64,000 bases of DNA, from NCBI RefSeq assembly GCF_002939985.1, contig NZ_MDFM01000009.1, forward strand, positions 1 through 64,000. The letters are read 5' to 3'. Every line of letters starts with the position of its first letter. The stretch's first letter is position 1. Positions 1-64,000 of this stretch are shown piece after piece. The DNA comes from Xanthomonas hortorum pv. cynarae. Its GTDB lineage: Bacteria > Pseudomonadota > Gammaproteobacteria > Xanthomonadales > Xanthomonadaceae. A program made the translations under genes and the position numbers. The notes beneath the pieces were generated by a model that was not told the DNA's origin, ran no database searches, and was given only the letters and a program-made list of their open reading frames with translations.

Positions 1-18
1 ACCGAACGTCAGTTGCAT
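1..18 (-). mobile_element. IS5-family transposase, first six codons only
   Basis: An ATG at 16-18 on the minus strand is preceded, six bases upstream, by a strong GAGGAG ribosome site (minus strand, about 25-30). The visible residues are MQLTFG. This matches the start I recall for the IS5-family (IS1478-like) transposases that are abundant in Xanthomonas, but six residues are thin evidence. The rest of the gene lies to the left of the window. The end of the element should lie between about 30 and 97, before the neighbouring gene's stop codon; I could not fix its terminal inverted repeat. Confidence 0.5.
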
Positions 19-97
19 GGATCACTCCTCAACAATAGGCGGGTAGTGTCGCGTATCTGTGGTGCGTTGTTCAGAGGTTCCTTAGATATTGCGCCGC

Positions 98-733
98 TCA
101 GTGGGTCGCATCTGAGCGCAGGTTGATTAGGCGATACTGCCCGCGATCGCCATAGCGCGCTCCTTTCTTGTCGATCTCGGCGCATAGCCTGTCCTTGCCA
201 CAGGCAACGAGATTGGCACGAGCAACACGATCTAAAAAGGTGATTTCCGCCCTGAGTTGGGCGGCTTCAGCGACAGCCGCTTTTGTGCTGTAGAGCGCGT
301 AGCCGGCGACGACCACGCTGATGACACCCGCCACCAGCAGGGCAATCGATGCGATCCACATGCGCCGCGTTGTCGTTGTTTCCAGGGTGTGCTGTGCGTG
401 TGCATAGCGCTGGGTGGCCTGCTGAACCGCCTGCTCTGCATTTGCCATCTTCTTGTTGAATCGCTCGGCCGCCGGTTCCAGCGTCTGCGTCAGCGCCTGA
501 TTGCTCAATTGCGTCAGCCGGGGAAGTGCGTTTTCCACGACGCGATTGACGCGCTGATCGGCACTGTTGACGGCGCTCTGCAGAAGCTGCAGCTGCTCCC
601 GGACCAGATCGTCCAATGCGTGCTCGCGGCGCTGCAGCGTCCCGATCATCGCCGCCAGGGCCTGGATCGATTCTTTTAGGGTGCGTTCCGACCCGTTGAC
701 ATCGGGCAGCGCGGAGGTGTTCTGCATGTCCAT
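98..733 (-). CDS. Coiled-coil, single-membrane-span protein of unknown function (mobilisation-accessory-like architecture)
   Basis: A 211-residue protein. I start it at the ATG at 733, which follows GAGAGAA, and not at further ATGs upstream that run back into the preceding gene. Residues 15-120 are rich in A, Q, E and R with heptad-like spacing and should form a long coiled coil. A transmembrane segment (about 125-147, IASIALLVAGVISVVVAGYAL) is followed by a short C-terminal domain with two Cys (ACGKDRLC). It begins 40 bases after the large AHH gene, so the two are probably co-transcribed. The layout of coiled coil, one span and small C-terminal tail resembles MbeB-type accessory proteins of mobilisable plasmids. 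That is an architectural analogy only; no family is recognised with certainty. Confidence 0.75.
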   Translation of the reverse strand: MDMQNTSALPDVNGSERTLKESIQALAAMIGTLQRREHALDDLVREQLQLLQSAVNSADQRVNRVVENALPRLTQLSNQALTQTLEPAAERFNKKMANAEQAVQQATQRYAHAQHTLETTTTRRMWIASIALLVAGVISVVVAGYALYSTKAAVAEAAQLRAEITFLDRVARANLVACGKDRLCAEIDKKGARYGDRGQYRLINLRSDATH

Positions 734-773
734 AGTGTTCTCTCGATGATTCAACTTGCTACACGTGTTCCGG

Positions 774-3700
774 CTATCCACCACCGCCGCCGCCGCCGCC
801 GCCATCACCGCCATCACCCTGCGGACCTTGCATCGCCGGTCCGTTGGCGAACTGCGGCAGTGTCATCACCATCACCGGGCCACGGCTGGTCTGCACCTCT
901 GTCGAGACGTCCATGTTCAGTGCCTGGCGCGTACTCGCCTGCTCCTGGGCTTCCTGCATCGCCTGGGCATCCAAAAATTCAAGCCCTTGTTTGGCAAGTG
1001 CCTGGCTGTAGGGACTGTTGGCGACTCGTTTCAAGGCCTGTTCGATCGCCAGTTCGTTCTTGCAGTCGATGGCGTACAGCAACTCGTCCACATCCGGATC
1101 GCCAGTGATGTTCTTGCGCTGGGGCTGCGGCCGATCTTCCTGCTCGCCAGCGGCAAGAGACTGTGGCGCGGTGTCTGCCGGCGAGGCGCGTGGTGGTCTC
1201 AGTCCAGAGGGGCCATCCGGATCGTACCCATCACGCAATTCCAACTCGGTAAACGGCCGCTCACCACGGTCCACGCGCGCCTGCCGCGCTTCTGCGACGC
1301 GGTTTTCTGTTTCGAGATCCTGTTCGAGTTGGATGCGCAGCTCACGCATGGAGCGCTCTATTTCCTCCCAGGAGTTCGGATCGACGGGCACAGCAGCAGG
1401 ACGGTCATGCTCATCTGCCAAGGACGCGGAAAGCGGCTCGCGCGCATCGGCCCCGCCCTCGGAGCCGCCAGCGGTCGGCATTTCCAGCGATGGCCCTGTC
1501 GCTTGCGCCAGGTGTGCGGACACTGGCAACGCTGCAGGGGGATCTGGTGCTTTCGGTGCTTGAGCCGTTGGAATGAGCGCCTGCTGATCGTCGCGGTGTT
1601 CTGCGGCGACCGGCGTGGCGAGCGATGGCGCGTAAGGCGGGGTCGCCGCCTGGGCCAGGCGCGCGTCCGCCGGTTGCTCGGGCTGCTGGGCAGGTGCATC
1701 TTGCTGCGCATCCGAGGCTTGCGCCGTCATCGGCTGTTGGCCGCTGTGCAGGTCCGCAACCTGCTGCTGATCTGCCGGCGCTGTCTGCGCGATCGCCGCG
1801 CTCTGCGCTGTCTCCTGCTGGACTTCCTGCGTGCGATCTTCTTGCGCTTGTTGGCTTTGCGTCCGCTGCTGCGCTACGTCGGATGCCTGTGCTTGCGCAG
1901 GCTCTGCCACCTGCTCCTGGGGCCGTTGGGCGACGTCATCTGGGGTAGACCGCTGCTCGGGCTGGTGCGGCGATGTGTCCTGCGCATGGAGCGGCGACGG
2001 CTCGCGCGAGACGGCCTCATTCTCCGGCTCCTGCTCGCGTTGTGCAGCCGCTTGGGCGTGCAGCGGCTGTTGCTCGGCATGTTGCACAGTCTGCGCCTGC
2101 ATGCGTTCCTGCTGGCTCTGCTGGGCGTCCTGGGCCTGGCGTGTTTCCTGCTCGCGCTGCTGAGTCTCCTGGGCCTGCTGCTGCGCTTGTTCGCGCTGTT
2201 GGGTGTCGTGCGCCTGCCGCTGGACTTGTTCGCGTTGCTGGGCAGCCTGTGTCTGGCGTTCTTGCTGCTGCAGCTGTTGCGATTCTTGCCGGCGAAGTTC
2301 TTGCAATGCATGCGCCTGCAGCGCCTGAGCGTCCTGCGCTCGGTCTTCGTGCGAGGTTTGCTCCTGCAGCGTGTGCGCGCGTGCCTGCGCCAGCTGTTGG
2401 TCTTGCGCTTGCCGGTCCTCCTGCTGCCGTTGCTGACGCTCCTGCGCGGCGCTGGCCGCTTGGCCCCGCGCCTGCACGTCGAGCGCATGCTGGTTGGAGG
2501 GGGCAGAAGACGACGTGTCCGCATCTGCGGATCCGTCCGATGAGCGAGGCGCAGAGGCCAGCTGCTGTATCGGCAAGGCTGGGTTCTGCCGCGCCTGTAC
2601 CTCCTGCAGTGCCTGGCGGATGTCCTCGGTGCTGGTGACTGCTGCAATACGCTCTACGCCATCGGGGCCGCGTTGCAGATGCGCAATCGGGCTATCGGCG
2701 CCGAAGCTTCCACCAGGGCCGCGCCGCAACTGCATCGCGCCATCGCCCGCAAGTCCCTCTGCCTCGCGGGTGCGCTGAGTCGCCAGTTCGATCGCTTCAC
2801 GCCATTGCGGCTGCAACTCGGTGCCGACAATGCGATAGCGGTAGAGCGTCTGCTCGCCTTGTACGTCCTGCGGAGACTGCCGGATGGCGGCAATGGCCTG
2901 CGCCTGCTCGGCCAGTGCCGGTTGCAGCATCGCGCGCGTGGTCTCCAGTTCCAGCATGCGGTTGCCATCGGGTGGGGCGCCGTTGCTGGTCCACTGGCCT
3001 TCGATGTTGCGGTAGTAGCGCTGGCCGTTTGAGGCGGTCAACGCATCCGGGTCGGGCAGCGCCTGCCGCACCGCCGGCGACATCGGCAGGCCATCGGCCG
3101 CCCAGCCGCTGCGGTGGTGCGCCAGTTCGTAGCGCGCCGCGATCGCGCCGGGACTATTGGCGATGTTGCGGGCGATGGTGTCCTGCGCCTGCGCGTCCAG
3201 TTCGGCTTTGCGGTGCGGCAAGGCGGTTTCCTGCACGTAGCTGCCGCGATCATTGGCGCCAGAGATCTCGGCCTTGACCAGCCGATGCCACTGACCGTCC
3301 GCTGCATCGCGTCGCCAGTCGGCGCTGCTCAGGCTGGGGCGGTCAGTGGCATTGGCCGGCTGGCGATACGGATCCTGCGGAGCGGGCGCATCTTTGAGGG
3401 CGAGCGCTGCAGCGGCGTTGGTGGCCTGGTAATTGAGTTCGCGTGCCTTCTCGTAGCTGGCGACGATGGGAGTGGAGGTGGGGTTGTCTACCCCGTCGTT
3501 GGTGGTGTCGGCTTTGCCCTCACGCGCCCAGGCTGTGCCATTGAACGACCACTGGGTGCCCTCGCGATCGGTCTGGGTGTAGATGGCGCGGTTGTCGAGC
3601 AACGCGGCGGCCTTCTCGCCAGCGGTACTCAAGAAATACGCATCGGCTGCGATCAGCACCATCGGCCCGGCGCCCGAGCTACCCAGCGCGTAGGCAGCTG

Positions 3701-4715
3701 CGGTACCGCCGGCCCAGCCACCGACGTTGCGGCCGGCAAAGTGCGCAAGCTCCGATTGCGCTGCGAGCGGGTTGTCCTGGCCAAGAAGCTGGGTGGCGCG
3801 TTGGCCGGTCATCACCGTGTCGGCGGCGGTGGCGAGCAGGCCGGCGGTGCGCAGTGCCTGGCCTGCAGATAGATCGCCGGCCAGCAGCTCGGCGGTGGCG
3901 AAGCCGCGTTGCGAGACTGGTGTGTACGGCGCATGCGGTGTAGCGGCTGTGCCTTGGCGAATGCTGCGCGCAGCACCGCCGATGGTTGTCGGTGTGTCAT
4001 CCAGGACCTGCTGGACCAAGGCCGCATTGGACTCGGATAGCCTTATTCGGCCGGTATCTTCGGCGTGCGCAATCGCCATGCGCAATTCTTCTCGGCCGGC
4101 GATCTCGCGGATAACGGCATCGCGTTCATCGGGGACAGCGACCAGATTCTGGCCCGTGCTGCGTGCGGCTTCGATCACCTTTGCGATTCGCTGCTCGGAG
4201 CGGGTGATCGCGGCCCATTCGGCTTCGACATTGCTCATGGCGCGCAGCGTTTTCAACTGATCGGCATGGGCGGTGCGGTATTGCTCGTATTCGGAAATAG
4301 TGCTGTGGTTTTGCGCGTTGGCCTCGGCCTTGGTCAAGCGATCCGGGGTGGTTGCGAACATATCGCCATTGATCAGGGCGACTTTGAGGGTGTCTTGCAG
4401 GTCGTGGACTTGGGCAGCGACGCGCTTCAATGCAGCAGCGTCGTTGGACATAGCGGCGTCGCCGTCTGGCGAGTTGAGGAGCTTGTCAAGATAATCCCCA
4501 GTTACATCCGTATAGGACCTTCGCGTGCGTCCTCGGTGGGGGGATGTTTCCAATTCATCTGCCAGCTTGCCATCTACCGGAAGATACAGGCGATTGGTCG
4601 ATACATCCTTGTCGATCAAGCCATGATCGGCCAACTTTTTGAGCAAGTCATGCTTGCGAAAGATAGTGTTTTCAATGACGTGATGACTTTCAAGGATGAC
4701 GTTACTGGCCGGCAT
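774..4715 (-). CDS. Large Gln-rich toxin/effector with N-terminal AHH-type nuclease domain
   Basis: A 1313-residue protein; the ATG at 4715 follows AAGGA. Residues 9-70 fit the AHH branch of HNH/ENDO VII nucleases: SHH at 10-12, NRLYLP at 41-46, and HRG at 60-62 followed by Tyr68. These are the expected metal-binding and catalytic positions, so DNA or RNA cleavage is inferred. No signal peptide is present. A Gly/Ala-rich hydrophobic stretch lies near residues 335-365. Residues about 740-1010 are extremely rich in Gln (QQ, QREQ, AQQ), and the protein ends in a poly-Gly tail. An N-terminal toxin with a long C-terminal Gln-rich region recalls the antibacterial type IV secretion effectors of Xanthomonas, but I cannot identify their XVIPCD domain with confidence. 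A putative immunity gene sits 34 bases upstream. Confidence 0.8.
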   Translation of the reverse strand: MPASNVILESHHVIENTIFRKHDLLKKLADHGLIDKDVSTNRLYLPVDGKLADELETSPHRGRTRRSYTDVTGDYLDKLLNSPDGDAAMSNDAAALKRVAAQVHDLQDTLKVALINGDMFATTPDRLTKAEANAQNHSTISEYEQYRTAHADQLKTLRAMSNVEAEWAAITRSEQRIAKVIEAARSTGQNLVAVPDERDAVIREIAGREELRMAIAHAEDTGRIRLSESNAALVQQVLDDTPTTIGGAARSIRQGTAATPHAPYTPVSQRGFATAELLAGDLSAGQALRTAGLLATAADTVMTGQRATQLLGQDNPLAAQSELAHFAGRNVGGWAGGTAAAYALGSSGAGPMVLIAADAYFLSTAGEKAAALLDNRAIYTQTDREGTQWSFNGTAWAREGKADTTNDGVDNPTSTPIVASYEKARELNYQATNAAAALALKDAPAPQDPYRQPANATDRPSLSSADWRRDAADGQWHRLVKAEISGANDRGSYVQETALPHRKAELDAQAQDTIARNIANSPGAIAARYELAHHRSGWAADGLPMSPAVRQALPDPDALTASNGQRYYRNIEGQWTSNGAPPDGNRMLELETTRAMLQPALAEQAQAIAAIRQSPQDVQGEQTLYRYRIVGTELQPQWREAIELATQRTREAEGLAGDGAMQLRRGPGGSFGADSPIAHLQRGPDGVERIAAVTSTEDIRQALQEVQARQNPALPIQQLASAPRSSDGSADADTSSSAPSNQHALDVQARGQAASAAQERQQRQQEDRQAQDQQLAQARAHTLQEQTSHEDRAQDAQALQAHALQELRRQESQQLQQQERQTQAAQQREQVQRQAHDTQQREQAQQQAQETQQREQETRQAQDAQQSQQERMQAQTVQHAEQQPLHAQAAAQREQEPENEAVSREPSPLHAQDTSPHQPEQRSTPDDVAQRPQEQVAEPAQAQASDVAQQRTQSQQAQEDRTQEVQQETAQSAAIAQTAPADQQQVADLHSGQQPMTAQASDAQQDAPAQQPEQPADARLAQAATPPYAPSLATPVAAEHRDDQQALIPTAQAPKAPDPPAALPVSAHLAQATGPSLEMPTAGGSEGGADAREPLSASLADEHDRPAAVPVDPNSWEEIERSMRELRIQLEQDLETENRVAEARQARVDRGERPFTELELRDGYDPDGPSGLRPPRASPADTAPQSLAAGEQEDRPQPQRKNITGDPDVDELLYAIDCKNELAIEQALKRVANSPYSQALAKQGLEFLDAQAMQEAQEQASTRQALNMDVSTEVQTSRGPVMVMTLPQFANGPAMQGPQGDGGDGGGGGGGGG

Positions 4716-4749
4716 CTTTCCTTACTCCAAAATCCCTGCAGAGAAATGT

Positions 4750-5406
4750 TTATCCGTAATTTGCTGCGTCGATTAGCCGAACGCCACGCTTCCTGGGTGA
4801 TTTGCCGAATCCCTGGGAAATCAAGGTGTCGCGCAAGAAACGATCGCAAAAAGCATCTGCTGTATAAGGTGTTCTGAAGATATGCGCGGTCCCGATAACA
4901 TCTTTGTTGAATGCAAATTCTGCGCCTCCCGTAATGTCGTAATATTTGCCGTTACGGTATCCGGTCAACACTTTTACAGTAGATGCCTCCTCGTCGATGG
5001 CTTCGATAATTCGCACCACCTCGCAAAGATAGTGCGGCGCTCCGGGCGTACCGTCTTCCAATCGGAAGTCGCATAGCGCGAAGGCAAAGCCTTCCGGGTC
5101 CGCAGCTTCAAGGATCAGTTTCAGCGGTTCGGAAACGAGCCAGTACCGCTTGAATCCACTATCAAGGTCATCGGGCATATCGCCGATGCGGCTGTCGTAG
5201 CGCAGGCGCGGGGTCTCCTTCAAAGCAGCTAGCCCCGCGTCCTCGCCTGGGCGGCTATAGGCAATGGGGAACGGCACTGCATCTTCGTTCTCGAATTCCA
5301 CGCCATGCCCGCGACCGCCCCCCCCCATATCGGATCTGAGGATATAGAACGCACCTTTCTGAGGTGCGTTGTGGAGTGTTGCGCGGGCTTCTTTTGCTTC
5401 GTTCAT
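4750..5406 (-). CDS. Imm11/DUF1629-type putative immunity protein
   Basis: A 218-residue soluble protein starting at the ATG at 5406. The sequence pattern fits the DUF1629/Imm11 family: a Tyr/Trp-rich N-terminal half, then RYWLVSEPLK, then the segment VKVLTGYRNGKYYDIT, then a segment leading into FRTPYTADAFCDRFLRD. Members are often found beside polymorphic toxin genes. Its position directly upstream of the AHH nuclease gene, same strand with a 34-base gap, supports a role in neutralising that nuclease in the producing cell. The binding itself is inferred from context, not visible in the sequence. Confidence 0.7.
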   Translation of the reverse strand: MNEAKEARATLHNAPQKGAFYILRSDMGGGGRGHGVEFENEDAVPFPIAYSRPGEDAGLAALKETPRLRYDSRIGDMPDDLDSGFKRYWLVSEPLKLILEAADPEGFAFALCDFRLEDGTPGAPHYLCEVVRIIEAIDEEASTVKVLTGYRNGKYYDITGGAEFAFNKDVIGTAHIFRTPYTADAFCDRFLRDTLISQGFGKSPRKRGVRLIDAANYG

Positions 5407-5478
5407 AGGTGCTTTCTCTCAACAATCCAGCATGCGTCGAACAGGTGCTCACAAGTGAGTCGCTTCGCTGCCTCTCCA

Positions 5479-5508
5479 TTAGATGCCCACCTCTTAGATG
5501 CCCACCTC
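5479..5508. repeat. Perfect 15-base tandem duplication
   Basis: TTAGATGCCCACCTC occurs at 5479-5493 and again immediately at 5494-5508. It lies about 75-100 bases upstream of the putative immunity gene start, so it could be an operator for the toxin-immunity transcript or a replication-slippage duplication. Nothing in the sequence decides between these. Confidence 0.9.
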
Positions 5509-5886
5509 TGCGCTTGACCGCCCGTGATGGAGGCGGGGCCGGCGGCGGATGTTGGGCATGTCGTAGCCCCTGTTGGAACCGGATGCAGCCTCCTATGTTG
5601 CCCGTCTTCAGCGACCGACGCAGTAGGAAAACCCCGACGCCTACAGAACAGCGCTGGCCCTGGCGCGCGCAATCGTCGCCCCGCCACGCCTGCGGCCTTC
5701 ATGCACGGTTTTCGCTGCACTCCCGCAGGGTGGGCCTAGGCCTCGCTGCTGCTAGCGATCCTTGGGATTCACGGGGACGTCTCTTCCCTGCAGATCCCTG
5801 CGCGCCTGGGAGGCTCTGCGGGCAGGGCGCGGCCGCGTTCCGGGGTCAGGCCTTCGGTGCGTTTCGTCAAATGACCGTCGGAACCA

Positions 5887-6160
5887 GGTAATCGGTAATC
5901 CGCGAGCCGAAACAGGGTCTAAGGGATTGATGTCAATGGGAAATTCGGGATTACCTTTTGGGGTGATTTAAGGTAATCGGCACCCCATGGAAAAGTTATG
6001 TGATTGAAATTGAAGGATATTTTTTAGGAATGGGATTACCTCCCCAAAAGGTAATCCCATTACCCCTCAATTACCCTTTAATTACCTTTGATAATTTCTA
6101 ATAAGTAATTGATAAATAAAGAAATATGTGCGTTTCTGGAAGCGGATTACCTAGATTACC
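5887..6160. repeat. Iteron-like array of GGTAAT / ATTACC hexamers
   Basis: Eleven copies occur in 274 bases. GGTAAT starts at 5887, 5894, 5972 and 6050; ATTACC starts at 5950, 6035, 6059, 6070, 6081, 6146 and 6155. Many are extended to GGTAATC or GGGATTACC. A uniform-base expectation for one hexamer on both strands over this length is well below one. The surrounding DNA is AT-rich. Such arrays are typical of replication-initiator or regulator binding regions in plasmids, ICEs and P4-like elements; which of these applies is not known. Confidence 0.85.
6032..6058. promoter_or_regulatory. Perfect 10-base inverted repeat inside the hexamer array
   Basis: GGGATTACCT (6032-6041) and AGGTAATCCC (6049-6058) are exact reverse complements separated by 7 bases. 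The pair is built from two copies of the repeated hexamer, so it may be a dimeric protein site. The 7-base spacer could also form a hairpin loop, but no T-run follows, so a terminator is unlikely. Confidence 0.75.
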
Positions 6161-6245
6161 TCTTTCACATGGTCATCTGAAAAATTGAGATTGGGGCGCG
6201 CTAGAGTGGGTTGCCACACCACTCGCTACGACCGGTTCCCCCGCA

Positions 6246-6419
6246 ATGTCGCTGACCCACGATGCTCCGCAGGCAAACCTCGATCCCGTCGACGCGGCGG
6301 GCGGGAAGCGCTGGTGGGTGGTAGACCAGGCCATGGCCATGCTCGAGCGCGGAAGCCAGTTGGCCAACAAGCATGGTGGTCAGCAGCACACCTTATATAT
6401 GCCGGTTACTGCTGTATGA
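6246..6419 (+). CDS. Small hypothetical protein, 57 residues
   Basis: ATG at 6246, stop TGA at 6417-6419; begins MSLTHDAPQANLDP and contains the hydrophobic/aromatic run KRWWVVDQAMAMLE. The stop overlaps the start of the next gene (ATGA), which is typical of a translationally coupled pair and the main reason to believe it is real. I recognise no family. It lies between the repeat array and the tRNA-Asn attachment site, so it is probably an element gene transcribed from the array region. Confidence 0.55.
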   Translation: MSLTHDAPQANLDPVDAAGGKRWWVVDQAMAMLERGSQLANKHGGQQHTLYMPVTAV

Positions 6420-6736
6420 GCGCGATCGATGCCGGCGATGAACCTGTGCTGCCGCCTGGCTTCCGCTGGGACAGGCCTTGGCAGAGCGCGATGGGGCCAC
6501 CTACGGCGCTTTTCTTCGAGGGTGAAGAGGTGGCCAGGTTGGGGCAGAGACTCACAGGCGAGTGGTACGTGCTGTTGGAGCGCCAAAGGCCGGCGCCGCC
6601 TGGCAAACCCTTTGCGCCCTTTGTCCAGCGTGACTGCAATAGCTTCGACCAGGGGCGACGTGGCACCGTCATGTGGGCCGTGCGCCACGAGGCCAGGATC
6701 CGAGCTGAGGTGACCACTCGAAGGCTGCGTTCCTGA
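6416..6736 (+). CDS. Small hypothetical protein, 106 residues
   Basis: ATG at 6416 overlaps the preceding stop by the ATGA arrangement. The protein begins MSAIDAGDEPVLPPGF and has a folded-looking composition: PPTALFFEGEEVARL, then EWYVLLERQR, then a basic C-terminus. No signal peptide or membrane span is present. The gene ends about 135 bases before the tRNA-Asn fragment and is the last gene of the element. I do not recognise the family. The same frame can be read further upstream to about 6185, but coupling to the upstream small gene favours 6416. Confidence 0.6.
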   Translation: MSAIDAGDEPVLPPGFRWDRPWQSAMGPPTALFFEGEEVARLGQRLTGEWYVLLERQRPAPPGKPFAPFVQRDCNSFDQGRRGTVMWAVRHEARIRAEVTTRRLRS

Positions 6737-6871
6737 GCCATCTAGGGCGAGGTTGGTGACCGCAAGGATCGGGAAAATTGGCAGGACGCCTAAGCGCGCA
6801 CTAGGTCTCCGGCGTTAGCCGCCGGGAAAAATAAGTGATGCAAGTTGCTGATACGTAAGCTCAGTAGCGCT

Positions 6872-6918
6872 AACTGTTAATCAGGGGGTCGTTGGTTCGA
6901 GTCCAACTTCGGGCGCCA
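6872..6918 (+). other. tRNA-Asn(GTT) 3' half: probable attachment site (attR) of an integrated element
   Basis: From the anticodon loop onward this is a perfect tRNA-Asn 3' half: CTGTTAA loop, TCAGG stem arm, variable loop, T-arm GTTGGTTCGAGTCCAAC, then acceptor strand and encoded CCA at 6916-6918. The bases before 6872 cannot pair with it. GCTAA does not match TCAGG, and no GCCCGAA-type 5' acceptor strand is found upstream. Elements that integrate into tRNA genes rebuild an intact tRNA at one end and leave such a 3' fragment at the other. The strand of the fragment places the element on the left (positions below 6872) and the native flank on the right. Confidence 0.85.
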
Positions 6919-6930
6919 AAAACTAAAAAA

Positions 6931-6955
6931 GACCTCTTCGGAGGTCTTTTTTTTT
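6931..6955 (+). terminator. Intrinsic terminator behind the tRNA-Asn fragment
   Basis: Hairpin GACCTC-TTCG-GAGGTC followed by nine T residues, starting 12 bases after the CCA. It is most simply the original terminator of the chromosomal tRNA-Asn gene, left on the core side of the insertion. Confidence 0.9.
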
Positions 6956-7106
6956 GCCTTGATTATTAGGGCAGAATCAAGGCATCCCAAGCAGGAAGAA
7001 GCCCTACCGCTTTACGTGGCACGATCAGACAAGTATTACGTGATGAAAGAAGCTCGGCACGCCTAACCGCCTCTGGAGATGCCGTACAACTCCCACCACT
7101 GGGTCA

Positions 7107-7532
7107 TTACCAACACTGGCTTGCGCCAGCAGTCCCCGAAGCACCTCGCACACCGAGCTGATTGATCGTCAGCGTGCCGCACGCGGAGTCATTTTGCCGC
7201 GTCCCCGGCGCCGCGCGCAGCGTAAAACCTGTCGCTGTAGGTGTACCGGAAGAGAACGTATAGAAATTTGCGACGTCGGCACTACATGTGCCCATACTGG
7301 CTCCGACGTAAGTGGTGTTGATCGTGTAATAACGCTCCATTGTCTGGGCGCCCTCTTGCAGACAGGCAGCCGCTGCTGAACGGCGAGACCTAATGACGGA
7401 CGATTGATAACTACTCATCGCTATTGCTGCAAGAATGCCGACAATTACCACAGCGATCATCAGCTCCATGAGACTGAAACCGGAACACCGCCGGCATTCG
7501 ATTTTGTAGGACTTGCGATACATCGTATACAT
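7107..7532 (-). CDS. pilE: Minor/major-type pilin PilE of the type IV pilus
   Basis: A 141-residue prepilin. A short basic leader precedes G-FSLMELMIAVVIVGIL, the class III signal cut by PilD, with the invariant Glu at +5. One N-terminal helix is followed by a globular domain with Cys pairs near the C-terminus. It is the last gene of the fimT-pilVWXY1E operon, starting 3 bases after the pilY1 stop. In other bacteria this product belongs to the pilus-priming minor pilin complex. An ATG three codons in (7523) is an alternative start. Confidence 0.9.
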   Translation of the reverse strand: MYTMYRKSYKIECRRCSGFSLMELMIAVVIVGILAAIAMSSYQSSVIRSRRSAAAACLQEGAQTMERYYTINTTYVGASMGTCSADVANFYTFSSGTPTATGFTLRAAPGTRQNDSACGTLTINQLGVRGASGTAGASQCW

Positions 7533-7535
7533 GCA

Positions 7536-10500
7536 TTAATCCTTGATAATTTCGCGCCACGACACCCTACCCGTGTTGCGGCTGTCTGCAATATTAAGGC
7601 TGCCCAGCCCTCCGCCTGAGCCACCAACAACCACCTTGCCACGCAATACATTACCGAGCGTTGGGATTCCTACACCCAGGTTGACCGAGCCCACCGGCCC
7701 CCCGCCCACTGTTTCATCGCTGAAACTGCCGTCTCCGTCAAGATCAAAGAACGACTCGGTACCACTCGTACCGGTGAAAGCATCCAACGCGTTGATATAA
7801 CCGGTGCCATCGGCCTGACACGCACTCGCCGTTGGAATGATGCTGCTCACCACCAACGTCCTGCTGAACAACTGCGCCTCGCTAACGATTCGCTCGCCTT
7901 CCAAGGTCCCCACACCGCCAACGTTTGCGGCAGGCTTCACCAAATCAATGTACCAACCTCTAGAGCCAGTAGGCAGGATCGAATTCGGCTCGAAGCCGCG
8001 CACTGGAAATCCATTTTGTGTCCCTGTCACCCTCACAGAGCGTGTCGTCAATGATGACCGCGCCAACGTAGCGGCGCTATTAGAGGTTGTCGCATCCACG
8101 ATGCCGTAAAGCGACTGTCCACTCTTATCGGTCAGATCGCCAACAGTCATAAAACGGCCGGTTCCAAAGAACAGCCAAGTTTCATAGGTGCGCGGATTCA
8201 ATGCCACGGTCATGTTGGCGGTAATTGGCTGCAACGTACTACCCGTACCCACAGGGTACGACGCAGTAAAGATTGGGCTACCCGAGTTTGCAACACCCCA
8301 GCTCGCCACGGCAGCTCCAGACAGGTCAAACTTCCAGACGTTACCACGCACGTCGCCCGCATAGACATAATCGACAGAGCCATTAGCATCGGCATCCCAA
8401 CCTGTTGCCCCGGAAAGCCCATTAGGTGCACCGGATGAACCCACGGCAGTGGTAATTTGCCTGATAAGAGCCCCTGTTTCCAAGTTATAGACTAAAAGTA
8501 CTGCTTGATCGTTCGTGCTGTTAATGCCATTGGCGACGACTAACGCGGTAGTCCCGTTATTAAGTCTTGCGATGAAGGGACGGGATTGGACCAACCCGAT
8601 ATTTGCCGCTTCGGCGTCACCTGACGCCCCGTAACGCTCCCACTTCACACTATTTGCTGAGAACCCGCTAGGCGTAGTCACATCCAAGGCGTAAAGGCCT
8701 TTCCCGCCTTTACCGAGACTTCCAACCAAGACCGTCCTATTCGGCGTCTGCACTCGCGTCGAAAGAATGACGGGTCCATCAACAAAATAGCGATGACTAT
8801 AGGTGGGCGCGCTCAAGCTTCCCAGGTCGGGAAAGTTGATCGAGGACGGAACATACGCAAACTGCTCAACCCCAGTAGTTGAATTGAAGGCATGCAACAT
8901 ACCGTCATTCGCGCCGACATACACCGTCCCGGTTTCCGATGAATACGCTGGTGACGAATTAACAATGTCTCCCAAAAGGGAAGTTCGATTACGCAAATTT
9001 CCGCTATTGATCTGTTCCTTACTGCGATCACCAGCAATATAAGCAGCATTCTCTTCACCGGTTACAGCCGGCGCAGACGTCCGCGCCAGAGAGGCGATTT
9101 GCCCAGCTGTAGGAAAAGCAGTACCAGCCGCACCATTCCAGGTAAATATTTTACGGTTGACAGCAGGAATACCTTCCGACGCACTCCATGTAGAAACACG
9201 CGCCACTTGCCCGTCGACTACCGGGAAAGCGTTGAGCTCACCAGTCCATATTCCAGAAAGATAACTGGCACTAAAGACAAGTGTCTCCCCACTAAGACTA
9301 GTGGATGTCGCAGAGACATTCGAAAAAGAACCAACACGCTGGGTGATCGTCGACAACGCAGCAGTCAACCCAAGCTTAAATGCATTGGGATCGGCGGCAG
9401 AAAGAAATGTTCCACGCCCATTGACGGCAGCGTGCCAGAGATCATCGACCCGGGCCAAAATATCGTTGTTGCCCGTATAGGACGATTGGGGATCTGGCCA
9501 CCCAATAGCCCCCGATACCAAGCGCGCCAAGTCGGTCGCCGGATTAAGCACGCCTCGCGCGCCGATGGCGATACCGAAGGTAACCATATGCTGCCAGAAT
9601 GCGGGATCAGCATTACTCGTCGGAACGATATTATCAAGATCTGCACGAAGATCACCTTTCCAATATGACATAGCGACGTCCGCCAGAGTATTGGAATAAT
9701 TATCCGAATACGGAGCACCCGCCGTGTATCCATAGGAAGCTGGTACACCGTTGGGCCCGGTGTAGGAAGTACCGTTTGTTCCGTCCTGGTTACCTGGATT
9801 GGCAGTAGTCGCGCCGTTCCAGTAGCCATCGGTTGTCATGATTGCAAAATTCTGTCTGCACGCATATTGATCTACACCGGCTTCGGGGCCATAGGGCCCA
9901 GACGCATCGGAACTCTGAAAATATTGACCAACTCCGTTCAAGGCATTCAGCAAGGGCGTGCCATTGTAGCCAGTCGCATTGTAAAGTCGGTCGTACCAAT
10001 TGGTACGCGCATTGATTGCTGCACCGCCGCCAGTAGCAGCACGATCCATGAAAAGACCCTGATTCCCATCATTTACCGGAATATCCAGGTTATTTCTGGA
10101 CCAGATAGTTCTGAACCCGACGCGGACGTTGGTACCAAGATCGCTAAAGGCCAGGCCGGCCCCTGCCTTGGCCGCCTTGATACGAGTGCGATGATAAGAA
10201 AACCAGGTTGCATAATTGGATGCCTCTGAAGACGCGCTTCTGCCTGTTGGAGTCACGGCAGTACAGTTGATCCAGTCGTTTTCGTCAGAAGATCCTGACG
10301 CGCATCGATTATCTCGATTAATATTTGCAGACAAAGAATAATTTGACGGTCCGCTACCTATTCCTCTAGACACGCGCACCTCATATATAGAGCTTGAAGC
10401 AGGAGTCACCGAACACGACTGAGATGAGTTAGCTGGCACGGTCGAATTGCAGACAACTAATAAAGGATTCGCCGCGCTTCTGACATTCAAAATTACGCTA

Positions 10501-11291
10501 CGATTTGATGTCGCATTTACCGTAACAGTAAGAGTTCCATTAGCCGGCACCGTGATTCTATAAGCATCTGTCTCGTTTGTCGTCACCGAACCAGACACAG
10601 GGTATCCAGGCACCGCGCTAACAACACCAACACGCCCGTATTCACTTCGGGTCACAGTGTTAGCATCAGTAATCTGATACCTGTAATAATTATCAGCGCC
10701 AGATAAATAATTTATCGCTTTATTGCCGGTGTCTTTCGGCACGTAGAATGTTTGCACACCACCACACACTTGCACGTTGGCGCCTGTACCCCTATCGTTA
10801 CCATTCTGATCGAATCTTCCGCAACTACTATTACTGGCTAAATCAATCGTTGTACCACTCGCCTTGTTGAAATCTCCATAGGCTGCTCCATAGGAAGTTC
10901 CCCCGGTCATCAGCGCGCCTGTAGCGTTGATCCACGGCTGGTAATTAATAGCAGGGTTATAGTAAATCGCATTTCCAACATAAGCGTTGTCGGTAATGTC
11001 GAAGACCACCTGTCGATTACTTACCTGGCAAGCTCCGCTTGATTCACGCCGGCAGATTTGAGTTACTTCAGGATTTGCCAAATCCCCGAATGCCATCGAA
11101 CCCGAGTCATCAAGAATGAACATGATGTTGGGAGGCACGCGACTTGCCGTGGTCAACGGATCGGTGGGCAACGTGATTCCGGCATTAGCCGGCAAGGAAA
11201 GCAGGGTGGCAAGCATAGATAACGCGGCCACCCTGAGCCTCTGGTGCAATGAGTGCAGGCGCCGACGGAATGGATGTTTGAGATTATTCAT
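7536..11291 (-). CDS. pilY1: PilY1-type pilus tip adhesin / assembly factor
   Basis: A 1251-residue exported protein. I start at 11291 (MNNLKHPF), 10 bases after the pilX stop, because an earlier ATG at 11342 would lie inside pilX. Signal peptide to about residue 37. A von Willebrand A-like module carries the MIDAS motif DDSGSM at 61-66. Residues roughly 235-330 read like a PPC-type beta domain inserted into the N-terminal half. The C-terminal half is the PilY1 beta-propeller with a calcium loop DADANGSVD, and a second acidic loop DLDGDGSFSD lies near the end. PilY1 primes pilus assembly and acts in surface sensing in Pseudomonas. Several stretches of the gene (about 10.3-10.9 kb) are clearly AT-richer than the neighbours. 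Confidence 0.93.
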   Translation of the reverse strand: MNNLKHPFRRRLHSLHQRLRVAALSMLATLLSLPANAGITLPTDPLTTASRVPPNIMFILDDSGSMAFGDLANPEVTQICRRESSGACQVSNRQVVFDITDNAYVGNAIYYNPAINYQPWINATGALMTGGTSYGAAYGDFNKASGTTIDLASNSSCGRFDQNGNDRGTGANVQVCGGVQTFYVPKDTGNKAINYLSGADNYYRYQITDANTVTRSEYGRVGVVSAVPGYPVSGSVTTNETDAYRITVPANGTLTVTVNATSNRSVILNVRSAANPLLVVCNSTVPANSSQSCSVTPASSSIYEVRVSRGIGSGPSNYSLSANINRDNRCASGSSDENDWINCTAVTPTGRSASSEASNYATWFSYHRTRIKAAKAGAGLAFSDLGTNVRVGFRTIWSRNNLDIPVNDGNQGLFMDRAATGGGAAINARTNWYDRLYNATGYNGTPLLNALNGVGQYFQSSDASGPYGPEAGVDQYACRQNFAIMTTDGYWNGATTANPGNQDGTNGTSYTGPNGVPASYGYTAGAPYSDNYSNTLADVAMSYWKGDLRADLDNIVPTSNADPAFWQHMVTFGIAIGARGVLNPATDLARLVSGAIGWPDPQSSYTGNNDILARVDDLWHAAVNGRGTFLSAADPNAFKLGLTAALSTITQRVGSFSNVSATSTSLSGETLVFSASYLSGIWTGELNAFPVVDGQVARVSTWSASEGIPAVNRKIFTWNGAAGTAFPTAGQIASLARTSAPAVTGEENAAYIAGDRSKEQINSGNLRNRTSLLGDIVNSSPAYSSETGTVYVGANDGMLHAFNSTTGVEQFAYVPSSINFPDLGSLSAPTYSHRYFVDGPVILSTRVQTPNRTVLVGSLGKGGKGLYALDVTTPSGFSANSVKWERYGASGDAEAANIGLVQSRPFIARLNNGTTALVVANGINSTNDQAVLLVYNLETGALIRQITTAVGSSGAPNGLSGATGWDADANGSVDYVYAGDVRGNVWKFDLSGAAVASWGVANSGSPIFTASYPVGTGSTLQPITANMTVALNPRTYETWLFFGTGRFMTVGDLTDKSGQSLYGIVDATTSNSAATLARSSLTTRSVRVTGTQNGFPVRGFEPNSILPTGSRGWYIDLVKPAANVGGVGTLEGERIVSEAQLFSRTLVVSSIIPTASACQADGTGYINALDAFTGTSGTESFFDLDGDGSFSDETVGGGPVGSVNLGVGIPTLGNVLRGKVVVGGSGGGLGSLNIADSRNTGRVSWREIIKD

Positions 11292-11301
11292 GGCCAAGGC
11301 C

Positions 11302-11814
11302 CTACTGCTTAATGTAATTAGTCTGCAGAAGCACTTGGGCACGCCCGGCTCCCTCGCTGACAGCGGTAATGCGATACCTCGGCGCTAAGCACAAGGCTGG
11401 TATTGGCGAAATGCGGTCACAGGCAGGCCATGTGGGCGCATCGCCCATATACTCGATAATGTATAGCGGCGCGGCTGTCGAGTTTACCGTCAGTGTGGAA
11501 GTACGCCATCCGGCTCTATCCGCTAGAAGCCAACGATCAGCATCTGTAGCAACCGGCGTTGAACAAACCCCATCTGTGCAGCCACTACTCGGCACGCTCA
11601 GGGACGTTGCCAAGTTGATTCGTTCTTCAGCTTCGCGCACTGCGCCTTCCGCGGCCTGGAAACTCCGGCCACGATCGACCAAATTGGATGCCATCCGCTC
11701 CTCAAGAACTGTACTCCGCAACACCGCCAAACCCAACAATGTCATTACCAGCAGAAGCAATAAAACAACGATGAGCGAGACGCCGCGCTGACGTGTACCA
11801 TCAATGGTCTTCAT
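11302..11814 (-). CDS. pilX: Minor pilin PilX
   Basis: A 170-residue protein beginning MKTIDGTRQRGVSLIVVLL, with a PilX-type N-terminus. A single hydrophobic helix starts right after the Gly-Val cleavage site and is followed by the conserved EERMASN segment and a Cys-containing globular part. Its ATG overlaps the pilW stop by four bases. It is thought to form part of the priming tip complex with PilV, PilW, FimT and PilY1. Confidence 0.9.
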   Translation of the reverse strand: MKTIDGTRQRGVSLIVVLLLLLVMTLLGLAVLRSTVLEERMASNLVDRGRSFQAAEGAVREAEERINLATSLSVPSSGCTDGVCSTPVATDADRWLLADRAGWRTSTLTVNSTAAPLYIIEYMGDAPTWPACDRISPIPALCLAPRYRITAVSEGAGRAQVLLQTNYIKQ

Positions 11815-12824
11815 GCGTTGCGGTTCCGAAGTGCAATAACATGATTCAGTGTACGGCTGATAGTTTCGCCGCTAGCACCGACGCGAGTTGAATCCAGCAT
11901 CTCCAAGCGAATGCTGATAGCAGTAACTGTCGACCAATCGCTGACGGCATTGGCATCTACATAAGACGTTTGGCCTTTGATTAAATACTGCAATTGCAGG
12001 TTATTGACTCCCTCCAGCACCTCATCGTTGCGTTGAGCTAGACCTCCACCAGAGTAAATCATTTGCGATTGGTATAAAGATCTTGTTCCACGTGCATTAG
12101 TGCCAATAAACCAACGCGCGGCATGTAGGTTCGCGACGACCGAGCCCGCAGCAACGAATGCAAACTGCGAGCCGGCGCAAACCGGCATGGCCAAGCCTGT
12201 AGAGCAATTACCTGGTGAAACACCGCTAACGGCGTGCATGACGTTTGAGCCAGCAACCGAACTGACCTGAAAAATCGCAGATTGCCGTGCATTACAAGCA
12301 ACGACAATGTCGCCCACACTAATTCCAGCTGCAGTTGTAGTCGTATTAAGCGTCAACGTTGCAGCAGCAGTATTATCCGAGGCGACTGTCGCAACTTCAT
12401 AACCTGCTCCGAGAATCTGCAGCGCATCGGTGCCAGCGACGCGCGAGCCAACAGATGTGCCGATACTTGGCGAACCAGAAGAAAAAGCGCCATCGACCCC
12501 GACCATTCCAGAGCTCCAATTATCTATGTTAGTGTACCAGTTCGAGGCCTTGTTATTCACTACATTTGCAATTGGTACATTATTTAGACATGGATTTCCG
12601 GACGCTTCCCGCACATCGCGCGCCATCAACTCAAATGCTGTCCGCACGTTTTCCTGAACACGCCCCAATCCCTCAGTCGCGCTATAGGTCCGTCGATTTG
12701 AAAGAAATATACCAATAGCTGCTCCTACAACGAGCAAACCCAATATCAATGCAATCATCAATTCGATCAATGTCACACCATGCATGCCTGAGCGCCTGGC
12801 GTTCATTTTTGCGTTTATTTTCAT
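11811..12824 (-). CDS. pilW: Minor pilin PilW
   Basis: A 337-residue protein with a basic leader and a G-VTLIELMIALILGLLVV prepilin helix carrying Glu at +5. The length and the large globular domain fit PilW. The start overlaps the pilV stop by four bases (ATGA), indicating coupled translation. It acts in the inner-membrane-anchored priming complex of the type IV pilus. Confidence 0.9.
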   Translation of the reverse strand: MKINAKMNARRSGMHGVTLIELMIALILGLLVVGAAIGIFLSNRRTYSATEGLGRVQENVRTAFELMARDVREASGNPCLNNVPIANVVNNKASNWYTNIDNWSSGMVGVDGAFSSGSPSIGTSVGSRVAGTDALQILGAGYEVATVASDNTAAATLTLNTTTTAAGISVGDIVVACNARQSAIFQVSSVAGSNVMHAVSGVSPGNCSTGLAMPVCAGSQFAFVAAGSVVANLHAARWFIGTNARGTRSLYQSQMIYSGGGLAQRNDEVLEGVNNLQLQYLIKGQTSYVDANAVSDWSTVTAISIRLEMLDSTRVGASGETISRTLNHVIALRNRNA

Positions 12825-13258
12825 AGACGTGTCTTGATTGAAAACTGCTGAACAGCGCTACCATTTTTTGCCCTGCTGTCGTCCCATTTAACTACTGCTT
12901 CGCAGGTCGTGGCACTGCACGCTATGGTTCCACACGCAGTTGAGTTAATGGAGGTTTTTAACCCTTGCAGCCAGCCATTAATATCGTTGGAGACAAGGCT
13001 ACCCCCACCGCCAGTTGGCGCCGTACAGGATGTCGTGTTGTAGCCCCCCGACGTGGCCACCTCCGAATTGGCGCGCATTGCATCGAAGATGGTATAAACC
13101 TGTATCACAGCCTGACTACGCTCTAGCGAACTCTGGCTATTGCGCAGAGCTGTTGCCTGCATCGCGGCAATGCCAAGCATGCCGACCCCTAAGACCAGGA
13201 CTGAGATCAGGACCTCGATCAAGCTAATGCCTGCCATTGACTTACGTTTAATCGCCAT
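12821..13258 (-). CDS. pilV: Minor pilin PilV
   Basis: A 145-residue prepilin-like protein: MAIKRKSMAG-ISLIEVLISVLVLGVGMLG, with Glu at +5 after the cleavage site, matching PilV. It contains two Cys pairs (SC..., CGTIAC) that could form disulfides in the exported domain. It sits between fimT and pilW, 15 bases after fimT. Together with PilW, PilX and PilY1 it forms the tip/priming complex. Confidence 0.9.
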   Translation of the reverse strand: MAIKRKSMAGISLIEVLISVLVLGVGMLGIAAMQATALRNSQSSLERSQAVIQVYTIFDAMRANSEVATSGGYNTTSCTAPTGGGGSLVSNDINGWLQGLKTSINSTACGTIACSATTCEAVVKWDDSRAKNGSAVQQFSIKTRL

Positions 13259-13273
13259 ATTTTTTCCCCCGCT

Positions 13274-13864
13274 TTACAGCGTCGTGGGCGCGTTGACCGG
13301 AGCTGCGCAAGTAGCATCGCCGGTACCGGTACGAACCGCAGCACGGCTTCCGCTGACGATCACAACTAATCTGACATTTTGTGGCGGATTGGTCGTGGCC
13401 AGACAGGAGCTGACAGCAGCAGCAAGCAAGGAACCTGTTGCGCTGCGTGCGAGGCCATCTGACCGAAACTCAATGGCGTTTCCATTGCTAACGATCGCTG
13501 GGCTGGCCTGCACAAGCATTGGCGCCCTTGCCGTCCCAACTCGCAGGACTTCGTTAGTTGCCTTGACCATAACGATCCACTGATTCCATGAACCGCTGCT
13601 GCAGCTGGACGCATCGCTGCTGGGACACATGAGCACTGTCTGATTGCGTCGCACAGCTTCGGATCTGGTCATTTGCAGCGATGCCAGCACCTCGTTGGCA
13701 GATGCGGTCAACCGATTGCTGTTAATCAAACCTGTAAAACTTGGAATCGCAATTGCAGCCACGATCGCGAGTACAGCAACGGTGACCATCAATTCGATCA
13801 GACTAAAACCATCATGCCGAGCACAGCGCAGCTCTTCCCCCAGGTTGCGTCGTGACGCCCGCAT
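13274..13864 (-). CDS. fimT: Minor pilin FimT/FimU (GspH family)
   Basis: I choose the ATG at 13864 because GGGGAG lies five bases upstream; the longer alternative at 13894 lacks a good site. The resulting 196-residue protein has a basic leader, then G-FSLIELMVTVAVLAIVAAIAIP with Glu at +5, and a GspH-type segment (SALQMTRSEAVRRNQ-like at about residues 60-75). It is the first gene of the minor-pilin operon. In Pseudomonas the equivalent fimU promoter is controlled by AlgR. Confidence 0.88.
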   Translation of the reverse strand: MRASRRNLGEELRCARHDGFSLIELMVTVAVLAIVAAIAIPSFTGLINSNRLTASANEVLASLQMTRSEAVRRNQTVLMCPSSDASSCSSGSWNQWIVMVKATNEVLRVGTARAPMLVQASPAIVSNGNAIEFRSDGLARSATGSLLAAAVSSCLATTNPPQNVRLVVIVSGSRAAVRTGTGDATCAAPVNAPTTL

Positions 13865-14028
13865 GGTTACTCCCCTCTCTATTCCCCAGCTCAACGCTAG
13901 TGGCCGTCATCGAGTTGCGCAACAGATGGCCGATGGACGGCGCAGATGGGGGAATGAAAGGATGGCACGCCACTGTTCATGCAACCGGTGCATCATGGCT
14001 GCACTCCGTAACATGAGTCTCCGAGCGA

Positions 14029-15060
14029 ATGACCAATAAGCCTCCACACGTGCAGCCCCTCGATACCTTGTGGCAGGCATCGGTCATTGTCTGGACCTTG
14101 CTGGCTGGGGAGGGAGTGGCGACCGTGCTGGCTCTTGCACCCACGCTGGACGGCAATCGCTGGGTTTATTTTGGCCTTGCTTCATTGGCCGTGCAGTGGG
14201 TCGCCCTTTTGACGTTGACATGCCTTTACGGGTTGCGACGTCGCTTGACCAATCTCAAGCCGCTTCATGTCGCCACTCTATCGATGGGCCTCATGCTCGC
14301 ATGCACCTGGGCGGTATGTGCCGCCTCTTGGGTGGCGTTGCACGAGGCCTGGGCCATGTCTTCGCGCGAGTGGATCCTGACTGTCCTACGCATTACAGGG
14401 ATCGCCTTGACCGTGGGGACGTTGGGTCTATTGGCCTTTCACAACCACTGGAGAGCGCGCCAGTTGGCTGTGCAGGCAAAACAAGCGCAGCTGGATGCAT
14501 TACGCGCACGCATCCGGCCACATTTTCTTTTTAATACTTTGAATACAGGAGCAGCTCTAGTCCACGGACACCCAGAGCAAGCAGAGCGCCTTCTACTGGA
14601 TCTGGCGGACCTATTTCGCGCGGCATTGGGCAGCTCGGATTACATCAAGCTACATGAAGAGCTCGCACTGACACGGCGGTACCTTGAAATCGAGGAGATG
14701 CGTCTGGGACGCCGGTTGACAATTGACTGGCAGGTGCCTTCATCATTGCCGACAATCCAGCTTCCGACATTATCGATTCAGCCATTGGTAGAAAACGCGA
14801 TTCGACATGGGATCGAGCCTAGGGTTGATGGTGGCCGCCTGTCCGTCAAAGTGGTTCTTGAAGAAAAATGGGTATCAGTAGAAATCGTCAACCCCCTGCC
14901 TCCGAGTCAAGAGAACGTTCATCGCGGTCATCACCTCGGCCTGCAAGCTGTACAGGCAAGACTTGAAACCCAGGACGCCGACCGCGGGCGTCTGACAACC
15001 CAACGTACCGATGAAACTTTCATCAGTACGTTGGAGCTGCCGATCATCGCTAGCCATTAA
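14029..15060 (+). CDS. algZ: AlgZ/FimS-type sensor histidine kinase (LytS-like His_kinase family)
   Basis: A 343-residue protein. Four hydrophobic segments occupy the first 140 residues. The atypical kinase core follows: H-box RPHFLFNTLN at about 163-172, then N-box QPLVENAIRHG at about 262-272. These fit the PF06580 kinases such as AlgZ/FimS. It is divergent from fimT with 164 bases between the starts. In Pseudomonas, FimS-AlgR activates the fimU-pilVWXY1Y2E operon, so the position suggests control of the adjacent pilin genes. No response-regulator gene follows; the next gene (ppnN) is convergent, 11 bases away. Confidence 0.8.
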   Translation: MTNKPPHVQPLDTLWQASVIVWTLLAGEGVATVLALAPTLDGNRWVYFGLASLAVQWVALLTLTCLYGLRRRLTNLKPLHVATLSMGLMLACTWAVCAASWVALHEAWAMSSREWILTVLRITGIALTVGTLGLLAFHNHWRARQLAVQAKQAQLDALRARIRPHFLFNTLNTGAALVHGHPEQAERLLLDLADLFRAALGSSDYIKLHEELALTRRYLEIEEMRLGRRLTIDWQVPSSLPTIQLPTLSIQPLVENAIRHGIEPRVDGGRLSVKVVLEEKWVSVEIVNPLPPSQENVHRGHHLGLQAVQARLETQDADRGRLTTQRTDETFISTLELPIIASH

Positions 15061-15071
15061 GCGGCTTGCAG

Positions 15072-16457
15072 TCAAGTCACCACCCGATAACAAGGCCTAT
15101 AGTCCCCCGAGATCTTCATCCGGCGCTGCTCGACAAATCCGCGCAGGAGCTCATCCAGCGCCTGCATGATGTCCGGGTCGCCGTGGATCTCGAAGGGGCC
15201 GAACTCTTCGATACGGCGCATGCCGTCCTCCTTGACGTTGCCGGCGACGATGCCGGAGAAGGCGCGGCGCAAGTCGGCGGCCAGTGCGGGAGCCGGGCGA
15301 CCGTGGTGCAGATCCAGTGCGGCCATGGCCTTGTGGCTGGGTTCGAACGGCTGCTGGTACTCGAGCGGGATGTGCACCGACCAGTTAAAGTAGTACGAGT
15401 CCTTCTGGTCCTTGCGGTGCGCGCGCACCTCATGGATGCCTTCGGCCATGCGACGCGCCACCGCGACCGGGTCGCCGACGATGATCTCATAGCGCGAAGC
15501 GACAGCTTCGCCCAGGGTGAGCCGGATGAAGCGGTCGATCTGCTCGAAGTACGGGGCGGTAATGGTCGGGCCGGTCAGGATCAGCGGGAACGGCAGCTCG
15601 GCGTTCTCTTCGCGCAACAGGATGCCGAGCAGGTAGAGGATTTCCTCCGCCGTGCCGACGCCACCGGGGAACACCAGGATGCCGTGGCCGATACGGACGA
15701 AAGCCTCGAGGCGTTTCTCGATGTCCGGCATGATCACCAGGTGGTTGACGATCGGATTCGGCGACTCGGCCGCGATGATGCCCGGCTCGGTGACGCCGAT
15801 ATAGCGAGTGTGGTGCTTGCGCTGTTTGGCGTGGGCGATGGTGGCGCCCTTCATCGGGCCCTTCATCGCGCCCGGGCCACAGCCGGTGCAGATGTCCAGC
15901 CCACGCAAGCCGAGCTCGTAGCCCACCTGCTTGGTATAGAGATATTCGTCGCGCGAGATGGAATGGCCACCCCAGCACACGACCAGATTGGGGTCGGACG
16001 GCTGCAGGATGCGTGCGTTGCGCAGCTGGCCAAACACTGCGTTGGTGATGCCCTCGCTGGTATCGAGATCGGCGCGCTGTGCTTCGAGCTCGATCGCCAT
16101 GTAGGCCAGATCACGGACAACGGCGAACAGCAGCTCAGCCACACCTCGGATGATCTCGCCATCGACAAACGCCATCGCCGGCGCATTGCTCAGATCGATG
16201 CGGATGCCGCGATCCTGCTGATTCACCTGGATGTCGAAATCCGGATACAGGTCACGGGCGGCGCGCGGGTCGTCCGAAGCGCTACCGCTGGTGAGCACGG
16301 CCAGCGCGCAACGGCGCAACAGCTCGTGCATGCCGCCGCTGGAGGCATCGCGCAAGCGCGCCACTTCCGCCTTGGACAACACATCCAGACCGCCACGCGG
16401 ATAGATCCGCGCATCCACCACCGGCAGCGCCCGTGCTGCCGTACTGCTGAGTTCCAT
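15072..16457 (-). CDS. ppnN: Nucleotide 5'-monophosphate nucleosidase PpnN (LOG family)
   Basis: A 461-residue protein matching PpnN (YgdH). The Rossmann-like LOG core shows TGCGPGAMKGPMKGA and the hallmark PGGVGTAEE near residues 265-275. N- and C-terminal extensions are of the length expected for PpnN, not the short LOG proteins. It cleaves purine and pyrimidine nucleoside monophosphates to base and ribose 5-phosphate; in E. coli it is a (p)ppGpp target. It is monocistronic here, convergent with algZ. Confidence 0.9.
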   Translation of the reverse strand: MELSSTAARALPVVDARIYPRGGLDVLSKAEVARLRDASSGGMHELLRRCALAVLTSGSASDDPRAARDLYPDFDIQVNQQDRGIRIDLSNAPAMAFVDGEIIRGVAELLFAVVRDLAYMAIELEAQRADLDTSEGITNAVFGQLRNARILQPSDPNLVVCWGGHSISRDEYLYTKQVGYELGLRGLDICTGCGPGAMKGPMKGATIAHAKQRKHHTRYIGVTEPGIIAAESPNPIVNHLVIMPDIEKRLEAFVRIGHGILVFPGGVGTAEEILYLLGILLREENAELPFPLILTGPTITAPYFEQIDRFIRLTLGEAVASRYEIIVGDPVAVARRMAEGIHEVRAHRKDQKDSYYFNWSVHIPLEYQQPFEPSHKAMAALDLHHGRPAPALAADLRRAFSGIVAGNVKEDGMRRIEEFGPFEIHGDPDIMQALDELLRGFVEQRRMKISGDYRPCYRVVT

Positions 16458-16508
16458 AGCTTGCTCCTGTCGTATCTCAGAACTTTAGCGTACTCACCCG
16501 CACAAAAG

Positions 16509-16537
16509 AAAACGGCCGGGAAAACCCGGCCGTTTTT
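16509..16537 (-). terminator. Intrinsic terminator after the TonB receptor gene
   Basis: Perfect stem CGGCCGGG-AAAA-CCCGGCCG at 16513-16532, with a T-run on the minus strand (A4 at 16509-16512) and T5 on the plus strand. It lies 23 bases downstream of the receptor stop. The T tracts on both sides mean it could stop transcription in either direction. Confidence 0.9.
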
Positions 16538-16559
16538 GCTGCTTACGTCACCAGCTGCA

Positions 16560-19500
16560 TTAGAACTTGTACTTCAACGTCACCTGCATCGACCAACGCG
16601 AAACGCCGGTGTTGCCCTTGTCGTTGTTGTTCTCCTGCACCGTCGGCTCGTCGGTATCACCGGTGAAGTTGTAGATGTACTTGCCGGTTGCAGGATCGAT
16701 ACCGGCATAGCTCGCCACTCGTGCGGTGGAATTGAAGCCGTAGTCTTCGATGCGACCCCACTTTTTGTTAAGCAGGTTGCCTACGTTCATGATGTCCAGC
16801 GCCAACTCGGTTTTGTGCCCCTCGAACAGACCGGGCAGCTCCTGACTGACGTGCAGATCGAAGCTATTAACCCACTTGGTACGGAATTCGTTTGCGGGGG
16901 CAATTTGTCCCTTGTACGCAGCCAACTCGGGATTTTTTGCGAGCCAATCAAAGAATTGCTTTTCCATCTCAGCGCCTCGAGTCCATAAAACGTCGCCAGG
17001 CCCCTTTGGCACATAGAACAGGTCGTTAAAATAGCCGGCACCGGAAGTAGAAGCTGCGTCGCCATTCAAGTCATTGTAATAAATGTAGCTAAACGGACGA
17101 CCCGAACGGCCCTCGTAGAACAGACCAACACTGGTGTTGTACTTGCCGAAGAACGCCTTCTTCCAGTTGATCGAGCCCGTGATGCGGTCCTTGATCGCGT
17201 AGCGCGAATCATAGGCCACGTTTTCATTGGCGGTACCGATCAGGGTGCTACCCCAATTCGACGTATTCTGCGAACTGGTCAGCGGGCTGACTTCTGTCGA
17301 CTCAGTGTAGGTATAAGCCAGCGACCAGCCCCAGTTCTCGATCAACGGCTTATTCACGCCGACCGTGAACTGGCTACCGCTGCCCTTGTCGGTGTTGCGC
17401 ATGAGCATGACATCACCCATATCGGTCGGACGGTTTGCCTTGCCACTGACGACTTGATTACCACCCAGGTTCTGGCCGTTCTGTACGGAGGTATTGGTAC
17501 CAGTCGAAGGCCGGTAACCCGCCGCGTTCCAATACAGCTCACGACCATCCTGGCCGATGCGCGTCGCCGCGACATCACCATTCAGACCACGCAGGTCTAA
17601 GCGCTCGAAGTAGATTGCGTTGTTGACCTTGGTGTACAGGAACTCGGCCGAGGCGACGATGCCATACCACGGCAGTTCGTGATCGAAGGCGAGGTTGGTC
17701 TTCCACACCGACGGCAACTTCAGGTCGGGCGCGGCGATGTCAACATTCTGGCGAGCGCCGGCACCTGCGGTCGGGATGAACGGCGGATCGGTATTCGGCG
17801 TGAATATGCCGACCGGATTATTCACCGTGTACTCGGTGTAATTCAGACCGGTATTCTGATAGACACCAGCCAGCCACACATTGGGAGCAGCCCCTCCGAA
17901 TAGACCCAGGCCACCGCGCAACTGGGTCGGACGATCGCTGTCGAATGTATAGTTAAAGCCGAAACGCGGCTGCACAAGCTTGTCGTCAGGCAGCTGGGTG
18001 TTGTCGTAGCCGTACAGCGACATGATGCGCGGGTTGTACAAACGCTGATCGCTAAAATCAGGCATGTCGATGCGCACACCGCCCTGCACGGTCAAGTTAT
18101 TGTTGATCGCCCAGCTGTCCTGTACAAACAAACCGGTGTTCTTCAGCGTGTACTCGGCCGGGATGTCGTCGTAGCTGCCGCCAGGACGCGGCGCACGCAC
18201 GATGTACTGATTAACACGGCCGGCTGCGAAGTCACCAAGGTTATTGAACAAATACGCGCCATTGAGGTTGCGGCCGTAATAGTTCAGCAGGTCATTGTCC
18301 GAATAGTCGAAACCGAACTTGACGGTGTGGTCACCCACATACCAAGTCGCAGCACCGAAAGCACTCAACTCCTTGCTCTCAACCGCGTTTACGTGAGAAT
18401 TCTGTTCGGTACCGAAATACAACGAATTGTTGGCAATCCCGCCGAAGCCACGGACCTGAATTTGCGGCAAAGTCGAGTTCGGCTCGCGGATCGCAGAGTA
18501 TTCCTTGTGCGAAAGTTTGAATTCGGTGGAGAAGTTCTCGGACCAGTCACTGAACAGCTCGCCCATCCAGGATTCATAGGTCTTCGGCTGCTGATACCAG
18601 AAGGTACTCAACGAGACAGCGCTATTGGTGATCTGCGGGAAGCGGACAACGTTCTGCTCAAGCTTGTTGTAACGCACAGCGGCGCGATGATTGTCGCTGA
18701 TGTTCCAGTCGATCTTCAGCGCATATTCTTCGACTTCAGTCTTATTGGCAGGCTGGCTCAGCGAACCCGCGTCGAAGCCATAGCCGGTTGCGATCTGCTG
18801 CGCACGAGCGATGTCGGCATCGGTGATGCTGCCTCTGCCATACGGAGAATCAGTCAAGCTGATACCCGGCGCCGAACGCTCCATCTTTTCGTAGTTGGCA
18901 AAGAAGAACAGCTTGTCCTTGACGATCGGCCCACCCAAGGTCATGCCATAGGTCTTTTCATCATCGAAGCCATTGAAGCGAACGCCTTCCAACTCCTTGC
19001 GGACCATATCCTTGTCGCGATACGCGTAATACACGGTGCCGCCAAAGTTATTGGTACCCGACTTGGTTACGGCGTTGATTACTGCGCCGGTACCGCCAGA
19101 AATGGTGGTGTCATAATTGGCGACATCGATATTGATTTCCTGGATGGCATCCATCGACACCGGCTGACGCTCGGTCGGCAGGTTATTGGACTCCAAACCA
19201 AACGGATCGCCTGCACCAATACCGTCAATACGAATAGCGTTGTAGCGCGTATTTTGACCGCCCACCGAAATTGCGCCGTCGGCTTTGCTGACTTGCGAAA
19301 TACGCGGATCGAGACGGATGTAATCTTGGATATTGCGATTGACCGACGGAAGCGATTCGATGGTCTCGCGAGACACGTTCGTGCCGGTACCCATCTTATA
19401 AGCGCTAAACAGCTCCGAGCCACCCGCGACAGCCATGACCTGCACGGCTTCGAGATTGGTGGCGGCGATGTCGCCTGCCAAATCCGCATTGACCGTGTTG

Positions 19501-19820
19501 ACCTGATTGAGGTTCAGGTACACGCCCTCTTCCGTCTTCGTGCCTTCACCCGATTTGGTGATGGTGATCGTATACGGCCCGCCCACACGCAGGCCGCGCG
19601 CGTTGTAGCGTCCGCTGGCATCGGTGGTGGCGCGGCTGACGGTGCCCGATTCGACATGGGTGATCGTCACTTCGGCATTCGGCACCGGCTGACCGCCGCT
19701 GCTGGTGACCAGGCCAGCGACGCCGGCAGAGGTGCTCTGGGCAAATACGGGAGCAGCGGCAAGTGCGGCAACAAGGCCAAGCGTCAGCTTGGACATGCGA
19801 AGACAACGGGGGTGGGTCAT
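16560..19820 (-). CDS. Oar-like TonB-dependent outer-membrane receptor
   Basis: A 1086-residue protein with signal peptide MTHPRCLRMSKLTLGLVAA to ...VFA (about residue 27). The start at 19820 is set by GAGG eight bases upstream. Residues about 32-115 form a carboxypeptidase-regulatory-like beta domain (VTSSGGQPVPNAEVTITHVESG). A plug domain follows (DYIRLDPRISQ, GGQNTRYNAIRIDG), then a long barrel with alternating aromatic strands ending in LKYKF. This is the Oar/CarboxypepD_reg TonB-receptor class that Xanthomonas carries in many copies. The substrate cannot be told from sequence; peptides or glycans are common guesses. No transporter or regulator adjoins it. Confidence 0.9.
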   Translation of the reverse strand: MTHPRCLRMSKLTLGLVAALAAAPVFAQSTSAGVAGLVTSSGGQPVPNAEVTITHVESGTVSRATTDASGRYNARGLRVGGPYTITITKSGEGTKTEEGVYLNLNQVNTVNADLAGDIAATNLEAVQVMAVAGGSELFSAYKMGTGTNVSRETIESLPSVNRNIQDYIRLDPRISQVSKADGAISVGGQNTRYNAIRIDGIGAGDPFGLESNNLPTERQPVSMDAIQEINIDVANYDTTISGGTGAVINAVTKSGTNNFGGTVYYAYRDKDMVRKELEGVRFNGFDDEKTYGMTLGGPIVKDKLFFFANYEKMERSAPGISLTDSPYGRGSITDADIARAQQIATGYGFDAGSLSQPANKTEVEEYALKIDWNISDNHRAAVRYNKLEQNVVRFPQITNSAVSLSTFWYQQPKTYESWMGELFSDWSENFSTEFKLSHKEYSAIREPNSTLPQIQVRGFGGIANNSLYFGTEQNSHVNAVESKELSAFGAATWYVGDHTVKFGFDYSDNDLLNYYGRNLNGAYLFNNLGDFAAGRVNQYIVRAPRPGGSYDDIPAEYTLKNTGLFVQDSWAINNNLTVQGGVRIDMPDFSDQRLYNPRIMSLYGYDNTQLPDDKLVQPRFGFNYTFDSDRPTQLRGGLGLFGGAAPNVWLAGVYQNTGLNYTEYTVNNPVGIFTPNTDPPFIPTAGAGARQNVDIAAPDLKLPSVWKTNLAFDHELPWYGIVASAEFLYTKVNNAIYFERLDLRGLNGDVAATRIGQDGRELYWNAAGYRPSTGTNTSVQNGQNLGGNQVVSGKANRPTDMGDVMLMRNTDKGSGSQFTVGVNKPLIENWGWSLAYTYTESTEVSPLTSSQNTSNWGSTLIGTANENVAYDSRYAIKDRITGSINWKKAFFGKYNTSVGLFYEGRSGRPFSYIYYNDLNGDAASTSGAGYFNDLFYVPKGPGDVLWTRGAEMEKQFFDWLAKNPELAAYKGQIAPANEFRTKWVNSFDLHVSQELPGLFEGHKTELALDIMNVGNLLNKKWGRIEDYGFNSTARVASYAGIDPATGKYIYNFTGDTDEPTVQENNNDKGNTGVSRWSMQVTLKYKF

Positions 19821-20375
19821 TTCGGTAGCCTCGATACAGGTTGGGCAGTGACAAAAAGGCGCAGTCAGCCCAACCGTTCCCGGGGATGGGCTGCCGATGA
19901 TCTGGGGTCCCTCGCCGCGCGGCTGGTTGCTGCCGCAACGGTTAACAACAGATTAACACGCTAAGGCCTGATTGTGACGGCGGCGTGACAAACTTCGCGC
20001 AGTGCAACATGAACTTCGCATGTGAAGCCGCAAACGCCATGTTGTGCAAAGTCGCAGAGGGAGCGAGACGTGGGTCTCGAATGAAGCGCACACGTGATTC
20101 GATGCGTGCGATGTCGGATGAGCGCCGCTTGACGCATCGGATGCGATGTGAAGCCGTCTACCAGGTTGATGCGGAGTCATGCCATGGCGCAGACCGCTCA
20201 TCGCTAAGCCTGCAGCCGAGCCGGGCCGAATGAGCAACATCCCAGATCAAGCTGCACGCAACTCGCGGAGTGGGAGACAGCTAGTACACCGGATCAATCT
20301 TGCGCTTGGGCTCCAGTCAACCGCCGGCCGCACCAACTTCATCCACGCACGCCGAGTGCCCTGCCCCAGCTCGCC
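19821..20375. other. 555-base intergenic region
   Basis: Lies upstream of the TonB receptor gene and downstream of marC, both on the minus strand. No gene with a ribosome site or family resemblance is visible. The segment 19930-20000 is relatively AT-rich (GGTTAACAACAGATTAACAC) and is the most likely place for the receptor promoter, but I see no convincing -35/-10 pair. Confidence 0.5.
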
Positions 20376-20975
20376 CTAAATTGACACCGGCAACTTGAAG
20401 TAAGTGCCCAAGCCATCTAGAAACATTTGCACCGAAATGGCCACCAGCAGCATGCCCATCAGTCGCTCGATCGCGGTCAGTGCACGGTGGCCGAGCAGCT
20501 TGTACAGCAGCGGGGCCGAGGCCAGGATCGTGGATGCACCAATCCAGGCAATCATCAGCGCCAGGCTCCAGTCCCACAGTCGAGTCGGTTCGTTGCTACC
20601 CATCAGCATCACCGCAGCCATGCCCGACGGGCCGGCCACCAGCGGGATGGCCAGCGGCACGATGAAGGGTTCGCCATCGGGGATCTCGCCCATCAGGCCT
20701 TCCGGGCGCGGGAAGATCATGCGGATGCCGATCAGGAACAATACAATGCCGCCGGCGATGGCCACCGACTCCTGGCGCAAGTGCATCAGTTCCAGCGCGT
20801 ACTTGCCGCCCCACAGGAACGCCATCAGCACGAACAAGGCGATCAACAATTCGCGCGCGAGCACGAAGCGCTGGCGCTTCGGCGGCAGCGGCTTGAGTAC
20901 GCTGAGAAACACCGGGATGTTGCCCAGCGGGTCGAGAATCAGGAATAGCAGCAAGGCTGCCGACAGGATGGTCAT
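20376..20975 (-). CDS. MarC/UPF0056 family inner-membrane protein
   Basis: A 199-residue polytopic protein with six predicted spans. The MarC-family pattern is clear: FLILDPLGNIPVFLSVLK near the N-terminus, GIRMIFPRPEG in the middle, and PLAIPLVAGPSGMAAVMLM around residues 110-130. The function of the family is unsettled; the old link to multiple antibiotic resistance was not confirmed. Its ATG overlaps the stop of the upstream SDR gene by four bases, so grxD, the SDR and marC form one operon. Confidence 0.88.
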   Translation of the reverse strand: MTILSAALLLFLILDPLGNIPVFLSVLKPLPPKRQRFVLARELLIALFVLMAFLWGGKYALELMHLRQESVAIAGGIVLFLIGIRMIFPRPEGLMGEIPDGEPFIVPLAIPLVAGPSGMAAVMLMGSNEPTRLWDWSLALMIAWIGASTILASAPLLYKLLGHRALTAIERLMGMLLVAISVQMFLDGLGTYFKLPVSI

Positions 20976-21715
20976 ACGGAAGGACTCCAGATCGCACCAC
21001 GGTGCGCAGCGCCCGCCATGGACAGCAAAGTGACGCAGGCGGACGCATAGCGCACGGGGTCGACCGCTTCGCTGTCTTCCTGATGGGTGAAAGCACGTGC
21101 GCGCAAGGCAGTGCGCATCGGCCCGGGCTGCAGTCCGCTAATGCGGACCGGGCCAGCGGCGGTTTCGTGATGCAGGCTGGCGAGCAGGCCACGCTGTGCA
21201 TGCTGGGCAGCGCCATAAGCGCCCCAATACGCCTGGCCAACGCGTGCAGGGTCATCGACGACGAAGACCACCGCCGCATCGCCTTGCTGCCGCAACAGCG
21301 GCAGGCAGGCCTGGGTCAACCAGGCGCGCGCAGTGAGGTTGATATGCAGGTTGCGTGCGAAGTCCGCAGGCGCCGCGAGCTCGGCTGGCGTCAAGCCTGC
21401 GAAGTCGGCAGCGCAATGCAGCAGGCCGTGCAGCCCGCCCAGCTCGGACTGCAGCCGTTGCGCAAGTGCGATGTAATCGTCTGGCGTAGCGCCGGCCAGA
21501 TCCAGCGGATACAGCAACGGCTCCGGACCCAGCCTGGCGACCGCATCGTAGACCCGCTCGAGCGGGCGCAACTTGCGACCGAGCAGCACCACCGTAGCAC
21601 CGGAAGATGCGCAGGCCTGTGCAGCGGCAGCGCCCAGGCCGCCGGCGGCACCGGTAATCAGCACCACGCGCTCAGCCAGCGCAGCCGCCTCGGGCTGGCC
21701 CTGCAACGCACTCAC
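20972..21715 (-). CDS. YciK-like short-chain dehydrogenase with degenerate catalytic motif
   Basis: A 247-residue Rossmann protein with the cofactor loop TGAAGGLGAA (about 22-31). The start is GTG at 21715, overlapping the grxD stop (GTGA). Overall layout resembles YciK. The usual active site is altered: the position of the YxxxK motif reads YGAAQ (GAYGAAQHA), so the catalytic Lys is Gln, and the preceding Ser-rich strand reads VVFVVDDPA without the catalytic Ser. It may bind NAD(P) without acting as a normal oxidoreductase. It lies between grxD and marC in an overlapping operon. Confidence 0.82.
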   Translation of the reverse strand: MSALQGQPEAAALAERVVLITGAAGGLGAAAAQACASSGATVVLLGRKLRPLERVYDAVARLGPEPLLYPLDLAGATPDDYIALAQRLQSELGGLHGLLHCAADFAGLTPAELAAPADFARNLHINLTARAWLTQACLPLLRQQGDAAVVFVVDDPARVGQAYWGAYGAAQHAQRGLLASLHHETAAGPVRISGLQPGPMRTALRARAFTHQEDSEAVDPVRYASACVTLLSMAGAAHRGAIWSPSV

Positions 21716-22032
21716 GGCTGATAGGCCTCACTGACGATGCGCTTGAGCTCGCCGGCTTCGAACAGTTCCAGCGTGATGTCGCAGCCACCGATCAGCTCGC
21801 CATGAATGAATAACTGTGGAAAAGTCGGCCAGTTGGAGTAGCGCGGCAGATTTGCGCGCACTTCGGGTTCTTCCAGCACGTTGACCGTGCGCAGCTGGTC
21901 GGCGCCGGCAGCAACCAATGCCTGCACTGCGCGACTGGAAAACCCGCACATCGGGAACTGCGGGGTGCCTTTCATGAACAACACGATCGGGTGTTGTTCG
22001 ACTTCGGCCTGGATCCGTTCCATCACCGGCAT
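21712..22032 (-). CDS. grxD: Monothiol glutaredoxin GrxD (CGFS type)
   Basis: A 106-residue protein. The start at 22032 follows AGGAGAG; earlier in-frame ATGs lack a site. The diagnostic monothiol motif is PMCGFSSRAVQAL, with the KGTPQFP lysine loop and the WPTFPQLFIHGELIGGCDI glutathione/cis-Pro region. CGFS glutaredoxins carry and deliver [2Fe-2S] clusters with BolA or assembly partners. It is divergent from the superoxide dismutase gene, 121 bases away, a pairing that makes sense for iron and oxidative stress. It is the first gene of the operon with the SDR and marC. Confidence 0.95.
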   Translation of the reverse strand: MPVMERIQAEVEQHPIVLFMKGTPQFPMCGFSSRAVQALVAAGADQLRTVNVLEEPEVRANLPRYSNWPTFPQLFIHGELIGGCDITLELFEAGELKRIVSEAYQP

Positions 22033-22153
22033 TGGACTCTCCTGACTGGGAGCGGCAGGCCCGACCGCCGGGTCGGATAGACTTCCGCAAAGGCGCGCAT
22101 TGTAAGCCTTCAGCGCGACCTGTCGCCGCACTCCCTTCGCTGCCCTTGCCATC

Positions 22154-22732
22154 ATGCCGATCGAACACGCTGCACTGCCCTACTCCCGCGCCGCTCTGGA
22201 GCCGCATCTCTCATCCGCAACATTGGAGGCGCACCACGGCGTCTGTCATCGCAGCGAGGTCGAACGGCTCAATGCGCGCATCGAAGGCAGCGAGTTCGCC
22301 GAGCTGACGCTGGAAGAGATCATCGCGCAGGCGCAAGGCACGCTGTTTCATCTGGCCGCGCAAGTGTGGAACCACAATTTCTACTGGCAATGCCTGCGCC
22401 CACGCGGAGGCGGCGAACCACTCGGCCGGCTGGCCGACAGCATCGCTACATCGTTCGGCGACTTTGCGCACTTCAGGCAGGAATTCAACCGTGTTGCGCT
22501 GGGTACGTTCGGCTCGGGCTGGGTGTGGCTGGTGCAGCGCCCGGACGGCGCCTTGGCGGTCGTTGCCACGCCGAATGCGTCCACGCCGCTGACCGGGCCA
22601 GACACGCCGCTGCTCGTCTGCGACCTGTGGGAACACGCGTACTACCTGGATTATCAGCAGGGTCGCGCGCACTACCTGGACGCGTTCTGGAAGCTGATCA
22701 ACTGGGAGTTTGTGGCTAGCCGGTTGGGCTAG
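22154..22732 (+). CDS. Iron superoxide dismutase-like protein with altered second shell
   Basis: A 192-residue member of the Fe/Mn SOD family aligning end to end with E. coli SodB. The four metal ligands are present: His27, His in VWNHNFYW, and Asp and His in CDLWEHAYY. The Gln in AAQVWNH points to the iron type. Two normally invariant gateway/second-shell residues differ. The HHxxHHxxYV region reads HHGVCHRSEV, so the residues at mature positions 30 and 34 are Cys and Glu instead of His and Tyr. Activity may therefore be changed. It is divergent from grxD. Confidence 0.85.
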   Translation: MPIEHAALPYSRAALEPHLSSATLEAHHGVCHRSEVERLNARIEGSEFAELTLEEIIAQAQGTLFHLAAQVWNHNFYWQCLRPRGGGEPLGRLADSIATSFGDFAHFRQEFNRVALGTFGSGWVWLVQRPDGALAVVATPNASTPLTGPDTPLLVCDLWEHAYYLDYQQGRAHYLDAFWKLINWEFVASRLG

Positions 22733-22896
22733 CCATGCAGTTGGGCTCAGCGGTGAGTAGTTGTGATCGCGGTGAATAGATCGATCGACTGCTGCAGCGC
22801 CGCGCGTGGCGGCTATCGAGCTGCGCGACAAGGCTTAAGTACGAGTCACGCGTTTTGACTCTACATGACTGCGTCACCGCTCATACGCCTTGAAGA

Positions 22897-24042
22897 TCAC
22901 GCTTCGCTCAAGCGTGCAACCACCGGCCCAACCTGCGTCTCACGCTGCAAGGCACTGCCCGCATCCACCAGTGCGCGCGCAAGCAGCGGCGGCGTATCGG
23001 CGCGTAGCGTTGCATGGCCGACTTTGCGGCCTGCACGCGATTGCTTGCCGTAGTCGTGCCAGTGCCCACCGGGCACTGCTAGAAACGCAGCAGCGTCCGG
23101 CATCTCACCCAGCCAGTTGAGCATGCAGGCGTGCCCGCGCATCGCGGTGCTGCCGAGCGGCAAACCAAGCACCGCACGCACATGGTTTTCGAATTGCGAG
23201 GTCTCTGCGCCTTCAATGGTCCAATGGCCGGAGTTGTGCACGCGCGGCGCCATCTCGTTGGCGAGCAGCTCGCCATCGCGCACAAACAGTTCCAGCGCAA
23301 ACACACCCACATAGTCCAGCCGCTCGGCGATCGCGCGCGCATGCGCCTCGGCTGCCGCCTGCAACTCGGCACCCACAGTTGCAGGCGCAAGACTGGCCGA
23401 CAGCACGCCGTCCACATGCCAGTTTTCGGTCAGCGGCCAGGCGCGGAACTCGCCATCGCGTCCGCGCACAGCCACCACGCTGACTTCGCGCTGAAACGGC
23501 ACGAAGGCTTCCACGATCAACCCGACGTTCGCTGCCTGCGCGCCAAGCGCGTCCCATGCGGCATCGGCATCGGCCAGCGTCCTGATGCGGAACTGCCCCT
23601 TGCCGTCGTAGCCGAAGCGGCGCGTCTTGAGCACACAGGGCGTACCGATGCGCACCAATGCGGCATCAAGTCCCGCACGGTCGTCGATCGCGGCGAACTC
23701 GGGCACCGGAATTCCAATCTCGCGAAACAAGGTTTTTTCGCTGAGCCGGTCCTGCGCCACCGCCAATGCGGCAGCACTGGGAAACACCGGCACCTGCGCG
23801 GCCAACTGCTGCGCGCTGGCGGCCGGTACGTTTTCGAAATCGAAGGTGATCACATCCACTTGCGCTGCGAATGCAGCAAGCGCAGCGGTCTGGTCGAATG
23901 CGCCGACCTGCAGCGGTGCCACCTGCCCTGCGCAGGCATCTAATGCCGGGTCGAACACTGCAAAGCGCAGCCCCAACGGCGCGCCGGCCAACACCAACAT
24001 GCGTGCCAGTTGGCCGCCACCTAGAATGCCAACCGTGGTCAT
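22897..24042 (-). CDS. purK: N5-carboxyaminoimidazole ribonucleotide synthase
   Basis: A 381-residue ATP-grasp enzyme of purine synthesis that makes N5-CAIR from AIR, bicarbonate and ATP. It starts [20 protein letters not shown] (dinucleotide-like loop), with [14 protein letters not shown] as the ATP-grasp loop, [13 protein letters not shown], and [17 protein letters not shown] near the C-terminus. The ATG at 24042 overlaps the purE stop (ATGA), giving the standard purEK operon. The open frame continues upstream antisense to other genes, but that part is not PurK. Confidence 0.96.
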
Positions 24043-24542
24043 TGGCGCGGGTCGTCGCTGGCCATCACATCGTCGGTCTGCTTGGCACGAAACTGCGCCA
24101 ATGCCAGTCCGATCTGCGCCTGCTCGGGTGCCAGCATCGCCGCGGCGAACAACGCCGCATTGGCGGCACCGGCATTGCCGATGGCAAACGTGGCAACCGG
24201 AATCCCGGCCGGCATCTGCACGATGGACAACAATGAATCCATGCCGTTGAGCGCTTTGGACTGCACCGGCACACCCAGCACCGGCACCGCCGTCTTGGCC
24301 GCCAACATGCCCGGCAAGTGCGCCGCGCCGCCAGCGCCAGCGATGATCGCACGCAGGCCGCGTTCGCCCGCCTGCTCGGCATAGGTGAATAACACATCGG
24401 GGGTGCGATGCGCCGAGACCACCTTGACTTCGTAAGGCACGCCCAACGCATCGAGCTTTTGAGCTGCGTGTTGCATGGTTTCCCAATCCGAACGGGAGCC
24501 CATCACGATGCCGACCAGCGGCGCGGAGTGGTTGGAGGTCAT
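24039..24542 (-). CDS. purE: N5-carboxyaminoimidazole ribonucleotide mutase
   Basis: A 167-residue class I PurE. It shows [13 protein letters not shown] near the N-terminus (GSxSD loop), [25 protein letters not shown] and [22 protein letters not shown]. It converts N5-CAIR to CAIR, following PurK in the pathway. It is the promoter-proximal gene of purEK and divergent from the small Trm112-like gene. Confidence 0.96.
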
Positions 24543-24600
24543 GGCCCTGCCCTGCGGTAAAGACGTATTCTAGCCAATCTCCACGCAAGACAAGACTTCG

Positions 24601-24870
24601 ATGGATCGCAAACTGCTCGACCTGCTGTGCTCGCCCGACACCCGCCAACCGCTCTCGCTGCTCGACGGCAAGGGCCTGGAGGCACTCAACACCGCCATCG
24701 CCGGCGGAAACCTGCAGCGTGCCGACGGCACCGTGCAGGCGCAGCCGCTGCGCGAGGCGCTGATCACCCGCGACCGCAAGCAGATCTTCCGCGTCGACGA
24801 CGGCATTCCGGTGCTGCTGGCTGAGGAAGCCATCGGCACTACGCAGATCGCCGACTTCCCCGAAAAGTGA
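24601..24870 (+). CDS. Trm112/UPF0434-like small protein
   Basis: An 89-residue protein: MDRKLLDLLCSPDTRQPL and, near the C-terminus, FRVDDGIPVLLAEEA. This is the UPF0434/Trm112-like pattern (CP....PL ... DGIP.LL). Bacterial members usually have few or no zinc ligands; only one Cys is present here. Function in bacteria is not firmly known. Its TGA overlaps the GTG of nadC, so the two are translationally coupled. Confidence 0.85.
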   Translation: MDRKLLDLLCSPDTRQPLSLLDGKGLEALNTAIAGGNLQRADGTVQAQPLREALITRDRKQIFRVDDGIPVLLAEEAIGTTQIADFPEK

Positions 24871-25751
24871 GTTCTTCCGCGCGCACGTCCGTGCCGGAGG
24901 CGCCACCCGCCGCGCTGGTGGATGCCGATGTGGCACGCGCGCTGGCCGAGGACATCGGCACTGGCGATGTCACCGCCGCGCTGTTGCCCGATCAGGCCGA
25001 CAGCGCGTATCTGCTGTGCAAGCAGGATGCGGTGATCGCCGGCCGCCCCTGGTTCGACGCCACGCATCGTGCGCTCGACCCGCAGGTGCGCATCGACTGG
25101 CAGGTGCACGAAGGCCAGCACGTGCGTGCCGGCACCGTGCTGGCCCTCCTGCATGGCCGCAGCCGCAGCCTGGTCAGCGCTGAGCGCACCTCGCTCAATT
25201 TCATGCAGACGCTCTCGGCCACCGCGACCACTACCGCTGCGTACGTCGCTGCGGTGGCCGGCACCGGCACGCGCATCCTGGATACCCGCAAAACGCTACC
25301 GGGCCTGCGCGCCGCGCAGAAATACGCGGTGCGCTGCGGCGGTGGCGACAATCACCGCATCGGCTTGTTCGATACGGTGATGCTCAAGGAAAACCATATC
25401 CGCGCCGCCGGCTCGTTGAGCGCCGCCGTGCATGCCGCACGTGCGCAGCAACCGCAGTTGCCGTTGGTGGTCGAAGTGGAAACGCTGGAGCAACTACGCG
25501 AAGCATTGCAGGTGGGCTGCACGCGCATCCTGATCGACGACTTCGACCCGGCAATGCGCCGCGAAGCGGTACGTATCGTTGCCGCCCTGCCACTGGGACA
25601 ACGCATTCCGCTCGAAGTGTCAGGCAGCGTGGATCTGGCCGGTATTGCCGCCATTGCCAACGATGGCGTGGACTGTATTTCCATCGGCGGCCTCACCAAG
25701 CACGTGCAGGCGGTGGATCTGTCGCTCAAACTCGGCCCGCCGCCACACTAG
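24867..25751 (+). CDS. nadC: Quinolinate phosphoribosyltransferase (nicotinate-nucleotide pyrophosphorylase)
   Basis: A 294-residue NadC, starting at GTG 24867 in a GTGA overlap with the upstream gene. Motifs: EDIGTGDVTAALLP, AERTSLNFMQTLSA, ILDTRKTLPGLRAAQKYAV, CGGGDNHRIGLFD and IKENHI-like LKENHI, VEVETLEQL, and EVSGSVDL near the end. It joins quinolinate and PRPP to give nicotinate mononucleotide, CO2 and PPi in de novo NAD synthesis. Confidence 0.96.
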   Translation: MSSSARTSVPEAPPAALVDADVARALAEDIGTGDVTAALLPDQADSAYLLCKQDAVIAGRPWFDATHRALDPQVRIDWQVHEGQHVRAGTVLALLHGRSRSLVSAERTSLNFMQTLSATATTTAAYVAAVAGTGTRILDTRKTLPGLRAAQKYAVRCGGGDNHRIGLFDTVMLKENHIRAAGSLSAAVHAARAQQPQLPLVVEVETLEQLREALQVGCTRILIDDFDPAMRREAVRIVAALPLGQRIPLEVSGSVDLAGIAAIANDGVDCISIGGLTKHVQAVDLSLKLGPPPH

Positions 25752-25814
25752 ATTTCACGTGTGCCCGCAGGCAGCTCTGTCAGCCTGCTGCGATTGTTCA
25801 GTACTGGATCTGCG

Positions 25815-26867
25815 ATGACTGTAAAACCTTGGCCGTGGATCTGCGTGTTGCTGGCAGGATGGGGCGGCAGCGCGGCTGCTGCGGAAGTGTGCGACATGCC
25901 GCCGCGGTTCGGCACCAGCCCCGCCGCAATCGCCATCGTGCGCAGCGCCTGCAACGAACACCGCTTGTGGCAACACCCCTTCATCGATACCAAAGGTCGC
26001 CTAGCCAGTCTTGGCGTGACCGAAGCCGAATCGGGCTATCTCGCCGACCATGGCGTGGTGGCATGGCAACGCGTCGCAGGCTACTGGCGCGACAGCGGCA
26101 CACTGGCATCGATGGGCGGTCGCCCCGGCGCATCCAATTGCGCAGCGCTGGATGGCACGCGCTATACCGCCAGCGAGTGCCGCGCGTTTGTGGTCGACAA
26201 TCCCTGGTCGGCGGCTTTCATCTCATGGGTGATGACGCAAGCCGGCCTGAGCGGCTTCCATCGCTCCGCGCGCCATCTGGATTACATCCGCAGCGCCTAC
26301 AACGACGGAGCCAGCGGGCCGTACCAGTTCACCGATCCTGCGGTGGAAAAACCCGCCCCTGGCGATATGCTCTGCCTGCTGCGTGGACGCAATGTGTCGC
26401 TCGGCTATGCCGGCCTCAAGGCCGCGCTTGGCGGTAGCGCGCCGATGCCGTGGCAATCGCATTGCGATGTGGTGATAGCTGCCAACGTCGGTGGCGACCG
26501 CACGCTGTATCTGATCGGCGGCAATGTGTTCAACACGGTGATGATGCGCAAGATGCCGCTGGATCGCGCCGGCCGCGTGGTGTTGCCGACGCCGCAGTCC
26601 GACACAGCTCAGGACCAGAACGAAGACAGCCTGGGCATCGCCAGCGAATGCACGCCAGCGCATGAAGAACTGTGCGATTTCAATCGACGCGACTGGGCTG
26701 CCTTGTTGAAGCTGCGTCCTGATGCGGTAATGACCGCGCCACCACCGAGTGAGCCGTTGCCGGCGCCTTCCGTTGTGCCCGCAGATCAAACGATGCCGCC
26801 GGGTTTTCCGCGCGTCGTACCGCCGCGTCCGGAAACACAGCCTGCGCCGACGCAGCAGCCTCAGTAA
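25815..26867 (+). CDS. Exported DUF2272 protein
   Basis: A 350-residue protein. I use the ATG at 25815, which gives a normal signal peptide (MTVKPWPWICVLLAGWGGS to AAA, about residue 23). The body contains NPWSAAFISWVMTQAGL and CDVVIAANVGGDRTLYLIGGN, typical of DUF2272, which has an NlpC/P60-like look with a Cys/Ser and His arrangement. The Pro-rich tail (PPPSEPLPAP, PPRPETQPAP) suggests an extended envelope-spanning end. Role unknown; cell-wall hydrolase-like activity is a guess. It stands 63 bases after nadC. Confidence 0.75.
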   Translation: MTVKPWPWICVLLAGWGGSAAAAEVCDMPPRFGTSPAAIAIVRSACNEHRLWQHPFIDTKGRLASLGVTEAESGYLADHGVVAWQRVAGYWRDSGTLASMGGRPGASNCAALDGTRYTASECRAFVVDNPWSAAFISWVMTQAGLSGFHRSARHLDYIRSAYNDGASGPYQFTDPAVEKPAPGDMLCLLRGRNVSLGYAGLKAALGGSAPMPWQSHCDVVIAANVGGDRTLYLIGGNVFNTVMMRKMPLDRAGRVVLPTPQSDTAQDQNEDSLGIASECTPAHEELCDFNRRDWAALLKLRPDAVMTAPPPSEPLPAPSVVPADQTMPPGFPRVVPPRPETQPAPTQQPQ

Positions 26868-26875
26868 AAAGGATT

Positions 26876-27092
26876 AGAGCCCCTCTCCCGCCGGGGCGAC
26901 AAGGCACCGCTTGCGCGCCACTGGCGCGCGTGGCTTGGAGCGCCCGCGCAGCAAGCGCGGGCCGGGGCGCGGAGCGGGGGTTGGGGTGAGGGTACGGGGC
27001 GAAGCCCTTGTCGTCTCAACTGCACGAGGCTTCGCTCGTACCCTCATCCGGCGCTGCGCGCCACCTTCTCCCGGAGGGAGAAGGAACGTGTT
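26876..27092. repeat. Imperfect palindromic intergenic repeat (MITE/REP-like)
   Basis: The gap between the DUF2272 gene and pnp is filled by a GC-rich near-palindrome. GTGAGGGTACGGGGCGAAGCC (inner left arm, about 26985-27005) is mirrored by GGCTTCGCTCGTACCCTCAT (about 27028-27047). The outer ends carry CCCTCTCCCGCCGGGG and CCTTCTCCCGGAGGGAGAAGG. The consensus strongly resembles intergenic repeats I associate with Xanthomonas genomes. No coding capacity is evident. Confidence 0.7.
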
Positions 27093-27106
27093 GCTATCGC
27101 AGACAA

Positions 27107-27135
27107 CAAAAAAGCGGGCCGAAGCCCGCTTTTTC
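27107..27135 (-). terminator. Intrinsic terminator of the pnp transcript
   Basis: Stem AAAGCGGGC (27111-27119) / GCCCGCTTT (27124-27132) with a T-run on the minus strand, about 40 bases past the pnp stop. It ends the rimP-to-pnp operon. Confidence 0.9.
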
Positions 27136-27173
27136 GTCATGCATCACCCAAGTGATGCATTAGCCCGCAGCGA

Positions 27174-29288
<2,115 letters not shown>

Positions 29289-29353
29289 GGAGGTTTTTTC
29301 CTTAGGTGTTGCTGTCTTCGTTGGACCGTCGTCGACCCATGCCGAGAACGGGC

Positions 29354-29371
29354 GGCCGGGAGGCTCCGGCC
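29354..29371 (-). promoter_or_regulatory. GC-rich hairpin in the pnp leader
   Basis: GGCCGG / CCGGCC stem with a six-base loop between the rpsO terminator and pnp. In E. coli this leader forms a structure cut by RNase III for PNPase autoregulation. A similar role here is inference from position only. Confidence 0.4.
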
Positions 29372-29410
29372 CATGAATTACTTGGTGCAAATAACGGTAT
29401 GCGAACGACC

Positions 29411-29444
29411 AAAACAAAACCGCGGCGCATCGCTGCACCGCGGT
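29411..29444 (-). terminator. Terminator between rpsO and pnp
   Basis: Stem ACCGCGG / CCGCGGT (29419-29425 and 29438-29444) followed on the minus strand by TTTTGTTTT, just after the rpsO stop. The T-run is interrupted, so read-through into pnp is expected to be partial. Confidence 0.75.
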
Positions 29445-29456
29445 GGTAGGACTCGA

Positions 29457-29717
29457 TTAGCGGCGCAGGCCGAGCTTTTCGATCAGCGACTTGTAACGCT
29501 CGCTGTCCTTCTTCTTCAGGTAGTCGAGCAGGCTGCGGCGACGGTTGACCATCTGCAGCAGACCACGACGGCTGTGGTGATCTTTCTTGTGGGTCTTGAA
29601 GTGACCGCTCAGCAGCTCGATGCGGGCGGTCAGCAGAGCGACCTGCACTTCCGGGGAGCCGGTGTCCTGGGCGCTGCGCTTGTTGTCTTCAATGACTTTC
29701 TGGGTGTCGACGGACAT
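29457..29717 (-). CDS. rpsO: 30S ribosomal protein S15
   Basis: An 86-residue S15: [33 protein letters not shown] in short segments, then the rRNA-binding [19 protein letters not shown] and the end [22 protein letters not shown]. The start at 29717 gives the normal family length; the open frame upstream of it is non-coding. A 156-base gap to truB suggests its own promoter or leader; S15 often represses its own translation. Confidence 0.97.
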
Positions 29718-29873
29718 GTGTTTTCTCGATAGATGCGTGGTCGACAGGAACGTGCAGGACGCACCGCCGGACTCGCCGTTTGCTTGGGATGAGCGCGCTT
29801 GGCGCTGGAGGTGCCCCGAACGGGGCCGCGAAATTGTAACGTCGTGCGAGCCCGGGGACAAGTTGACTAAAAC

Positions 29874-30827
<954 letters not shown>

Positions 30828-30882
30828 GCGCGCCCGTTGAAATCAGGGCCGCGTAGAAAGAGGCGGCCGGCCCAGACAGCGC

Positions 30883-31275
30883 TCAGCGCTGCTCGGCGTC
30901 TTCGTCGCTGGAGGCGGCCTCGGGGCCGATGTCGTCCAGGTCACGCAGCAGGTTGTCGATGCGTTCGCCGCGATCGACCGAATCGTCGTAATGAAAGTGC
31001 AGCTCGGGCACGTGGCGCAGTTTCATCGCGCGCGCCAACTGCGTGCGCAGCTGACCGGCGATTTCCTTGAGCCCCTTGACCGCTTCGACCGAACGCTCCT
31101 GCTGCAGCGCGGTGACGAACACCTTGGCATGCGCAAGATCGCGGGTGACTTCGACATCTGACACGCTGACCGACGGCAGGCCGTGATCGCGCACGGCCGC
31201 GTGCACGATCGTGCCGAGGTCGCGACGCACCTGCGCCGAGACGCGGTCGGTGCGATGGAATGATTTGGTTGGCAT
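30883..31275 (-). CDS. rbfA: 30S ribosome-binding factor A
   Basis: A 130-residue KH-like protein: MPTKSFHRTDRVSAQVRRDLG, then VSVSDVEVTRDLAHAKVFVT and RHVPELHFHYDDSVDRGERID. I start at 31275; upstream in-frame sequence has no RbfA similarity. It helps mature the 16S rRNA 5' end and matters in the cold. The acidic tail (EAASSDEDAEQ) is common in this family. Confidence 0.96.
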   Translation of the reverse strand: MPTKSFHRTDRVSAQVRRDLGTIVHAAVRDHGLPSVSVSDVEVTRDLAHAKVFVTALQQERSVEAVKGLKEIAGQLRTQLARAMKLRHVPELHFHYDDSVDRGERIDNLLRDLDDIGPEAASSDEDAEQR

Positions 31276-31448
31276 GGTCGTGGACCTGGTTGATTCGGAG
31301 GGCCAGATGGCACCGAAGCCAAAAACGAACGTGGGCGGCCATGCCGCCCTCGCCTTGCAAAACGTGCTGTCCAAAAATCGGGCGTTACCGACTCCAGCTT
31401 GCCGACTCCGGAGCCCGCAGGCCCCGGTCGCCATGACAGCCGCAGCCG

Positions 31449-34160
<2,712 letters not shown>

Positions 34161-34255
34161 TCGGATCCTATGATCTGGTTGGCGCCCCCTCGCCCAGAGC
34201 AAGGGAAGCGCTGATTCTAAGCCCTGATGGGGTCAGGGCGCGGTTCATTGCCGGC

Positions 34256-35767
34256 TCATTCGCCGCGCTCCAAACGGGCGATCTCCTCGGCGCGGGCCGC
34301 CAGGATCAGCGCCGCGGCGCGCTCCTGGGTCAAGCCCTCGATGCCGAAGTCGACGATCTCGTCCGCTGCCAGGTCGGACAAGTCCTCGCTGGTGCGCACG
34401 CCGTGCTCGGCCAGAGCAAAGGCCGTTTCCTCGTCCATCCCCTCCAGCGCCAGCAGGTCCTCGGTGGGCTGAGTTCCTTCCAGGCCTTCTTCCTCGGCCA
34501 GCGCGGCGTTGAGCAGCGCATCGCGGGCACGGGCACGCAACTCTTCGACGATGTCTTCGTCGAAGCCTTCCACCGCCAGCAACTCGCCGACCGGCACGTA
34601 GGCGATTTCTTCGACCGTATTGAAACCTTCGGTCACCAGAATCGCTGCAATTTCTTCGTCCACTTCCAGGCGATCCATGAACAACTGGCGCGCGGAGGTC
34701 TGTTCGGCTTCGGACTTGGCGGCCACCTGGTCGGCGGTCATCACGTTGAGCTGCCAACCGGTCAGGCGGCTGGCCAGACGTACATTCTGGCCGCCCTTGC
34801 CGATCGCCTGGGCCAGGCGATCTTCTGCCACAGCCAGGTCCATCGAATGCTTGTCTTCATCGACGATGATCGACTGCACTTCGGCCGGCGCCATCGCATT
34901 GATGACGAAGTTGGCCGGGTTCTCGTTCCACAACACGATGTCCACGCGCTCGCCATTGAGCTCGTTGGACACCGCCTGCACGCGCGAACCACGCATACCG
35001 ATGCACGCGCCGATCGGGTCGGTGCGGGTATCGTGCGCAATCACGGCGATCTTGGCGCGATCGCCCGGGTCGCGGGCGCAGGCCTTGATCTCGACCAGGC
35101 CCTGGCCCACTTCAGGCACTTCGAGCTTGAACAGCTCGATCATGAATTCCGGCGCGGCGCGGCTGATGAACAGCTGCGGGCCACGTGGTTCGGAGCGCAC
35201 TTCGGCCAGATAACCGCGCACGCGGTCGCCCGGACGCAGCACATCGCGCGGAATGCCCTTGTCCTTCGGAATGAAGGCTTCGGCATTGCCGCCCAGATCG
35301 ACAAAGATATTGCCGCGCTCGGCACGCTTGACCACACCGGTGATCAACTCGCCGACGCGATCCTTCCATGCGTCCACAACCTGCTGACGCTCGGCTTCGC
35401 GCACACGCTGCACGATCACCTGCTTGGCAGCCTGCGCGGCGATACGGCCGAAATCCGGGTTTTCGATCTGTTCTTCGATGTAGTCGCCCACATCCACGCC
35501 GTCGGCTTCGTCGATGGCGTCCATCAGACGCACCTGGCGATCCGGCGACTCCATCACCACATCGTCGGCAACCACTTCCCAACGACGGTAGGTTTCGTAG
35601 TTACCGTCCTTGTGATCGATGGTCACGCGCGCCAGCACGTCCTGGTCGGGATAGCGCTTCTTCGCTGCGGAAGCCAACGCGGCCTCGATCGCATCGAAGA
35701 TCACTTCGCGCGGCACGCCCTTTTCGTTGGCCACCGCATCCACTACCAGCAAAAGTTCCTTGCTCAT
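34256..35767 (-). CDS. nusA: Transcription elongation/termination factor NusA
   Basis: A 503-residue NusA of the gammaproteobacterial type. The N-terminal RNA polymerase-binding domain (MSKELLLVVDAVANEKGVPRE) is followed by an S1 domain (GVVKRAERGNIFVDLGGNAE) and two KH domains (IGACIGMRGSRVQAV, AIGKGGQNVRLASRLTGW). Two C-terminal acidic helix-hairpin repeats then occupy about residues 355-495. It starts four bases after the rimP stop. In E. coli NusA controls its own operon through terminators near metY. Confidence 0.97.
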   Translation of the reverse strand: MSKELLLVVDAVANEKGVPREVIFDAIEAALASAAKKRYPDQDVLARVTIDHKDGNYETYRRWEVVADDVVMESPDRQVRLMDAIDEADGVDVGDYIEEQIENPDFGRIAAQAAKQVIVQRVREAERQQVVDAWKDRVGELITGVVKRAERGNIFVDLGGNAEAFIPKDKGIPRDVLRPGDRVRGYLAEVRSEPRGPQLFISRAAPEFMIELFKLEVPEVGQGLVEIKACARDPGDRAKIAVIAHDTRTDPIGACIGMRGSRVQAVSNELNGERVDIVLWNENPANFVINAMAPAEVQSIIVDEDKHSMDLAVAEDRLAQAIGKGGQNVRLASRLTGWQLNVMTADQVAAKSEAEQTSARQLFMDRLEVDEEIAAILVTEGFNTVEEIAYVPVGELLAVEGFDEDIVEELRARARDALLNAALAEEEGLEGTQPTEDLLALEGMDEETAFALAEHGVRTSEDLSDLAADEIVDFGIEGLTQERAAALILAARAEEIARLERGE

Positions 35768-35771
35768 TTAG

Positions 35772-36362
35772 TCACTCCGCGCGCGGCTTGCCAGCCGCCG
35801 ACTCGTTGGATGGTTTCTTCTTCTCGTGCCCGGGTTTTTTCGGGCCGGGCTTATTCGGTTTTTGCGGCGCCAGGCCCAAAGCGACCCAATCCGGCAGGAT
35901 GCGCGCCTTGTCGATGTTGTCGAAGCCGATCTGCACGTCCTTGCCGTCGATGGCAAACACCACGGCGTCGGCCTCCGCCTCGATCCGCAGGATCTTGCCC
36001 TGAAAGCGGCGCCGACCATCCTGCGCCAGCTTCAGCACGATCTTTGCGGACTCGCCGACATGACGTGCGAACTGCTCAAGCGTAAACAAGGGGCGGTCCA
36101 CACCCGGCGAAGACACTTCAAGCGTGTAGTTGCCGGTGATGGGATCTTCGACGTCGAGCTGGGCGGAGACTTCGCGGCTCACGCGCTCGCAGTCATCGAC
36201 GTTGATCACACGCTCGGGCTGTTCGGCCAGCGGTACATCGATATACAGACGCAACGTGGCGCCACCTGGAGCGGGAAGATATTCCACACCCAGTAGTTCC
36301 AAGCCCAAGGACTCAACCGTTGGACTCAGCAGATTCGCGATTTCGGTCGCTTTTTCGCTCAC
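35772..36362 (-). CDS. rimP: Ribosome maturation factor RimP
   Basis: A 196-residue protein beginning at GTG 36362 ([28 protein letters not shown]). Conserved segments include [32 protein letters not shown] and [15 protein letters not shown]. The Lys/Pro-rich tail ([12 protein letters not shown]) extends beyond the usual length of about 150 residues. RimP acts in 30S assembly. It is the first protein gene of the operon after the initiator tRNA and its terminators. Confidence 0.95.
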
Positions 36363-36428
36363 AGACTGCCCTGATCAAATGATTGCCAGTAGAACCCCGG
36401 CAACCGGCAGCAAACTTTCCGGTTCCGG

Positions 36429-36457
36429 AAAAAACAAGGGGCCCGATGGGCCCCTTG
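36429..36457 (-). terminator. Second tandem terminator, immediately before rimP
   Basis: Perfect stem CAAGGGGCCC-GAT-GGGCCCCTTG (36435-36457), with six T residues following on the minus strand (36429-36434). It is the second of two terminators between the initiator tRNA and rimP. Confidence 0.9.
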
Positions 36458-36461
36458 CGTG

Positions 36462-36488
36462 AAAAAAGCCCGACCTCTCAGGGTCGGC
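36462..36488 (-). terminator. First tandem terminator after the initiator tRNA
   Basis: Stem CCGACC / GGTCGG with a short loop (36470-36487), followed by six T residues on the minus strand (36462-36467). It lies about 85 bases beyond the tRNA 3' end. Confidence 0.85.
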
Positions 36489-36573
36489 GCAAAGACGGGA
36501 ACATGCGTCTTTGCGATCCAAGAACATGAACTGCTGCCCTAAGGCAAACTGCATTAAAGCAGCAATTCAAACT

Positions 36574-36650
36574 TGGTAGCGGGGGCAGGATTTGAACCTG
36601 CGACCTTCGGGTTATGAGCCCGACGAGCTGCCAGACTGCTCCACCCCGCA
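36574..36650 (-). tRNA. metY: Initiator tRNA-fMet (CAT)
   Basis: A 77-nt cloverleaf on the minus strand with anticodon CAT and encoded CCA. The initiator hallmarks are all visible: three G-C pairs in the anticodon stem (GGG-CTCATAA-CCC), no Watson-Crick pair at 1-72 (here T1 opposite T72), and the A11-T24 pair in the D stem (GAGC/GCTC). Its place at the head of rimP-nusA-infB matches metY of E. coli. Confidence 0.95.
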
Positions 36651-36661
36651 GCAGAAGCGGA

Positions 36662-36690
36662 ATTATGAAGAACTTGAGCGGCAATTGCAA
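36662..36690 (-). promoter_or_regulatory. Sigma-70-type promoter of the initiator tRNA
   Basis: Reading the minus strand: TTGCAA (36685-36690), a 17-base spacer, CATAAT (36662-36667), then 11 bases to the tRNA 5' end. Hexamers and spacing fit a housekeeping promoter. Confidence 0.75.
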
Positions 36691-36853
36691 GCCCTAGTTT
36701 TTCATCGATTGAAAACCTTGGAGGTCTTCAACGTCGCGGCAAATGATAACCGCATTGCAACAAAAACGAAACAGCAATCACGACTTTATTTCAGTAACGC
36801 GTCAAAGGCGCGCCTGACGCACACGCCCACAACGGTATGCAGGCACGTAAGTC

Positions 36854-38317
36854 TTACGCAAGCCCCGCAAATGCGCGCTGGCACCACACCATGATCGGGC
36901 TCCAGGCCAGACCGAGTGCCAGCAGTGCGAGTGCGTTGACGCCGAGGACGGTACCAAGCACACGGTCGTTGTTGGCCGGCAACGGCTCACCGACCGGCTC
37001 ATCGAAGTACATGACCTTGATGACGCGCAGATAGTAGTACGCACCGATCACCGCGCAGAGCACGCCGACCAACGCCAACCACAACATATCGCCCTTCACC
37101 GCGGCGCCCAACACGGCCAGCTTGGTCCAGAAGCCGAGGAACGGCGGGATACCTGCAAGCGAAGCCATGATGCACAGCACCAGGCCGGCCATCCATGGAT
37201 TGCGTGCGTTGAGCCCCTTGAAGTCGTCGATGTTCTCGGCTTCAAACCCATTACGCGACAAGGCGATGATGGCGCCGAACGCAGCGGTCGACATGATGGT
37301 GTAGCTCACTGCGTAGAACATCGCGGCGGCATAGCCTTCTTCGCCGCCACCGGCCACGCCCATCAGCAGGAAGCCGATATGCGAGACGGTCGAATACGCG
37401 AGCATGCGCTTGAGATTGGTCTGCGCAATCGCCATCAGGTTGCCGATCACCAGCGACAGTGCCGACAGGCCGCCGATCAACAGATGCCACTGCGGCGACA
37501 ACGGACCCATGCCGACTTCGAGCAGGCGATAGGCCATACCAAAGGCAGCCAACTTGGGCGCGGAACTGATGAACAACGCGATCGGTGCGGGCGCACCCTG
37601 ATAGACGTCGGGCAGCCACATGTGGAACGGCGCCGCACCCAGCTTGAAGGCCACGCCGGCGATCATGAAGATAGTGCCGGTCAGCAGCAGCGTGCGCTCG
37701 TTGGAGCCTTCGATGGCGTCATGGATACCCGCCAGGCTCAACGTGCCGGTAGCGCCGTAGACCAGCGACATGCCGTACAGCAACAGACCCGACGCCAGCG
37801 AACCAAGCACGAAATACTTCATCGCCGCTTCGGTGGCCAGGCCGTTATCGCGATTGGACGCGACCAGGGCGTACGAGCACAGAGCCAGCAGTTCCAGACC
37901 CAGATACACCATCAGCAGGCTGCCTGCCGAGGCCAGCAGCATCATGCCGGCGGTGGCGAACAGCACCAGCACCGGGATCTCGCCCTGATAGAGATTGCGC
38001 TCGCGCAGGTACGTCCAGCCATAAACCAGGCTCAGGCCGCTGACCAGCACGATCACCGTCTTCATGACGTCGGCTGCGGTGTCGCGGACGAACATGCCGT
38101 GGAAGGCTTCGCCCTGCCCGCCCGTTCCGGTCGCCAGCAACGCGAACACCACGGCCAACACGGCCACGGAGAACAGGTGGGTCCAGACCTTGTGCCGCTG
38201 GCTCATAAACAGATCGAGCATCAACAGAGCAAAGGCGCCGCCGATCAGCACCAGCTCCGGTGCGAGCGGAGCCAGGTCAGCGGTGGTCAACGGCGCGAGC
38301 GTTGGCGTGGTCATCAT
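36854..38317 (-). CDS. nuoN: NADH-quinone oxidoreductase subunit N
   Basis: A 487-residue antiporter-like membrane subunit of complex I with about 14 spans. It contains YLGLELLALCSYALVA, GFLTKLAV-like FLGFWTKLAVLGA and LKRMLAYSTVSHIGFLLMG, the conserved Lys/Glu proton-path segments. Two ATGs (38317, 38314) follow AGGA; 38317 is used. Last gene of the nuo operon; the next feature downstream is the separately promoted initiator tRNA. Confidence 0.96.
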   Translation of the reverse strand: MMTTPTLAPLTTADLAPLAPELVLIGGAFALLMLDLFMSQRHKVWTHLFSVAVLAVVFALLATGTGGQGEAFHGMFVRDTAADVMKTVIVLVSGLSLVYGWTYLRERNLYQGEIPVLVLFATAGMMLLASAGSLLMVYLGLELLALCSYALVASNRDNGLATEAAMKYFVLGSLASGLLLYGMSLVYGATGTLSLAGIHDAIEGSNERTLLLTGTIFMIAGVAFKLGAAPFHMWLPDVYQGAPAPIALFISSAPKLAAFGMAYRLLEVGMGPLSPQWHLLIGGLSALSLVIGNLMAIAQTNLKRMLAYSTVSHIGFLLMGVAGGGEEGYAAAMFYAVSYTIMSTAAFGAIIALSRNGFEAENIDDFKGLNARNPWMAGLVLCIMASLAGIPPFLGFWTKLAVLGAAVKGDMLWLALVGVLCAVIGAYYYLRVIKVMYFDEPVGEPLPANNDRVLGTVLGVNALALLALGLAWSPIMVWCQRAFAGLA

Positions 38318-38350
38318 CAAATCCTGAAAATCGGTACGTACGGCAAGCAG

Positions 38351-39853
38351 TTACAGCTTGGTCGCGGCAATCTGGGTAGCCAGCTTGGCGATCGATGGTT
38401 CCATCAGATCGGTCAGCGGCTTCGGATACAGGCCCAGGGCCAGCACGCCAGCGGCGAACACCCCCAGCACGAATGCCTCACGGCCATTGATGTCCTTCAA
38501 CTCGGCCACGTGTGCGTTGGCCACTTCACCGAAGAACACGCGCTTGTAGAGCCACAAGGTGTAAGCCGCAGTGATCACCAAGGTGGTGGCAGCGCCGAAG
38601 GCGATCAACGGGTGCTTCTGAAAGCTGGCCAGGATCACCATGAACTCGCCGACGAAACCGCTGGTACCCGGCAGGCCGGCATTGGCCATGAAGAACAGCA
38701 TGGCGAAGGTGGCAAACCACGGCATCACGTTGACCACGCCGCCGTAATCGGCAATGCGGCGGGTATGCATGCGGTCGTACAGCACGCCGATGCAGGAGAA
38801 CATCGCACCGGACACGAAACCATGCGAAATCATCTGCACCATTGCGCCCTGCAGGCCCAGGCGTGCGGCGTCGGTGCTGCCGTAGTCGCGCACCAGGGTG
38901 AAGGCGATAAAGGTGCCGAGAGTGACGAAGCCCATGTGCGCGATGGACGAATACGCCACCAACTTCTTCATGTCGTCCTGCACCAACGCCACCAGGCCGA
39001 CGTAGATCACCGCGATCAGCGACAGCGTGATCACCAACCAGGCGAACTCATGGCTGGCGTCCGGCACGATCGGCAGGTTGAAGCGAAGGAAGCCGTAGCC
39101 ACCGATCTTCAGCGCGATCGCGGCCAGGATCACCGAACCGGCGGTCGGTGCCTCAACGTGCGCGTCGGGCAACCAGGTATGCACCGGGAACATCGGCACC
39201 TTGACCGCGAAGGCGATCAGGAACGCGAAGAAGATCCAGGTCTGCTCCTTGGCGGTCAGCTGCAGCGCGTACAGGTCGGCAAGCTGGAAGCTGCCGCCCT
39301 TCAGATACAGGTAGACCAGGCCCACCAGCATCAGCACCGAGCCGAGGAAGGTGTACAGGAAGAACTTCATCGCCGCATAGATACGCCGCGGGCCGCCCCA
39401 GACACCGATGATCAGGAACATCGGAATCAGCATGGCTTCGAAGAAGACGTAGAACAGCATCGCGTCGGTGGCAGCGAAGATGCCCAGCGTGACGCCTTCC
39501 AGGATCAGGAACGCCGCAACGTACTGATTGACGCGCTTGTCGATCGAGCGCCAGGCGCCGATCAGGGCCAGCACCGTCACCAGTGTGGTCAGCACGATCA
39601 ACGCGACCGCGATGCCGTCCACGCCCAGGTTGTAGCCGATGTTGTAGGCCGGGATCCAGGCATGCAGTTCGACGAATTGCAGGGCGTCATTGGCAGTGTC
39701 GTAGCCCAGCAGCGGCAGACTCAGCACAAAGGTCGCCACCGCCACCGCTAGCGATGCCCAGCGGGCAGTCTCGGCGTTGCGCAACGCAAGGATCAGGGCG
39801 CCACCGATAATCGGCAGCCAGATCAAGATAGACAGTAAAGGCCAGTTCGACAC
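38351..39853 (-). CDS. nuoM: NADH-quinone oxidoreductase subunit M
   Basis: A 500-residue proton-pumping subunit with GTG start at 39853 (SNWPLLSILIWLPIIGG). The conserved transmembrane segments include FYVFFEAMLIPMFLIIGVWGG (key Glu), FPVHTWLPDAHVEAPTAGSVILA and KKLVAYSSIAHMGFV. It belongs to the Mrp-type antiporter family and sits between NuoN and NuoL in the membrane arm; the gene order is the same. Confidence 0.97.
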   Translation of the reverse strand: MSNWPLLSILIWLPIIGGALILALRNAETARWASLAVAVATFVLSLPLLGYDTANDALQFVELHAWIPAYNIGYNLGVDGIAVALIVLTTLVTVLALIGAWRSIDKRVNQYVAAFLILEGVTLGIFAATDAMLFYVFFEAMLIPMFLIIGVWGGPRRIYAAMKFFLYTFLGSVLMLVGLVYLYLKGGSFQLADLYALQLTAKEQTWIFFAFLIAFAVKVPMFPVHTWLPDAHVEAPTAGSVILAAIALKIGGYGFLRFNLPIVPDASHEFAWLVITLSLIAVIYVGLVALVQDDMKKLVAYSSIAHMGFVTLGTFIAFTLVRDYGSTDAARLGLQGAMVQMISHGFVSGAMFSCIGVLYDRMHTRRIADYGGVVNVMPWFATFAMLFFMANAGLPGTSGFVGEFMVILASFQKHPLIAFGAATTLVITAAYTLWLYKRVFFGEVANAHVAELKDINGREAFVLGVFAAGVLALGLYPKPLTDLMEPSIAKLATQIAATKL

Positions 39854-39873
39854 GTTTTCTTATTCCGTACAGG

Positions 39874-42048
39874 TCAACGCCAGAAATGCATCAGTACCGC
39901 CAACAAGGCGATCAAACCGATGATCATTGCGAAGGCGTAGTGATAGAGGAAACCGGATTGCGTGCGACGCAGCAGATTTGCAGCCAGGTCGATCAGTCGG
40001 GCAGAACCATTGACGACGACACCGTCGACCACATGGGTATCGATGGCACGTGACGCCTTGCCAAGGACCACGCCGCCACCGGCGAAGCCATTGATCCAGA
40101 GCTTGTCGAAACCGTACTTGTTTTCCAGCAGCCACACGACCGGCGCGAACGCCTTGCGCGACTTGGTGGCCAGCTCCGGCTTCCAGAGATAGAACAGCGC
40201 GGCCAGCAACAGACCGGCAACGGTCAGGAAGAACGGCGCAGCCATCATGCCGTGCAGCGCGAAGGCCACCGGACCATGGAACTCTTCGGCCAGTGCACCG
40301 ACGGTGTCGCGTGCCGGATCGTAGAAATCGACGATGCCGGTGAAGAACGAGACCGCCTGCCCCTTGATGGCATGCGCCGCGTGGTGACCTTGCCAATCGG
40401 TGCCGAACAACATGGGGCCGATGGTGTAGAAGCCGATCGCCACCGAAGGGATCGCCAGCAGGATCAGCGGTAGCGTCACCACCCACTTGGATTCGTGCGG
40501 CTCATGGGCACCGTGATGGCCATGACCGTGGTCATCGTGGCTATGCGTATCGTGTGCATGGGCGTCGTGCGCATGACTATCGTGCGCGTGGACCTGCGCC
40601 TCGGCATCGGTGTGTGCGCTGTCGTGGTGTGCATGGGCATCATGCGCATGCGCGTCGCGGAAGCGCTCCTTGCCGTGGAAGGTCAGGAACAGCAGGCGGA
40701 AGCTGTAGAAGCTGGTCACCAGCACGCCGCCGAGCACCGCCCAGTAGCCATAGGTCGCGATCCAGCTATGCGACTCGTGGGCATGATGCGCAGCTGCCTC
40801 GATGATGGTGTCCTTCGAGTAAAAGCCGGAGAAGAACGGCGTACCGACCAGTGCCAGCGTACCGATCACGCTGGTCCAGTAGGTCACCTTCATGTACTTG
40901 CGCAGGCCGCCCATCTTGCGCATGTCCTGCTCGTGGTGCATGCCGATGATGACCGAGCCGGCTGCCAGGAACAGCAGCGCCTTGAAGAAGGCATGCGTCA
41001 TCAGATGGAACACGGCCGCCGAGTAGGCAGACACGCCCAGCGCCACGGTCATGTAGCCGAGCTGGGACAGCGTGGAATACGCAACCACGCGCTTGATGTC
41101 GTTCTGCACGATGCCGATCAGGCCGGTGAAGAAGGCCGTGGTCGCACCGATGAACAGGATGAAGTTCAGCGCGGTTTCCGACAGCTCGAACAGCGGCGAC
41201 ATGCGCGCGACCATGAAGATGCCGGCGGTCACCATCGTCGCGGCGTGGATCAGTGCCGAAATCGGCGTCGGTCCTTCCATCGAGTCCGGCAGCCACACGT
41301 GCAGCGGCACCTGCGCCGACTTGCCCATCGCACCGATGAACAGGCAGATGCAGATCAGCGTCATCACGCTCCACTCGTGGCCCGCGAACAGCTGCACCTT
41401 GGCACCGGCCATGGTGGTCGCGTTGGCAAACACGGTGGAGTAGTCCAGCGAACCGAACCACAGCAGCACGCCGGCAATGCCGAGAATGAAACCGAAGTCG
41501 CCGACGCGATTGACCAGGAACGCCTTCATGTTGGCAAACACCGCAGTCGGGCGCTTGAACCAGAAACCGATCAGCAGATACGACACCAGGCCCACCGCTT
41601 CCCAGCCGAAGAACAGCTGCAGGAAGTTGTTGCTCATCACCAGCGTCAGCATGGAGAAGGTGAACAACGAGATGTAGCTGAAGAAGCGCTGGTAACCCGG
41701 GTCTTCTTCCATGTAGCCGATGGTGTAGATGTGCACCAGCAGCGAAACGAAGGTCACCACCACCATCATCATCGCGGTCAGGCGATCGACCATGAAGCCG
41801 ACATGCGCCGAGTAGTTACCGACGTCGAAGAAGGTGTACAGGTTCTGGTTGAACGGGCTGGCGCCCTGCTCCACCAGTTGATACAGCGTCAGGCACGACA
41901 GCACGCAGCTGACCGCCACGCCCAGGATGGTGACGTATTGCGCGCCCTTGCGCCCTACCTGGCGACCGAACAGGCCGGCGATGATGCTGCCGACCAGCGG
42001 TGCAAGCACCACTGCGATCAACAGACTCTTGGAGAGAGTGATTTCCAT
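39874..42048 (-). CDS. nuoL: NADH-quinone oxidoreductase subunit L with a His-rich loop
   Basis: A 724-residue distal antiporter-like subunit, longer than E. coli NuoL (about 613). Conserved pieces: FGWEAVGLVSYLLIGFW, VPLHVWLPDSMEGPTPISALIHAA and KRVVAYSTLSQLGYM. The lateral helix region lies near the C-terminus. A striking insertion at about residues 463-520 alternates His with Ala and Asp (HAHDAHAHH..., HDDHGHGHH) and holds about 20 His in about 56 residues. It is predicted to be a loop between transmembrane segments. Confidence 0.96.
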   Translation of the reverse strand: MEITLSKSLLIAVVLAPLVGSIIAGLFGRQVGRKGAQYVTILGVAVSCVLSCLTLYQLVEQGASPFNQNLYTFFDVGNYSAHVGFMVDRLTAMMMVVVTFVSLLVHIYTIGYMEEDPGYQRFFSYISLFTFSMLTLVMSNNFLQLFFGWEAVGLVSYLLIGFWFKRPTAVFANMKAFLVNRVGDFGFILGIAGVLLWFGSLDYSTVFANATTMAGAKVQLFAGHEWSVMTLICICLFIGAMGKSAQVPLHVWLPDSMEGPTPISALIHAATMVTAGIFMVARMSPLFELSETALNFILFIGATTAFFTGLIGIVQNDIKRVVAYSTLSQLGYMTVALGVSAYSAAVFHLMTHAFFKALLFLAAGSVIIGMHHEQDMRKMGGLRKYMKVTYWTSVIGTLALVGTPFFSGFYSKDTIIEAAAHHAHESHSWIATYGYWAVLGGVLVTSFYSFRLLFLTFHGKERFRDAHAHDAHAHHDSAHTDAEAQVHAHDSHAHDAHAHDTHSHDDHGHGHHGAHEPHESKWVVTLPLILLAIPSVAIGFYTIGPMLFGTDWQGHHAAHAIKGQAVSFFTGIVDFYDPARDTVGALAEEFHGPVAFALHGMMAAPFFLTVAGLLLAALFYLWKPELATKSRKAFAPVVWLLENKYGFDKLWINGFAGGGVVLGKASRAIDTHVVDGVVVNGSARLIDLAANLLRRTQSGFLYHYAFAMIIGLIALLAVLMHFWR

Positions 42049-42055
42049 CTACAGG

Positions 42056-42361
42056 TCAGCCCTTCAACGTATCGACTTCGGCCACATTGATCGTGCGGCG
42101 CGTGCGGAACAGAGTCACCAGAATCGCAAGGCCGATCGCAGCCTCCGCGGCGGCAACGGTCAGGATGAAGAACACGAACAACTGGCCTGCGGGATCGCCG
42201 AGCTCGCGCGAGAACGCAATGAAGTTGACGTTGACCGACAACAGCATCAACTCGATCGACATCAGCAACACGATGACGTTCTTGCGATTGAGGAAGATGC
42301 CGGCCAGCGAGATGCAGAACAGCACCGCGCCCAGTCCAAGCAGGTGGCCCAAGGTAATCAA
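42056..42361 (-). CDS. nuoK: NADH-quinone oxidoreductase subunit K
   Basis: A 101-residue, three-span subunit: [21 protein letters not shown], then [16 protein letters not shown] carrying a buried Glu, and [17 protein letters not shown] carrying the second conserved Glu. These acidic residues lie on the central hydrophilic axis of complex I. ATGA overlap with nuoJ. Confidence 0.97.
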
Positions 42362-43017
42362 GACTTCGCCTCCTGTCCGTCGGCCGCATCGAGCTTCGGC
42401 GCGACCTGTACCGGCTTTTCAACCGCCATTTTGACCATGCGCAGGCGATCACCCGCCTTCACCCGCGATTGATCACCCGCGTTCTGCAGCTTGATGCCGG
42501 TGCGCTTGCGCAAGGTCAGCATCACGGCGGCCACCACCGCCACGGTCAGGATCACCGCGGCAAATTCGAACGGCAGCAGGAACTCGGTGTACAGGCTCCT
42601 GGCCAACCAGGTCAGGTTCGACACGTCGGCCGCCTGCGCGGCAGCGTTGTCTGCCGGGAACGGCGTGGCGCTACGTGCCTTGACGCCGATCAGGGTGACC
42701 ATCTGCGCAAACATGGCGACCGCCACGATGACGCCGACCGGCATGTACTTGACCCAACCCTCGCGCAGGCGGCTGGTGTCGATGTCCAGCATCATCACCA
42801 CGAACAGGAACAGCACCATCACCGCGCCGACGTAGACCAGCACCAGCGTCACGCCAAGGAACTCGGCGCCGACCAGCAACCAGATGCACGCCATCGAGAA
42901 GAAGGTGAGGATCAGGCACAACACGGCGTACACCGGATTGCGCACGCTGATCACCGCACCCGCAGAGACGACCGCGACGGCGGAGAACGCGTAGAAAGCA
43001 ATTTTGACCCAGTCCAT
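42358..43017 (-). CDS. nuoJ: NADH-quinone oxidoreductase subunit J
   Basis: A 219-residue, five-span subunit. Two adjacent ATGs occur (43020, 43017); GAGG spacing favours 43017 ([20 protein letters not shown]). Conserved part: [31 protein letters not shown]. The C-terminal soluble tail ([15 protein letters not shown]) is longer than in E. coli. Located between nuoI and nuoK. Confidence 0.95.
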
Positions 43018-43024
43018 CATGACC

Positions 43025-43513
43025 TCAACGGAAGGCGGCATCGGCAGCGCGACGCTCGGCGATCTCGGTTTCGAACCGGTCTCCGATCGCCAGCAGCTGC
43101 GGCTTGTTAAGAATATTTTCGCCGCGCTTCTCGAAGTGATACTCGAGGAGGTGCGTCTCGACGATCGAATCCACCGGGCAGCTTTCTTCGCAGAAGCCGC
43201 AGAAGATGCACTTGAACAGATCGATGTCGTAGCGGGTAGTACGACGCGAACCGTCCTCGCGCTTGGCCGAGTCGATGGTGATCGCCAGCGCCGGGCACAC
43301 CGCTTCGCACAGCTTGCAGGCGATGCAACGCTCTTCGCCGTTGGGATAACGGCGTAGCGCATGCACGCCACGGAAGCGCGGCGACTGCGGGAACTTCTCC
43401 ATCGGATACAGCACGGTGTACTTAGGCTTGAACGTGTATTTCAACGTCAGCCACAAGCCTCCGAGCAGTTCGAGCAGCAGCAAGCTTTTGAAGTAATGGG
43501 TGATCTTGTTCAT
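43025..43513 (-). CDS. nuoI: NADH-quinone oxidoreductase subunit I
   Basis: A 162-residue ferredoxin-like subunit with two [4Fe-4S] motifs: [12 protein letters not shown] and [12 protein letters not shown], which bind clusters N6a and N6b. They pass electrons from NuoG towards NuoB. A TTG sits one codon earlier; the ATG at 43513 is preferred. Confidence 0.97.
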
Positions 43514-43516
43514 CAA

Positions 43517-44611
43517 TTACACGCCCTTCTGGATCACGCCGTAAAACACCATCAACGCCGTTACTGCGATCCACACGATCGTCAGCGGAATGAACACCTT
43601 CCAGCCAAGACGCATGATCTGGTCATAGCGGTAGCGCGGGAAGCTGGCACGGAACCAGATGTAGGCGCTGGCGAAGAAGAACACCTTCATCAACAGCCAC
43701 GGCCAACCGCCCTTCCACAGCCAATCGATCCACGGCGAGATATCCGGATTGCCCCAAGCCTGCGGCCATGGGCTCAACCAACCGCCAAGGAAGAAGATCG
43801 AGATCAGGAAGCTGACCAGGATCATGTTGGCGTATTCGGCCAGGAAGAACAGCGCGAACGCACCGCCCGAGTACTCCACCATGTGGCCGGCAACGATTTC
43901 CGATTCGCCTTCCACCACGTCGAACGGCGCGCGATTGGTTTCGGCGACGCCGGACACCCAGTACACGATGAACAACGGAAACAGCGGGATCAGGAACCAA
44001 TCGCCTAAGCCCGAGCTACCGCCCTGCGCAAACACGATCTGACTCAGGTTGACGCTGCCCGACGCGATCATCACGCCGACCAGCGCAAAGCCCATCGCGA
44101 TTTCGTAGCTGACTACCTGCGCGGCCGAGCGCATCGCACCCAGAAACGCATATTTGGAGTTGGAGGCCCAACCGGCCAGGATGATGCCGTACACGCCCAG
44201 CGAGGTCATCGCCAGCAGATAGAGCAAGCCGACGTTGGCGTTGGACAGCACCAGTTGCGCATCGAACGGCACCACCGACCAGGCCGCGAAGGCCGGCGCC
44301 AGCGTCAGTAGCGGCGCGATGATGAACATCGCCTTGTGCGCGCTGCTCGGCTGCACGATCTCCTTGAACAGGAGTTTGAACACGTCGGCGAAGGCCTGAA
44401 AGATGCCCATGCCCACGTACATCGGCCCGTGGCGTACGTGCATCCAACCAATCAGCTTGCGCTCCCAGACCACAAAGAACGCCACCGCCACGATTACCGG
44501 CACCGCGATCAGCAGGATCTTCAGCACGGTCCACAACACCACGCCGCCATCGCCCAGGCCGACGAACCACTGGTGCAAAGGATTGACCAGATTCAACAGC
44601 AATTCGTTCAT
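43517..44611 (-). CDS. nuoH: NADH-quinone oxidoreductase subunit H
   Basis: A 364-residue, eight-span subunit forming part of the quinone chamber. It shows [29 protein letters not shown] in short conserved pieces ([23 protein letters not shown]), then [19 protein letters not shown] and [15 protein letters not shown]. The start at 44611 overlaps the nuoG stop (ATGA). Confidence 0.97.
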
Positions 44612-46842
44612 GCAGCCACCACCGTTACCCGACCGGCACCAAGCGGCGCAGTTGCGCCATGGCCGGATTCGATCCACACCGTCCCCGATGCGACGCGCTT
44701 GTCCAGTACCACCGGCAGCGTAGCCTTACCGGCATCGGTGCCAACCTTGACCATCTGACCTGCGCCAATCTGCAACTGCGCTGCCTGCTCTGGATGCATC
44801 ACTACACACGGCGCGATGTTGAGCGGATGCGACTGCAGTGCAGCGGCACGGCGTACCACTGCGTCGGTGCGATAGATCGCAGCGGTCGCGGCCACTTCCA
44901 GCCCCTCGCTCGCAGCCACTGGCTGTGCGGAGGTTGCAGGCGTCACGCTACGGTTCTGCATGCCGGCACGCAGGCCGACCAGATCGATGAATTCGAAACC
45001 GGCCAGACCCAGCTCGCCACCAAGTGCGCGCAATACGCGCCAACCTTCGCGCGCTTCCACCGGCAAGCGGCCGGCGGCACGTGCAGTCTGCACGCGACCA
45101 TCGAGATTGGTCAGCGAGGCATCGATTTCCGGCAAGGCGCCGATCGGCAGAATCACATCGGCCACATCGCGCGTGGAAGCGCAGGCGAACTGGCTGAAGG
45201 CGACCACTTTGGCACCGGCCAGCGCGCTGCGGGCAGCGGCGGCATCGGCAAAATCCAGACCCGGCTCGATGCCATACAACACATACGCCTGACGCGGCTG
45301 CGCCAGCATGCCGGCAACATCGCGTGCGCTCGGCAATACACCTTGCGAGACCAAACCGACAGCATTGGCGCCCTGCGGAATACGGCACAGCGAAGCGCCA
45401 GTTGCAGTAGCGAAGTCACGTGCGGCAGCACGCAATGCGGCAGCCTGCGGATGATTTTCGGCCAATGCGCCGACCACGATCACGGCGCGTGTGGCGCCCT
45501 TGACCGCATCGCGCAATGCCGCATCGTCCAGCGCACCAGCCAGCTGCGACGGCGCAACGACCGTACGGCTTGCCTGGGTAAAGGCAAAATCGAAATCGAC
45601 CGGGTTGACCGAATGGATCTTGGTCCCGTTCTGGATGTTGGCCTTGCGCAGACGCGCATGCAGCAGCGGCAGTTCGTGACGCACGTTGGTGCCGAACAGC
45701 ACCACCACATCGGCCTGCTCGATCTCGGCCAACGGCGTGGCAAACGCTTCGGCAACCGCAGCATCGGAGAAATCGCGATTGAGCAAACGGTGATCCAGAT
45801 TGCCGCTGCCCAGGCCTTCGGCCAGACGGGCCAGCAGCGCGCCTTCCTCGTTGGAGGTGGACGGATGCACCAGCACGCCGAGCTGATCTCCAGCGTTGTC
45901 ACGCAGGATTTGCGTGGCGGCAGCCAGCCCTTCGGCCCAGCTCACCTCGGTCCACTCACCGTTGACCTTCTTCAGCGGCTTGACCGCACGGTCTTCCGAG
46001 TACAGGCCCTGATGCGAATAACGATCGCGATCGGACAGCCAGCACTCGTTGACCGCCTCGTTCTCGCGCGGCACGGTACGCAGCACTTCGCCGCGACGCA
46101 CGTGCAGGAACAGGTTCGAGCCCATCGCATCGTGATAGCCGAGCGATTCGCGCGCCATCAGCTCCCACGGGCGGGCACGGAACTGGAACACCTTGTTGGT
46201 CAGCGCGCCGACCGGGCACACGTCGATGACATTGCCGGAAATTTCGGTGGTCAGCGGCTTGCCGTCGTAGGTGCCGATCTGCAGGTTTTCACCGCGATAC
46301 ATGCCACCCAACTCGTAGGTGCCGGCGATGTCTGCGGTGAAGCGCACGCAACGGGTGCACTGGATGCAGCGGGTCATCTCGGTGGCGACCAGCGGACCGA
46401 TGTCCTCGTCGGGCACCACGCGCTTGCGCTCGTTGAAGCGGCTGACCGAACGGCCATAACCGAGCGAAACGTCCTGCAACTCGCACTCGCCGCCCTGATC
46501 GCAGATCGGACAGTCCAGCGGGTGATTGATCAGCAAGAATTCCATCACGCTGCGCTGGTACTTCAGCGCCTTTTCGCTACGCGTGGTGACCTTCATGCCG
46601 TCCATCACCGGCGTGGCGCAGGCAGGCGACGGCTTCGGGGATTTTTCGACGTCCACCAGGCACATGCGGCAGTTGGCCGCGATCGGCAGCTTCTCGTGGT
46701 AGCAGAAGCGCGGGATCGGGATGCCGGCCTTGTCGGCCGCCTGGATGATCATCGAACCCTTCGGCACCACCAGACTCTGCCCGTCGATTTCGACGGTGAC
46801 ATGGTCCGGTGGCACGTTCGGGTTCACTGGTTGGGCGCTCAT
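44608..46842 (-). CDS. nuoG: NADH-quinone oxidoreductase subunit G
   Basis: A 744-residue subunit of the molybdopterin-oxidoreductase fold. The [2Fe-2S] site is [15 protein letters not shown], the His-coordinated cluster [14 protein letters not shown], and the next [4Fe-4S] CIQCTRC...CP. I do not see the extra N7 CxxC set of E. coli. The ATG at 46842 overlaps the nuoF stop. The C-terminal half is more variable than in other subunits. Confidence 0.96.
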
Positions 46843-48173
46843 GCGGCCACTCCGACGTGCGTGTCGACGATCGAACGACCGTTGACGATGTAGTACTCGA
46901 ACTCGTCCCAGAACTGGCGCAGGAAGCCTTGAATCGGCCACGCCGCGGCTTCGCCGAACGCACAGATGGTGTGCCCTTCGATCTGGCCGGCAACGGTGCG
47001 CAACTGGTGCAGGTCTTCCATCGTGGCCTTGCCGGCGACGATGCGCTCGAGCACGCGGTGCATCCAGCCGGTTCCTTCACGGCACGGGGTGCACTGACCG
47101 CAGGATTCCTTGTGGAAGAACTGCGAGATGCGGCAGGCAAAACGCACGCAGCAGACACTGTCGTCCAACACCACGATCGCGCCCGAACCCAACCCGGTAC
47201 CCAATGCACGCAAGGTGTCGTAATCCATCTGCAGACCAGCGACCTGGTCGGCCTTCAGCACCGGCATCGACACGCCGCCGGGAACAACACCCTTGAGGGT
47301 GCGACCCGGACGCAGGCCACCGGCCATTTCCAGCAGTTCGTCGAAGGTGGTGCCGAGCGGCACTTCGAAATTGCCGCCCTTTTGCACGCAGCCGGACACC
47401 GAGAAGATCTTCGGGCCGCCGTTCTTGGTCTTGCTCAACCCCAGAAACCATTCCGGGCCGTTGCGAATGATCGCCGGCACCGACGCATAGGTCTCGGTGT
47501 TGTTGATGGTGGTCGGCTTGCCGTACAGGCCGAAGTTCGCCGGGAACGGCGGCTTGTAGCGCGGCTGGCCCTTCTTGCCTTCCAGCGATTCCATCAGCGC
47601 GGTTTCTTCGCCGCAGATGTAGGCGCCGGCACCCAGCGCACCGTAGATGTCGATATCCACGCCGCTGCCGAGAATGTTCTTGCCCAGCCAGCCGTTGGCA
47701 TAGGCATCGGCCAGCGCCAGCTCGAAGTTTTCGAACGGCTCGTGGTGGAACTCGCCACGCAGGTAGTTGTAGCCCACGGTCGAACCGGTGGCGTAGCAGG
47801 CGATCGCCATGCCCTCCACCACCGAATGCGGGTTGTAACGCAGGATGTCGCGGTCCTTGCAGGTGCCCGGCTCGGATTCGTCCGAGTTGCACAGGATGTA
47901 CTTCTGCATCGTGCCCTTGGGCATGAACGACCACTTCAAACCAGTCGGAAAGCCCGCGCCACCGCGACCGCGCAGGTTGGACGCCTTGACCATCTCGATG
48001 ACATCGGCCGGCGCGATCTTCTCTTCGAGGATCTTGCGCAGCGCGGCGTAGCCACCGGTTTTCAGATAGCTTTCGTACGACCACGGGGTGTCGTAGTGCA
48101 GCGTCGTATAGACGACCTGATGCGGCAACGGCGCCGGACCGACCGGGCCTGAGGGTGCGTGATGATGTGCCAT
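46839..48173 (-). CDS. nuoF: NADH-quinone oxidoreductase subunit F
   Basis: A 444-residue NADH- and FMN-binding subunit. The nucleotide loop is [15 protein letters not shown] (about residue 68). Then come [14 protein letters not shown] (FMN site), [15 protein letters not shown] and the [4Fe-4S] motif [11 protein letters not shown] near the C-terminus. It follows nuoE by three bases. Confidence 0.97.
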
Positions 48174-48176
48174 GTC

Positions 48177-48704
48177 TTACTCCAGCCCGTCCAGCAGCGC
48201 GTCGACCTTCTCTTTCGTCAGGTGCTCGTGGTAATGGCCATTGATGACCATCATCGGCGCTGCAGAGCAGGCCGCCAGGCACTCTTCTTCGCGCTTGAGG
48301 TAGACCCGGCCATCGGCCGTCGACTGCCCCAGCTTGCAACCCAGTTTCTTCTCGGCGTGCGCCAGCAGATCCTCGGCGCCGTTGAGCCAGCAGCTGATGT
48401 TGGTGCAGAACGCCACGTTGTGGCGGCCGACCTTTTCAGTCTCGAACATCGAGTAGAAGCTGGCGACCTCGTAGGCCCACACCGGCGGCAGTTCCAGATA
48501 CTTGGCCACGCCGACGATCAACTCATCGGTGAGCCAGCCCTGGTTCTGCTCTTGCGCAGCATGCAGGCCCTGCAGCACCGCCGAACGCTTACGGTCGGGC
48601 GGAAACTTGCTCAACCAATGATCGATGTGCGCGCGCGTTTTCTCGCTCAGCACTACCTGCGGATCGACGTCGCGCGCCGCTTCGAAATTACCCGTCGCCT
48701 TCAT
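48177..48704 (-). CDS. nuoE: NADH-quinone oxidoreductase subunit E
   Basis: A 175-residue thioredoxin-fold subunit with the [2Fe-2S] cluster N1a: CTNISC and ECLAAC supply the four Cys. It forms the NADH module with NuoF and NuoG. Its start overlaps the nuoD stop by four bases. Confidence 0.96.
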
Positions 48705-50008
48705 CGGTCAACCTCACCGAAAACCAAATCGTAAGTGCCGATCATCGCCACGACGTCGGCCAGCAAATAGCCACGCACCACCGCGTCCATCGAGGACAGA
48801 TGCGCAAAGCCCGGCGCGCGCAGATGCAGGCGGAACGGCTTGTTGGCGCCATCGGACATCAGGTAGCAGCCGAACTCGCCCTTGGGTGCTTCGACGGCGC
48901 AATACGTCTCGCCGGCCGGCACGCAATAGCCTTCACTGAACAGCTTGAAGTGATGGATCAGCGCTTCCATGTCGTCCTTCATGCCTTCGCGGCTTGGCGG
49001 AGCGACCTTGAAATTGGTGACCATGACCGGGCCTGGATTGGCCTTCAGCCAGGTCACGCACTGCTTGATGATGCGGTTGGATTCGCGCATCTCGGCAACA
49101 CGGACCAGATAGCGGTCGTAGCAGTCGCCGTTGGTGCCGACCGGGATATCGAAATCCACCGCGTCGTACTTGGCATACGGCTGCTTCTTGCGCAGATCCC
49201 ACTCGATACCGGAGCCACGCAGCATCGGGCCGGTCATGCCCCAGGCACGGGCCAACTCCGGGCTGATGATGCCGACATCGACGGTGCGCTGCTTCCAGAT
49301 ACGGTTATCGGTCAGCAGCGTTTCGTACTCGTCCACGCGCGACGGGAAGGTATTGGTGAAGTCCTCGAGGAAATCCAGCATCGAGCCTTCGCGCGCGGCA
49401 TTGAGCTTCTTCAGCGCCCCGCCCTTGTGCCAACGCGATTCCTTGTACTTGGGCATGCGATCGGGCAGATCGCGATACACGCCACCGGGGCGATAGTAGG
49501 CAGCGTGCATGCGCGCGCCACTGACCGCCTCGTAAACGTCCATCAACTCTTCGCGCTCGCGGAACGCATACAGCATCACCGCCATCGCACCCAGGTCGAG
49601 GGCGTTGGAGCCGAGCCACATCAGGTGGTTCTTGATGCGGGTGATTTCATCGAACATTGTGCGGATGTACTGCGCACGTTCGGGCGCTTCGATTCCCATC
49701 AAGGACTCGATCGCGCGCACGTAGGCATGCTCGTTGCACATCATCGACACGTAATCCAGACGATCCATGTACGGAACCGACTGGTTGAACGGTTTGGACT
49801 CGGCCAGCTTCTCGGTGCCACGGTGCAGCAGGCCGATATGCGGATCGGCACGCACCACGGTTTCGCCGTCCATTTCCAGGATCAAGCGCAACACGCCGTG
49901 CGCCGCAGGATGCTGCGGGCCGAAGTTCATCGTGTAATTGCGGATTTCCTGCTTGCTTTCGACAGGATTGCTAGCGAAGGCGGCAGTCGCCTGGTGGAAC
50001 TCACTCAC
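48701..50008 (-). CDS. nuoD: NADH-quinone oxidoreductase subunit D
   Basis: A 435-residue 49-kDa-type subunit: [22 protein letters not shown] (the quinone-site His-x-x-x-His), then [19 protein letters not shown] and the C-terminal [12 protein letters not shown]. It is separate from nuoC, unlike the fused E. coli nuoCD. Confidence 0.97.
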
Positions 50009-50757
50009 TTGGCAGTCTCCGACTTGCCCACTTCACCGGCGGCAGTCTCATAACGGGCATCGTCGCGAATCACGCGCGGCACGCCGACACGTGGCTCGAC
50101 CGAGGTCACCGGCTCGTACACCACGCGCTTTTTCTCTTCGTCGTAACGCACTTCGACGTTGCCGATCAGCGGGAAATCCTTGCGGAACGGATGGCCGACG
50201 AATCCGTAGTCGGTCAGGATGCGACGCAGATCCGGGTGACCGTCGAACACGATGCCGAACAGGTCGAAGGCTTCGCGCTCGAACCAGTTCACGCCCGGCC
50301 AGATATCGGTCAACGAGGCCACCACCGGCACCTGCTCGTCCGGGGCGTAGCAACGCACGCGCAGACGCTGGTTGTGTTGGTAGGAAATCAGCTGGGCGAC
50401 GACCGCAAAACGCTGCTTGGGCATGTGCTGCGGGTGGGCGCCATCGGAGCTTTCCTGGCTGGGAAATTCACCCCAGGCGAAACGACCAACCGCCTTGCCT
50501 TCGACACCACGACTGAAACCCTGCGACGACACGTCCGCAGTATCCCACTCGTCGCTGCCATAGCCCAGGTGATCGACGCCGCACAGGTCGCTCAACTGCT
50601 CGAAACCGAGCTCGTCGCGCAAGACCAGACAGGTAGCGTGCCAATCGGCCGCAGCGACTTCCAGCGTCACTTCGCCGCGCGGCAAGGCGACGGCAATCTG
50701 CGCACCGGCGAAACGTGCCGCAAGTCGGTCAGTGAAGGAGGATGCTTGCTCTGCCAT
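50005..50757 (-). CDS. nuoC: NADH-quinone oxidoreductase subunit C
   Basis: A 250-residue 30-kDa-type subunit. It contains [52 protein letters not shown] in the conserved region, visible here as ADWFERE-like and RRILTDYGF motifs. Its start is 36 bases after the nuoB stop, and its stop overlaps nuoD. A 30-residue insertion around residues 75-105 ([20 protein letters not shown]) lengthens it. Confidence 0.95.
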
Positions 50758-50793
50758 GGGGGCTTGGCTGCTCTCGGTAGAAGAAGACGGGTA

Positions 50794-51348
50794 TCAGCGC
50801 GCGATCGTCTGGGTACGCCAGATCTTCTTCTGCAGCTGCAAGATGCCGTAGACCAGCGCCTCGGCGGTCGGCGGGCAGCCCGGGACATAGATGTCCACCG
50901 GCACGATGCGATCGCAACCGCGCACCACCGAATACGAATAGTGATAGTAGCCGCCGCCGTTGGCGCAGCTGCCCATCGAGATGACCCACTTTGGATCCGG
51001 CATCTGGTCGTAGACCTTGCGCAGCGCCGGGGCCATCTTGTTGACCAGCGTGCCGGCCACGATCATTACGTCGGACTGGCGCGGCGACGGGCGAAACACC
51101 ACGCCGTAACGGTCCAGGTCAAGGCGCGCCGCACCGGCATGCATCATCTCGACTGCGCAGCAGGCCAGACCAAAGGTCATCGGCCACATCGAACCGGTAC
51201 GCGCCCAATTCAACAGCGCATCGACGCTGGTGGTCACGTAGCCCTTTTCGAGCAACGGGTTCTCGCCTTCCGGGCGCAGGATGTCGTCCAACCGACCTTC
51301 CGGCATCGGATTGGTCATCAGACGATCGAGGGTCTGAATCACTCCCAT
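50794..51348 (-). CDS. nuoB: NADH-quinone oxidoreductase subunit B
   Basis: A 184-residue subunit carrying the terminal [4Fe-4S] cluster N2 next to the quinone. Ligands: tandem Cys in [10 protein letters not shown], one in GSCANGGG and one in [11 protein letters not shown]. The start at 51348 lies just inside the end of nuoA (10-base overlap). Confidence 0.97.
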
Positions 51349-51695
51349 TCCAACGCTCCCTTCTTCCAGACGTAGATAAAACCGAGGAACAACATGCCGA
51401 CGAACAGCCCCATGGTGACCAACGAACGTGCGCCGATCTCCATGAACACCTGCGTCCACGGCACGATGAAGATGATTTCCAGATCGAACACGATGAACTG
51501 GATCGCGATCAGGTAGTAGCGCACGTCGAACTTCATGCGCGCGTCCTCGAATGCCTCGAAGCCACACTCGTACGGCGAGAGCTTGCGTGCATCGGGGCTA
51601 CGCGGACCGAGGAACCGGCCGATCAACATCAATGTGATGCCGATACCGGTGGCGACGATCAGAAACAGCAGACTCGGCAAATATTCGGCCAGCAC
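51339..51695 (-). CDS. nuoA: NADH-quinone oxidoreductase subunit A
   Basis: A 118-residue, three-span subunit starting at GTG 51695 ([18 protein letters not shown]), with AGAGAGA upstream. Conserved [32 protein letters not shown] in pieces (YECGFE; FDVRYYL; FDLE). First gene of the nuo operon, about 100 bases after the tRNA-Leu gene. Confidence 0.95.
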
Positions 51696-51801
51696 AGCGA
51701 TTCTCTCTTGCCTTTGCCCGCACGCGCCGCGTGCCGGCATGGGGTATAAGCAGGACCCGCGCGTGGTATCGCCACGATGCGTAGGAACTGCAGCCAAACA
51801 A

Positions 51802-51886
51802 TGGTGCCCAAGAGGGGACTCGAACCCCTACGACCTAAATCGCTACCACCTCAAGGTAGTGCGTCTACCAATTCCGCCACCTGGGC
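51802..51886 (-). tRNA. leuU: tRNA-Leu (GAG)
   Basis: An 85-nt class II tRNA on the minus strand. It has acceptor GCCCAGG/CTTGGGC, anticodon GAG in the loop CTTGAGG, a long variable arm, T-loop GGTTCGAGTCC, and an encoded CCA. The place between secG and nuoA parallels secG-leuU in E. coli. Probably co-transcribed with secG. Confidence 0.96.
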
Positions 51887-51935
51887 ATACGTTGCGCCGC
51901 TGGGCATCCCAGTGCGCAGCGTATTGTAACCGGCT

Positions 51936-52409
51936 TCAGCGTTTTTGTGCTGGTTCTGAAACGTTTTCTTCGCGTGCCGCAGGCGCTTGTCGCGCCGGTG
52001 CGGACTGCGCTGGCGCTGCGGCCGGAACAGCGGCAGGCGACGGCTGCGACGGAGCGGTCGGCACCGCGCCCGCGGCTGGTGCCTGCGGCAACGGCTGAGT
52101 CAGCTCGCCGGCGGCGGCCGGTGCCGGGGTGGCCGACTGCGACATCACGCCAAGATTCTGATCGGTGGGACGCGCGCCATGGGTGGCATACCACGCCATG
52201 AACAGGCTGATGCTGAAAAACACCACCGCCAGCCATTTGGTCGACTTGGACAGGAAGTTCGACGCACCCTGCGAACCAAACACGGTGCCCGAGGCACCAG
52301 CACCGAAACCGGAGCCCGCTGCCGCACCCGCGCCACGCTGCATCAGGATCAGCGCAATCATCGCCAGCGCGACCAGCACGTAGACCACATTGAGGATCAA
52401 CATCAGCAT
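51936..52409 (-). CDS. secG: Preprotein translocase subunit SecG
   Basis: A 157-residue protein: two spans (MLMLILNVVYVLVALAMIA and WLAVVFFSISLFMAWY) flank the conserved GAGAAAGSGFGAG...GTVFGSQGASNFLSKSTKW region. After residue about 80 an Ala/Pro-rich cytoplasm- or periplasm-facing tail of about 75 residues follows; E. coli SecG is about 110 long. SecG assists SecYE translocation. Confidence 0.93.
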   Translation of the reverse strand: MLMLILNVVYVLVALAMIALILMQRGAGAAAGSGFGAGASGTVFGSQGASNFLSKSTKWLAVVFFSISLFMAWYATHGARPTDQNLGVMSQSATPAPAAAGELTQPLPQAPAAGAVPTAPSQPSPAAVPAAAPAQSAPARQAPAAREENVSEPAQKR

Positions 52410-52442
52410 TTCGAAATCCGTCCCCGGACAAAACTTAATGGG

Positions 52443-53198
52443 TTAACAAGCGGCCGCCGCGCGTGCGATGGCCAGGAAATCTTCGGCGACCAGTGATGCG
52501 CCTCCGACCAGCCCGCCGTCGACATCGGGCTGTGCGAACAGCTCGTTGGCGTTGTCGGGCTTGACACTGCCCCCGTACACGATGGGCAGCGAATCGGCAA
52601 TTCTAGCATCCGCCTTTGCGACTTCGCCACGCAGGAAGGCATGCACAGCCTGGGCCTGCTCCGGGCTGGCAGTGCGGCCGGTACCAATGGCCCAGATCGG
52701 TTCATACGCAAGCACGGCACGCGCAAAGCCTTCGCTGCCGACCAGGGCCAGCACCGGCTCGAGCTGAGCGCGCAGCACTGCCTCGGTCTGGCCCGCTTCG
52801 CGCTGCTCCAACGATTCGCCGACGCACAGCACAGGGATCAACCCGGCATGCATGGCGGCCGCGAATTTACGCGCCACCAGCTCACTGCTTTCCTGATGGT
52901 ACTGGCGACGTTCGGAGTGGCCGACCAGCCCGTACTCGGCGCCGACATCGACCAGCATCGTGGCCGAGACCTCGCCGGTGTAGGCGCCCTTCTCGTTACT
53001 GCTGACGTCCTGCGCACCGAAGCACAGGTGATGCTCCTCGAAATCCTCGATCAGATCGCCGAGGTAAGGCAGTGGCGGCAGGATGACGACATCGACACCC
53101 TCCAGGGGCATGTGCGCGGCAATCTGGGCCACCAGTTCGGTGGCGAAGGCGCGGCTGCCATGCAGCTTCCAATTTCCGGCAACGAGTTTTCGACGCAT
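52443..53198 (-). CDS. tpiA: Triosephosphate isomerase
   Basis: A 251-residue TIM barrel: RRKLVAGNWKLHGS (catalytic Lys), VGHSERRQYHQES (catalytic His), VLAYEPIWAIGTG (catalytic Glu) and IVYGGSVKPDNA (phosphate loop). The start at 53198 gives the normal length. Upstream of secG; divergent from an SDR gene. Confidence 0.97.
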   Translation of the reverse strand: MRRKLVAGNWKLHGSRAFATELVAQIAAHMPLEGVDVVILPPLPYLGDLIEDFEEHHLCFGAQDVSSNEKGAYTGEVSATMLVDVGAEYGLVGHSERRQYHQESSELVARKFAAAMHAGLIPVLCVGESLEQREAGQTEAVLRAQLEPVLALVGSEGFARAVLAYEPIWAIGTGRTASPEQAQAVHAFLRGEVAKADARIADSLPIVYGGSVKPDNANELFAQPDVDGGLVGGASLVAEDFLAIARAAAAC

Positions 53199-53310
53199 CA
53201 GGCGCAGGTTCCTGAGTGGAAGACAGGCGACAGAATAGCCCATGCCCTGTCGGCAGCCGGCACACTTCTGTCCATTGCCTGTCCCATCCCCTCTTCAGCA
53301 GGAACCTGCC

Positions 53311-54111
53311 ATGTCCGTTTCGCCTGTCTTCGCGCTGGTCACCGGCGCCTCCAGCGGCATCGGCCGCGAGATTGCGCGCGCTTACGCCAGGCGTGGCGTG
53401 CCGTTGATCCTGACCGCGCGCCGGGTGGACAGGCTGGAGACACTGGCCGCCGAGTTGAGCGCGTTGGTACAGGTCCACGTGTTGCCGGCCGATCTGGCCG
53501 ACTCCGCAGCGGTAGAGGCGCTGGTTGTGCAGATCCAGCGTAATGGCTGGACCGTAGGCACCCTGGTCAACAATGCCGGCTACGGTGTGCCGGGCCGCTA
53601 TCTGCACAACGACTGGGCCACGCATGCGCGTTTTCTGCAGGTGATGGTGGGTGCGGTGTGCGAGCTGACCTGGCGGCTGTTGCCGATGATCCGCGCCAGC
53701 GGCCAGGGCCGCATTCTCAACGTGGCCTCGTTTGCCGCGCTGACGCCCAGCGCAGACGGGCAAACGCTGTATGCGGCTAGCAAGAGCTTCCTGCTGCGCT
53801 TCAGCGAATCGCTGGCGCTGGAGAACGCCGATTGTGCAGTGAGGGTCTGCGCGCTGTGCCCGGGCTTTGCGTGGTCGGAATTTCACGACATCACTGGCAC
53901 ACGCGAGCAGATGTCCACCCTGCCCCGCTGGGCGTGGCTGCAGGCCGATGCCGTGGCCGAATACGGCATCGAAGCGCTGGAGCGTGGCCAGGTGCTGGCA
54001 GTGCCGGGCTGGCGCTATCGCCTGGTCAATGCCGGGTTACGATTACTGCCGCATGCGCTTGCGTTGCGCCTGATGGCGCGAGGATCGCACCGGGTGCGCC
54101 CGCTGGATTGA
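53311..54111 (+). CDS. Short-chain dehydrogenase/reductase
   Basis: A 266-residue classical SDR with TGASSGIGREIA (NADP loop), LVNNAGYGVPG, catalytic Ser in LNVASFAAL and YAASK active site. The substrate is unknown; the subfamily resembles DltE/YqjQ-type short-chain dehydrogenases. GGA lies nine bases before the ATG at 53311. Monocistronic on the plus strand. Confidence 0.88.
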   Translation: MSVSPVFALVTGASSGIGREIARAYARRGVPLILTARRVDRLETLAAELSALVQVHVLPADLADSAAVEALVVQIQRNGWTVGTLVNNAGYGVPGRYLHNDWATHARFLQVMVGAVCELTWRLLPMIRASGQGRILNVASFAALTPSADGQTLYAASKSFLLRFSESLALENADCAVRVCALCPGFAWSEFHDITGTREQMSTLPRWAWLQADAVAEYGIEALERGQVLAVPGWRYRLVNAGLRLLPHALALRLMARGSHRVRPLD

Positions 54112-54193
54112 ACGTAGCAGATGCGGATGCAGGACGCTTGCCGGACAAATTGCCAGTCACCACGCACAAGATAAAGAACAGGTAGAACGATCG

Positions 54194-55606
54194 ATGCACA
54201 TCCCGAGAGCGATGAGATTCATTGCAACAAGGCAAGGACAGGCTACCTACCACGACTCGAAGTCACTCTCGCTTCTCGCCGCCGCCTTCATTTTTTTTGC
54301 ATCACAGCTGATAACCAATGCGACAATATTCCAAGGCGATGCAGGGGCTTACTGGGCGATCAGCTCGGCCATCGTTGATGGCAACTTTCCGCAAACGATC
54401 CGAGGCTACTTTTACCCACTTCTCCTGACGCCTTTCAGATTCATCTTCAATCACTCAGAGTCGCTTGGATTATTATCGCTAAAAATCGGGCAAGCGATTG
54501 GATACGGCTACCTACTCTCGATTCTATTGCCCGATTTTTACCAGGCGATCCTTGGCGCAAGAACTTCGACATTCAGAAGAATCGTACCATCACTTCTGGT
54601 CGCACTGATATTTCCAGGCCTGATTGCGTACCCGCTCAGCGACGCCCCATCATTTGGATTGATGGCTACAGCATTGCACCTTTCGCTAAAAGCAATCAGA
54701 TCACACTCATTGATTCTGCTACTGGCTGCAGGACTGTTGGCGTACTTTGCGTACAACACCAGAACAATTTACATGTTCTCCTTCATTGCCTTGATATCGA
54801 TTGTCTTCATTTTTTCTGCAAAGAACATCTCCCACAAGGCAATCGCCGTAGCATGCTTTCTTTTGGGCTCGGCCGTTGGCGCAATCCCTCAAATGGCAAT
54901 CAACCATCACTACCATGGCACGGCCTCGCCACTGGTCGTCACGGACAAGGACGGAAAATCGCTTTTTGTCAGACAATTGACATGGGGCATGGTCGTGGAC
55001 AAATACGAGACCTACATTGATCCGGGCACGCATCAGGCGACACCGGTGTTCTATGCAAATGATGAGGGAGCTTCGATCCTGCAGAACGAAGGAGGATTTA
55101 CCGAGAACCAGTCATTCCCTCGGATATTCAAGATGATGTCCGAGCATCCTATTGCCTTCGTAAAGATCTACATCCGCCATGTCGCACTGGCGCTGGATGC
55201 CAGAGATGGCGACGTCTACACAAATCTCCCCTCTTCTGAAAAAAGCACCCACTCACTCTTCTTCCTGATCATCGCCTGCCTTGGACTGACACGTCTGGCT
55301 GCATCACTCCTGGCTCAGGACAAAAATCGCAAAACCGCAGAGAATCTTCTCTACCTTTCGGTGCTTGCCTTACCCTGCATAGCAGTCATCCCCGGCGCTA
55401 TAGAAACGCGATTCTTTTTGCCAATCTATTGCATTTCCTACTGCGCACTCGCATTTGAGAGCATTAAACATAAAAAAGTCGTCGGCCAGCTCATCTGCGC
55501 AGCAATTCTTGTAACGTGCATCTTCTGCTTTGCAGAAACTTCGATGCAGTCCCCAAACTACACCAGGCCCGAATCTTATCTGGCCAGTCCGTCGAAACCA
55601 ACATGA
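54194..55606 (+). CDS. Polytopic membrane protein, possibly a GT-C-type glycosyltransferase
   Basis: A 470-residue protein with about 11 hydrophobic segments. An early extracytoplasmic loop has GDAGAYW, and a large loop spans about residues 245-330. The acidic residue in the first loop and the overall layout are reminiscent of GT-C (PMT/ArnT-like) transferases, but no family motif is certain. The gene is plainly AT-richer than the flanks and uses AAA, ATA and TTT codons rarely seen nearby, so recent transfer is likely. An ATG six codons in (54212) is an alternative start. Confidence 0.65.
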   Translation: MHIPRAMRFIATRQGQATYHDSKSLSLLAAAFIFFASQLITNATIFQGDAGAYWAISSAIVDGNFPQTIRGYFYPLLLTPFRFIFNHSESLGLLSLKIGQAIGYGYLLSILLPDFYQAILGARTSTFRRIVPSLLVALIFPGLIAYPLSDAPSFGLMATALHLSLKAIRSHSLILLLAAGLLAYFAYNTRTIYMFSFIALISIVFIFSAKNISHKAIAVACFLLGSAVGAIPQMAINHHYHGTASPLVVTDKDGKSLFVRQLTWGMVVDKYETYIDPGTHQATPVFYANDEGASILQNEGGFTENQSFPRIFKMMSEHPIAFVKIYIRHVALALDARDGDVYTNLPSSEKSTHSLFFLIIACLGLTRLAASLLAQDKNRKTAENLLYLSVLALPCIAVIPGAIETRFFLPIYCISYCALAFESIKHKKVVGQLICAAILVTCIFCFAETSMQSPNYTRPESYLASPSKPT

Positions 55607-55790
55607 CCTGAATCATCTTGAGATCAATCTGACGCATGCGCGAAAGATCAGATTGCGAGCTCGCAAAATCATTGACATACGGACATACCACTGCTTTGTC
55701 CGGCACTTCTGCTTTAAGCTCAGGAGGAGACTTCACTATCAATTAGACGCCGCACGCTCCAGCCCCTTTGATTGCATAGGCAGAGCGTGC

Positions 55791-56219
55791 TCAGTGATTA
55801 ACGATGTCGCCGTGCATTGCCGCCAGTCGTGCGAGCAAGCGATTCTGCGTGCGGCGCGGAATCTTGCGCTGATCCATCGCCCAGTTCAGATCCTCGACCA
55901 AGGCATTGAAGTCGCCTTCACGAATGGCCAGATGCGCATGCGCCTGTTTCATCGACTTGGCGGTATCCGGGCATGGCCCATCGCTGACGTGGCAGAACTT
56001 CTGCACCAGACGCTCGTTGAGCATGACGATGTTGACGCGCGCGAATTGATCGACGATGCGTTGATCGTCGGCAATGCGCGAGAGCATGGTTTCCACCAGC
56101 GCTTCGATCCCGGCTTGCCCGCCGAGTTCGTCGTAGAGCGTCTGGCGCGGTTGCGTGGTGGCGCAGGCGCTCACCAGGCCCAGCACGCAAAGCAGGCAGC
56201 AGCGCAGCCATCGGTTCAT
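55791..56219 (-). CDS. Group 1 truncated-hemoglobin lipoprotein
   Basis: A 142-residue protein. Residues 1-19 are a lipoprotein signal ending in LVSAC, so the globin would be anchored in the envelope. The rest matches group 1 truncated globins: YDELGGQAGIEALVETML, then KQAHAHLAIREGDFNALVEDL, containing the proximal His. Such globins bind O2, NO or CO. Export of a globin is unusual. It starts where the DUF3034 gene ends (one-base TGATG overlap) and is the last gene of a four-gene operon. Confidence 0.85.
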   Translation of the reverse strand: MNRWLRCCLLCVLGLVSACATTQPRQTLYDELGGQAGIEALVETMLSRIADDQRIVDQFARVNIVMLNERLVQKFCHVSDGPCPDTAKSMKQAHAHLAIREGDFNALVEDLNWAMDQRKIPRRTQNRLLARLAAMHGDIVNH

Positions 56220-57094
56220 CAGAACGCCACCTGCAAGGAAAGATAGGGACCACGCTGATCGGTAAGCGTGGCGATGTCGCCAAGGTCTGCCCAGGCCGCG
56301 GTGAACGACACATGCTTGCTGGGAAACCAGGCGACGAATGCGTCTGCCCAGGCCTTTTCGTGCGCGAAGCCCAGGTTATCGGGTTTGTCTCGGTATTCCA
56401 CGCCCACTGCCAGGGAGGGCGACAGCATCACCGCAGCGCTGGCCTCACCTACCAGCCGGTAGCTGTTGCGACGATCGCCGCCGAAGCCGAGCAAGCCGGT
56501 CTGATTGGCGCGGGTGGCGCGCAGGGTACCGTTGAGCAACAGCTGATAACCGCCAACGCCTTGCAGAAACAGCCGGCTGGCGCTGACGTACACATCGGTG
56601 CCGTGGTCGTCGCGCGCACCGATCGCCAGGGGCAGCGTGCCGTTGCGCAAACGCTTGTATTGCACGCCCAGACTGACTTGCGGCGCGCTCCCGTACACGA
56701 GGTCGCCATGCAGGCGCAGCTTGGCGCCGAACACATCCTGACCCAGTGCATTCCACGGCAAGCCCAATCGGTCCTGCAATGTGCCCAGATCCAGGCGTTG
56801 CCGTGCGAGCGAGAGTTCCAGCCGATTGCCGACGGTGAGCGCGGCGCCCTGCACATCCAATCGGTAATCGCCGCTGTCCACGTGGGTGGCGAACACGACG
56901 GTGGCAAGTTCATCGCGCGTGCCGTAGCCCGACAGCGTGGCCCACGGCACGATGCCGCCGCCGCTGCTGCCTTCGATCATCGACACGCCGCCGGTGGCAA
57001 GCAGACGCCCTTCTCCAGCAATCGCCAGTGGCGGCGTGAGCGCCAAACAACCCAACACTGCAGCAGACCGCGCGGCACCCACCCACTTGCTCAT
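56219..57094 (-). CDS. DUF3034 putative outer-membrane beta-barrel protein
   Basis: A 291-residue exported protein with signal peptide MSKWVGAARSAAVLGCLAL to AIA (about residue 26). It begins GEGRLLATGGVSMIEGSSGGG, the DUF3034 hallmark, followed by alternating amphipathic strands and a C-terminal aromatic residue (LSLQVAF), typical of a barrel. The start at 57094 overlaps the upstream GGDEF-EAL stop (ATGA). Function unknown; a channel or porin role is inferred. Confidence 0.82.
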   Translation of the reverse strand: MSKWVGAARSAAVLGCLALTPPLAIAGEGRLLATGGVSMIEGSSGGGIVPWATLSGYGTRDELATVVFATHVDSGDYRLDVQGAALTVGNRLELSLARQRLDLGTLQDRLGLPWNALGQDVFGAKLRLHGDLVYGSAPQVSLGVQYKRLRNGTLPLAIGARDDHGTDVYVSASRLFLQGVGGYQLLLNGTLRATRANQTGLLGFGGDRRNSYRLVGEASAAVMLSPSLAVGVEYRDKPDNLGFAHEKAWADAFVAWFPSKHVSFTAAWADLGDIATLTDQRGPYLSLQVAF

Positions 57095-59475
57095 CGTTGC
57101 GCTCCTGCTTGCGCGGCCGGCACCAGATCGAGTTGACCCAGATCGAGTTGACGCATGCACCAGGCCACAAACGGCACTTCTTCCAGCGGCGGCGCGTACA
57201 GATAGCCCTGCACCATGTCGCAGCCATAACTGCGCAGCAACCCGAGCGCCGTGGCGTTTTCCACGCCTTCGGCGATCACGCTCAATCCAAGGTTATGCCC
57301 CAGATCGATCGTGCTGCGCACGATGAATGCATCGTCGGTGCCTTCGGCCAATTGCATGACGAAACTCTTGTCGATCTTCAATTCGTTGACCGGCATGCGC
57401 TTGAGCTGCGCCAGCGAGGAATAGCCGGTGCCGAAGTCGTCGATGGACAGGCGCACGCCGACGCTGCGCAGCTGATGCAGCATGTGCAGCGCGAATTCGA
57501 CATCGCGCATCAAGGCGCTTTCGGTCAATTCCAGCGTGACCCGCTCGGCCGCCACCGCGTGATGCTCCAGACGACCGCGCACATAATCCGGCAGGCCGGG
57601 GTCGGATAGATCGAGCGCAGAGAGATTGATCGCCATGCCCAGCTCCAGGCCCTGGCTGCGCCATTGCGCCTGACACCGCAGCGCCTCGTCCAGCACATAG
57701 CGGGTCAGCGGATGGATCACCCCGGAGTGCTCGGCGAGCGGAATGAACTCGTCCGGGCCGATCGGTCCCAGCACCGGGTGATGCCAGCGCACCAGTACCT
57801 CGACCTGTTCGACGCGATCGCTGCGCAAACAGATCTTGGGTTGGAAGCGCAAGGTCAGTTCGTTGCTGGCAATCGCCTGGCGCAGATCGCCAGTGAGCCT
57901 TAGACGACGCAGATGCTGCTCGTCCTGGCCCAGGCGATACACGCTGCTGGCACCGATGGTGATGACATTGCCGCCCTGGCGACGCGCGATATCGGCGCGC
58001 CGCAGCAAGGTATCCGGATCGGCGCCGTGTTCGGGGATCAAGGCGATGCCGATGCTGGCTTCCAGCTGGATGCGCGCCTGCGGCAACGCCAGTGGGCGAC
58101 GCAGCTGCAGCAGCAATCGCTGCGCATCCTGCTGCACGCTGGTCATATCGGCCTGCGCCACCACCACCATGAATTCGTCGCTGCCCAACCGCCCGACCAC
58201 ATTGGGCTCCTGCACGACCTCGGCAAGGCGGCGCCCTGCTTCGACCAGCACCTGATCGGCGAAGTCGTGCCCCAGGCTGTCGTTGAGTTCCTTGAAGTGC
58301 TCAAGATCCAGGATCAGCACGGCGGCCGTAACACCCGAGGCCACGGTCTGCTCGACCACCTGTTGCAGCCGTTCCAGCAGCCAGATGCGATTGGGCAGGC
58401 CGGTCAAGGCATCGTGGCGCGCCTGATGCAGGATGTGCTGCTCGCGGCTGGCGATCTGCTGCTGCATGCGCCCGAAGCTGTCGGCCAGCTCGGCCAGTTC
58501 GCGTCCGGGCGGTACCTGCACCGCGGTGTGGTAATCGCCGCGCTGGATGCGTCGTGCTGCCTGCACCAACTGCGCAACCGGCTTGCTGACGCTGCGCGCG
58601 AGAAAAATCGCCACACCGATTGCGGCGGCCGTGGCCAGACCGGCCAACAACAGAATGCGCAGCTTGAGGATGCGATACGGTGCGACCGCACGATCCAGCG
58701 AGGCCTGCAAGGCGACCCGCACATGACTGTCGCCCTGGATCGATTGCAGTTTGACCAGGTAACGTGCGTCGGCCAGCGTCAGCGGGATCGCTTCACCCTG
58801 CCCCGCTTCGGCGGCGGGCAGCTGCTGCGGGAACTCGGAGCGCGCAGCCGGCTCCAACGTGGAGGCCAGTACGCGCACCGGCGGGCCATCGGTGAAAAAG
58901 GTCGCATCCAGCCCGGTGGTGGTACGAAAGTCCTGCGCCAGCCCATCGCCGGACTCGTTGCCGATCGCGATCCAGCCCACCCGGTTCGGCGCCAGTACCT
59001 GCACCACTGCCAGCCGCACGATGCGTTGATCCAGTGCCACCACCCCGACCGCGTGCCCGTCGCGCTGGGCCTGTTGCAGCAGTGCCTGCACGGCGCGCAA
59101 TTGCTCGGCTTGCGGCAGATCCGCCAGCCCGGTCAGGAATTCGCCATCCGGCGACAACAGCACTGCGGTCTGCGCCGACATGCGCGCGGCATGGTTACGC
59201 AATGCCGACTGCATGGTCGGCACATCGCCACTGGCCACTGCCGCACGGAAACCGAAATCGTCGGCCAGCACCGAGGCCGACTGCAGCAACTGCTCGTCGC
59301 GGCGCACGTTGATGCGTTGCCAGACGCGTTCGCCGATCTGCAGTTCTTCGCCCAGTTGCGCCTTGACGCTACGCTCGGTGGCGACCTGCACTGCGATGAA
59401 GGTCAGCACTTGCGTGGCGAGCACGACCAGGACCACCAAGGCCGCAATGCGGGTATGCAGACGCATCGCCTTCAT
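57091..59475 (-). CDS. Membrane GGDEF-EAL cyclic-di-GMP protein with periplasmic sensor
   Basis: A 794-residue protein: membrane span 11-32, periplasmic sensor about 33-270, second span 271-293, HAMP 294-345, GGDEF about 350-510, EAL about 530-780. The cyclase signature is GSDEF (431-435) and the usual inhibitory RxxD is absent (QEPN). The phosphodiesterase site looks intact: EVL (559-561), NLSALD, LTES, DDFGTGYSSL, LKIDKSF, AEGVEN and QGYLY. It is therefore probably a c-di-GMP phosphodiesterase with a regulatory GGDEF part. It overlaps both neighbours by four bases. Confidence 0.9.
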   Translation of the reverse strand: MKAMRLHTRIAALVVLVVLATQVLTFIAVQVATERSVKAQLGEELQIGERVWQRINVRRDEQLLQSASVLADDFGFRAAVASGDVPTMQSALRNHAARMSAQTAVLLSPDGEFLTGLADLPQAEQLRAVQALLQQAQRDGHAVGVVALDQRIVRLAVVQVLAPNRVGWIAIGNESGDGLAQDFRTTTGLDATFFTDGPPVRVLASTLEPAARSEFPQQLPAAEAGQGEAIPLTLADARYLVKLQSIQGDSHVRVALQASLDRAVAPYRILKLRILLLAGLATAAAIGVAIFLARSVSKPVAQLVQAARRIQRGDYHTAVQVPPGRELAELADSFGRMQQQIASREQHILHQARHDALTGLPNRIWLLERLQQVVEQTVASGVTAAVLILDLEHFKELNDSLGHDFADQVLVEAGRRLAEVVQEPNVVGRLGSDEFMVVVAQADMTSVQQDAQRLLLQLRRPLALPQARIQLEASIGIALIPEHGADPDTLLRRADIARRQGGNVITIGASSVYRLGQDEQHLRRLRLTGDLRQAIASNELTLRFQPKICLRSDRVEQVEVLVRWHHPVLGPIGPDEFIPLAEHSGVIHPLTRYVLDEALRCQAQWRSQGLELGMAINLSALDLSDPGLPDYVRGRLEHHAVAAERVTLELTESALMRDVEFALHMLHQLRSVGVRLSIDDFGTGYSSLAQLKRMPVNELKIDKSFVMQLAEGTDDAFIVRSTIDLGHNLGLSVIAEGVENATALGLLRSYGCDMVQGYLYAPPLEEVPFVAWCMRQLDLGQLDLVPAAQAGAQR

Positions 59476-60161
59476 GGATGCGGCTTCTTCGGGTCGGCAC
59501 GACGGAATTTGTCCTGCAGCGCGCGCACGCGCTCATCCGGTGGTGCCGCCATCGGCGCGGCGCCGGTGGTCTGCAGGGTCACGCGACGCTGCACTGCATC
59601 GCGCGCAAGCAGCAACGGCTCGGTGACCACGGCACCCTTGATGCGCGGATGCCAGACCCGCAGCGTATAGGCGCCTGCCGGTGCATCCAGTTGCACGCGG
59701 CCGTCGCTGCCGGTCTTGCCGAAATACGGCGTCTCCAGCACCACGATATAGCCAAGCATCCAGTCGTGGATATTGCAGCCAATCGTCACCAGGCCCGCCT
59801 GATCGAAACGGATCGGCGTGGCCTTGGTGCCCTGAAACAGCGGCAATTCGAAACGCTTGGCAGGCGAAAAAGAATAGACCTGGTGGCGGATCTGATCGTT
59901 GTTCGGAAAGCGCACCAAGGTGCCGGTGCGCACCGCCAGGACGGCGGGCACGAACTGCGAATTGACCTGATCCATTTCCATGGTCTTTGCTGCACTGGGT
60001 GGCGCCGGACGCGCCGGCTCCAGACTGACCACCGCATCGACCAACATGCCGTTGGCATCGGCCACGGTCACGCTGACCGGCGTTGCCACCACAGCGCTTG
60101 CGGCGCAGTACGCCAGCAACACCGAACCCACACCTATCCGTTTGAACCACTGCGTCCGCAT
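59472..60161 (-). CDS. Periplasmic cupredoxin-like protein (methylamine-utilisation type)
   Basis: A 229-residue exported protein with signal peptide to about residue 26. A type 1 copper site is visible: His93 (IRHQVYSF), Cys129, His132 and Met135 (CNIHDWM). A carboxypeptidase-regulatory-like C-terminal beta domain (TGSDGRVQLDAPAGAYTLRVWHP) follows. GGGGGGAG lies directly before the ATG at 60161. First gene of the four-gene operon. Its overlap with the GGDEF-EAL gene suggests the redox or copper state of this protein may be read by that sensor. Confidence 0.85.
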   Translation of the reverse strand: MRTQWFKRIGVGSVLLAYCAASAVVATPVSVTVADANGMLVDAVVSLEPARPAPPSAAKTMEMDQVNSQFVPAVLAVRTGTLVRFPNNDQIRHQVYSFSPAKRFELPLFQGTKATPIRFDQAGLVTIGCNIHDWMLGYIVVLETPYFGKTGSDGRVQLDAPAGAYTLRVWHPRIKGAVVTEPLLLARDAVQRRVTLQTTGAAPMAAPPDERVRALQDKFRRADPKKPHP

Positions 60162-60366
60162 GCTCCCCCCAACCTAGTGCAATCGGCAACGGGCGCCAGG
60201 CGAATCCGACGTCGCGCTAGCGATCAGACTGAGTTATCGGCTGAGGTGAACGCAAGCTTTAACCAGACGCGAGCGGAATGTTTTGAACAGAACTGTGGTG
60301 TCGGTCATTACCCGTGTTGCGAGCGCGGCTATTCGCTGCGCGCGCTGATAGGGACCGCGTGCTGGA

Positions 60367-61305
60367 TTACTTCAGCTTGATCTCGCGCAGACGCTCTTCC
60401 AGGAAGCCGTGTGCGGTGATCGGCTGGGGATAGCGGCTCGGGTTTTCGGCAGTGATGCACGAAGGCAGCACGTCGATCAGAAAGTCCGGATTCGGGTGCA
60501 GGAAGAACGGCACCGAATAACGCGGCTCGCGCGCTGCTTCGCCCGGCGGATTGACCACGCGATGGATGGTGGACGGGTACACATGGTTGGTCAGGCGTTG
60601 CAGCATGTCGCCGATATTGACCACGATGGTGTCGGCATCCGCTGTGAATGGCACCCACTCGCCATCGTTGGAACGCACTTCCAGACCGGCCGCGCTGGCA
60701 CCGACCAGCAAGGTGATGAAGTTGATGTCGCCATGCGCACCGGCACGCACGTTGGGAATATCGTCGCTGGTGATCGGCGGGTAGTGGATCGGCCGCAGGA
60801 TCGAATTGCCGTTGTTGGTCTTGTCGACGAAATAGTCCTGCGGCAGGCCGATATGCAGCGCCAGCGCCGACAGCACGCGCGAACCCAGGTGATCGAGCTG
60901 CTGGTACAGGCGGTAACCGCGTTCGCGGAAACCGGGCACCTCTTCGGGCCACAGGTTCGGCGTCATCACCTCGCGATACGGCGAATCGTCCGGAATCTCG
61001 CGGCCGATATGCCAGAACTCCTTCAGATCGAAATGCTTGGAATCCTTGGCCGTTTCCACACCGAACGCGGTGTAGCCGCGCGCGCCACCACTGCCTTTGA
61101 CGTGGTAGCGCTGCTTGACATCTTCCGGCAGCGCGAAGAACGCCTTGAACACCTCGTAGGCGCCATCGATATCGGCCTGCGCAATGCCGTGATTGCGGAT
61201 GCCGGCAAAGCCCCACTGCCGATAGGCCGCGCCGAGCTCGGCGACGAAGGCGTCGCGGTCGCTGTCGAAACGGGTGATGTCCAGGGTCGGGATGCGGGCG
61301 CTCAT
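60367..61305 (-). CDS. Isopenicillin N synthase-like 2-oxoglutarate/Fe(II) oxygenase
   Basis: A 312-residue double-stranded beta-helix oxygenase. The iron triad is His-x-Asp in GAHGDINFITLLVG and His in STIHRVVNP; the 2-oxoglutarate Arg is in RYSVPFFLHPN. The N-terminal DIN_N-like segment has GFAGIRNHGI. The substrate is unknown. It stands alone between glmM and the operon above. Confidence 0.85.
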   Translation of the reverse strand: MSARIPTLDITRFDSDRDAFVAELGAAYRQWGFAGIRNHGIAQADIDGAYEVFKAFFALPEDVKQRYHVKGSGGARGYTAFGVETAKDSKHFDLKEFWHIGREIPDDSPYREVMTPNLWPEEVPGFRERGYRLYQQLDHLGSRVLSALALHIGLPQDYFVDKTNNGNSILRPIHYPPITSDDIPNVRAGAHGDINFITLLVGASAAGLEVRSNDGEWVPFTADADTIVVNIGDMLQRLTNHVYPSTIHRVVNPPGEAAREPRYSVPFFLHPNPDFLIDVLPSCITAENPSRYPQPITAHGFLEERLREIKLK

Positions 61306-61353
61306 ACGGGTATCTGCAGTCGAAGTCGAGGAGTCAAAAGGAAGGCCTGCTGT

Positions 61354-61443
61354 TCAAGACAGCAGGCGATACAACAGGTAGAACGTCGCGGCCTTGGCAA
61401 AGACCACGCACACGCCAATGATCAGCGACTCACGCCGCGTCAC
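61354..61443 (-). CDS. Possible 29-residue small membrane protein overlapping the end of glmM
   Basis: Starting at a GTG inside the last codons of glmM (61443), an open frame reads [29 protein letters not shown] and stops at 61354. A basic start followed by one hydrophobic span is what small membrane proteins look like. No clear ribosome site is visible, and the start is non-ATG, so this is only a candidate. Confidence 0.35.
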
Positions 61444-62779
61444 GCACGGCACCCGAGAGTCTGTCCAGCGTGTCCTGCATCAGGCCAGCGTCGTCGGCTT
61501 CCACCGTCACGCGCACCACCGGCTCGGTGCCGGAAGGACGCAGAAACGCGCGGCCACGCCCCTGCACGGCGGCTTGCGCCTGCTGCAACGCCTGCTGCAC
61601 GCCAGCGGCTTCCACAATCGCCTTGGCAGCGCCGCCATCCAGACGCACGTTGATTGTCTTCTGCGGCACCTTGCTCAGGCTGCTCAAGGCCTGGCGCAGG
61701 CTCTGTCCATCGCGCCCCAGGGCCTCGAGGACCTGCAGCGCGCTGACGATGCCATCGCCGGTGGTGGCGCGATCCAGGCACAGCAGATGGCCGGAGGTTT
61801 CGCCACCCAGGGTGCCGCCACCTTCCACCAACGCCTGGTGCACGTAACGGTCACCGACCTTGGCGCGCTGGAACGGGATGTGCAATCCAGCCAGCGCCTG
61901 TTCCAGGCCGTAGTTGGTCATCAGCGTGCCGACCACGGTACCGGTGAGCCGGCCGCTGGCCTGCCAGGAGCGCGCCAGGATATAGAGCAGATCGTCGCCA
62001 TCGACCGGGTTGCCCTGGTCGTCGGCCATCAGCACGCGATCACCATCGCCATCGAAGGCGATGCCCAACTGCGCACCGCTCTCGCGCACCTTGGCAGCGA
62101 GATTGTCGATATGCGTGGAGCCGACGCCGTCATTGATATTGAGCCCGTCCGGTGCGGCACCGATGACCACCACGTCCGCACCCAGCTCGCGGAACAGCAT
62201 CGGCGCGATGTGATAAGTCGCCCCGTGCGCGCAGTCCAGCACCATCTTCAGGCCATGCAGGGTGAAACCGCGCGCCACGCTGGCCTTGCAGAATTCGATG
62301 TAACGGCCGATCGCATCGCGCGTGCGGATCGCCTTGCCCAGACGCTCCGACTCCACGGTGTGGAACGGCTCGTCGAGCGCGGCTTCGATCGCCGCTTCGG
62401 TAGCGTCGTCGAGCTTTTCGCCTTCGGCGGAAAAGAACTTGATGCCGTTGTCGTAATGCGGATTGTGCGAGGCGCTGATCACCACACCGGCATCGGCGCG
62501 CAGCGTGTTGGTCAGGAACGCGATGGCCGGGGTCGGCATCGGGCCGATCAACTGTACGTCGGCACCCGCAGCGACCAGGCCGGCTTCCAAGGCGGCTTCG
62601 AACATATAGCCGGAAATGCGGGTGTCCTTGCCGATCAGCACCAGCGGGCGCTTACTGCGCCCGGCGGTGAGCACGCGGCCGAGCGCATTGCCCAGCCGCA
62701 GCACGAAATCGGCGGAGATCACGCCCTGCCCGACCCGACCGCGGATGCCGTCGGTTCCGAAATACTTGCGGGCGCTCAT
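61430..62779 (-). CDS. glmM: Phosphoglucosamine mutase
   Basis: A 449-residue alpha-D-phosphohexomutase: [19 protein letters not shown], the catalytic phosphoserine loop [18 protein letters not shown], the metal loop [10 protein letters not shown], and [12 protein letters not shown]. It converts glucosamine 6-phosphate to glucosamine 1-phosphate for peptidoglycan and LPS. The ATG at 62779 overlaps the stop of a small frame filling the gap to accD. Confidence 0.97.
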
Positions 62780-62910
62780 GGAGCCGTGACCGAAAGCGTC
62801 GGGACCTGCGGCCAGGGAGCAGGGGCCTGGAAGGAGCAGCCATCGACGGAAGTCCACAGGTCGCAGACCACGTTTTTCCCGGGAACCGCCAGCACGAACA
62901 CCAACCTCAC
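62776..62910 (-). CDS. Candidate 44-residue frame bridging accD and glmM
   Basis: The frame starts at a GTG that overlaps the accD stop (GTGA, 62907-62910) and ends at a TGA overlapping the glmM start (ATGA, 62776-62779). It encodes [19 protein letters not shown] and a Pro-rich end. No family is recognised. The exact coupling at both ends is the only reason to list it. Confidence 0.4.
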
Positions 62911-63791
62911 GCCACCGCCTCTTGCGGATGCGGCTGACGCATCATCATCGCGGTCAGATCGGCGAGGCGGTCGCGCATGTCGCGGCGGTCGCAGATCTGA
63001 TCGATGGCGCCATGGTCGAGCAGGAACTCCGAGCGCTGGAAGCCTTCCGGCAAGGTTTCGCGCACGGTCTGTTCGATCACGCGCGGGCCGGCGAAGCCGA
63101 TCAATGCATGCGGCTCGGCGATATTGATGTCGCCCAGCATCGCGAACGAGGCCGACACGCCACCGGTGGTGGGATGGGTCAGCACCGAGATGTACGGCAG
63201 GCCGGCTTCGCGCAGGCGGCCGAGTGCCGCGGAGGTCTTGGCCATCTGCATCAGCGAGAACAGGCCTTCCTGCATGCGTGCGCCGCCGCTGGCGGAGAAG
63301 CACACGAACGGGCAGCCGACTTCCAGCGCCACTTCGGCGGCACGCGCGAAGCGCTCGCCGACCACCGAGCCCATCGAGCCACCCATGAAGGCGAAATCGA
63401 ATGCGGCGGCGACCAGCGGGTTGCCCTTGAGCGTGCCGCGCATGGCGATCAATGCGTCGTACTCGCCGCTAGCCTTCTGGCTGGCCTTGATACGCTCGCC
63501 GTAGCGCTTCTGGTCCTTGAACTTGAGTACGTCGACCGGGCCCAGCTGGGCGGCGATTTCGGTGGTCGGGGCATCCACATCGAACAACGCGGCCAAGCGC
63601 GCGCGGGCGCGGATTGCCATGTGGTGGTCGCATTTCGGACACACCTCCAGGTTCTCCTCGAGCTCGGGGCCGTACAGCGCGCTGCCGCAATTGCTGCACT
63701 TTTCCCACAGGCCCTCGGGGACGCTGCGCTTCTTGGCCGGGGTGTTCTCGGTGCGGATGCCGGAGGGCATCAATTTGCTGAGCCAGCTCAT
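62907..63791 (-). CDS. accD: Acetyl-CoA carboxylase carboxyltransferase subunit beta
   Basis: A 294-residue Acc[18 protein letters not shown], the zinc ribbon C-x2-C-x15-C-x2-C (CSNCG...CPKCD, about 33-55), [13 protein letters not shown], and [23 protein letters not shown]. It forms the carboxyltransferase of fatty-acid synthesis with AccA. The start at 63791 gives the usual length. Upstream to the window end I see no further gene. Confidence 0.97.
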
Positions 63792-64000
63792 GCGTGTATG
63801 ACAATCCATGCAGGGCGGCCTTACGGGCCGCAGAGGGGCGTAAGTCTAACGCGCTGGGGGAAAAGCGAGGTAGCGCGGGGGATGAATGTGGGACTTGGTG
63901 GCAGTTCGGAGGGCTAGCTGCGAGCTTGGTTCTAGGTGGTTGCGCAGGTGTTTGGAGTGAAGGTCGGTTTGTTGTGCTGCGCCTTACTCTGGTTGGCGTG

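Follow-up and report, generated by a model that had tools for sequence, protein, structure and literature searches.

The YfiBNR (TpbB-type) system is a tripartite envelope switch of c-di-GMP with a redox-dependent periplasmic regulator. Its enzyme YfiN is a cyclase, and neither the YfiN sensor domain nor the YfiR and YfiB families recur in the operon described here. In NspS-MbaA of Vibrio, a periplasmic protein controls a membrane GGDEF-EAL phosphodiesterase that is encoded next to it. In turn, in LuxP-LuxQ a Cache-type periplasmic domain is read through a partner protein; LuxP has the fold of sugar-binding proteins and the output of LuxQ is a hybrid kinase. The accessible part of PMC8694187 places LuxQ among the Cache domains without cofactor or ligand.

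Here we analyzed a four-gene operon within a window of 64,000 nucleotides of Xanthomonas hortorum pv. cynarae (contig NZ_MDFM01000009.1). It consists of two modules: a cupredoxin with a dCache_3 sensor, and an outer-membrane barrel with an exported globin, the export and the barrel being predicted.

Operon Organization

The genes (Table 1) overlap by 4 (59472-59475), 4 (57091-57094) and 1 base (56219), which bears out the operon and coordinates proposed in the earlier note. The start of DUF3034 was set at the ATG just 5' of a signal-peptide-like stretch; the longest frame begins with GTG at 57160. The fixed stoichiometry that had been read from the overlaps does not follow from them, and gene order is variable among genomes, the two halves being divergent or separated in some fetched regions. 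The arrangement as such exceeds chance. An anti-phage defence role was dropped, as none of the four proteins had a PADLOC match.

Table 1. Features of the operon and its upstream region (window positions).
Feature	Position	Strand	Remarks
Sigma-28 (FliA)-like motif TAAAGCTT-N12-GCCGATAA	60234..60261	minus	72 bases before cupredoxin start codon
Cupredoxin	60161-59472	minus	229 aa; export predicted
Type 1 copper ligand H93	59883-59885	minus	from alignment
Type 1 copper ligand C129	59775-59777	minus	from alignment
Type 1 copper ligand H132	59766-59768	minus	from alignment
Type 1 copper ligand M135	59757-59759	minus	from alignment
dCache_3-HAMP-GGDEF-EAL membrane sensor	59475-57091	minus	794 aa; Pfam
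GGDEF motif of sensor	58171-58185	minus	degenerate here, GSDEF
DUF3034, predicted outer-membrane beta-barrel	57094-56219	minus	291 aa; PF11231
Group 1 truncated globin	56219-55791	minus	142 aa; PF01152; export predicted
Globin lipobox VSAC		minus	
Globin Cys76	55992-55994	minus	
Globin Cys83	55971-55973	minus	
Globin proximal His94	55938-55940	minus	

Co-occurrence and Exchange of Modules

We found DUF3034 in 39 of 398 sampled genomes, 38 of which also encode the cupredoxin. The globin adjoins DUF3034 in 38 of the 39 fetched regions (the 39th holds a broken copy), and the cupredoxin lies near it in 32. Rare co-occurrence, which the earlier note had named as evidence against its proposal, is thus not what the genomes display, and the proposed envelope set of type 1 copper protein, heme-type globin and c-di-GMP enzyme is upheld by strong co-occurrence in Proteobacteria. 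Cupredoxin was detected in 50 of 52 genomes with the sensor, and the sensor in 50 of 53 with the cupredoxin, among the same 398 genomes, with statistics that ignore shared ancestry. The cupredoxin profile matched 85 genomes, of which the 53 with E values of 3.8e-32 or better were counted; the remaining 32, at 1.3e-26 or weaker and for the most part short stretches, were excluded. The exceptions include cupredoxin-DUF3034-globin without such a sensor (G019), DUF3034-globin without cupredoxin and sensor (G078), and the sensor without cupredoxin (G119, G141).

The cupredoxin-sensor pair also occurs elsewhere with other outputs, namely a nucleotide cyclase, a Ser/Thr kinase and a hybrid histidine kinase, and with a different barrel, a porin-like protein. 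In genomes G015, G126, G142, G158 and G375, both partners are present yet far apart. Since the pair is kept across outputs and shares genomes even when unlinked, mere co-transcription is insufficient to account for it; the copper protein pairs with the sensor, and c-di-GMP outputs are not the only ones. The distances of 45 cupredoxin-sensor pairs are correlated (Mantel r 0.77, permutation maximum 0.19), although operon neighbours share their history, so that this result mostly reflects little partner swapping.

At 30 further cupredoxin loci, the sensor was not found within about 4.5 kb in 12 and the globin was not found by profiles in any; other heme proteins were covered there by Pfam scans of some loci. 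At locus L204, a di-heme MauG/cytochrome-c-peroxidase gene sits between the cupredoxin and a sensor kinase, a second case of a heme protein with a copper protein. Cupredoxin and porin-like barrel without sensor or globin were observed at four tandem loci and one divergent locus. Eleven of the loci marked by the porin-like profile had gone into building it, leaving only L180 and L198 as independent marks, and Pfam gave sub-threshold Porin_4 matches in 2 of 3 proteins tested.

Properties of the Encoded Proteins

The copper ligands of the cupredoxin are invariant in 33/33 sequences. Pfam and NCBIfam matches fall below the cut-offs (Cupredoxin_1, E 0.0097; amicyanin, E 0.0039, 17.5 bits vs. 110.2), which places the protein outside the amicyanin family threshold, and the nearest folds of its predicted model (pLDDT 88) are amicyanin, pseudoazurin and plastocyanin. 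With its aligned His, Cys, His and Met ligands and modelled cupredoxin fold, it qualifies as a putative type 1 cupredoxin. It shares this fold and the H...C-x2-H-x2-M ligand set with amicyanin and pseudoazurin, but is longer, with a C-terminal part that is beta-rich in the predicted model and gives weak Fn3_arc and carboxypeptidase-regulatory-like matches in Pfam. As for a role in methylamine metabolism, the methylamine dehydrogenase light chain (PF02975) had no match in the genome, a weak negative, as the same search was silent in control genomes too.

The sensor has clear Pfam matches to dCache_3 (E 1.6e-10), HAMP (2.7e-13), GGDEF (6.5e-38) and EAL (2.6e-71). The EAL residues E559, N617, E649, D679, D680, K700, D702, E736 and Q756, which we take to be catalytic, are identical in 52/52 aligned sensors. 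In turn, canonical GG[DE]EF is retained in 14/52, and the degenerate motif of the window departs from this canonical diguanylate cyclase active site. The protein is therefore predicted to be an EAL phosphodiesterase, with c-di-GMP breakdown as output. Of the c-di-GMP turnover suggested earlier, the presence of a c-di-GMP enzyme stands, but two-way turnover gives way to predicted phosphodiesterase activity. In the alignment of the sensor, D73, R98 and a DFGF stretch are largely conserved; its profile gave no useful match to the sequences of solved structures.

The barrel gene product matches the DUF3034 profile (PF11231) over its full length (E 2.7e-112, 374.9 bits vs. a cut-off of 25) and belongs to this family. 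Its profile gave no useful match to the sequences of solved structures either. The predicted model has a modest pLDDT of 67 and matches FapF, Omp33, NanC and the COG4313 channel, with FapF as the best match (E 4.9e-07, TM 0.54). At 9% identity and an rmsd of 6.6, this modelled likeness is one of fold class only.

The globin scores above the Pfam cut-off for Bac_globin (PF01152, E 2.8e-12), and its best solved relatives in a profile search are HbN (E 6e-25). It is predicted to be exported, here as a lipoprotein, and His94, Cys76 and Cys83 are kept in 39/39 linked globins. A truncated globin with an aligned proximal F8 His, it can be assigned to the group 1 truncated hemoglobins. It has the proximal His in common with HbN, from which it differs by export, the invariant Cys pair and apolar residues in place of Tyr B10 and Gln E11, the residues presumably found at these HbN positions in our alignment. 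The Tyr at B10 is missing from the linked globins (L/V/I/M in 38/39, Asn in 1), and the other distal-pocket positions are apolar as well (E7 L/F/V/I and E11 L/F, both 39/39). As judged from these alignments, the absence of the distal Tyr makes tight binding of O2 less likely. Unlinked globins from the same genomes (19 matches, 13 with loci tried, 11 aligned) carry Tyr B10 in 11/11. They also have Leu/Phe at E11 and resemble a different group of truncated globins, which leaves B10 and the Cys pair as the sole distinguishing marks of the linked globins.

A Sigma-28-like Motif Upstream of the Operon

According to the accessible part of PMC7286023, the FliA (sigma-28) consensus is TAAAGTTT-N11-GCCGATAA. 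The window motif matches 15/16 consensus positions, with a spacer of 12 where the consensus has 11. Motifs of at least 13/16 precede 15 of 17 Xanthomonas/Pseudoxanthomonas loci (18 loci, 1 dropped because the cupredoxin lies at the contig start), with a spacer of 12 in Xanthomonas, and similar motifs occur at many Pseudomonas loci, most of these matches having a spacer of 11. Only 9/32 phylum-sample loci reach at least 12/16, counts that are not independent as these and the named loci partly overlap (e.g., L031/L122, L032/L108), and the 30 other cupredoxin loci do not rise above chance. TAAAGNTT-N11/12-GCCGNTAA has a single occurrence in the 5.06 Mb genome, at the operon, and its backwards control also occurs once, elsewhere. 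Exact TAAA-N15/16-GCCGATAA shows no excess over the backwards control in the genome (2 vs. 2), and none of 19 exact sites in six other genomes is at the operon. In the genome of the window, the flagellin gene carries a 13/16 site with a spacer of 11, and flagellin was found in 38/39 DUF3034 genomes vs. 330/398 overall. The flagellar-type promoter motif is absent from the earlier note.

A sigma-70 promoter scan of 55400-61400 yielded none (1.2 expected). Boxes for FNR/Anr, Fur, NsrR, CueR, DNR, CopR, OxyR, RpoN, FleQ and CRP showed no clear enrichment in 78 upstream regions over one shuffle each. RpoN-like matches with at most one mismatch were seen in 2 upstream regions vs. none in the shuffles.

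Proposed Mechanism and Its Alternatives

We give an even chance to the view that the operon encodes a two-module envelope signalling system, in which copper/heme input would pass through the dCache_3 sensor to the EAL phosphodiesterase, linked by sigma-28 to motile cells. The input side would be formed by the DUF3034 barrel and the globin, exported to the periplasm and often a lipoprotein, whose heme would meet an oxidant or gas, NO or H2O2 being more likely than O2, and exchange electrons with the cupredoxin. The periplasmic type 1 copper protein would act as partner of the transmembrane sensor, its copper-loaded, oxidised or reduced state being read by the dCache domain. The signal would then run through HAMP and the mostly degenerate GGDEF domain to the phosphodiesterase and alter c-di-GMP breakdown. 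The sigma-28-type promoter of Xanthomonas and many Pseudomonas may place the operon in flagellated cells, in which lower c-di-GMP would favour swimming.

The cupredoxin may instead buffer copper in the periplasm and bind dCache in its apo or its copper-loaded state, with globin and barrel handling heme/copper traffic and without electron transfer. We consider such a copper-status sensor unlikely: the invariant ligands and the loci combining cupredoxin and porin-like barrel without sensor or globin are consistent with it, but CueR- and CopR-like consensus strings are not enriched upstream, and the globin is retained beside DUF3034 almost throughout. It is likewise improbable that the heme and copper proteins form a periplasmic respiratory or detoxifying electron-transfer set with a merely co-transcribed phosphodiesterase sensing an ordinary small molecule via dCache_3. 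Persistence of the cupredoxin-sensor pairing across outputs, and in shared genomes when unlinked, argues against this, even if many dCache domains bind small molecules (accessible part of PMC8694187), the sensor residues D73, R98 and DFGF are largely conserved as a ligand pocket could be, and L204 holds a MauG-like gene.

The replacement of DUF3034 by another barrel-like protein, together with the FapF match, could also point to an outer-membrane substrate channel that the other proteins regulate, c-di-GMP controlling secretion or uptake via DUF3034 in a FapF-like manner. Given that this match is limited to fold class in a model of modest confidence, we regard such a channel as very unlikely.

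The two-module signalling system may have a wider, though so far doubtful, extension: a new general receptor class, in which a blue copper protein would carry the signal in the periplasm as one half of a dCache transmembrane sensor whose outputs can be exchanged (c-di-GMP phosphodiesterase, nucleotide cyclase, Ser/Thr kinase, histidine kinase), and the signal itself would be the redox state of the copper centre, as set by an exported globin that reacts with NO or peroxide.

Comparison with Known Systems

The accessible part of the open-licence PMC literature yielded no account of DUF3034 family function and no relevant link of cupredoxin to GGDEF. Searches of the same literature found no link of "methylamine utilization protein" to c-di-GMP or of truncated hemoglobin to c-di-GMP in Xanthomonas, and no truncated hemoglobin as a periplasmic lipoprotein with signal peptide. 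If true, our model would give a function to DUF3034, to the exported globin family and to the amicyanin-like cupredoxin family. It would also provide a route by which c-di-GMP signalling reads periplasmic copper/heme redox state or NO, and a type of metalloprotein-coupled receptor in which several kinds of output share a sensor half.

Pfam matches to YfiR, YfiB (OmpA-type) or YfiN (cyclase) were absent among the four proteins, and a DgcN/YfiN model matches only sensor residues 269-496 (150.9 of 325 bits). As in YfiBNR, an outer-membrane part, a periplasmic regulator and an inner-membrane c-di-GMP enzyme are joined in one operon, yet here a predicted phosphodiesterase stands for the enzyme and a copper protein for the regulator. 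NspS is polyamine-binding with a solute-binding fold, whereas this operon has a cupredoxin and, in addition, the barrel and the globin. The best reading is that a sensor in the periplasm, responding to copper/heme redox or NO, would adjust the phosphodiesterase of motile cells and work like YfiBNR or NspS-MbaA but with unrelated parts.

Organization and distribution of the four-gene operon

Re-reading of the window's frames bore out the positions and overlaps that the earlier note had assigned to the four genes. According to Pfam, the large sensor consists of dCache_3, HAMP, GGDEF and EAL domains, and two further products belong to the DUF3034 and Bac_globin families; all matches of the cupredoxin to profile databases were sub-threshold. 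Its predicted model (pLDDT 88) is closest to the solved folds of amicyanin, pseudoazurin and plastocyanin. DUF3034 is predicted to form a beta-barrel (pLDDT 67), for which the closest folds are outer-membrane channels, with FapF ranking first; among named relatives, the protein of Xanthomonas sp. LMG 31884 shows the highest identity to it (up to 96%). By genome-wide search, the window genome possesses a single DUF3034 gene and a single full-length cupredoxin gene. The single frame detected in L080, a locus of Xanthomonas phaseoli, would reflect either a gene fusion of natural origin or a changed stop.

Coordinates and loci of individual features
Feature	Locus	Position	Strand
Four-gene operon	NZ_MDFM01000009.1	55791..60161	minus
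One long open frame spanning sensor and DUF3034	L080 (X. phaseoli)	7601-10822	
Di-heme MauG/cytochrome-c-peroxidase gene separating cupredoxin from PAS hybrid histidine kinase	L204	6181-7194	
Extra upstream sensor gene	L095, L096, L101, L103, L108, L111, L115, L122, L124, L130, L135, L140		

The co-occurrence that the earlier note had put forward as a check was found in the phylum sample. PF11231 (DUF3034) was detected in 39 of 398 genomes, spread over 14 families by sample labels; 38 of the 39 genomes also encode the cupredoxin and 37 the sensor. Full-length cupredoxins (threshold E 3.8e-32, leaving out 32 genomes with weaker matches) are present in 53 genomes and the sensor in 52 (E 1e-8), 50 being common to both; each of the three pairings gave Fisher P < 1e-36, with no correction for descent. 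Genomes G119 and G141 encode the sensor without the cupredoxin, and G019, G052 and G233 the reverse, G052 having a sensor-like kinase near its cupredoxin slightly under the threshold (L205, 2e-07). The sole DUF3034 genome without cupredoxin is G078. This small genome retains an intact DUF3034-globin copy, with cupredoxin and sensor matches both absent by genome-wide profiles, and a second copy (L069) broken by stop codons. None of the three proteins was matched in six genomes from other genera of the window's family (G031, G090, G094, G284, G302, G393), which makes for a patchy distribution among near neighbors of Xanthomonas.

Gene context of DUF3034

Profiles seeded with the window proteins were used to search 39 DUF3034 regions (L031-L069), derived from 38 genomes besides the window's own plus the broken second copy. 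The window-like colinear order of all four genes occurs in 22 regions. In six (L045, L051, L062, L064, L065, L067) the cupredoxin-sensor pair is divergent from the DUF3034-globin pair, and in L043 both pairs lie on the same strand in swapped order. The sensor was not found in the L037 gene run, nor the cupredoxin in that of L052; L055 and L060 show the order DUF3034-globin-cupredoxin, and L035, L061, L063, L066 and L068 carry DUF3034-globin alone. Overall, the globin adjoins DUF3034 in 38/39 regions, the exception being the L069 remnant, and the cupredoxin is close by in 32/39. For four of the five solitary DUF3034-globin modules, a cupredoxin-sensor pair is located elsewhere in the same genome (G213, G225, G261, G389).

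The named loci, the best 80 of 587 ranked by similarity and for that reason mostly from Xanthomonas and Pseudomonas, contain the ordered full set in 78 cases; L112 and L120 (the latter at a contig end) have only DUF3034 and globin, and L124 has a short sensor frame. In 12 of these 80 loci the cupredoxin gene is directly preceded by another dCache-GGDEF-EAL gene from this sensor family, and in L093 and L134 such a second gene lies downstream of the globin.

A probable cupredoxin-sensor core with exchangeable parts

Beyond the DUF3034 regions, 30 further cupredoxin loci were fetched, 18 of which encode a same-family dCache sensor adjoining the cupredoxin or one gene away; in the remaining 12, no sensor was found within about 4.5 kb. 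The output of these 18 sensors is GGDEF-EAL in 13, a nucleotide cyclase in two (L189 and L188, which ends at the contig end), a Ser/Thr protein kinase in one (L203) and a PAS hybrid histidine kinase in two (L204, L205), where the sensor domain is detected by our custom profile only and Pfam reports no dCache_3. The L203 kinase sits behind dCache-HAMP, a transmembrane kinase architecture. In eight loci (L181, L195, L197-L202) DUF3034 and globin are replaced behind the sensor by a porin-like protein of ~410 residues, which is also found beside the cupredoxin in five sensor-less loci (tandem in L184, L186, L193 and L196, divergent in L180); its porin resemblance is weak, Porin_4 being below cut-off in two of three tested.

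Distances of cupredoxins and sensors correlate across 45 pairs (Mantel r 0.77; 1000-permutation maximum 0.19). Three sets of non-DUF3034 pairs cluster together in both trees (L183/L192; L182/L185/L187; L198-L202), and some single placements disagree. Since the pair persists while outputs and barrels vary, distances correlate and pairs co-cluster, a copper protein plus a dCache sensor appears to be the core unit, with the barrel, the heme protein and the output as add-on parts. The four-gene operon described in the earlier note stands as far as the genes co-occur, but its architecture is one of two modules, separable in other genomes, and c-di-GMP turnover is not the only predicted output.

Copper, heme and catalytic sites

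The copper ligands H93, C129, H132 and M135 are invariant in 33/33 cupredoxins. In the globins, His94, aligned to the proximal His of the group 1 truncated hemoglobin HbN, as well as Cys76 and Cys83, are invariant (39/39). Positions aligned to B10, E7 and E11 are apolar in 38/39, 39/39 and 39/39 globins, respectively, where HbN has Tyr B10, Leu E7 and Gln E11. As a control, 11 unlinked globins were aligned (of 13 tried, from 19 unlinked matches in the same genomes): all 11 have Tyr B10 and none both cysteines, E11 is likewise Leu or Phe, and they look like members of another truncated-globin group, so that the lost Tyr B10 is the firm point. Heme pockets that offer no hydrogen-bond donor are expected to favor NO over O2, as in cytochromes c'. 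A strict lipobox was recognized in 24/39 globins; those of L034 and L044, outside this count, are lipoprotein-like too, and the others, inspected visually, carry conventional signal sequences or linkers. Globins of the six divergent-type regions carry a VDPY...NAG linker and no lipobox between the signal region and the globin fold.

In an alignment of 52 GGDEF-EAL sensors from this family, the window's included, the nine catalytic EAL positions examined are identical in 52/52, whereas the canonical GGDEF motif is retained in 14/52 (GSDEF in the window). From these residues, c-di-GMP breakdown is the predicted output, with GGDEF as a regulatory part. An envelope sensor acting on c-di-GMP, as the earlier note proposed, is right in kind, but with breakdown as its predicted direction.

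A flagellar-type motif upstream of the operon

A scan around the operon for sigma-70-like promoters found none. Upstream of the Xanthomonas cupredoxin gene we noted TAAAGCTT-N12-GCCGATAA; a passage of PMC7286023 gives the FliA consensus as TAAAGTTT-N11-GCCGATAA. At ≥12/16 matches to this consensus, the motif occurs in 16/17 Xanthomonas/Pseudoxanthomonas loci (shuffle expectation 0.25; opposite-strand count 0), 33/60 other named loci (1.5; 4), 9/32 phylum-sample loci (2.05; 2) and 3/30 other cupredoxin loci (2.5; 3), counts that are not independent, given the kinship among the loci and the overlap between sets. Related spacer-11 sites are located at the flagellin, filament-cap-like and FlgM-like genes of the window genome (the latter two identified by eye), and flagellin is encoded in 38/39 DUF3034 genomes vs. 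330/398 overall (P 0.004, uncorrected).

Several observations count against a sigma-28 reading. The spacer of the Xanthomonas motif is one base too long; TAAAGNTT-N11/12-GCCGNTAA has one genome-wide site, at the operon, but so does the backwards control; TAAA-N15/16-GCCGATAA gives two sites vs. two controls in the window genome; and six further genomes yielded 19 exact sites vs. seven controls, none of the 19 lying at the operon. Putative sigma-28 control seems likely, and the flagellar-type motif adds a probable mode of regulation to the interpretation given in the earlier note.

Proposed mechanism and comparison with known systems

In the most likely account, signaling would run from globin via cupredoxin and dCache to the phosphodiesterase. 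The exported globin, near the barrel, would react with NO or peroxide and trade electrons with the cupredoxin; the dCache domain may read the cupredoxin state, to which the phosphodiesterase would respond, putatively in flagella-making cells. We found no description of the four-gene set in the titles, abstract openings and consulted passages of the open-licence papers retrieved.

YfiBNR combines an outer-membrane part, a redox-dependent periplasmic part and an inner-membrane enzyme, and the operon likewise would combine predicted outer-membrane, periplasmic and inner-membrane enzyme components. The neighboring cupredoxin and GGDEF-EAL sensor genes resemble NspS-MbaA, in which a periplasmic protein is encoded beside a GGDEF-EAL phosphodiesterase. 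The proposed reading of the dCache domain via a protein partner, the cupredoxin, recalls LuxPQ, whose Cache domain is read in this manner; a passage of PMC8694187 lists LuxQ as a Cache domain without ligand. In contrast to all three systems, the periplasmic partner of the operon belongs to another family according to Pfam.
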